Source: a virus
Length of the DNA: 29,016 bases
IMG/VR virus record: IMGVR_UViG_3300017750_000069
Coordinates: 1-29,016 of that record
Strand: one strand, 5' to 3'
Made by a program: the position numbers and the translations under genes. Numbering within the stretch: the stretch's first letter is position 1; each line of letters starts with the position of its first letter. This document shows positions 1 to 29,016 of the stretch, piece by piece. The notes beneath the pieces were generated by a model, which made no database searches, was not told the origin of the DNA, and was given only the letters and a program-made list of their open reading frames with translations.

Positions 1-576
1 GATATTGAGGCAGGAATCTCCGCAATGGAGGTGTTCATGCAACCCATATGGGACGAACAGAATCGCCTGATTTCAAATAAAAAGAAACGCTATACCCCGC
101 GAATGATTTATACACTGGGAAACCATGAGAATCGTATCGAGCGAGCCATCGAAAGTGATCCCAAACTAGAAGGATTGATTGGGTATAAGGATTTAAAATT
201 AGAGTCGTTTGGTTTTGAGGTTTACGACTATCTTGAAGTGGTCGTTGTGGACCAGATAGCCTACTCGCATTTCTTTACATCTGGCGTCATGGGTCGGCCT
301 GTATCCAGTGCTAGGAATATGCTCAGTAAGAAGATGATGTCCTGTATTATGGGTCATGTACAAGATAGAGACATCGCCTATGGCAGGAGGGCAGACGGTA
401 CAAATATTTTAGGCTTGTTTTCAGGGATTTACTACCAACATGATGAGGATTACTTAACCCCGCAAACCAACTCGTCATGGCGTGGCATATGGATGCTCAA
501 CGAGGTTGCCAATGGTGGTTGCGATGAACTGCCAGTGTCGATGAATTACCTACGAAAGAAATACCAAGGGAAATAA
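1..576 (+). CDS. Metallophosphoesterase (calcineurin-like), 5' truncated by window edge
   Basis: The reading frame is open from base 1, so the true start lies upstream; the first in-window ATG at 25 is probably internal. The protein has the GNHE motif (bases about 118-129) of calcineurin-like phosphoesterases and a later MGHVQ segment that resembles the C-terminal GH metal-ligand motif. The N-terminal DxH motif is missing because it would lie before the window. Such enzymes hydrolyse phosphodiester or phosphomonoester bonds with two metal ions; the phage substrate is unknown. It is transcribed rightward and ends 33 bases before a convergent operon, so it is probably the last gene of an early rightward operon. 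The stop codon lies just before the terminator hairpin of the opposite strand. Confidence 0.75.
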   Translation, partial: DIEAGISAMEVFMQPIWDEQNRLISNKKKRYTPRMIYTLGNHENRIERAIESDPKLEGLIGYKDLKLESFGFEVYDYLEVVVVDQIAYSHFFTSGVMGRPVSSARNMLSKKMMSCIMGHVQDRDIAYGRRADGTNILGLFSGIYYQHDEDYLTPQTNSSWRGIWMLNEVANGGCDELPVSMNYLRKKYQGK

Positions 577-577
577 A

Positions 578-599
578 AAGCCCCCATTTCTGAGGGCTT
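578..599 (-). terminator. Rho-independent terminator of the leftward small-gene operon
   Basis: A perfect 6-bp stem (AAGCCC at 578-583 with GGGCTT at 594-599) is followed, read leftward, by TTTTTATTT. It directly follows the stop of the leftward gene at 610-903. The T-tract exists only on the minus strand, so it should stop leftward transcripts best, although the hairpin lies directly behind the converging gene's stop codon as well. Confidence 0.75.
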
Positions 600-609
600 G
601 GCAGGATAA

Positions 610-903
610 TTAACAATACTGACTGAGATACTTTTTTGCTTCCAGTGCTGAACCTTTAAACCCTGATAATTTAATAGGTTCGGGGTTTCCTTTTAGTTTG
701 TATTGTACGTATGAATATTTACCCCATTGATTGCTAGATTTAACCCTGCGCTTTTCAAACTCATGGCCGTCTTTCTCAAGGTCGCAAATCCTAGCTGATA
801 GCTCAAATATGCCTAACTCCTTAAAACTTCTTAAACGGTTAATTGTGTGGCCTTTTTGCAGGTATTCTAATAGGCGTTGAGGTTGTGTAGAAATGTTATC
901 CAT
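610..903 (-). CDS. Small helix-turn-helix protein
   Basis: A 97-residue protein. Residues about 7-50 read as a winged-helix/HTH module of the short phage HTH_39 type: LLEYLQKGHTINRLRS, then ELGIFELSARICDLEKDG. The rest is basic and probably forms the wing and C-terminal tail. Its ATG overlaps the stop of the upstream gene by one base (TAATG), so translation is likely coupled. It is the last gene of the leftward operon and is followed by the terminator at 578-599. It probably binds DNA; the target is not apparent. Family assignment is from pattern recognition, not a search. Confidence 0.65.
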   Translation of the reverse strand: MDNISTQPQRLLEYLQKGHTINRLRSFKELGIFELSARICDLEKDGHEFEKRRVKSSNQWGKYSYVQYKLKGNPEPIKLSGFKGSALEAKKYLSQYC

Positions 904-1097
904 TACAGCGCCCCCATAATATGTATTTGGTAGCCTATGCCCACAATTAAAGCCACGGCAACACCTAGAACAAATGACGTAACATTATCCATCTGTCGAT
1001 CCTTGTCTTGCTCTTTCTCCCATGTTTTAAGGGCCAGATAACGTGCGGCTCTAGCTTGTGCGCGTAATGATAAAATATCGTCTTTAATCTTGCTCAT
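903..1097 (-). CDS. Small single-pass membrane protein
   Basis: A 64-residue protein of unknown function. Residues 1-38 are charged and probably helical; residues about 40-61 (SFVLGVAVALIVGIGYQIHI) form one hydrophobic segment. The start is well supported: GGAGGAAACAGCATGA gives a strong ribosome binding site, and the ATG overlaps the upstream TGA as ATGA. No phage lysis role is suggested by the context, because it lies in an early-looking operon far from the lysis genes. I do not recognise a family. Confidence 0.7.
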   Translation of the reverse strand: MSKIKDDILSLRAQARAARYLALKTWEKEQDKDRQMDNVTSFVLGVAVALIVGIGYQIHIMGAL

Positions 1098-1255
1098 GCT
1101 GTTTCCTCCTCGTCTAAGATTGAAAATGTAATTGTCACTCGCGTTCCATTAAAATCGACGTTTTCCTCGCGGTAGTTGCAAGCCATATTGGATGGCATTT
1201 CAGAGAGCCAATGCGTAAACTCGCTATGTTCATATAAATCATTAGTTTTATTCAT
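1094..1255 (-). CDS. Hypothetical protein, 53 aa
   Basis: The frame from ATG 1255 to TGA 1094 encodes 53 residues, starting MNKTNDLYEHSEF and ending ILDEEETA. It fills an otherwise empty gap between two genes. ATGA overlaps at both ends and a GGAGGAAACAGC ribosome binding site support it strongly. The protein is acidic, with no membrane segment or recognised domain. Its last four residues (EETA) match the end of the upstream gene, because the next gene's ribosome binding site is embedded in both ends. Confidence 0.75.
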   Translation of the reverse strand: MNKTNDLYEHSEFTHWLSEMPSNMACNYREENVDFNGTRVTITFSILDEEETA

Positions 1256-1563
1256 GCTGTTTCCTCCATGTTGTTTAGTTCATCAATTTTGGCTTCTGCT
1301 TCTTTGTATGTATTAAAAAAGAATTCTTCACCGTCGTTGTAATCTGTAACGATGTATTCGACATCATGCCCTAACATACTGGCAATTGTGATTCCGCTTT
1401 CTAATGCTATATAAACATACCCGCTATTAGCATTGAATCCGATACCGTCGTCCATTACATCGTAATACGTGCCGAGTTGGTTAGTTAATGCATCAAAGCA
1501 CTTAGCTAGTCCTTTTGTCTCGCAATAGGTAAAGCTTTTCAATCCGTGTATTTGTATAGTCAT
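1252..1563 (-). CDS. Hypothetical acidic protein, 103 aa
   Basis: A small, acidic, soluble protein with no motif I recognise. It contains aromatic-rich stretches (DGEEFFFNTYKEAEAKIDEL near residues 77-96), so it is probably an alpha/beta fold with a C-terminal helix. The start at 1563 has AGAGGA about nine bases upstream. The stop overlaps the next ATG as ATGA. It sits downstream of two hairpins at 1597-1631. Its position suggests an early accessory or host-takeover gene, which is inference from context only. Confidence 0.6.
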   Translation of the reverse strand: MTIQIHGLKSFTYCETKGLAKCFDALTNQLGTYYDVMDDGIGFNANSGYVYIALESGITIASMLGHDVEYIVTDYNDGEEFFFNTYKEAEAKIDELNNMEETA

Positions 1564-1596
1564 TTTATATATCCTCTGTTGTTTATGGGTCTCACT

Positions 1597-1631
1597 ACGC
1601 CCGAAGGCGTTTCGACTATACCCCTATAGTC
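1597..1631. other. Two adjacent RNA hairpins between leftward genes
   Basis: The first is ACGCC-CGAA-GGCGT (1597-1610); on the minus strand its loop is C(TTCG)G, the very stable tetraloop. The second is GACTATA-CCCC-TATAGTC (1614-1631), seven perfect base pairs. Neither is followed by a T-run on the minus strand, so a normal terminator is unlikely. They lie between the stop at 1645 and the start at 1563 and could act as a processing or stabilising element, or slow polymerase. Confidence 0.55.
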
Positions 1632-1644
1632 ATCATCAGGTGAG

Positions 1645-1965
1645 TTATACATATGCTTCAACATCCAAGAACTCAACTGGCTCTAGTCCGTTGCATGGAT
1701 AATCAGTGGTAATGATGCAATCAAATTCTGGGTATTGTTCTACTAACTCGCGAGTCGATTCAATCCAAACAATGTCCCAGCCACCTTCACCAGTTTCAGG
1801 GTTCTTTGTGTAACATTCCCAGCATTGTATGGGCTCTATTGAGAATACTTGATGATCTGCCATAAATTGACCAATAACCGATCCACAAACTCTCTCGCCT
1901 TTACGCTCTCGACCCTCACCAGTGTGATAAGAAACAAAGTAATCCTTAGTTGAAGTAATGTGCAT
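1645..1965 (-). CDS. Hypothetical protein, 106 aa, first gene of the leftward operon
   Basis: A small acidic protein with several aromatic and cysteine residues (CWECYTKNPETGEGGWDIVW near residues 48-67). The strand pattern resembles a compact beta-rich fold, but no family is recognised. The CxxC and the other cysteines are too few to claim a zinc site. It is the promoter-proximal gene behind the TTGACA/TAAATT promoter at 2000-2028, with AGGTAGA as a moderate ribosome binding site. Function unknown. Confidence 0.6.
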   Translation of the reverse strand: MHITSTKDYFVSYHTGEGRERKGERVCGSVIGQFMADHQVFSIEPIQCWECYTKNPETGEGGWDIVWIESTRELVEQYPEFDCIITTDYPCNGLEPVEFLDVEAYV

Positions 1966-1999
1966 ATCTATCTACCTATATATCAATGAATGTGTAACT

Positions 2000-2028
2000 A
2001 ATTTACTTTATACATTAACAACTGTCAA
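2000..2028 (-). promoter_or_regulatory. Leftward sigma70-like promoter
   Basis: On the minus strand TTGACA (2028-2023), a 17-base spacer and TAAATT (2005-2000) fit a sigma70 promoter with a perfect -35 and a 4/6 -10. The start would fall near 1993, leaving about 28 bases before the ATG at 1965. It would drive the small-gene operon down to the terminator at 578-599. Confidence 0.55.
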
Positions 2029-2121
2029 CACTGAATACACTATTTTTATATCGAATTCTTATAAGGACAAAGAATAAACTCACTTTTACTTATATATAAG
2101 GCTAAATAAGGCCGAATAATG

Positions 2122-2127
2122 TATAAT
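2122..2127 (+). promoter_or_regulatory. Perfect -10 box, probable late operon promoter
   Basis: TATAAT lies 92 bases before the putative terminase small subunit gene in the 253-base divergent gap (1966-2218). No good -35 box stands at the right distance, so it may need an activator or a phage factor. ATAAGGC is repeated just upstream (about 2096-2112). The rest of the gap is AT-rich and holds no gene. Confidence 0.4.
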
Positions 2128-2218
2128 CGAGGGATTCATTAAATATTTAAATCAATTAAATCAGAGCGATAGAATTTATTTATAGCTAATCAGACAATAT
2201 AAGACAGCAGGAGACACT

Positions 2219-2524
2219 ATGGGAAGGCCTAGAGGTAGCGGAAACAAGCCATTAAAACGGTTACTGGCGGATAGAATAGAAAAGAAGTACGGTAAAGAGT
2301 TTAACCCAGTGCTTTCCATGATTGATTCGTCCCTCAAGTTGCAGGAGATAGCGGAGCAGTCAGGAGAGGCGGCAGACTATAAAGCAAGTGTTGATGCTAT
2401 GGAGAAGGTTAGTAACTTCTTAGTGCCAAAACTACGCGCTATAGAACACAGCACAGGAAATGATGATCTTGTTATAAGTGTCAATCGAAAGCGCTTTGAC
2501 GGAGCCTCAACCGATAAGGACTAG
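2219..2524 (+). CDS. Putative terminase small subunit
   Basis: A 101-residue protein first in the late operon, upstream of the large terminase. It starts with a basic GRPRGSGNKPLKR segment that could bind DNA like an AT-hook. A helical region follows (about 15-80), with FLVPKLRAIEH before an extended tail. Size, charge and position fit a small terminase subunit, which recognises the packaging site and feeds DNA to TerL. No HTH is obvious and three small genes separate it from TerL, so the function is inferred mainly from context. GCAGGAGACACT upstream gives a strong ribosome binding site. Confidence 0.5.
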   Translation: MGRPRGSGNKPLKRLLADRIEKKYGKEFNPVLSMIDSSLKLQEIAEQSGEAADYKASVDAMEKVSNFLVPKLRAIEHSTGNDDLVISVNRKRFDGASTDKD

Positions 2525-2528
2525 GGCT

Positions 2529-2558
2529 GGATGAATATACAGTGGATGGATATACAGT
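2529..2558 (+). repeat. Tandem 15-bp repeat downstream of the putative TerS gene
   Basis: GGATGAATATACAGT (2529-2543) is followed at once by GGATGGATATACAGT (2544-2558), one mismatch in 15. It opens an odd-composition spacer that continues with eight C residues (2560-2567), GCGCGCGC and TGTGTGTATATATATAT (2575-2599), five C residues and nine A residues. Confidence 0.8.
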
Positions 2559-2623
2559 ACCCCCCCCTCCGAAGGCGCGCGCTGTGTGTATATATATATC
2601 CCCCGCAAAAAAAAATTAGATGA
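2531..2623 (+). CDS. Possible 30-aa ORF across the repeat spacer
   Basis: An ATG frame runs through the repeats and homopolymers and ends in TGA overlapping the next ATG (ATGA at 2620). AAGGA lies about ten bases upstream. The ATGA junction would explain why the next gene lacks its own ribosome binding site. However, the encoded peptide (MNIQWMDIQYPPLRRRA and onward) reads like translated simple sequence, so it may be only a coincidence. Confidence 0.25.
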   Translation: MNIQWMDIQYPPLRRRALCVYIYPPQKKIR

Positions 2624-2814
2624 CTATAATAAAGCTTAGACCTGATGCAGAAGACCTCATAGAAGCTCATATAAAGCGTTCTAAGGACTTTCTTTTAATA
2701 AGCATAGGCGATGTAGGGGTAGAGGTAGGAAGTACGCTTACAAGTGAACAGGAGCTGTTTTATTTAGAATTAGCAAAGTCATTAATTATAAAGGATTGGT
2801 TAGCTGATGATTGA
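2620..2814 (+). CDS. Hypothetical protein, 64 aa
   Basis: A small acidic protein, probably one beta-hairpin (FLLISIGDVGVEV) and a C-terminal helix. The pattern LISIGDVGVEVGSTLTSEQE resembles short phage proteins in which a variable part precedes a helix with SEQ. No function is known. There is no clear ribosome binding site at 2620; translation may depend on the upstream frame. It overlaps the next gene by eight bases. Confidence 0.55.
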   Translation: MTIIKLRPDAEDLIEAHIKRSKDFLLISIGDVGVEVGSTLTSEQELFYLELAKSLIIKDWLADD

Positions 2815-2989
2815 TTTAAATACGGATGAGCCTATTACGGATTCTGATTACGAGTTGATAGAGGCATTTTGTACAGCGTTAATAGATAAAGATCACTATG
2901 CGATGAAGGAAGTTTTATATATACTGCATGAAAAGATGTCTGGTGAGTGTGTTTGTTTAGAAGAAGAGTGTATATGCGGGAGATGGTAA
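2807..2989 (+). CDS. Hypothetical protein, 60 aa, Cys-rich C-terminus
   Basis: The first 44 residues are acidic and helical (DSDYELIEAFCTALIDKD). The end, ECVCLEEECICGRW, has four cysteines in CxC-x5-CxC form, which could bind a metal; this is inference. AAGGA 13 bases upstream, within the previous gene, supports the start. The next gene begins directly after its stop. Confidence 0.55.
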   Translation: MIDLNTDEPITDSDYELIEAFCTALIDKDHYAMKEVLYILHEKMSGECVCLEEECICGRW

Positions 2990-3184
2990 ATGGGCAAGAA
3001 AGGTCCGAATGTAGTTCATAGGTTAGAGAAAGAAACAAGAGATAGACACTTTCCTGAATACAATGGTGGTAAGGGTAGTCACCCTAGAAAGTCTACACCA
3101 GTCACAAGAGATAGATTCAAACTTAATTACGACAGTATCAATTGGGAGTATACTGGTAAAAGTTTTATTAAGTCTTCTAATTAG
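2990..3184 (+). CDS. Hypothetical basic protein, 64 aa
   Basis: A basic, glycine- and proline-containing protein without a hydrophobic core of usual size (MGKKGPNVVHRLEKETRDRH at the start), so it may be partly disordered or bind nucleic acid. The ATG follows the upstream TAA directly and has GGGAGATGG as ribosome binding site. It sits just before the large terminase gene. No family recognised. Confidence 0.55.
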   Translation: MGKKGPNVVHRLEKETRDRHFPEYNGGKGSHPRKSTPVTRDRFKLNYDSINWEYTGKSFIKSSN

Positions 3185-3192
3185 GAATAGTT

Positions 3193-4650
3193 ATGCGGAT
3201 TGAATATAACTTGATGCCACAGGGTCAAGTCCTCCAAGATTTTAATGATTGTCGTGCAAGAAACTCCTTTATTATGGGTCCGTTGGGATCAGGTAAGACA
3301 GTTCAATGTATTTTAAAACTGTTTGACTTAATGTGCGAACAGGAACCTGTCAAAGATAAGAAGCATAAAAACTACAATGTTCGTTTATCAAGGGTTATTG
3401 CGGCTCGTAACACCTATTCTGAACTGTTCTCTACTACGATTAAAGATTGGTTGGAGATACATGGGGAGTTAGGTGACTTCAAACAAGGTAATAAAGAACC
3501 TCCTACTCACTTTATACGCTTTAAACTAGACGATGGAACCTCTGTCCACTGTGATGTTGTGTTTATTGCGTTTGACCGTCCTGAACACGTTAAGAAAGCT
3601 AGGGGTATACAGACTACATGGGTGTGGTTAAACGAGACTAAGGAACACGCCAAGGCTGTTTTGGATATGTTAGACCTAAGACATGGTAGATATCCTTCTA
3701 ATAAGGAGGGTGCTCGTCCTACCCATCATGGAATTATAGGAGATAGTAACGCTCCTGATGAAGATCATTGGTATTTTAAACTAGCAGAGATAGAACGACC
3801 TGATAACTGGTCATTTTTTAGGCAGGCTGGTGGAGTTTTAAAAGATGGTGAGAATTGGATTATTAATGAAAAGGCTGAAAACCTTGATAACCTTCCTAAA
3901 GGATATTATGAAAGAGGATTACAAGGGAAGACAGATGATTGGATTAAGGTAAATCTAGCTAATGAATACGGATTTGTCTCTAATGGCAAGCCTGTACACC
4001 CTATGTATACGGATTCAGTCCACTGTCAGCACTTAGAATTCAAACCTGATAAGGCTACTCCTATTGTTTTAGGCTTTGACTTTGGGCGTACACCAGCTTG
4101 TGCGTTTATTCAAAGAACAGGCATAGGCAGATGGGTCTGTTTCGATGAGGTTGTGTTAACAGATTCTGGTGCTGTTGACTTTGCTCCTAGTTTAAAAAGA
4201 TATATTGAAGAAGTTTACCCTGATCACACGTTTAAAGGCTGGGGTGATCCCTCTGGTAACAATAAAAACCAATCTAATTCTGACACACCCTTTCAAATAA
4301 TGAGAGCCGCAGGGATTCCATGTCAACCTACAGCCTCTAATGACCCTATGAAACGTAGAGCCGCACTAGAAGTACCTATGAAAGAGATGTGTATGGATGG
4401 TAAACCTAGATTTATTGTCCTACCTAAAGCTTCTATGATTAGAAAAGGTCTACAAGGTGGCTTTTGTTACCGTCGAGTACAGACTACAGGGGAGCGATAT
4501 ACTGATGAACCTGATAAGAATGAATACTCACACCCTGTTGAGGCTCTTGAATACGCTTTACAAGGTGAGGGTGAGGGTCGTGCGGCACTAAGACGGACAG
4601 ATACATTCTCTAAACCTCACAAAGCAAAAGTACAGGTCAATGTCTTCTAA
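3193..4650 (+). CDS. terL: Terminase large subunit
   Basis: The 485-residue packaging motor cuts concatemeric DNA and pumps it into the prohead. The N-terminal ATPase has Walker A GPLGSGKT at 29-36 and a Walker B-like WVWLNE at 143-148, where the usual Asp is Asn. NetE-type WLNE is a form I know from related podoviral terminases. A C-terminal RNase H-like nuclease shows D296 in GFDFGR, D352 in GDPSG and a final HPVEALEY at 447-454. Length is normal. AGGAA precedes the ATG. It overlaps the next gene by 11 bases. The large-subunit call is firm. Confidence 0.95.
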   Translation: MRIEYNLMPQGQVLQDFNDCRARNSFIMGPLGSGKTVQCILKLFDLMCEQEPVKDKKHKNYNVRLSRVIAARNTYSELFSTTIKDWLEIHGELGDFKQGNKEPPTHFIRFKLDDGTSVHCDVVFIAFDRPEHVKKARGIQTTWVWLNETKEHAKAVLDMLDLRHGRYPSNKEGARPTHHGIIGDSNAPDEDHWYFKLAEIERPDNWSFFRQAGGVLKDGENWIINEKAENLDNLPKGYYERGLQGKTDDWIKVNLANEYGFVSNGKPVHPMYTDSVHCQHLEFKPDKATPIVLGFDFGRTPACAFIQRTGIGRWVCFDEVVLTDSGAVDFAPSLKRYIEEVYPDHTFKGWGDPSGNNKNQSNSDTPFQIMRAAGIPCQPTASNDPMKRRAALEVPMKEMCMDGKPRFIVLPKASMIRKGLQGGFCYRRVQTTGERYTDEPDKNEYSHPVEALEYALQGEGEGRAALRRTDTFSKPHKAKVQVNVF

Positions 4651-5002
4651 ACTACCATCTAAAGTTTATGTGGTTTTCGAGGATGATAGTGATAGATGGT
4701 GGTCTTTTTTGTTAAAAAAGGGCTGTCGACACTGCTTTTTAATCAAACCTGTACCAAATTCTTACATTATCTACGGAAAATCGTTCAAAAGTTTTGATTT
4801 ATTTACTGTTAATGACCAAAAGAGTATAATCGACGGTATCTATACAATGAAGGATTACACTCCAAAAGAATGTAAAAGATCACTGTTTATGTTGAATACT
4901 TGTGTTGGACATATCAAACAGATATTAGGTATTAATAATCCTTTCATTCTAACGCCCTACCAACTATTAAAATATTTGAGGAAGCATAATGAAACGACCT
5001 AA
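4640..5002 (+). CDS. Conserved phage Cys/His protein, possibly NlpC/P60-like (permuted)
   Basis: A 120-residue protein lying between TerL and portal. Motifs: DRWW at 18-21, GCRHCF at 28-33, then NTCVGHIKQILG at 86-97 and ITPYQLLKYL-like sequence at the end. A His near the N-terminus and a Cys at the start of a later helix is the order seen in circularly permuted NlpC/P60 (papain-like) enzymes, with H31 and C88 as candidates. Related small proteins occur near terminase or portal genes in other phages and are usually unnamed. A thiol hydrolase or protease role is inference. It overlaps both neighbours (11 and 14 bases). Confidence 0.55.
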   Translation: MSSKLPSKVYVVFEDDSDRWWSFLLKKGCRHCFLIKPVPNSYIIYGKSFKSFDLFTVNDQKSIIDGIYTMKDYTPKECKRSLFMLNTCVGHIKQILGINNPFILTPYQLLKYLRKHNETT

Positions 5003-5276
5003 GATTCCAGAGCCTACTGCTCAAGAACTAGCTGTAGTTGAACGCCAAAGCAGACAACTTGACGAAGAAATGGAAGAAAATGAAAAAAGACTTAAGGCTA
5101 TTGCTCGCGGCAAGCTAGGTTCAAAATCATTGTTAGCTAAAGCTGGGTCTGCTAAAAGTGCAACGCGCGGTGCTTCTACAATGAGTGGTATGGGATACTC
5201 TGGTGGTGGTATGGCTGGTAGTAGTGGAGCAAGAAGTGGCAACAGCATGATAGGCTCATTAACAAAACTGCGTTAA
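4989..5276 (+). CDS. Small phage structural-type protein with glycine-rich tail
   Basis: A 95-residue protein. Residues 10-45 form a charged, probably coiled-coil helix (EMEENEKRLKAIARGK). Residues 60-95 are Gly/Ser/Met-rich and probably disordered (SGMGYSGGGMAGSSG). Short proteins of this shape often stand just upstream of portal genes in podoviruses; their role is not settled. GAGGAAG upstream of the ATG is a strong ribosome binding site. The reverse-strand frame here is a shadow of the biased composition. Confidence 0.6.
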   Translation: MKRPKIPEPTAQELAVVERQSRQLDEEMEENEKRLKAIARGKLGSKSLLAKAGSAKSATRGASTMSGMGYSGGGMAGSSGARSGNSMIGSLTKLR

Positions 5277-5301
5277 GCTACTACAATTTTAAGGATTTCA
5301 A

Positions 5302-6873
5302 ATGAAACTTCCAAAAGAGTTAGGTTCGCTTCAAGATTTAAAAACAAGAGAATCCCAAGCGTTTAACAGAATGAGATCATGGCATGAACTGTTAGATGAT
5401 TGCTATGAATACTTCCTTCCAAACAGAAACTTGTTTGATACCGTTGTATCAGGCCAGAAAAAAATGGATCGAATCTTTGACTCTACTGCTATTGAAGCTA
5501 TCCAACAAGGAGCTAGTAAACTACAAGAGAACATAGCGCCTATATGGAGTAACTGGGCTACCTTTGCCCCTTCTGTTAGTGTTATGCAACAGCTAGATTC
5601 TGGTCAATACGATGTTACAGAAGAAGATATTAGACAAAACCTAGAGACACAAGCAGAGATTGTTTTTGATTACATTAATCGCTCTAACTTTGCTACTCAA
5701 TTCTACGAACACGCTCTTGATCTACTTGTAGGTACAGGAACATTACGGATAGATGAGACTGACGAAGACAATATGCCTTTGGTGTTCAACGCTATTCCGC
5801 AAAAAGGGATTGCATTTGAGGAAGGTCCATACGGTTCTATTGAAACGCATTGGCGTAGAATGAATGTTAAGGCTCGTAACCTTAAAAGACAGTGGAGAGG
5901 GTTCAAACCTTCTGAAGCTGTTATTAATCTTATACAGAATCAACCTGATACAGACGTAGAAATTAGTGAAGGCGTAGTCTATATGCCTAAAGCTAAAACT
6001 TATTATGGTTGTGTATGGGTAACAGGCGAAGATCGCATTAGTTGGATGGAAGACTTTGGCCCATCTAGCCCTTGGGTTACTGGTCGTTACTCTAAAGTTT
6101 CTGGTGAAATACGTGGTCGTGGTCCTGCTGTCCAAGCATTGCCTGATGTACGCTCACTTAACAAAGTAAAAGAGTTTGTCCTACAGAAAGCCGCTATCGA
6201 CCTGTCAGGTATGTACACAGCAACTGATGATGGCGTAACTAATCCATACAATATAGTTATAAGTCCGGGGGTTGTTATTCCAGTTGGTTCTAATAACTCA
6301 TCTAATCCGTCTATACAAAGATTAGACACAGGAGCTAACCTTGCGTTGGCGCAGTTTGAGATGCAAGACCTACAAATGTCTATCAAACGTGCGTTGTTTA
6401 ACGATTTAAGAGATCCTAGTGGGGCTGTACGCTCTGCAACAGAAGTAGCTATTGAGTCAAGAGAGCTTGCTAAAAGAATAGGCTCTGCATTTGGTAGACT
6501 ACAGACAGAAGTTCTTGTCCCTATTCTTAAAAGAGTTGTTTACATTCTTACTCGTAGAGGATTACTCCAGCCACTACAGTTAGATGGTCGTGATATAGAG
6601 ATCAAATTCTTGTCTCCTTTGGCTAAAGCACAAGATGCTGAAGATATTATCAATGTCCAACAAGCTGTACAGTTTGTCTTACAGAATGCTGGCCCAGATC
6701 AAGCATCTATTGGATTTAAGCAGGAAGACTTTGGCACATGGGTAGCATCTAAGACAGGAATGCCAGCAGAGCTAGTTAGAACACCTGCTGAAAAAGCACA
6801 AGTTATACAGGCTGGTGCTGAAGCGGCCCAAGCTGGAATGATTAAACAACAAGCTCCGATGCCTCTGCAATGA
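5302..6873 (+). CDS. Portal (head-tail connector) protein
   Basis: A 523-residue protein matching the podoviral head-to-tail connector family. Family features seen are RSWHELLDDCYEYFLPNR at 25-42, KKMDRIFDSTAIEAIQQGAS at 53-72 and the following NIAPIWSNWATF. It forms the twelve-subunit ring at the special vertex, through which TerL packs and the tail attaches. Length is typical. The Gln/Ala-rich C-terminus (QAGAEAAQAGMIKQQ) is usual for these proteins. AAGGA precedes the start, and the stop overlaps the next ATG (ATGA). Confidence 0.92.
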   Translation: MKLPKELGSLQDLKTRESQAFNRMRSWHELLDDCYEYFLPNRNLFDTVVSGQKKMDRIFDSTAIEAIQQGASKLQENIAPIWSNWATFAPSVSVMQQLDSGQYDVTEEDIRQNLETQAEIVFDYINRSNFATQFYEHALDLLVGTGTLRIDETDEDNMPLVFNAIPQKGIAFEEGPYGSIETHWRRMNVKARNLKRQWRGFKPSEAVINLIQNQPDTDVEISEGVVYMPKAKTYYGCVWVTGEDRISWMEDFGPSSPWVTGRYSKVSGEIRGRGPAVQALPDVRSLNKVKEFVLQKAAIDLSGMYTATDDGVTNPYNIVISPGVVIPVGSNNSSNPSIQRLDTGANLALAQFEMQDLQMSIKRALFNDLRDPSGAVRSATEVAIESRELAKRIGSAFGRLQTEVLVPILKRVVYILTRRGLLQPLQLDGRDIEIKFLSPLAKAQDAEDIINVQQAVQFVLQNAGPDQASIGFKQEDFGTWVASKTGMPAELVRTPAEKAQVIQAGAEAAQAGMIKQQAPMPLQ

Positions 6874-7151
6874 GTTGGTCAAATATTGACCAGATTTCTG
6901 ATCCTGCACTGGCTAAAAAACAAGCAGGTATTCGCAAGCAGAATGCGGCTGACTTAGCTAAATCATATCATAGAGTCTTTACAACTGACGATGGAGCGCG
7001 TATCTTAGCTGACCTGACCAGAAGGTTTGTCTATGAGAATGATACTTCTTTTGGCTCAGAAAACATTAATTACGAATCTGCTTACCATAATGGGGAGGCT
7101 GGCGTAGTTAAGTTTGTAATTAATCAAATGAAACAAGCCGAAATAATTTAA
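6870..7151 (+). CDS. Bbp19-like phage protein
   Basis: A 93-residue protein with the pattern of the Bbp19 family of Bordetella phage BPP-1: SYHRVFTTDDGARILADL near 32-49 and NYESAYHNGEAGVVKFVINQ near 66-85. Members lie between portal and scaffold genes, as here; the molecular role is not established. It is translationally coupled to portal through ATGA. Family call is by motif recognition. Confidence 0.75.
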   Translation: MSWSNIDQISDPALAKKQAGIRKQNAADLAKSYHRVFTTDDGARILADLTRRFVYENDTSFGSENINYESAYHNGEAGVVKFVINQMKQAEII

Positions 7152-7161
7152 GGATTACATT

Positions 7162-7872
7162 ATGTCAGAAGAACAGGCCGCACCAGCCAGCGACACCCTG
7201 CTAGATCAAGCCGAACCTACTCTAAGTGATGGAGAGTATTTTCTAACTGATGGCATTAAGGGTACAGGTGATACACCAGAGTGGTACAAAGCAGACAAGT
7301 ACAAGTCTGTTGCAGAACAAGCCAAAGCCTATACTGAACTAGAAAAGAAGTTTGGTGGTTTTAAAGGCGCTCCTAAAGATGGATACACACCCCCTGAAGG
7401 CATTGAAAAAGACGATGCTCTGTACCAAGAACTAGAAGCCTTTGCTAACAAGACTAACATGAGTGCTGATGCATTTGGTGAGGCATGGGAGTTATTAACT
7501 GCACAAGAACAAGCAGTACAAGAAGTCAGTCAAGAAGAAGAACTTGCTAAACTAGGCGATAACGCGCAAGAAAGAATTAAGACTGTTGAAGGGTTTATGA
7601 AAAATAACCTTGATCCAGAAACTTATGAACACGCGCGAGGCTTAGTAACTACTGCTGATACCATTGAGTTAGTTGAAATGCTAGTTAGGGCTACTGCTCC
7701 TGCTAAACTTCCAATGGAAGGTGGGCATAACCCTCAAGGACTATCTTGGGAATCTATTGAAACTGAAATGTTTAAGAAAGATGAACAAGGACAACTCCTT
7801 AGAAGTACCAACATAGACCATGAACGCAAGATTCAAAAAATGATGGAAGCGTGGGGTGGTTCAGGTAATTGA
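7162..7872 (+). CDS. Scaffolding protein
   Basis: A 236-residue acidic, Glu/Lys/Gln-rich helical protein placed directly before the major capsid gene. The middle has the common scaffold pattern EWYKADKYKSVAEQAKAYTE (60-79) followed by KKFGGFKGAPKDGY. The C-terminus is charged and helical (NIDHERKIQKMMEAWGGSGN), typical of the part that contacts capsid subunits. It would direct prohead assembly and then leave. AAGGA upstream supports the start. Confidence 0.85.
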   Translation: MSEEQAAPASDTLLDQAEPTLSDGEYFLTDGIKGTGDTPEWYKADKYKSVAEQAKAYTELEKKFGGFKGAPKDGYTPPEGIEKDDALYQELEAFANKTNMSADAFGEAWELLTAQEQAVQEVSQEEELAKLGDNAQERIKTVEGFMKNNLDPETYEHARGLVTTADTIELVEMLVRATAPAKLPMEGGHNPQGLSWESIETEMFKKDEQGQLLRSTNIDHERKIQKMMEAWGGSGN

Positions 7873-7898
7873 TTAACATGGGGTAAAAGGTGTATAAT
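7869..7898 (+). promoter_or_regulatory. Promoter upstream of the major capsid gene
   Basis: TTGATT (7869-7874), an 18-base spacer and a perfect TATAAT (7893-7898) lie in the 154-base gap before the capsid gene. An inverted repeat ATCCA-TGCAC-TGGAT (7897-7911) and an outer GGGGTA/TACCCC pair (7880-7885/7911-7916) overlap the -10. A capsid-specific promoter would fit the need for very many copies. Confidence 0.5.
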
Positions 7899-7928
7899 CC
7901 ATGCACTGGATACCCCTTTCTTAAAAGG

Positions 7929-7968
7929 CCCAGTAAATTTAGGTTGAATGCTGACCAATTTTACTGGG
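7929..7968 (+). other. Long hairpin in the major capsid leader
   Basis: CCCAGTAAA (7929-7937) pairs perfectly with TTTACTGGG (7960-7968). The loop holds a further GGT/ACC pair. There is no T-run behind it, so it is more likely a 5' leader structure (stability, processing or translation control) than a terminator. The capsid ATG follows 58 bases later with GAGGA as ribosome binding site. Confidence 0.6.
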
Positions 7969-8026
7969 TACTCAGCTTAAACCTTGAAAAAACTTTTTAT
8001 TATTACTCTTTTTCGAGGAAACTATT

Positions 8027-8854
8027 ATGAGTAAGAATCTATCTGCCGTAGCGTCGATTGAATTTGACAGCATGGTAAAGCACGCTTATGCAACAAAAGG
8101 GCTATTGAAGCCTGCCGTTACTGTACGTAACAATGTAGTTGGTGACACTTACAAATTCCGTAACATGGGTAAAGGTCTAGCTAACCAGAAGTCTACTTCT
8201 GATCTAGTAACTCCTATGGACGTAAGTTTTGATTTCGCTATTGCTACTCTACAAAACTGGAATGCTCCAGAATACACTGATATATTTGACCAAGCTGAAG
8301 TTAACTTCGACGAGAAGCAAGAACTAGCAGACACTATCGCTGGGGCTCTTGGCCGTCGTTGTGACCAACTCGTTATTGATGCTATGGATGCCGCTTCTCC
8401 TACAACTATTCTTCACGGTTCTGCCGCTTTGAGCATGGCTAAAGTTGTTGAAGCACAGGTTTCACTACGGGCTCAAGGCGTTCCTAACTCTAATTTGTTT
8501 GCGGCAATTAACGCAAAAGGATTGGGTGGTCTTCTTGATGATTCAAAAGCAACATCTTCTGATTTCCAAACTGTTAAAGCACTTGTAACTGGTGACATTA
8601 ACAGCCTAGCTGGATTTACTTTTGTTGTTCTTGATGATCGTTCTGAAGGTGGTTTGACTGTTGCTTCTAACACTGTTGATTCATATTTCTTCCATCGTGA
8701 TGCTGTTGGCCTTGCTATTGGTATTGATATGAAGACTTCTGTTGATTACGTGCCAGAGCGAACTTCATTCTTGTGTAACGGAATGTTGAAAGCTGGATCT
8801 GTTGTACGCGATGTTAGCGGTTTAATCAAAGTAGAATATAAAGATAACGTATAA
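8027..8854 (+). CDS. Major capsid protein
   Basis: A 275-residue protein directly after scaffold. The N-terminus (SAVASIEFDSMVKHAYATKG) and the core, with FDFAIATLQNWNAPEYTDIF near 66-85 and LGRRCDQLVIDAMD near 108-121, match small HK97-fold capsid proteins of BPP-1-like podoviruses. It should form the icosahedral shell. Expression is likely high: own promoter and leader upstream, strong GAGGA site, and a strong terminator two genes downstream. Confidence 0.88.
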   Translation: MSKNLSAVASIEFDSMVKHAYATKGLLKPAVTVRNNVVGDTYKFRNMGKGLANQKSTSDLVTPMDVSFDFAIATLQNWNAPEYTDIFDQAEVNFDEKQELADTIAGALGRRCDQLVIDAMDAASPTTILHGSAALSMAKVVEAQVSLRAQGVPNSNLFAAINAKGLGGLLDDSKATSSDFQTVKALVTGDINSLAGFTFVVLDDRSEGGLTVASNTVDSYFFHRDAVGLAIGIDMKTSVDYVPERTSFLCNGMLKAGSVVRDVSGLIKVEYKDNV

Positions 8855-8865
8855 GGAGAGCTATT

Positions 8866-9129
8866 ATGGCTTTTGCAAGATCAGGTTTATGCCGCATTGG
8901 CGGTTCAGGAACAGGTGGAAGTATGTGGCAATACTCAACTGCGGATGCAACTTCTGCTGTTGTTGCCGATACAAACTACTTTGCTAGCGCAAAAGATGAG
9001 TTAAATGCTGGCGATGCAATGATTGTTATTGGTACTACTGGTGGCACTCCAAGTGGACGTATTTCATACGTTGAGTCTAACAACGGAACTACTGTTGTTA
9101 TGGCGGCTGGTGATGTTATCACTGCATAA
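8866..9129 (+). CDS. Small capsid-associated (decoration-like) protein
   Basis: An 87-residue, Gly/Ala/Thr-rich, beta-type protein. The pattern YFASAKDELNAGDAMIVIGT near 44-63 is one I know from small phage structural proteins encoded next to capsid genes. It lies between the capsid gene and a terminator, with AAGGAGAG as a very strong ribosome binding site, so it is probably abundant in the particle. By position it corresponds to the cement protein region of BPP-1, but it is shorter and homology is not shown. Confidence 0.6.
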   Translation: MAFARSGLCRIGGSGTGGSMWQYSTADATSAVVADTNYFASAKDELNAGDAMIVIGTTGGTPSGRISYVESNNGTTVVMAAGDVITA

Positions 9130-9143
9130 CTGTTAAACTGATT

Positions 9144-9167
9144 GGGGGGTTCGTCCCCCCTTTCTTT
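9144..9167 (+). terminator. Rho-independent terminator after the capsid genes
   Basis: GGGGGG (9144-9149), loop TTCGT, CCCCCC (9155-9160), then TTTCTTT. The strong GC stem and T-tract would separate high-level capsid transcripts from the tail genes downstream; some read-through must feed the tail genes, unless another promoter is present. Confidence 0.88.
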
Positions 9168-9184
9168 CCACATAAAGGTCTATC

Positions 9185-9742
9185 ATGGCAACTAAAATCC
9201 AGCTAATCTCTAATGCTTTAATTTTAATTGGTGATTTGCCTATCACATCTTTAACAGGCAATTCTCGCGCACAAACTGTTGCTAATAATTTGTATGACAA
9301 TATTGTACAAAGCGAGCTAACCAAATATCGCTGGGGTTTCGCAAAGAAAAAAGCACAACTAGATTTAACAGCAGGAGATCCAGTAGGCACTGAGTGGAGT
9401 TCTATCTACCAACTACCTTCTGATTTACTCTTTCTTATTAAGATTAATCCGCAAGTACCTTATTCTTTATATGGCGATAAGCTGTATTCAAATACTAAAA
9501 GCGCGTTGTATGCTGATTACATTTACAATGCACCCGAATCCGAATGGCCTGTTTACTTTAGCAAGATGATTGAATATAAACTTGCTATGGATTTTGCACC
9601 ATCTATTCGAGACAGTGCCGCATCTATGGAAGCAAACGCAGGACAGTATCTAAATGCTTCTCGTATGGCTAGATTTACAGATGCACAACAACATCCAACA
9701 ACTCCTATAGTAGATCGTCCCTTTGTTGATGTAAGGTTTTAG
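9185..9742 (+). CDS. Tail adaptor protein (T7 gp11 / tail tubular protein A-like)
   Basis: A 185-residue protein. The N-terminal ISNALILIGDLPITSL (8-23), the ring-like segment SELTKYRWGFAKKKAQL (about 43-59) and YQLPSDLLFLIKI (about 75-87) fit the tail tubular protein A / gatekeeper family. It forms the ring that joins portal to nozzle and is made of twelve copies in T7. The nozzle gene follows directly, the usual pair order. AAAGG is the ribosome binding site. Confidence 0.85.
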   Translation: MATKIQLISNALILIGDLPITSLTGNSRAQTVANNLYDNIVQSELTKYRWGFAKKKAQLDLTAGDPVGTEWSSIYQLPSDLLFLIKINPQVPYSLYGDKLYSNTKSALYADYIYNAPESEWPVYFSKMIEYKLAMDFAPSIRDSAASMEANAGQYLNASRMARFTDAQQHPTTPIVDRPFVDVRF

Positions 9743-9744
9743 TT

Positions 9745-12354
9745 ATGGCGAAGTCAAAGTTTTTACAAAGCTCTTTTGTAAGCGGAGAATTATCGCCATT
9801 GTTAAAAGGGCGTGTAGACCTTGATCAATACTATCAGGGTATGGAGACTGCTGAGAATGTTCTTATCGTACCGCAGGGTGGGTTAAAGCGCAGAGCAGGA
9901 ACACAGCACGTTGATACAGCAGAAAAAATAATCAAACCTTTTATTAGCTCAGAGATTACTGCGTCTATGCCAAGAGGCGGTACAGTAGCTAATATCAATG
10001 ACTTTAATCCTGCGACCGTAGGGCTTACAACAACTAGCATTGAGGATTTAGGCACTGGGTCTGAAGCTGATTACATTGTAGCTTTTTACAATATTGCTGG
10101 GCAAAGTTCTTTAGGTAAGTTTATTGATGTTAAAGACATTAAGTTAAGCGGCACTGGCTCTGGTGTATTTAAAATACAAGCTTCTTCTGACAATGCAAGT
10201 TGGTCTACTTCGAAGACTTTGACTGTAACAGCAGAAGCACAATCTATACGAATTAAATTATCTAATCTTTCTACTGCTAAATATTTTAGAATAATAAGAA
10301 CTGGTGACACTGGAGACTTAGGAACTTTAAAAATTCAACTTAGTGAGTTTAATGTTCTTTATGCAACATCAGATGCTTCTGACGTTAAGACATTTGACTT
10401 TAGCGTTGAGACAGACAGACATTATTTATGCGTTGTTACTGGAGGTGCTGATACATCTCCTTCTTATGGCAATATGGCTATCTATAGAGTAACAGATCAA
10501 ACGGCTAATTTTCTTCCTGTAGCTCATTTACCATTACCTTTTAAATCTACAGAAGTCGCAGATGTACGTGATGTCCAAACAGAAAACGTCATGTTAATGT
10601 TCCATGAGGATCACGCTCCTAAAAGAATTATAAACACAAATACAACTACGTTTACTATTGATGACATTCCTTTTTTAAATGTTCCGCAATTTGATTATAA
10701 CGATGCGTCTAGCCCTACTCCTACAAACTATGTCACAACTATGACCCTTAGTAATTTTAGTGTTGGAGATAGATTTCAAATAGATGTTGAAGGTGTGCTA
10801 AGTAAAAATATTACTTTAACGGGAAGTGCCGCATCTAGTGCATTTAATATTGAAAAGAATTTGCAAGAAATGCCTATATTTGGTGACACAGGTATTGCTG
10901 TTACAGGAGGAAACTCTGCATTTGTTATTACTGTATCTGGAGAGTCTACAAAAAACTTTCAAGAGTGGTCTGCATTTGCAACTTCAGATTCGGCAACTCC
11001 TACTAATACCATAGCATTTAGCAATATTACTCAAGGCGTTCCACGTAAAGAAGATGTTTGGTCTGACACAAGAGGCTATCCTAAAACTGCCGCGTTTCAT
11101 GCTGGACGATTATGGTTTGGTGGTACAAAGTCTAAACTACAAAGTTTGTTTGCATCTAGGTCTGGATCATTCTTTGATTTCTTTACAGAAGAAGGTGATG
11201 ATGATGAAGGTATATTTATTACAATATCTTCTCGCCAGCTAACAGAGATAATAGATATTAACCCTGATCGTGGTTTACAGGTGTTTACTGCTGGTGCTGA
11301 GTTCGTAGTCAATGGTAGTACACCTTCTGATATTTCCGTACAGTCACAAACACAGCATGGAGCTTCTTACTTAGAGGTTAAATCTGTAGATGGTTCTACG
11401 TTGTTTGTAGATCAGAATGGCAAAACACTACGATCTTTTCTGTATAACTACAATGAAGATGCTTATAACAGTACAGACATATCTGTGTTGTCTTCACATC
11501 TTATTGATACTCCTGCTGATGTAGGGGTGTTATCTGGCTCATTGTCTGAAGATGCTAACTGGGTATTTATTGTTAACCAAGATGGAACTTCTAGCGTGTT
11601 AAACACACTTAGATCACAAGACATCAATGGCTTTACCAAGTGGATTAATGGTGATACTGGGACTGCTTACCCTATTAAAACCGTATCGGTATCTGTTGTT
11701 AACAATGATTTATTCTTAGTAAATAAAAGAACTACTGATACTACTACAACTTACACAGTAGAAAAGTGGGACTTTGATTACTTATTAGATTCAAGCGTAA
11801 AAATTATAGACAGAGTTTTAGTTCCTGACGGACAACAGCAAGTTCTTTTACAAACAGATCATTTAACAGGATTTACTGTCAGCGTTGTAGTACGAGGTGT
11901 TACTTTGCCAAGTCGTGTAGTACAACCTATTTCTGGAACTGATAATAATGGAAAGCTAATTATTACTTCAGAAGAAGAAACTTTTATAAGAGCTTCAGGA
12001 AACATTGTAGATGTTGAAGCTGGATTTAACTTTACACCTAAAATAAAAGGTATGCCTTTGAATACGTCTGGCCCTGCTGGTCAAAATCAAATGCGCGAAA
12101 AGAAAATAACTCGTATGAACCTAAGAGTGTATAAAAGTTCTGGTGTTCAGATTGATGGCAACCCTGTCGCTATTAGGCAGTTTGGTGATGCGGCTAACAC
12201 ACCATTAGACTCTAACTTACCTGAACAAACTGGTATCATACAGGATAACAATGGTGGCAATGGATGGAACATTGAGGTACAACCAGAGATTACAGTACCT
12301 AATCCTACACCGTTCCATATACAAGCAATAGAGTACGAGGTTGAATCATCTTAA
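9745..12354 (+). CDS. Tail nozzle/hub protein with an inserted discoidin-like domain
   Basis: An 869-residue protein. It begins with the family signature SSFVSGELSPLLKGRVDLDQ (9-28) and ENVLIVPQGGLKRRAGTQ (37-54). In relatives the next segment is the strand FxFS...YvL; here it appears only at FDFSVETDRHYL (217-228). Residues about 65-210 between them resemble an F5/8 type C (discoidin) sugar-binding fold: FKIQASSDNASWSTS, then KYFRIIRTGD and LSEFNVLY. Later YPKTAAFHAGRLWFGGT is again the usual core. It forms the tail tube below the adaptor; the insert could bind a surface glycan. Confidence 0.82.
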   Translation: MAKSKFLQSSFVSGELSPLLKGRVDLDQYYQGMETAENVLIVPQGGLKRRAGTQHVDTAEKIIKPFISSEITASMPRGGTVANINDFNPATVGLTTTSIEDLGTGSEADYIVAFYNIAGQSSLGKFIDVKDIKLSGTGSGVFKIQASSDNASWSTSKTLTVTAEAQSIRIKLSNLSTAKYFRIIRTGDTGDLGTLKIQLSEFNVLYATSDASDVKTFDFSVETDRHYLCVVTGGADTSPSYGNMAIYRVTDQTANFLPVAHLPLPFKSTEVADVRDVQTENVMLMFHEDHAPKRIINTNTTTFTIDDIPFLNVPQFDYNDASSPTPTNYVTTMTLSNFSVGDRFQIDVEGVLSKNITLTGSAASSAFNIEKNLQEMPIFGDTGIAVTGGNSAFVITVSGESTKNFQEWSAFATSDSATPTNTIAFSNITQGVPRKEDVWSDTRGYPKTAAFHAGRLWFGGTKSKLQSLFASRSGSFFDFFTEEGDDDEGIFITISSRQLTEIIDINPDRGLQVFTAGAEFVVNGSTPSDISVQSQTQHGASYLEVKSVDGSTLFVDQNGKTLRSFLYNYNEDAYNSTDISVLSSHLIDTPADVGVLSGSLSEDANWVFIVNQDGTSSVLNTLRSQDINGFTKWINGDTGTAYPIKTVSVSVVNNDLFLVNKRTTDTTTTYTVEKWDFDYLLDSSVKIIDRVLVPDGQQQVLLQTDHLTGFTVSVVVRGVTLPSRVVQPISGTDNNGKLIITSEEETFIRASGNIVDVEAGFNFTPKIKGMPLNTSGPAGQNQMREKKITRMNLRVYKSSGVQIDGNPVAIRQFGDAANTPLDSNLPEQTGIIQDNNGGNGWNIEVQPEITVPNPTPFHIQAIEYEVESS

Positions 12355-12382
12355 TATGATTAATAAGGTAGAGGATAATTAA

Positions 12383-12841
12383 ATGGCAATTGGATTAATA
12401 GCGGCTTTAGCATCATTAGGTGGTGGAAGTGCCGCTGTAGGTACAGCAATAGCCGCAACTGCGGCAGGAACAGCATTAAGTGTTTATGGTCAAGTCGAAT
12501 CTGGGAAGGCTCAAGAAGAAGCATTAGAAGAGCAAGCTAGACAAGAAAAGATTGCGGCTGAAGGGCGTGAACTAGAAAGAAGACGCCAATTAAATAAAGT
12601 TCTTGCATCTAACATTGTTGGAATGTCTACATCTCAATTAAAAGGCGAAGGCACTCCTGCTAGTCTTGGATTAACAGGCTCTAAAACAATAGGGACAAGT
12701 GAAGGAATGATAGGATTGTCCGAAAGATTATCAAGAGCACAAACATTAAGACAAGCTAAAATGGCTAGAGGAACTGCCAATATTGGGGCGGCATCTACTT
12801 TGTTAAAAGGCACGTCAACAATTGCAGACTCGCTTGTATAA
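12383..12841 (+). CDS. Internal virion protein, small (T7 gp14-like position)
   Basis: A 152-residue protein. Residues 1-40 are Gly/Ala-rich and hydrophobic (IGLIAALASLGGGSAAVGTA), a likely membrane-inserting helix. Residues 43-72 are a charged coiled coil (AQEEALEEQARQEKIAAEGR); the rest is Gly/Ser/Thr-rich. This shape and its place right after the nozzle match small ejection proteins of podoviruses, which leave the head first and enter the outer membrane. AGAGGA lies upstream. Confidence 0.7.
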   Translation: MAIGLIAALASLGGGSAAVGTAIAATAAGTALSVYGQVESGKAQEEALEEQARQEKIAAEGRELERRRQLNKVLASNIVGMSTSQLKGEGTPASLGLTGSKTIGTSEGMIGLSERLSRAQTLRQAKMARGTANIGAASTLLKGTSTIADSLV

Positions 12842-12861
12842 CTGATACATAGGAAAGAATA

Positions 12862-15051
12862 ATGGCTCGAAGACCTAGACAACAACGTATTGAAGCTTAC
12901 GGACAGTTTCGCCCTACAGGGGTAGATGACTCTGCGGCTAGACGTATGCAGGCTCTAGCAGGATTAGGGGCTACTGTAGCTGGTGTTGCTGAACAGTTTG
13001 GAAGAGCTAAGGCTGAAGAACTAGCTCCACTAAAAACAAAAGAGGCTATTGATGAAGCAACTTCCGTTGACCCAGAAACTGGAGAAGTAACTCTTCAAAA
13101 AGTAGAAATGAAAACTGGTTTAGGCTGGGGCAAAGATGCATATAATGCAGAAATAACTGTTCATAACAAAGCAGTTTCTGACGCATATTTATCAAATATT
13201 GATCGCGATAATATTGCAAAAATAACTGAATTGCGTGATAACAATTTAAATGATTCATTAGCATTTGAAACAAAAGCAAATGCATATGCTAAAGGTGTAA
13301 TAGAAACAGTTAGCCCAGAATATCAAGGAATTGTTAGTAATTCATTATTACAAACAATTTTTAATGTTACTGAAAAATTAAAATCTACTGAGCGTAAAAA
13401 TGATATTGCTTCTAGCATTAATACACAGTTAGAAAATTTAACATTAAAAGCAAATAATTTAACAATTCAAAGTTTTAATGGAGAAGATGTTAGCTCGCAA
13501 GTTATCGAATTAGAAGAAGGAATTAAAGCAGTAAGTGCTTTGTCACCTGAACAAAAAAAACAACAATCAAAAAGATTATTAGATTTAAAAAAATCAATTT
13601 ACGAAAGCAAAATTTCTGGTGAATTAAATAGAATTGCTGAAGGACAAAGCTCTGAAGATGCTTATGCAAAATTAACAGAATTAAAAAAAGAAATACACGC
13701 TAATTATAATTCTGATGAATGGTCTTCTTTTATAAACAGGCAACAAGAAAAATTACGCAAAACTTCTTCTTTAATTAAATCTGCAAATGCTGTAGCTACA
13801 GATGAAGCAATTAATTTTATTAATGGCGTTACAAAACAAGTTTCACTAGGAATAAATGTTTCTGACGAAGACTTTATTAAAGCAAAATCATTAGCTGTAA
13901 CCAAAGAACAAAAAAATAAATTAGCAAATGCAGAACAAGTAGCAATTTATACTGTTAGTACTGCACAAGAAAGACAACAACTATTAACTACTGCTAGCGA
14001 AATCCCTGAAACAGCAGAATTAGCTGGTCAAATGATTAGTGCGGAAAAACAATTGCAAACTCAATTAACTAAAGATGCATTTGGATTTTCTGTGCAACAA
14101 GGAATTGCAAAAAATACTTTTATTGATGTATTAAATCCTACAAAAGAACAAGTTTTACAAAGAAGACAACAGGCTGAAATAGCAACACAACACCAAGGAA
14201 TGTTAGTTCCTACTTTAAGTAATCAAGAAATTAATTTATTACTTAGTGAATGGCCTAAAATGACTCCAAAAGATCAAAGTAAATTAGCTGATATTTATGG
14301 TCCTGAATCATTTATATGGGGTAAATTTTCTGACAAAAATCAAGGCGTGTATGCCCAAGGTGCGGCACATCCTAACCCTGATGTAAGACAACAAATTTTT
14401 GACGGCAAATCTGCTTTAAATGAAAAAGCTACAAAATTTTCAGATACTGCAAATTCGCAGTTTGAAAGAATTTTTAATAATGAAGTAGGATCTGACACTA
14501 TTCCAGATCAAGACTATAGAGATATGTTAGATGCTTCTATAGCAGTGTATGCTTCTATAACTGGACAAGGCACTTACTCACAAACTAATGGTTTTAAAAA
14601 AGCAATTAAATCTGTAATTGGCGATGTTCCTAAGATTAGAAATTATAAAACAATTTTGCCTTATAATGTTACTTCTGATGAGCTAGAAAATTATTTTGAC
14701 AATATGGATGCAGAAACATTGCAAAAATTATCTACACAAGAAAAAACAACAGAACAATTAAATCAAGATTTAATGTTAATAAATCAAGTAAGCAAAATAA
14801 AAGCTATTTCTAACGATCGATATTTAATTCAACCTAATGGAGGTATTGGTATTTTTGATGGTTTAAAACCTCTAGAATTTACTGTAAACAGATCAATTAT
14901 TGACAGTATGGTAGATCCGCAAGAAACAGAAAAACAAAAAGACAAATTAAGCAAAGAATATGCTGAATCTTTTGCAACAGGAGCGCCAAGTATGGCTAGA
15001 ACGCCAAGAGACATTCCGTTGTTTCCCGGCTCTAGTATACGAAAGAATTAA
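12862..15051 (+). CDS. Internal virion / DNA ejection protein (729 aa)
   Basis: A long, almost wholly helical protein rich in Lys, Glu, Gln and Asn. It opens with a basic RRPRQQRIEAYGQFRP stretch and an Ala/Gly helix (ALAGLGATVAGVAEQFG). No enzymatic motif is seen. By order (nozzle, gp14-like, then this) it corresponds to the middle ejection protein of podoviruses. The gene is strikingly AT-rich; bases 13381-13440 hold only 16 G or C. AGGAAAG precedes the ATG. The next gene begins two bases after its stop. Confidence 0.65.
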   Translation: MARRPRQQRIEAYGQFRPTGVDDSAARRMQALAGLGATVAGVAEQFGRAKAEELAPLKTKEAIDEATSVDPETGEVTLQKVEMKTGLGWGKDAYNAEITVHNKAVSDAYLSNIDRDNIAKITELRDNNLNDSLAFETKANAYAKGVIETVSPEYQGIVSNSLLQTIFNVTEKLKSTERKNDIASSINTQLENLTLKANNLTIQSFNGEDVSSQVIELEEGIKAVSALSPEQKKQQSKRLLDLKKSIYESKISGELNRIAEGQSSEDAYAKLTELKKEIHANYNSDEWSSFINRQQEKLRKTSSLIKSANAVATDEAINFINGVTKQVSLGINVSDEDFIKAKSLAVTKEQKNKLANAEQVAIYTVSTAQERQQLLTTASEIPETAELAGQMISAEKQLQTQLTKDAFGFSVQQGIAKNTFIDVLNPTKEQVLQRRQQAEIATQHQGMLVPTLSNQEINLLLSEWPKMTPKDQSKLADIYGPESFIWGKFSDKNQGVYAQGAAHPNPDVRQQIFDGKSALNEKATKFSDTANSQFERIFNNEVGSDTIPDQDYRDMLDASIAVYASITGQGTYSQTNGFKKAIKSVIGDVPKIRNYKTILPYNVTSDELENYFDNMDAETLQKLSTQEKTTEQLNQDLMLINQVSKIKAISNDRYLIQPNGGIGIFDGLKPLEFTVNRSIIDSMVDPQETEKQKDKLSKEYAESFATGAPSMARTPRDIPLFPGSSIRKN

Positions 15052-15053
15052 TT

Positions 15054-16874
15054 ATGCCTATTTTATCTAATGTTGGTGATCGAGAAGCTTTGCAATTAGC
15101 TCCTGTTCCGCAAGCTTACTATGATAATCCAGATCCTAGTTTCTTTGATACTTTTCAAGCAAGTTATCAATATGTAAGTGACAATGAAAGATCGACTTCA
15201 TTTGCTTACAATAATCAAATGTATTATGACCGTGTTGATGCTTTAAGAGATATTAAAAATCAAGGTTCTATTGATCTTACTGCATACACTGATGTTTATG
15301 GAAACTTTGATTACAACCAATTTGCTGAGGACACAGGTTTAATTAAAACTGATAGGCAATTGTTTGACGAACGTAAAGAACTTATAGCATCACGAAATGA
15401 ATATAATCAAGACGTTATGGAAAGAGGCAGTGGTCTTGGTCAAGTGACTGGCATGATGATTAGTTATATGGGAGATCCTGTTAACTTAGCTACATTAGGG
15501 TTTGGTGGTGCTGGAGCTACAGCAAAAGGATTAAGCACATTAGCTAGAGTAGGATTAGGCGCAAGAAATTCTGCTGGCATAGGATTTGTTACAGAGTTAG
15601 CTATACAGCCTTTAGTCTATTCTCATAAACAAACAATAGGCACTCCTTATGAAGTGGAAGATGCGTTAACAGCTATTGGAACTGTAGCAATTACAGCAGG
15701 TATATTAGGTGGTGGAGCAGAAGGTCTTGCTGGATATTTATCTAAAACTGCTGATGTTTCAAGTGCCGCGTTAGCTAATAATTCTCCATTCCCTAGAGCT
15801 GGGTATGTATACAACCCTGAGTTATCAAGACCAATAATTGGTGCCATGCCTACAGCTAAAAATATTAATGAGTTTAAAGCGCAATTAATAGTAACTGAAA
15901 AATCTAAACTTATAGGAGTTGCAGGTGAAACTTTAAGTAGAGCAGAAGTAAAAAGTTTGCAAGGACAATTAAAAAATTTAGAGTTTGATCTTAAAAAAGC
16001 AGATAAACCTCCTGTAAATGTTGTGGTTAAAAAAGGTGAATCGGCTAGAGTTGCTAAACAACGCGTTCAAAAAGCAGAAAAAACAAGAATACAAAATCAA
16101 ATTAATAGAGTTAAAAAAGAATTATCTAGAGCTGATGTAGCAAAAAAAGCTCAATCTGAAATTAGTAGATTAGAACAAGGAATATTGCCTACATCTGCAA
16201 AAAACAAATTAGATGAATTTATTCTTCAACCTATTACTCCTGAAAGAGAATCAGTATTTATTTTAGAAAAAACAGCACAACGTTTACGATTGCAAAAAGG
16301 ATTTAGAGCGGCAGAACTTGCATTGCAAAGTTACGCTAAATACAGCAATAAATTAATTAATTCTTTAGACGATGCTAAAGATCTTGCTGTAAAAGCTTTA
16401 GATAATGAAATTTCTAATACTAAAACAAACGATGTAGCTAAATTAAATGATTTGAAAAATGTAAGAGAACGATTTGTATCAAACCCTTTTATGTCTAAAC
16501 AAGATATAGATCAAGTATTTAGAGACATATTTAAAGAAAACATAGACCGCGATCTTTTAATTTTAAGAAACAATGAAGATTATATTGAGCGAGCTAATAA
16601 AGCTACATATAGTCCTGAAGATTTTGTTAAGCCAAAAAAAACACCTGCACCTGCCGCTAAAGTAACACCTATGCAAAAACAAGCATTAGATAATATTGGT
16701 GAAACAGGAAATTATAATCAAGAAATTGTCGATTATAATCGACTAGAAAACAAAATGCTTTTTGTTAAAGGGGCTGATGATAGTATTGAGCGCGTTAATG
16801 CTGAAGAGTTAATTAAAGACATTGATGATGAGCTAGAAAGTTTAGAGTCAATAATGAGGTGTTCACTTGGCTAG
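15054..16874 (+). CDS. Internal virion / DNA ejection protein (606 aa)
   Basis: Residues 124-230 are the recognisable part: a Gly/Ala-rich hydrophobic region with GQVTGMMISYMGDPVNLATL (129-148) and VAITAGILGGGAEGLAGYL (211-229). The DP-containing motif plus glycine-rich membrane-like segments are common in large podoviral core proteins that build the channel across the cell envelope. Residues 295-375 are a long Lys/Arg-rich coiled coil. No lytic transglycosylase motif is seen. It overlaps the next gene by eight bases. Confidence 0.65.
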   Translation: MPILSNVGDREALQLAPVPQAYYDNPDPSFFDTFQASYQYVSDNERSTSFAYNNQMYYDRVDALRDIKNQGSIDLTAYTDVYGNFDYNQFAEDTGLIKTDRQLFDERKELIASRNEYNQDVMERGSGLGQVTGMMISYMGDPVNLATLGFGGAGATAKGLSTLARVGLGARNSAGIGFVTELAIQPLVYSHKQTIGTPYEVEDALTAIGTVAITAGILGGGAEGLAGYLSKTADVSSAALANNSPFPRAGYVYNPELSRPIIGAMPTAKNINEFKAQLIVTEKSKLIGVAGETLSRAEVKSLQGQLKNLEFDLKKADKPPVNVVVKKGESARVAKQRVQKAEKTRIQNQINRVKKELSRADVAKKAQSEISRLEQGILPTSAKNKLDEFILQPITPERESVFILEKTAQRLRLQKGFRAAELALQSYAKYSNKLINSLDDAKDLAVKALDNEISNTKTNDVAKLNDLKNVRERFVSNPFMSKQDIDQVFRDIFKENIDRDLLILRNNEDYIERANKATYSPEDFVKPKKTPAPAAKVTPMQKQALDNIGETGNYNQEIVDYNRLENKMLFVKGADDSIERVNAEELIKDIDDELESLESIMRCSLG

Positions 16875-19266
16875 TTTTAATTACTGCATAGATCAGGCCC
16901 TTAAAGGCAAAAAAATAAACAAAAAACTTGCTGAACAAATTAAGCAAGCTCAAGACCCAGAAGCAGTTATTAAAGATCTGGTAACTCGCTTGTCTATTTC
17001 TAAAAGAGAAAAAATTGTTGATGCTATTAGAACTGCAAAAGCTATTGAGAATATAAACTCACATCCTGACGGAGCAATTAAAGGACTGCAAGCTTTGTTA
17101 GGAAAAGATAATGCTGGTAAAGCTCACTACAGCAATATTGATATGTTACAAAGAGTGTATACGGAACAGTTTGCTTCACAGTGGGCAACTGGTTTGCAAC
17201 TGTTTAAAACAAAAGCTCTTGGAGTAATTAATAATAATGCTAAAGAAAATGCATTTGTTCGTGCTAGATATGGCAATAAAGTTGATGATGCTGACGTAAT
17301 GAAAGCTAATGAAGAATATACTAATGTTCTTGAAAATATGCGTGTTAAATTTAATGAAGTAGGTGGATATATACCTAAGAATGAAAAGTTTTTGTTGCCG
17401 CAAAACCATGACATGAAAGCTGTTAGTAAATTTTTTAAAACAGAAGATGAATATGTTACATACATGATGGATGGTAAATTAGACAGATCTCAAATGGTTG
17501 ATGATGCTGGAAATATATTAAATAACGAACAATTAATAGAAGGTCTTAAAAGCGTTTATAACACTATTGTCAGCGGAGGAATGAACAAAGCAAAAAGTTT
17601 TGTTACTCCTAGAGGTTTAGGTACTAAACTGTCTCGTCGAGGATCAGAAAGAAGATTTATATATTTTAAAAATGCTGAAACATACATTGATTATCAAAAC
17701 AAATTTGGTAAAGGAAACATATTAACTACAATTACTGACCACATACAAAGCAAAGCTAACGATATAGCTTTAGTTGAAGTATTAGGAACTAATCCAAAAA
17801 ATATGTATGCAGGACTTAGAAATTATGCAGAAGCTATTGAGCGAGATAAATTACAAAAAACTATTAAAAAGAAACCATTGTCTAAATCTAAACTAGAAGT
17901 TAGTTTAAATATGACAGATTCTTTATATAAAACAGTAAGTGGAGAAATTAATGCTGGAGAATTTACTTCATTAGCTGATGGTATTCAGGCAGTTAAAAGC
18001 ATAACTATTGCCGCTGATCTTGGTGGTGCTTTGTTTAGCTCTGTCACAGATCTTCCTACTGCCGCGCTTACTGCATATTACAATGGATTTAGCGGGACTA
18101 AAGTTTTAAAAAGAGTTATATCTAATTTAAAAGAACAAGCTGTTAATGGTAAAGAATATCGAGAAAATTTATCTAGAATTGGTTTTATAGTAGATACTGC
18201 AATGGGTCGCGCTCATGCTGGAAATAGATTTGCTGACAGTTATGGAACAGGATGGGCGGCTAAAACTGCTGAGTTTGTATTGAGAGCTTCTGGTTTAGAG
18301 GCATGGACACAAGGAATTAAAAAAGCATTTAGTATGGAGTTTAATGCGGCTTTAGTTAGCAACTTTAATAAATCATTTGATGAGCTATCATCTGTTGGTG
18401 GTTTGTATAACAGTTTGCAAGATTCATTAATTAATGCAGGTATTACAAGACAAGATTGGGATGTGTTTAGAAAAACAAAACCTATTCTTATTAAAGGTCA
18501 TAAGTTTGCAGATTTAAGAAAAGACCCTAGTAACAAATTTCATGCAATGATTGTGCAAGAAGGTGAGTTTGCAACACCTACTATTGATTCAAGAGTTCAA
18601 TCAATTACAACTGCTGGAACACAAAGAGGAACGGTAATAGGGCAAACTGTCAGAGCGGTTACGCAAATTACTTCATATCCAATATCAGTAATGATGCAAC
18701 ACTGGGTTAGAGGAATGTCCCAAGCAACTTTAGGAGGTAAAGTAGCTTATCTTGGTAGTTTTGCGGCAGGTTCAACTGTATTCGGTGCGGCAGGTTATCA
18801 GTTATCTGAATTATCTAAAGGCCGAGAACCGTTAGAAATGGACAATCAGCAATTTTGGGAAGACGCATTTATTAGAGGTGGAGCAGGAGCATTATTAGCT
18901 GATGCTTTGCTAGTCGATCACTCTAGGTATGGCAGTGGGGGACCAATAAGCACATTTTTAAGCAGTCCAAGCATTGACTTAGCAGAAGATATTAGCGATT
19001 TAACTTTTGGAAATGTGTATGAAGCTGTTAAAGGTGAAGAAACTAATGTTTTAGGTGAGGGTGTTAAACTTCTTGATAGAGCCATGCCGGGAATTTGGCA
19101 AACGCAATTATTTATAGACAGTATGTTCGATCAATGGAGATTAGCAGTAGACCCTAATTACCAAAATACTTTAAATCGTATGTCTACAAATAGAATGCGC
19201 GAATATAACCAAGACTATTGGTGGGCTCCAGCAGAAACCCCAATGGAAGTTTTAGAAGATTTATAA
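16867..19266 (+). CDS. Internal virion / DNA ejection protein (799 aa), TTG start
   Basis: It starts at TTG (16867) with GAGG seven bases upstream, overlapping the previous stop; no ATG fits as well. The protein is mostly helical. A Gly/Ala-rich hydrophobic stretch lies toward the C-terminus (GKVAYLGSFAAGSTVFGAAG near residues 623-642), preceded by TQITSYPISVMMQHW, and a Tyr/Trp-rich end (MREYNQDYWWAPAETP). By size and order it is the largest ejection-core protein, comparable in position to T7 gp16, but without a transglycosylase motif. Confidence 0.68.
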   Translation: MASFNYCIDQALKGKKINKKLAEQIKQAQDPEAVIKDLVTRLSISKREKIVDAIRTAKAIENINSHPDGAIKGLQALLGKDNAGKAHYSNIDMLQRVYTEQFASQWATGLQLFKTKALGVINNNAKENAFVRARYGNKVDDADVMKANEEYTNVLENMRVKFNEVGGYIPKNEKFLLPQNHDMKAVSKFFKTEDEYVTYMMDGKLDRSQMVDDAGNILNNEQLIEGLKSVYNTIVSGGMNKAKSFVTPRGLGTKLSRRGSERRFIYFKNAETYIDYQNKFGKGNILTTITDHIQSKANDIALVEVLGTNPKNMYAGLRNYAEAIERDKLQKTIKKKPLSKSKLEVSLNMTDSLYKTVSGEINAGEFTSLADGIQAVKSITIAADLGGALFSSVTDLPTAALTAYYNGFSGTKVLKRVISNLKEQAVNGKEYRENLSRIGFIVDTAMGRAHAGNRFADSYGTGWAAKTAEFVLRASGLEAWTQGIKKAFSMEFNAALVSNFNKSFDELSSVGGLYNSLQDSLINAGITRQDWDVFRKTKPILIKGHKFADLRKDPSNKFHAMIVQEGEFATPTIDSRVQSITTAGTQRGTVIGQTVRAVTQITSYPISVMMQHWVRGMSQATLGGKVAYLGSFAAGSTVFGAAGYQLSELSKGREPLEMDNQQFWEDAFIRGGAGALLADALLVDHSRYGSGGPISTFLSSPSIDLAEDISDLTFGNVYEAVKGEETNVLGEGVKLLDRAMPGIWQTQLFIDSMFDQWRLAVDPNYQNTLNRMSTNRMREYNQDYWWAPAETPMEVLEDL

Positions 19267-19278
19267 ACCATAAAATAG

Positions 19279-19284
19279 TATAAT
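19279..19284 (+). promoter_or_regulatory. Perfect -10 box before the fibre genes
   Basis: TATAAT in the 44-base gap between the ejection genes and the fibre adaptor gene. The -35 region lies inside coding sequence and is weak. Transcription would begin near 19291, with AGGAC as ribosome binding site for the ATG at 19311. Confidence 0.4.
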
Positions 19285-19310
19285 TGGCAAATTAAATATA
19301 GGACAAAATA

Positions 19311-19967
19311 ATGACCGTATCGGCGTTAGTAACAAGAAATGACATTACTGCTCAAGATAGTGGAGGTAGCGCACAGACAAGTTTTACCTACACATTCAGG
19401 GTTCTTGCATCTACCGACATGGCTGTTTACAAAAATGGCACCCTGTTAACTTCTGGATATACTGTTAACAATGTTGGCACTGTTACTGGTGGGACTGTCG
19501 ATATAAGTGGTGGAGTTACAGCAGGTCAAGTTGTAAGTCTTGTATTAGATATGCCATTAACAAGGACTACTGATTACCAAAACAGTGGTGACTTTCTTGC
19601 ATCAGATGTTAATTCTGATTTTGACAAGATGTACATAGGTGCAGTACAGAACGAGAACACGATTGACCGTAGCATTCACATGAAAGATGTTGATGTTCCG
19701 CATTACATAAGTAGTGTTGCTCAACCAATGGAACTACCGTTAAAGGCTGACAGGGCTAACAAACTATTGTCCTTTGATTCTAATGGACTTCCTGCGGCTG
19801 TAACAAGTGCTACTGCTCTAGCTTTAATTTACAGTGGTACAGGTTCTCCTGAAGGTGCGGTAACTGCTACAGTAGGGTCGTTATTTTTAAGAACTAATGG
19901 TGGTTCAAATACCACTTTGTATGTGAAAGAATCAGGATCAGGCAATACTGGTTGGGTTGCAAAATAA
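19311..19967 (+). CDS. Tail fibre adaptor (T7 gp17 N-terminal-like)
   Basis: A 218-residue protein. Residues 1-135 follow the N-terminal fold of podoviral tail fibres and spikes that attaches to the tail: TSFTYTFRVLASTDMAVYKN (23-42), GYTVNNVGTVTGG, LPLTRTTDYQNSGDF-like sequence near 81-95 and DFDKMYIGAVQNE near 102-114. The end, VGSLFLRTNGGSNTTLYVKE, is a short module common in marine phage fibres. There is no long shaft or receptor domain, so it probably anchors the separate fibre encoded next. Confidence 0.82.
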   Translation: MTVSALVTRNDITAQDSGGSAQTSFTYTFRVLASTDMAVYKNGTLLTSGYTVNNVGTVTGGTVDISGGVTAGQVVSLVLDMPLTRTTDYQNSGDFLASDVNSDFDKMYIGAVQNENTIDRSIHMKDVDVPHYISSVAQPMELPLKADRANKLLSFDSNGLPAAVTSATALALIYSGTGSPEGAVTATVGSLFLRTNGGSNTTLYVKESGSGNTGWVAK

Positions 19968-19990
19968 ACTAAATTACGTAGGAATATATT

Positions 19991-21319
19991 ATGAGTATCA
20001 AACAACACGGTGGAGTCTTTGGGCGCAATCCAACATTTAACGATTTGACTATTGAAGGTGATTTAATCCTCAACGGTGAAGTCTTTACTGGTTTAGACTT
20101 TCAAGGGAGCTGGAATGCAAGTACAAACTCTCCTAGTTTAGCCTCGAGTACAGGTACGAATGGCGAGTTTTATATTGTCAGTGTAGCGGGTACTACTAAT
20201 CTCAACGGTATTACTAATTGGGGTATAGGTGATTGGGCTATATTCAACGGTACTGTATGGCAGAGAGTTGAGGGTGGTGCTGATGGTAACTTTGATGCTT
20301 TGAATGCTAATAGTTTGACTGTAAACGGTGCTGATGCTGTTGCTATAGACGACTATATACTTCATAACGGAGACAACAACACTAAGTTTGGTTTTTCTGG
20401 TAATGATGCTTGGAAGGTTAGAACAGGTGGAGTAGATGCTATCACGGTGGATGGATCTCAGAACGTCACAATTCCCAACGGAAACCTTACTATTGGTGGC
20501 GTAGATTTAAATATAACTGGAAATATAAATCATTCAGGAGATGGTGATACTTTCTTTGGGTTCAATGCTAATGATTCATGGAGAGTTGTCACAGGTGGTG
20601 CTGAGGGAATAAAGGTAGACTCCTCCCAGAACGTCACAATTTCCAACGGAAACCTAAATATATCTGGTACAAGCGTAACTAATGGCTGTCGTGTACAATT
20701 TACAAACGCGGCCGCTAGTAAAGTATATCAGGTTGGTTCAGGGCAGTTAGGTGTAACTAATGCTGGTTTTGCAATACGAAATGTGACTGACAGTACCTTC
20801 CCATTAGTCATTGATGATAATTCTAACGTCTCGATTCCTAATGGAGACCTTACAGTCGCTTCTGGTAACGGTGTCTTCCTTGGCGGTACAGCCGCTGGAA
20901 ATAAGCTCGATGATTACGAAGAGGGAACTTGGACTCCTACGTTTAAAGATAGTTCTAGCAACAGCGCAAGCGCAAGCACAGCAACAGGTACTTATGTAAA
21001 AATTGGGTCAGTAGTGCATATACAAGGTACTTTAATTGACATAAATACTTCTGGATTAACTGGTGGTAATAGCGCCTTGCTTGGTGGATTCCCGTTTACA
21101 ATCAATAACGCTAGTGCTACTAGAGCCCATGGTTTATTGCAGTCTAACGATGTTACTTTTACAGAAGGTACACTATACCTACAAGGTAATAACGGACAAG
21201 TTCAAGCTGGCTTTAAATTTAATAAAACAGGTGCGGCCGCACAACAGATAGTTGTTAACGCATTTACCTCTGGTTCGGCTGACGTGTTTTTCTCAATGAG
21301 CTATCAAACAACTGCATAA
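19991..21319 (+). CDS. Tail fibre with repeated shaft modules
   Basis: A 442-residue, beta-rich, acidic protein. Residues 38-95 are a Trp-rich module (FQGSWNASTNSPSL, then GIGDWAIFNGTVWQRV) as seen in many fibres. Residues 124-172 and 181-226 are two copies of one module (GDxxTxFGFxxNDxW, then SQNVTIxNGNLxIxG); a worn third copy follows to about 290. The C-terminal domain starts with DDYEEGTWTPTF (308-319), a common fibre tip module. It probably binds the host surface as a trimer. TAGGA upstream is the ribosome binding site. Confidence 0.82.
   Translation: MSIKQHGGVFGRNPTFNDLTIEGDLILNGEVFTGLDFQGSWNASTNSPSLASSTGTNGEFYIVSVAGTTNLNGITNWGIGDWAIFNGTVWQRVEGGADGNFDALNANSLTVNGADAVAIDDYILHNGDNNTKFGFSGNDAWKVRTGGVDAITVDGSQNVTIPNGNLTIGGVDLNITGNINHSGDGDTFFGFNANDSWRVVTGGAEGIKVDSSQNVTISNGNLNISGTSVTNGCRVQFTNAAASKVYQVGSGQLGVTNAGFAIRNVTDSTFPLVIDDNSNVSIPNGDLTVASGNGVFLGGTAAGNKLDDYEEGTWTPTFKDSSSNSASASTATGTYVKIGSVVHIQGTLIDINTSGLTGGNSALLGGFPFTINNASATRAHGLLQSNDVTFTEGTLYLQGNNGQVQAGFKFNKTGAAAQQIVVNAFTSGSADVFFSMSYQTTA
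20459..20655 (+). repeat. 29-bp near-identical repeat inside the fibre gene
   Basis: The segment at 20459-20487 recurs at 20627-20655 with one mismatch, 168 bases apart (56 codons). It encodes QNVTIPNGN/QNVTISNGN. The bases are more conserved than the protein modules around them, so duplication is recent or maintained by recombination. Confidence 0.8.
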
Positions 21320-21331
21320 CTTAACCAATAC

Positions 21332-21349
21332 GCCTAGTGGATTCTAGGC
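21332..21349 (+). other. Hairpin after the fibre gene
   Basis: GCCTAG-TGGATT-CTAGGC, a perfect 6-bp stem in the 51-base gap. No T-run follows, so it is at best a weak terminator or a 3' end stabiliser for the fibre transcript. Confidence 0.5.
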
Positions 21350-21370
21350 ACAGACAAAAAGGAAAATACC

Positions 21371-21661
21371 ATGTTAGAAAAAGTAATATCTCAAGACAAG
21401 ATAGAAATCGTAGGCGAATTTAAAGCAGTACAGGTTCGCACTAAAACAGCAGTAATGGAAGATGGCGCAGAGCTATCCTCTGGCTACAGCCGTCACGTAG
21501 TAATGCCTGATGCTGACCTAAGTGCAGAGTCAGCAGAAGTGCAAGCTATCTGTGGCGTTGTTCATACTGATGCAGTGAAAGCGGCTTATCAAGCATCTCT
21601 ACCTGTAGAGGAAGAAGCTGAAGAAGAAGCTGAAGAGTCATCTGAAGAGGGAGGAGAATAA
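21371..21661 (+). CDS. Conserved phage protein of unknown function, acidic tail
   Basis: A 96-residue protein. Residues 1-72 have alternating strands (IEIVGEFKAVQVRTKTAVME) and a SSGYSRHVVMPDADLS segment that I recall from fibre-adjacent proteins of marine phages. Residues 79-96 are almost all Glu and Ser. Position after the fibre suggests a fibre- or particle-associated role, but that is inference. AAAAAGGAAAA is the ribosome binding site. Confidence 0.6.
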   Translation: MLEKVISQDKIEIVGEFKAVQVRTKTAVMEDGAELSSGYSRHVVMPDADLSAESAEVQAICGVVHTDAVKAAYQASLPVEEEAEEEAEESSEEGGE

Positions 21662-21662
21662 C

Positions 21663-21968
21663 ATGACAACTTATGTAACAGCAGACATCAGTGCGGCAAA
21701 CAGCTTTAGCTCTACCGTATTTTTTGATGGTGATTTTAACTTCTCTGTATCAGGGACTTTTGCTTCTGGCACAACTATTACTGTACAGCGTAGCACAGAT
21801 GGCACAACTTTTCATGATGTAGATACCTTTACATCGGCTGGTGAGTTTGTAGGGTTTGAACCTGAACCAGCTATGCGTTATCGGGCTGGCTGTAAATCAG
21901 GCGAGTATGGAGGTTCTGGTACGGTCACTGTTAGATTTGGTGGAGTCTGGAGATCACCTGTTTCTTAA
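21663..21968 (+). CDS. Hypothetical beta-rich, probably particle-associated protein
   Basis: A 101-residue protein with a strand pattern like an immunoglobulin-type beta-sandwich: FSVSGTFASGTTITVQRSTD near 28-47, then RYRAGCKSGEYGGSGTVTVR near 73-92. Similar small proteins lie after fibre genes in other podoviruses. GGGAGGAGA gives a very strong ribosome binding site. Function unknown. Confidence 0.6.
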   Translation: MTTYVTADISAANSFSSTVFFDGDFNFSVSGTFASGTTITVQRSTDGTTFHDVDTFTSAGEFVGFEPEPAMRYRAGCKSGEYGGSGTVTVRFGGVWRSPVS

Positions 21969-22001
21969 TTGGTAACAGCTATGTCAGACAAGGAAAATCA
22001 A

Positions 22002-22166
22002 ATGATAGAATCATCAAAAGATGCATTAGATGTATTGGCAGGGTCGACTGCTGTGTTTAGCCTAGCAGGTATATTACCTCCAGTGGCGGCATTGTTTACC
22101 ATTGTTTACACTGGTATTCGTATATGGGAAAGTGAAACAATTAAAGAGTTAAGAGGCAAAAAATGA
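22002..22166 (+). CDS. Putative holin-type membrane protein, 54 aa
   Basis: The frame is open from TTG 21969, but ATG 22002 has AAGGA with seven-base spacing, so it is the likelier start (MIESSKDALDVLAG...); ATG 21981 has no good site. The middle (VFSLAGILPPVAALFTIVYT) is hydrophobic with a Pro-Pro turn, followed by GIRIWESETIKELRGKK, a charged tail. This resembles short phage holins and stands first in the lysis cassette. Its stop overlaps the next ATG. Confidence 0.55.
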   Translation: MIESSKDALDVLAGSTAVFSLAGILPPVAALFTIVYTGIRIWESETIKELRGKK

Positions 22167-22468
22167 TGTCAGATAAAGGTGTTGTCATTCCAACTTGGGC
22201 TATTCCTTTGGTCGTTAGTTTGTTCGTGGGTGCTATTTCTTATGGTGCGGCACAGGCTAATGCTGAATCTACCACAAAAGAAGTTAAAAGAATCGAAGTC
22301 ATAGTCAAAGAGACTGCAAAGAAAGCACAAGAAAATGGTCAGGCTCAGGCTGTAACAGAGACTAAGGTTGATGCAATCGTAGAGTCATTGGCTAGACAGG
22401 AAAAGATACAAGAGAAGACTAACGATCAGATCTCTGCATTGGTACAGGCACTACTGGCTAAACAGTGA
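22163..22468 (+). CDS. Membrane-anchored coiled-coil protein of the lysis cassette
   Basis: A 101-residue protein with an N-terminal membrane anchor (AIPLVVSLFVGAISYGAAQA, 13-32) and a long helix with heptad spacing (KRIEVIVKETAKKAQENGQA onward). That shape matches inner-membrane spanins and some lysis accessory proteins. No disulfide cysteine is present, unlike classical i-spanins, so spanin is only one option. Overlaps: ATG ATG at the start with the upstream TGA, GTGA at the end. Confidence 0.55.
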   Translation: MMSDKGVVIPTWAIPLVVSLFVGAISYGAAQANAESTTKEVKRIEVIVKETAKKAQENGQAQAVTETKVDAIVESLARQEKIQEKTNDQISALVQALLAKQ

Positions 22469-22656
22469 AACTGGTAGTTGCATTACTGTTCATAATAGAT
22501 GGTCAAATAGATAGCAATAAAACTGTTTATTATGAAGAGATAGATACTTGCAGATATTGGTGTCAAGAATATTCACGTGATGTAAGTTATTATGAATCCA
22601 TGAAGTGTGTTTGCAAGCTTGCATGGGTTAACTCTGATGAAACTATAATCGAATAA
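22465..22656 (+). CDS. Small Cys-containing, possibly exported protein; GTG start
   Basis: A 63-residue protein beginning at GTG, which overlaps the previous stop as GTGA. The first 12 residues are hydrophobic (MKLVVALLFIID) but shorter than a typical signal sequence. Cysteines occur at DTCRYWCQ and MKCVCKLA, so two disulfides in the periplasm are possible. It may be a lysis partner of the preceding coiled-coil gene, by analogy of i-spanin/o-spanin pairs; no lipobox is seen, so this is speculative. Confidence 0.5.
   Translation: MKLVVALLFIIDGQIDSNKTVYYEEIDTCRYWCQEYSRDVSYYESMKCVCKLAWVNSDETIIE
22644..22649 (+). promoter_or_regulatory. -10-like box directly before the 3TM holin gene
   Basis: TATAAT ends ten bases before the holin ATG at 22659, which has no ribosome binding site. 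A start seven bases past the box would leave about three bases of leader. It lies within the end of the preceding gene and may be chance. Confidence 0.25.
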
Positions 22657-22658
22657 TT

Positions 22659-23018
22659 ATGGGCATACTAAGTCAAATACTAGGTAGTGGTGATGTAATC
22701 TCTAAGGGATTAGGCCTAATAGATTCCATGCATACCTCAGAGACAGAAGCTATCGAAGCAAAGACTAAAGCTAAAACAGACTTGCTTAGTTCTTACGCTC
22801 CCTTTAAAATTGCACAACGATACCTCGCTCTTATATTTGGATTCACCTTTGTTGGTTCTTACATCATGGTGTTAACCTTATTCTTTATGGATCGAGATAT
22901 CACCGCAATACAAGAAATCATAACTGCATTTAAAATAGATTGGATCATGCTAACCATCGTAGGTTTTTACTTTGGCGGTGGTGCGTTTGAAGGCGTTATG
23001 AATAAAGGCAAAAAGTAA
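22659..23018 (+). CDS. 3TM-type holin (gene-transfer-agent holin family)
   Basis: A 119-residue protein with an N-terminal helix (LGSGDVISKGLGLIDSMHTS), then KIAQRYLALIFGFTFVGSYI leading into at least two membrane segments (about 57-76 and 92-107). The order matches the 3TM holin family of tailed phages and gene transfer agents, which make holes in the inner membrane to release endolysin. Length is typical. The next start overlaps its stop as TAATG. Confidence 0.75.
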   Translation: MGILSQILGSGDVISKGLGLIDSMHTSETEAIEAKTKAKTDLLSSYAPFKIAQRYLALIFGFTFVGSYIMVLTLFFMDRDITAIQEIITAFKIDWIMLTIVGFYFGGGAFEGVMNKGKK

Positions 23019-23110
23019 TGGACGATTGGAGTCAGTGGGAAACATGGGTTGGTTTAATCTTGGGATTACTTCTTCTAGGCAGTATAGCCGTAGCATTTTG
23101 GTTAGTATGA
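23018..23110 (+). CDS. 30-aa single-pass membrane peptide in the lysis cassette
   Basis: ATG 23018 overlaps the holin stop (TAATG) and its TGA overlaps the endolysin ATG (ATGA). The peptide MDDWSQWETW continues into a hydrophobic helix of about 18 residues (GLILGLLLLGSIAVAFWLV). Tight overlap at both ends makes it a believable gene. It could be an accessory holin, antiholin or pinholin-like peptide; no family recognised. Confidence 0.6.
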   Translation: MDDWSQWETWVGLILGLLLLGSIAVAFWLV

Positions 23111-23460
23111 GATACTTTAATATAAAAGATTTCGATTGTCAGGAAACAGGCAACAATGAAATGTCAGAAGATTTCCTCAATAAACTGGATGACTTACGGC
23201 ACATCTGTGGCTTCCCCTTTATTATCACCAGTGGTTACAGAGATCCATCCCATAGCATTGAGGCAAGAAAAACAAAGGCAGGTAAAAAAGCAGGAACCCA
23301 TGCGCAAGGGATCGCGGCAGACATACGAATCAATAATGGAAATGAAGCCTACCAAATTATTAAGAACGCACAGTCAATGGGATTTAATGGTATAGGCGTA
23401 GCAAAGACTTTTATTCATGTAGACACTAGGCAGACTATGCCTGTTATGTGGACGTACTAA
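23107..23460 (+). CDS. Endolysin, M15 peptidase (D-Ala-D-Ala or L,D-endopeptidase type)
   Basis: A 117-residue protein of the zinc peptidase M15 family. SGYRDPSHS at 42-50, H65 and D72 in THAQGIAADI, and H104 and D106 in FIHVD are the zinc and catalytic residues. It would cut peptide cross-links in peptidoglycan. The start at 23107 is chosen because its ATG overlaps the upstream TGA; the longer frame from 23026 would add 27 residues that come from reading the small membrane gene in another frame. No signal sequence, so it needs the holin. Confidence 0.88.
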   Translation: MRYFNIKDFDCQETGNNEMSEDFLNKLDDLRHICGFPFIITSGYRDPSHSIEARKTKAGKKAGTHAQGIAADIRINNGNEAYQIIKNAQSMGFNGIGVAKTFIHVDTRQTMPVMWTY

Positions 23461-23682
23461 TTACTTAGGTTGTCTGCTGTACTGCTTTCCTGCTTTAGTA
23501 TCTCTTCTTTTCTTAGCTGTAGTTCTTGCATATTGGGCATCAGTCAATGCGGCAATTCTTTTTGTAGGTAAGTATCTCTCACCTGTAGCTTTTGGACCTT
23601 GAGTGCTAGGCTTACCAGACTTAGTTCGCCACTTCTGTTTACCCCATTTAAGTAAAGACTTTTGTGACTTACGCATAGCCAT
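23461..23682 (-). CDS. Small basic protein of marine-phage type, 73 aa
   Basis: Very rich in Lys, Arg and Gln (KSQKSLLKWGKQKWRTKSGK at 5-24; TTAKKRRDTKAGKQ near the end). I recognise the KSLxxWxKQKWRTKSGKPS / GERYLP pattern from marine phage genomes, but no function. It may bind DNA or RNA. It starts at a TAATG overlap with the upstream gene and converges with the endolysin gene with no gap and no terminator between them. Confidence 0.7.
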   Translation of the reverse strand: MAMRKSQKSLLKWGKQKWRTKSGKPSTQGPKATGERYLPTKRIAALTDAQYARTTAKKRRDTKAGKQYSRQPK

Positions 23683-23855
23683 TAGCGGTATCCTCCACCA
23701 GCCGCTTTATAACGTCTAGCTAACAACTGGGCTTTACGTGCTGACCATTGCCCTGAACGACCACCCTTGTTCCCAGCCTTAATAGACTCGAACATACTCT
23801 TCCGCATGGTAGGCTTGGTGTAGTTACCAGCTTCATTGACTCGTGACTTTGCCAT
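23682..23855 (-). CDS. Small basic protein, 57 aa (DUF5872-like)
   Basis: The frame from ATG 23855 to TAA 23682 encodes MAKSRVNEAGNYTKP and later GNKGGRSGQWSARKAQLLAR and AAGGGY. The GGxxGQWSARKAQ...YxxxGGGY pattern is that of the family I know as DUF5872, found in phages, protists and large viruses; its function is unknown. TAATG overlaps at both ends. Highly basic. Confidence 0.75.
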   Translation of the reverse strand: MAKSRVNEAGNYTKPTMRKSMFESIKAGNKGGRSGQWSARKAQLLARRYKAAGGGYR

Positions 23856-23953
23856 TATTTTCTCAACATTGATTTTTTCTTTCTAGCTGGTTTAGTTTCT
23901 TTTTTCTTTGGTCTACCAACTTTACTACCGTATGTACCTTTACCGTAAGGCAT
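23855..23953 (-). CDS. Tiny basic protein, 32 aa
   Basis: MPYGKGTYGSKVGRPKKK followed by a Lys/Arg-rich tail ending KKKSMLRK. The MPYGKGTYGSK start is one I have seen repeated among marine phage proteins. It has a strong ribosome binding site (AGGAGAATCAA before ATG 23953), and its stop overlaps the next start as TAATG. The GRPKKK core is AT-hook-like, so DNA binding is a fair guess. Confidence 0.7.
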   Translation of the reverse strand: MPYGKGTYGSKVGRPKKKETKPARKKKSMLRK

Positions 23954-23962
23954 TTGATTCTC

Positions 23963-24241
23963 CTACCATTTACTTTTGTTTGCCCAGTATGCCGCAGACA
24001 TTACACCTTTTGCAATGTTCTTAGCATGACGAGCCTTGAATGATTTACGTCTAGCTTTATCTTTCTTTGACTGAGGGTTAGACCCTGCACCAGACACACC
24101 TTGTTGACCGTAACGAATAGTCTTTACTTTGTCACCAGACTTAGCAACAACAACATGAGATTTTGTTGGATGGTTGGGCGTTCTCTTAGGTTTGTTGTAC
24201 CCAGATACACCGATTCTTTTGAGAAGACTCTTCTTTTCCAT
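23963..24241 (-). CDS. Small basic phage protein, 92 aa (DUF6321-like)
   Basis: MEKKSLLKRIGVSGYNKPKR at the start, KSHVVVAKSGDKVKTIRYGQ in the middle and SFKARHAKNIAKGVMSAAYW near the end match the family I know as DUF6321. Function unknown; very basic, so nucleic acid binding is likely. The frame is open upstream to 24286, but that would start inside the terminator of the neighbouring operon, so ATG 24241 is chosen. No ribosome binding site of normal kind; see the -10 box at 24248. Confidence 0.75.
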   Translation of the reverse strand: MEKKSLLKRIGVSGYNKPKRTPNHPTKSHVVVAKSGDKVKTIRYGQQGVSGAGSNPQSKKDKARRKSFKARHAKNIAKGVMSAAYWANKSKW

Positions 24242-24247
24242 GCCCCA

Positions 24248-24253
24248 ATTATA
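24248..24253 (-). promoter_or_regulatory. Promoter -10 box abutting the small-basic-protein operon
   Basis: On the minus strand TATAAT is followed by six bases (TGGGGC) and the ATG at 24241. A normal start seven bases past the box would be the A of that ATG, giving a leaderless mRNA. TTGCCC lies 19 bases upstream as a poor -35. It stands right after the terminator of the upstream leftward operon, where a new promoter would be needed. Confidence 0.45.
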
Positions 24254-24255
24254 CC

Positions 24256-24276
24256 AAAAAAAGCCCTCGAAAGGGC
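24256..24276 (-). terminator. Rho-independent terminator of the leftward replication operon
   Basis: On the minus strand GCCCT-TTCG-AGGGC (24276-24263) is followed by seven T residues (24262-24256). The TTCG loop and clean T-run make it a clear terminator for transcripts coming from 27616 leftward. Confidence 0.88.
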
Positions 24277-24360
24277 AAAACAACAAAGGGGATTATTTTT
24301 AGTCATCGTGCTGTAACACGACATCTAAGAAATTGTGCGTCTCCGAAGTTAACACTCCGC
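24277..24360. other. Short gap with one hairpin, no gene
   Basis: TCGTG-CTGTAA-CACGA (24306-24321) is a 5-bp hairpin. No ribosome binding site followed by a frame is seen on either strand. It belongs to the 3' untranslated part of the leftward replication transcript. Confidence 0.4.
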
Positions 24361-24597
24361 CTATTCTACATTAAACGAAGGATGATGCAAACTTAATTGT
24401 TCTTCAGTAGGTGGTTTAAGTAATGCTTCTTCTTCCGCAGTAACCTCAGACCACAGTATGTCTATCTCTTCTACTGCATAAGCAGGTAGTGCAGACCCAT
24501 ACAAAACAGCCTCCATAATAGAATCCATCTTGGCAGGAACATCACTTAATCCGCAGTTAACAGATCTGTCTCTTAACTCAGTTAGGAATGTACTCAT
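24361..24597 (-). CDS. Hypothetical acidic protein, 78 aa
   Basis: The last gene of the leftward replication operon. Helical, acidic, with AVEEIDILWSEVTAEEEALL near 41-60 and a Pro-containing tail. No motif recognised. GGAG lies eight bases before the ATG. Separated by 12 bases from the upstream gene, so clearly cotranscribed. Confidence 0.6.
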   Translation of the reverse strand: MSTFLTELRDRSVNCGLSDVPAKMDSIMEAVLYGSALPAYAVEEIDILWSEVTAEEEALLKPPTEEQLSLHHPSFNVE

Positions 24598-24609
24598 GGT
24601 TTACTCCAG

Positions 24610-24846
24610 TTAAATCTTAACGTGATCTATATTGTATTTCTTTGCCAGATCATCTAATAAGTTTCTTGCTAGTTGTGAATGTCCTGCAAAAGAACAGCCT
24701 ACTGCCTCAAAAAAAACTTCAGCACTTTCTAACTTATTTTTTTTAGACCTTAATTTGCACAGTTCACTTTCATTGTTTTCTTTTGCTCGTTGCATTATTT
24801 CTTTAAAAATTCTTATTGCGTATTCTGTATATTCATCTCTATTCAT
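24610..24846 (-). CDS. Hypothetical helical protein, 78 aa
   Basis: A charged helical protein (IMQRAKENNESELCKLRSKK near 17-36) with an ARNLLDDLAKKYNI end. No known domain. Its ATG overlaps the ninG stop (ATGA), so expression is probably tied to that gene. Role unknown. Confidence 0.6.
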   Translation of the reverse strand: MNRDEYTEYAIRIFKEIMQRAKENNESELCKLRSKKNKLESAEVFFEAVGCSFAGHSQLARNLLDDLAKKYNIDHVKI

Positions 24847-25247
24847 AACAGTCTATCCTCATGGTATTTAATTAACTCATTGAACTCTTTCAACATTTCT
24901 CTGTAATCAGCGGTGTATAACTTCTTGATCTTTCTTTTGTCCTGATGCATCTGCCTAACAAAATCCTCACCGTACCAATCAATCATCCATAACGTGTACT
25001 GACCTTCAGCACTTCCCTTACTCATCCCAAATGCATTACATCCCTTACACTGTGGATGGACGTTCTCAATCTCCAATGCCCAATACGAACTAGAACCCTT
25101 AGCTATGTAGTGACCACCATCTGCATCCTTCCAATGCAGTCTCTTATCACAAGAAACACACTGGACCATGCCATATTCATCTGCGGCTGATATCCTTGCC
25201 AACTTTTGTATCGCTGTTAAACATTTTTTTCTAAGCGTTTGAGCCAT
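24843..25247 (-). CDS. ninG: NinG/Rap-like recombination endonuclease
   Basis: A 134-residue protein. The zinc/HNH-like part QCVSCDKRLHWKDADGGHYI (29-48), RxxxWALEIENVHPQC-type sequence (here SYWALEIENVHPQCKGCN, 54-71) is the core of the lambda NinG (Rap) family. Rap is a structure-specific nuclease that cuts recombination intermediates such as D-loops and Holliday junctions. Cysteines 30, 33, 68 and 71 would hold zinc. The length is shorter than lambda NinG, mainly at the ends. It fits beside the NinB-like gene. Confidence 0.85.
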   Translation of the reverse strand: MAQTLRKKCLTAIQKLARISAADEYGMVQCVSCDKRLHWKDADGGHYIAKGSSSYWALEIENVHPQCKGCNAFGMSKGSAEGQYTLWMIDWYGEDFVRQMHQDKRKIKKLYTADYREMLKEFNELIKYHEDRLL

Positions 25248-25357
25248 CTGTTTGCCTTATTTTACCATACCCTGTAGGGTAGCTTATCTTTTTGCTTAAA
25301 CGCGCTGAAACAGCCCTTAAAACGCCTCTAACAGCCCTTCTATGACCCATACCGTGA
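25248..25357. other. Gap with hairpin and direct repeats, no gene
   Basis: TACCC-TGTA-GGGTA (25268-25281) is a short hairpin upstream of ninG. AACAGCCCTT occurs at 25309-25318 and 25330-25339, exactly 21 bases apart. No open frame with a ribosome binding site was found. Confidence 0.5.
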
Positions 25358-25480
25358 CTACTTCTTGGTTTTCTTTTTTTGTCGATCCCATTCTGCTTGT
25401 TCATCTTGTACTAGAAGCCAGTATCCACTTCCTAAAACAAACATGATGGCAAGCCATGCAACTCCGCATATATATTCCAT
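25358..25480 (-). CDS. 40-aa single-pass membrane protein
   Basis: The frame from ATG 25480 to TAG 25358 encodes a hydrophobic N-terminal segment (CGVAWLAIMFVLGSGYWLLV, 5-24) and a charged tail (QDEQAEWDRQKKKTKK). A very strong ribosome binding site (AAAGGAGAAATAAT) supports it. It lies in the replication operon, between NinB- and NinG-like genes; function unknown. Confidence 0.65.
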   Translation of the reverse strand: MEYICGVAWLAIMFVLGSGYWLLVQDEQAEWDRQKKKTKK

Positions 25481-25492
25481 ATTATTTCTCCT

Positions 25493-25915
25493 TTATTTTT
25501 CCATAAGTTCTTTTGATGGAAAGGGAATGTGTACCCCTGTACGTTCTACTAAGCCCCGATTGATAGCATCATAGACTTTGGCTACTTTGTCGGACTGTAT
25601 TTCTGTTGTTGATTCAATGTCGAACATAGTGTTCTGTATTTGTTTCCAAAATGTTTTAAATGATTCTTGTGTCCATGGTATTTCAATGTCACCTTTTATG
25701 AATTTAGCGTTCATCTGGTGGTAGACCCCTGCATCGTTCAATCTTTTGGCCGCTTCTCTAAAGTAAACCTCAAGGGCGGCTTGTTGTTTGGGTGATCGTG
25801 GCTTCCCAAAGGTGTAGGTAAACGTAATGTATTGTCTTTCCTCATAAAGTTTATCAACAAACTTCTTGAACATTTCTTTCTTATGTTCGTTGTTAATTGT
25901 GTATTGAACACCCAT
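25493..25915 (-). CDS. NinB-like phage recombination protein
   Basis: A 140-residue protein when started at ATG 25915, which overlaps the upstream stop (TAATG) and has AAAAGGAAA at good spacing; an earlier ATG at 25951 lacks a site. The pattern KPRSPKQQAALEVYFREAAK, then ALRLNDAG-type helix, IPWTQESFKTFWKQ and TGVHIPFPS is that of a broad phage family resembling lambda NinB (Orf), a recombination mediator that binds SSB and single-stranded DNA. It stands close to ninG, as in lambda. The NinB link is by resemblance, not proof. Confidence 0.65.
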   Translation of the reverse strand: MGVQYTINNEHKKEMFKKFVDKLYEERQYITFTYTFGKPRSPKQQAALEVYFREAAKRLNDAGVYHQMNAKFIKGDIEIPWTQESFKTFWKQIQNTMFDIESTTEIQSDKVAKVYDAINRGLVERTGVHIPFPSKELMEK

Positions 25916-26343
25916 TAAGCTTTCCTTTTGATTAAGTTTTTTCTGAGCCATGTTTGCGAAATGCTTAAATGAACTTCAGGTTTTTCTGCTACTTTGCCTT
26001 TTGGTTTAATATGTTTGTGTCCAAAATACTTACCTTTGCCTATTCGTCTGCCAATGGTATCGACAGATAAATCAGTAAGGTCTGCAATCTGCTGTAATGT
26101 ATACCATTTTTGACGTTCAAACTTATCAGTAGACTTGTCTACAAACTTAACTTCTTTTTTGGGTTTGGTTCGTTTCTTTTCTTCAAAGTGATGGTCCCTA
26201 GCCGTGCCTTTGTGTCTAAGCTTGTCACAACAACTTGTATAAGAAATTTCAAACGCTCTAGCCAACTCCCTTCGGTCATACATATTGCCAGAGACAAGGT
26301 TTGGATTACTGCCTAGATACTGAAACAATTTTTTAGCGTTCAC
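25915..26343 (-). CDS. Protein with two helix-turn-helix segments
   Basis: A 142-residue basic protein. The first HTH-like part is YDRRELARAFEISYTSCCDK (22-41); the second is WYTLQQIADLTDLSVDTIGR (80-99). A Lys-rich linker joins them. It probably binds DNA, either as a regulator of the operon or in replication. Its stop overlaps the NinB-like ATG. AGGAGAAC lies upstream of ATG 26343, a strong ribosome binding site. Confidence 0.6.
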   Translation of the reverse strand: MNAKKLFQYLGSNPNLVSGNMYDRRELARAFEISYTSCCDKLRHKGTARDHHFEEKKRTKPKKEVKFVDKSTDKFERQKWYTLQQIADLTDLSVDTIGRRIGKGKYFGHKHIKPKGKVAEKPEVHLSISQTWLRKNLIKRKA

Positions 26344-26354
26344 ATAGTTCTCCT

Positions 26355-26825
26355 TTACTGAAACATTTCTTTTAGTTTGTTAATCTCTGTTAGCGCAACC
26401 TTTCTTCTTTCTTCCTTTGTGCCAACACCCAATAGTTCTTCTGGTTTGTAAAGTCTATGTGACAGTGTACCACCTGAACCAGTAAACACTCCTGAGTTAG
26501 TTAACAATCCAAGAATTGCATCAATATCTGGGAACTCAAATCGCTTGTTGTTCGACTCCTTTTCTGAGTGTGTTAAGTCAAACGCCTTGTTAATATCTTC
26601 TCGACTAAACTTCGCTATCTTTTTACCGTACTCTCGCCTAGCTAATTGTAAAGATTCCGAATCAGGCCATTGAGATTGCATACGCGCTACCCCATAAACG
26701 TTTTGTAATCGCATAAAAAAGTAAGCAATAGAATCCTTCTCCTCATTGTTAAAGGAGGCTGGTTGATTTGTTGTAGTCTGAGTTAAGCTTTGCATATTCG
26801 CTTTTAGAATTTCGTTTATCTGCAT
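26355..26825 (-). CDS. Possible helicase loader (lambda P-like position)
   Basis: ATG 26825 is preferred over 26834 because AAGGA directly abuts the upstream ATG but is nine bases from this one. The 156-residue protein has IAYFFMRLQNVYGVARMQSQ near 34-53, WPDSESLQLARREYGKKI and RFEFPDIDAILGLL, which recalls phage P-type helicase loaders (a helical domain that ends in a Pro-containing motif). It lies next to the initiator gene as lambda P lies next to O. The function is inferred. It overlaps the initiator gene by about 77 bases. Confidence 0.5.
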   Translation of the reverse strand: MQINEILKANMQSLTQTTTNQPASFNNEEKDSIAYFFMRLQNVYGVARMQSQWPDSESLQLARREYGKKIAKFSREDINKAFDLTHSEKESNNKRFEFPDIDAILGLLTNSGVFTGSGGTLSHRLYKPEELLGVGTKEERRKVALTEINKLKEMFQ

Positions 26826-27414
26826 TTTGTTCATTCCTTATTTTGTTGTTTGTTTCCCAAGTTCTAACACTTGCCTTCCAATCTTTCATCTTACTCTTGC
26901 CTATCATCCAACCTTTCGATTCATAGAAGTCAATAAAAGTCTGTGCGTTAATACCGTTTTGTCTGTGATTACAATATTCCATAACTTGTTCAACACTAGG
27001 GGGAGTGAAACGACCCCCTTTATTAATTGTATTATTATTTGTATTATTAATTGTATTATTAACTTCTATTATTTCGTTGATAGGGTATCCATCTTTTTGT
27101 AGAGAGGTATCTATTATTTTATTGGTACCCTCCCCATTAATTCGTATATACCTCTTAACTATTTGCTTAGTGCCTTCTTTGTATTCAAGTTGTACGTTAA
27201 TGTATCCTCGTGTCTTTAGTTGTCCTATCCAACCGCTCACTGTGTTCTTGTCCACGTCATAAAGATCAGCAAAGTATTGATTACCTGCCCAACAATAGCC
27301 TTCTTGCTTACACAATGCAGTGATCTCTGCGTACAACAATCTAGCCAATGGTTTCAATGTCTTGTCATACCGTACATCAGCAGTCAAGATGGCAAAATAG
27401 GCTGGCTTATCCAT
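26749..27414 (-). CDS. Replication initiator with N-terminal winged HTH (lambda O-like)
   Basis: ATG 27414 follows the regulator's stop at once and has GGTGAG as ribosome binding site; the longer frame from 27462 lies inside the regulator gene. The 221-residue protein starts DKPAYFAILTADVRYDKTL, then LARLLYAEITALCKQEGYCW and VDKNTVSGWIGQLKTRGYI (54-72), a HTH_36-type domain of phage replication proteins. A NNTINNTNNNTIN stretch follows (DNA repeats at 27021-27068). The C-terminal part (about 150-200) has FIDFYESKGWMIGKSKMKDW, as in replisome organizers. It probably binds its own origin and loads the helicase with its neighbour. Confidence 0.75.
   Translation of the reverse strand: MDKPAYFAILTADVRYDKTLKPLARLLYAEITALCKQEGYCWAGNQYFADLYDVDKNTVSGWIGQLKTRGYINVQLEYKEGTKQIVKRYIRINGEGTNKIIDTSLQKDGYPINEIIEVNNTINNTNNNTINKGGRFTPPSVEQVMEYCNHRQNGINAQTFIDFYESKGWMIGKSKMKDWKASVRTWETNNKIRNEQNADKRNSKSEYAKLNSDYNKSTSLL
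27021..27068. repeat. Four 12-bp tandem AT-rich repeats (iteron-like), candidate origin
   Basis: TATTAATTGTAT (27021-27032), TATTATTTGTAT (27033-27044), TATTAATTGTAT (27045-27056) and a worn TATTAACTTCTA (27057-27068). They lie in the middle of the initiator gene, as lambda iterons lie in gene O. Confidence 0.8.
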
Positions 27415-27415
27415 G

Positions 27416-27616
27416 TCACTCACCAGCCGCAATAAACTCGCTGACTTTAACTTCGCAAGCACTAGCTAACTTGTTAAGTGTCTTCATGTTAGGTGATCGG
27501 TGGTTATTTCTGATTAAACTTAACGTTGCAATGTCCAACCCTGCACTGATTGCAAGTTGACTTTGGTTTAGTCGTAGCTCATACATAAAATGATCGATTG
27601 ATTTGTTGATGTCCAT
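27416..27616 (-). CDS. Cro/CI-type (XRE) regulator
   Basis: A 66-residue protein made of one HTH domain: QLAISAGLDIATLSLIRNNH is the DNA-binding helix pair, followed by RSPNMKTLNKLASACEVKVS, the usual end of the domain. No cleavage or dimer domain follows, so it is Cro-sized. AAGGAG upstream is strong. It heads the leftward operon beside a palindromic operator, so it probably represses itself and the divergent rightward operon. Confidence 0.85.
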   Translation of the reverse strand: MDINKSIDHFMYELRLNQSQLAISAGLDIATLSLIRNNHRSPNMKTLNKLASACEVKVSEFIAAGE

Positions 27617-27641
27617 ATTGACTCCTTAGTAGTGAATGCCG

Positions 27642-27670
27642 ACTGTAAATTATTTTTAATCTGTAGTCAA
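27642..27670 (-). promoter_or_regulatory. Leftward promoter of the regulator/replication operon
   Basis: On the minus strand TTGACT (27670-27665), 17 bases, TACAGT (27647-27642). Both boxes are near consensus. The start would be near 27635, about 19 bases before ATG 27616. Confidence 0.65.
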
Positions 27671-27682
27671 ATATTGTTTGAC
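27666..27682. promoter_or_regulatory. Palindromic operator over both -35 boxes
   Basis: GTCAAATATTGTTTGAC is a perfect inverted repeat (6-bp arms, 5-base spacer). It covers most of the leftward TTGACT and rightward TTGACA boxes, so one bound dimer would block both promoters. Confidence 0.8.
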
Positions 27683-27706
27683 ATACAAGCAATGGTCGTT
27701 CATTAT
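27678..27706 (+). promoter_or_regulatory. Rightward early promoter
   Basis: A perfect TTGACA (27678-27683), 17 bases, then CATTAT (27701-27706). TATACT at 27704 is an alternative -10 with a long spacer of 20. Transcripts would begin near 27713 and read AAAGGAG before ATG 27736. Confidence 0.65.
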
Positions 27707-27735
27707 ACTGTGACAAACAACAAAAGGAGTAAGAT

Positions 27736-27975
27736 ATGAGAGACCATCCAATACAATGTCCAGATGATTTAGAAGATCGGCAAGCTTTTTTCTATCCTGA
27801 TATAGATCCGTCATGTCCTGTTAGTGATTTCGATCATTTCACAGATAAAGAACGTGCTGAATATGACTTCGTACATGGGCATAATCCAAACGATAAAGAG
27901 ACTGTTGAGTATGAAAACCATTACGGTAAGTTGTATGCACAGTCAGCTAATCAACAGCATAGGAGCGAACAATGA
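27736..27975 (+). CDS. Hypothetical acidic protein, 79 aa
   Basis: The first gene of the rightward early operon. Rich in Asp, Glu and His (HFTDKERAEYDFVHGHNPND near 34-53). No known domain. AAAGGAG is a strong ribosome binding site. It overlaps the annealing protein gene by four bases (ATGA). An early, acidic protein in this place could be a host-directed inhibitor or a partner of the recombinase; this is speculation. Confidence 0.6.
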   Translation: MRDHPIQCPDDLEDRQAFFYPDIDPSCPVSDFDHFTDKERAEYDFVHGHNPNDKETVEYENHYGKLYAQSANQQHRSEQ

Positions 27976-28508
27976 GTACTTGGAAAACATTATCGGCAAT
28001 AGATTGCAGTAAACACGTGGAGAAGAAAGGCAACTTGTCCTACCTATCATGGGCGTGGGCATGGTCACAACTGATGGAGAACTTTCCTGATTCCACATAC
28101 TGGTATGACGAACCTATTGTGTATGACAACGATACGGTTGAGGTTGCGGTGTCTGTGAAAGTAAAAGATAACACCCATAAAATGTGGTTGCCAGTGATGG
28201 ATAATCGTAACAAGTCCATTGTTAACCCTACATCCAGAGACATATCAGATGCACGTATGAGATGTTTGGTCAAGGCTATCGCTATGCATGGGCTAGGTGC
28301 TTACATTTACGCAGGAGAAGATATAAACCCAGTGGTTGCTAGTGCCATCCTAAGTGAAGAGCAAGCCGCAGAGATCAAGATGCTGTTAGCTGAGTACGAG
28401 ATAGATGTTAAGAAGTTTCTTAGTCACTTTAAGTCTAGTTCAGTAGATGAGATGTTGGCTGTACACTATTCTAAAGCTATTAATGCATTGAAGGCAAAGG
28501 CTAAGTGA
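27972..28508 (+). CDS. Single-strand annealing protein (DUF1071/Sak type)
   Basis: A 178-residue protein starting STWKTLSAIDCSKHVEKKGN, then LSYLSWAWAWSQLMENFPDS (22-41), the hallmark of the DUF1071 family, which belongs to Rad52-like phage annealing proteins. Later SRDISDARMRCLVKAIAMHG (88-107) is a second conserved block. It anneals complementary single strands for recombination. The gene for the nuclease partner follows with a GTGA overlap. The C-terminal third is variable and charged, as expected for an SSB-contacting tail. Confidence 0.85.
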   Translation: MSTWKTLSAIDCSKHVEKKGNLSYLSWAWAWSQLMENFPDSTYWYDEPIVYDNDTVEVAVSVKVKDNTHKMWLPVMDNRNKSIVNPTSRDISDARMRCLVKAIAMHGLGAYIYAGEDINPVVASAILSEEQAAEIKMLLAEYEIDVKKFLSHFKSSSVDEMLAVHYSKAINALKAKAK

Positions 28509-29016
28509 TTGTCCTAGAACATGAGCAGGGAAGTAATGAGTGGTTTGCCGCACGATTGGGTAGACCCTCAGCTTCTATGTTTAACAAGTTCATTACATCA
28601 GCAGGGAAGGCTAGTACATCAGCCGATAGTTATATAAACGAGTTGATTGCTGAACGACTTACTGGTTTGCGTGTTCCTATCTATGTTAACGAGCATATGG
28701 AAAGGGGTACAAGGCTAGAGCCTGAAGCCAGAGAGATGTATGAGTTTGTCACTGACCAGAAAGTAACAGAATATGGGTTTATACTGGATGATTCTGAAGA
28801 GTTTGGTTGTTCACCTGATGGTTTGGTGGGTGAGGATGGCGGCATAGAGATCAAATGTCCTGCTGATTCCACTATGATAGGCTATCACAGAAACAATAAA
28901 TCTTTTATCAACAAATACAAACAACAAATCATGGGCTGTATGATGATTACAGGGCGTAGTTGGTGGGATTTAATGGCGTACTCTGAAACTATACCCCATC
29001 TTATTGTAAGAGTGGA
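28505..29016 (+). CDS. YqaJ/lambda-Exo type exonuclease, 3' truncated by window edge
   Basis: It starts at GTG 28505, overlapping the upstream TGA, with AAAGG four bases upstream. 170 codons are in the window and the frame is still open at 29016. Motifs of the PD-(D/E)xK YqaJ family are present: EHEQGSNEWFAARLGRPSAS at 5-24, RGTRLEPEAREMYE near 67-80, D105 in CSPDGL, E115 and K117 in EIKCP. It digests one DNA strand 5' to 3' and loads the annealing protein encoded just before, a Red-like pair. Confidence 0.9.
   Translation, partial: MIVLEHEQGSNEWFAARLGRPSASMFNKFITSAGKASTSADSYINELIAERLTGLRVPIYVNEHMERGTRLEPEAREMYEFVTDQKVTEYGFILDDSEEFGCSPDGLVGEDGGIEIKCPADSTMIGYHRNNKSFINKYKQQIMGCMMITGRSWWDLMAYSETIPHLIVRV

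Follow-up and report, generated by a model that had tools for sequence, protein, structure and literature searches.

Positions 24241 to 23461 on the minus strand of the window, by which we mean the whole stretch of 29,016 nucleotides analysed here (IMG/VR virus record IMGVR_UViG_3300017750_000069), carry four consecutive leftward genes, P1 to P4, whose products are very small (92, 32, 57 and 73 aa) and very basic; the locus raises the question of whether these proteins form one system and, if so, what that system does. The genes, and two candidate signals ahead of them, are given below, with letters for the sequence profiles used in our survey of other phages (A, B, C and D for P1, P2, P3 and P4, and the companions E, typified by GLYANIHAK..., and F, the canonical DUF6321).

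24263..24276, minus strand: terminator-like stem GCCC-TTTCGA-GGGC followed by seven T, separating P1 from the leftward genes that precede it; weak (one site against 1.1 expected).
24248..24253, minus strand: TATAAT, possible -10 element with no good -35, right behind the terminator-like site and 6 nt ahead of the P1 ATG.
23963..24241, minus strand: P1, 92 aa, ATG start; module A, phrog_7595; likely remote relative of DUF6321.
23855..23953, minus strand: P2, 32 aa; module B, MPxGKGTYGSKxGRP and then a Lys-rich tail.
23682..23855, minus strand: P3, 57 aa; module C, phrog_17747; putative counterpart of the DUF5872 N-terminal half, with a predicted two-helix fold.
23461..23682, minus strand: P4, 73 aa; module D, phrog_14910; putative counterpart of the DUF5872 C-terminal half, with a helical mini-fold confidently predicted in a homologue.

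The frames, lengths, junctions and Lys/Arg richness described in a first-pass annotation of this DNA were all confirmed. P1 and P2 are separated by a 9-nt gap with AGGAG ahead of P2, and the P2/P3 and P3/P4 junctions are TAATG overlaps; lysine plus arginine against aspartate plus glutamate stands at 24/3, 13/1, 14/2 and 22/3 in P1 to P4, respectively, with pI values of 11.07, 10.94, 11.39 and 11.41. P1, P3 and P4 match their PHROG families, none of which has an assigned function, over nearly their whole length (4.8e-39, 4.7e-32 and 2.3e-26, respectively), and pooled pN lies below pS in comparisons with relatives for all four (pN/pS pairs of 0.23/0.79, 0.27/0.63, 0.21/0.79 and 0.30/0.76); on these grounds P1 to P4, P2 included, are real genes under purifying selection. 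That genes of this size are easily missed, as the annotation also remarked, is evident from the P2 homologues, which are unannotated in most matched phage records, and from the equally unannotated P1 homologue of SIO1.

Terminase, portal, capsid, tail and lysis genes run rightward in the window, with the leftward genes at its right end; the terminase shares 51% identity with its counterpart in Burkholderia phage BcepC6B and 38% with the one in Pelagibacter phage Hodr. P1 to P4 adjoin the leftward replication genes, outside the late/head cluster, and are convergent to the late genes, an orientation that is unusual among the loci surveyed. The convergent endolysin gene ends at 23460, directly against the P4 end at 23461, so that the two stop codons are immediately adjacent; no terminator was found between them, and late and leftward transcripts would therefore collide. 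A promoter scan near P1 gave nothing above chance and did not select the TATAAT listed above. The position beside the replication genes, the strong positive charge of all four proteins and the possibility that the cassette has its own promoter would each suit a role in host takeover within the cell, where P1 to P4 would bind the host nucleoid or RNA, unpackaged, and the cyanophage virion proteins considered below would have borrowed their domains for another use.

A survey of genomic neighbourhoods, as the first-pass annotation had proposed, found the four families co-occurring rather than scattered. At 79/80 P3 loci P4 follows immediately downstream in the same orientation, and P3 lies upstream of P4 at 72 of the 77 P4 loci, making these two a near-obligate pair. 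Where at least 4 kb could be read on both sides of a P3-P4 locus, 25 loci carried a P1-type gene only, 17 a DUF6321-type gene only, none both and 7 neither (nominal Fisher P of 5e-8 for the mutual exclusion of A and F, which is not a true probability since the loci are related). D occurs in one reading frame with A (L054, L228) and likewise with F (L161, L114), and these fusions, together with the exclusion, indicate that A and F have a common slot and a common fusion partner. Fusions also join B to E (L207) and C to D (L361, L255), and the order (P1 or DUF6321)-P2-P3-P4 recurs in different phages. In an independent sample drawn with the P2 signature, another module lies within 1.5 kb of 61/120 genes, and 119/119 module neighbours share the strand of P2. 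As the samples consist of the queries' nearest relatives, these percentages hold for the sampled loci rather than for all phages. The pairing of P3 with P4, the same-strand clustering, the kept order and the fusions bear out the earlier suggestion of a single system: P1 to P4 form a portable, interchangeable gene cassette.

Searches with tblastn located P1 in 51 phage records, from cobaviruses, HMO-2011-type phages, cyanophages and SIO1, and P3 and P4 in 17 and 19 records, respectively, the sets overlapping for the most part. Environmental viral contigs yielded at least about 600 candidate stretches each for P1, P3 and P4, and on this evidence the families are very common in aquatic viruses. 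By comparison, 84,980 bacterial and archaeal genomes held only 59 P1 loci, of which the titles shown are almost all of metagenome-assembled genomes, with no evident cultured isolate; few loci, nearly all in such assemblies, make P1 look viral and probably reflect lytic phages binned with cells.

The annotation had also counted DUF6321-like and DUF5872-like proteins among the four, and in both cases the kinship is better seen through relatives than in the window proteins themselves. P1 alone scores just 16 bits against DUF6321 (PF19846; E 0.02), below the gathering cut-off of 28.5 bits. Nevertheless, the comparison of profile A with profile F gave a probability of 40%, where mismatched pairs gave 0.1-0.2%, and L063 is an intermediate that combines features of both and is matched by both profiles; with the common slot and fusion partner, this makes it likely that P1 is remotely akin to DUF6321, with the C-terminal part in common. 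No PDB chain matched P1 or canonical DUF6321 in a sequence search. A further match of P1 (E 3.4e-6) is to the central part of phrog_220, annotated as ‘minor head protein and DNA pilot’. This is a hint that some larger head proteins contain P1-type domains; no such protein was located. In the Puniceispirillum phage HMO-2011 (L002), an annotated frame of 345 aa (7605-8642) overlaps the P1 homologue at 8467-8760 on the same strand, and the upstream part of that frame is probably non-coding.

P3 and P4 reached no Pfam family, DUF5872 (PF19197, gathering cut-off 27.5 bits) included, but the proteins in equivalent slots elsewhere do: the C and D slots of L171, L174, L184 and L190 match parts of DUF5872, most of them above the Pfam cut-off (e.g. 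N-terminal half in L174, 43.0 bits, and L171, 40.8 bits; C-terminal half in L190, 56.6 bits), and phage C72C1, which has a P1 of 81% identity, shows the same division, its C slot matching the N-terminal and its D slot the C-terminal part of DUF5872. The profile links G to C and H to D had drifted in iteration and were retested with separated profiles and mismatched controls. Profile comparison gave 44% for the N-terminal part of DUF5872 with P3 and 41% for the C-terminal part with P4, against 0.1-0.2% for mismatched pairs; these probabilities (40-44%, P1 included) are modest because the domains are short, and the slot and fusion evidence adds weight. P3 and P4 thus appear to correspond to the N- and C-terminal halves of DUF5872, with the window proteins themselves below the Pfam cut-off. 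Matches of P4 to designed ‘Cake’ repeat proteins in the PDB covered 17 residues and were dismissed as repetition artefacts. A protein of 454 aa (L089:5761-7125) has a P4 module at its N-terminus and, around a SDSIPARLSDGEFVMTKKA motif in its C-terminal part, matches to tail tape measure PHROGs.

The P2 signature occurs once in the window and not at all in shuffled sequence, and was found in 27 phage records, mostly within unannotated DNA; its GRP core is conserved in 24/24 members of a sample that was not selected for GRP. P2 was considered as an AT-hook (PF02178) and rejected, since the Pfam model matches 1/23 members at E 1.2 and the window P2 not at all. P2 offers no usable tryptic peptide, which would explain how such proteins escape virion proteomics. 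In Pelagibacter phage Lederberg an annotated frame of 35 aa (L006:28007-28114, minus strand) is similar to longer P2-type proteins in their C-terminal part (LTxKQKTLPxALKKKI), and this gene may be mis-started or degraded.

In aquatic phages the cassette is usually found in the company of head and DNA-packaging genes. Its commonest identified neighbours are portal, major capsid protein (MCP), TerL and TerS genes; the density of TerL, portal and MCP genes falls three- to sixfold with distance (0.13-0.15 per flank-kb over the nearest 3 kb, 0.02-0.04 at 6-9 kb), and 65/65 of those near the cassette, and 62/62 around P2, share its strand. Some viral contigs have F-B-C-D directly before terL, with terS upstream where visible, others have A-B-C-D between portal and scaffold, and the P2 gene of T7-like marine phages sits, with E and F, between the scaffold and capsid genes or just after the capsid gene. 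Such embedding at most loci runs counter to a purely intracellular takeover, as do the related modules in virion-detected proteins described next, and we regard that explanation as rather unlikely. The same positions, between terS and terL, portal and scaffold, or scaffold and MCP, could also be those of assembly or packaging factors, i.e. proteins that help terminase, portal or scaffold during head filling and are not retained in quantity in the mature virion.

Evidence from mature particles comes from T4-like cyanophages. The cyanomyovirus protein T4-GC0119 (S-E7 AYR02000, Syn9 gp114, S-SCSM1 gp029; phrog_727), a hypothetical protein in the main text of Sullivan 2010, is encoded near terS; it holds a P3-type module (6e-14) and, at the C-terminus, a DUF6321 module (down to 3e-24), together with a weak P4-type module (iE 1.7e-4 and 3.7e-3). 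Direct detection is provided by phage S-CREM2, for which a published mass-spectrometric table of virion proteins lists gp137, with a DUF6321 module (4 unique peptides), and gp160, with a P3-type module (7 peptides), the counts being for whole long proteins rather than placed on modules (PMC10665884); gp160 also has a P4-type module, recognised by eye. In S-SCSM1, 45 proteins were found in CsCl-purified particles (PMC9602691). Its gp029, with P3-type and DUF6321 modules, is labelled ‘virion protein’, a label that is also on RegA, a translational repressor, and absent from TerL, and which we therefore read as marking those 45; by this reading gp029 would be in the virion. Mass spectrometry of virions does not distinguish head from tail or inside from outside, and the text of the cryo-EM paper on P-SCSP1u mentions neither mass spectrometry nor cassette genes. 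The presence of homologous modules in mature, CsCl-purified virions argues against assembly factors that are left behind, and we consider such a role improbable.

The DUF6321 module starts with (G/S)AAW; in 9/9 T4-GC0119 proteins read (among L245-L247, L249, L250 and L424-L429), a glutamate stands immediately or almost immediately ahead of this start, and in several a glutamate also precedes the P3-type module (e.g. EISE-GKKDACYHKVK). This could reflect cleavage of a polyprotein by the prohead protease, although glutamate is abundant in the linkers and the boundary was set post hoc. In S-CREM2 gp160 and in the T4-GC0119 proteins of S-E7 and S-SCSM1, a further recurrent short module, CWxGYEKKGxxxxFGKxYxxCVKK, separates the P4-type module from the P3-type or DUF6321 module.

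Alignments of P1, P3 and P4 with their relatives contain invariant residues, which point to specific folds rather than mere protamine-like tails. For the P4 module of L054, AlphaFold2 predicted a small helical fold with high confidence (pLDDT about 90, residues 10-75), and for P3 a two-helix fold (mean pLDDT 79); the P1 half of the P4-P1 fusion was modelled with low confidence (pLDDT about 40-78), and no fold was read from it. Fold searches with the P4-P1 fusion and P3 models found no PDB match, which is no proof of a new fold, and a viral library gave only apparent unnamed homologues. Cysteines number none in 126, two in 24 and one in 2 of the A modules, none in 12 and two in 48 of F, none in 169 and two in 11 of D, and none in 175 and two in 2 of C, a pattern suggesting that each disulphide comes or goes as a whole. 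Counts of 0 or 2, hardly ever 1, are as expected in an oxidising medium and would fit disulphide cross-linked domains of an outer decoration or of the tail, and S-SCSM1 gp029 does adjoin a tail fibre gene; the modules, however, are very basic and short, without beta-rich adhesin character, those of podophages have no link to tail genes and P1 to P4 of the window have no cysteines at all, so that we give this alternative very little credence.

The clustering with terminase, portal and capsid genes and the homologous modules in virion-detected cyanophage proteins together favour residence in the virion. Of the functions first suggested for these proteins, i.e. nucleoid takeover, DNA condensation in the capsid or RNA binding, this supports a packaged form of action, but does not separate condensation from takeover after injection. 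Residence is supported through the homologues in cyanophages, and P1 to P4 themselves are probably packaged too. On balance we think it probable, by analogy with the internal proteins of phage T4, that P1 to P4 are a virion-packaged set of small DNA-associated proteins. We infer a location inside the head, ejection into the host and late expression; DNA binding is predicted from charge and the GRP core. P1 to P4 would be produced jointly as late proteins, become incorporated into the head at assembly or packaging and associate with the packaged DNA, and would probably accompany it into the next host, with a possible further role early in that infection. Within the set, P3 and P4 may act as a single unit, as the two halves of a DUF5872-type protein, with P1 in the canonical DUF6321 slot and P2 as a short DNA-contacting partner, its conserved GRP core set in a Lys-rich tail; the putative separate parts here would be the same modules that T4-like cyanophages string together in long chains.

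With little role generally granted to proteins in the packaged DNA of tailed phages, T4 stands out as the recognised exception. Its IPI, IPII and IPIII are small basic head proteins, present in hundreds of copies, that bind DNA at low salt, are ejected into the host and are dispensable in the laboratory (PMC9026906). P1 to P4 would resemble them in way of working, with no claim to family membership: the T4 proteins bear an N-terminal capsid-targeting propeptide cleaved by the prohead protease and are poorly conserved, whereas P1 to P4 begin almost at the conserved module, their podophage is not known to have such a propeptide or protease, and their cassette is modular, ordered and widely shared. 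T4-GC0119 is similar in uniting P3-type, DUF6321 and weaker P4-type modules near terS, but does so in a single long chain with linkers, with DUF6321 in place of P1 and without P2. Basic proteins also bind the packaged genome of the chlorovirus PBCV-1 (PMC3281028), although these belong to other families (a kinase with a basic adaptor domain and an MC1-like protein). Against DUF6321 and DUF5872, P1, P3 and P4 are themselves below the Pfam cut-offs; P1 shares a slot and a C-terminal part with the former, and P3 and P4 appear to correspond to the two halves of the latter.

DUF5872 occurs in algal giant viruses. It is conceivable, though we hold it as a tentative and somewhat doubtful extension, that unrelated aquatic tailed phages, and perhaps algal giant viruses, trade an ancient kit of small basic virion domains that dress the packaged genome and accompany it into the host; podophages would encode each domain in a gene of its own, and T4-like phages would join them in multi-domain chains, perhaps cut by a protease. 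In the literature searched, with most subscription papers outside it, DUF6321 is not named and DUF5872 is named once, without a function (PMC12085832); the families are known singly as of ‘unknown function’, and we found there no description of a unified modular system. The DNA packaged by tailed phages is generally held to owe its neutralisation to ions and polyamines, proteins playing little part (PMC3281028). If many types of marine phage do share a conserved and interchangeable set of basic virion proteins, that view would need revision for the most abundant phages; such a set also offers a testable function for several Pfam and PHROG families that have none assigned, and may provide an evolutionary bridge to the DUF5872 and DUF6321 proteins of giant viruses.
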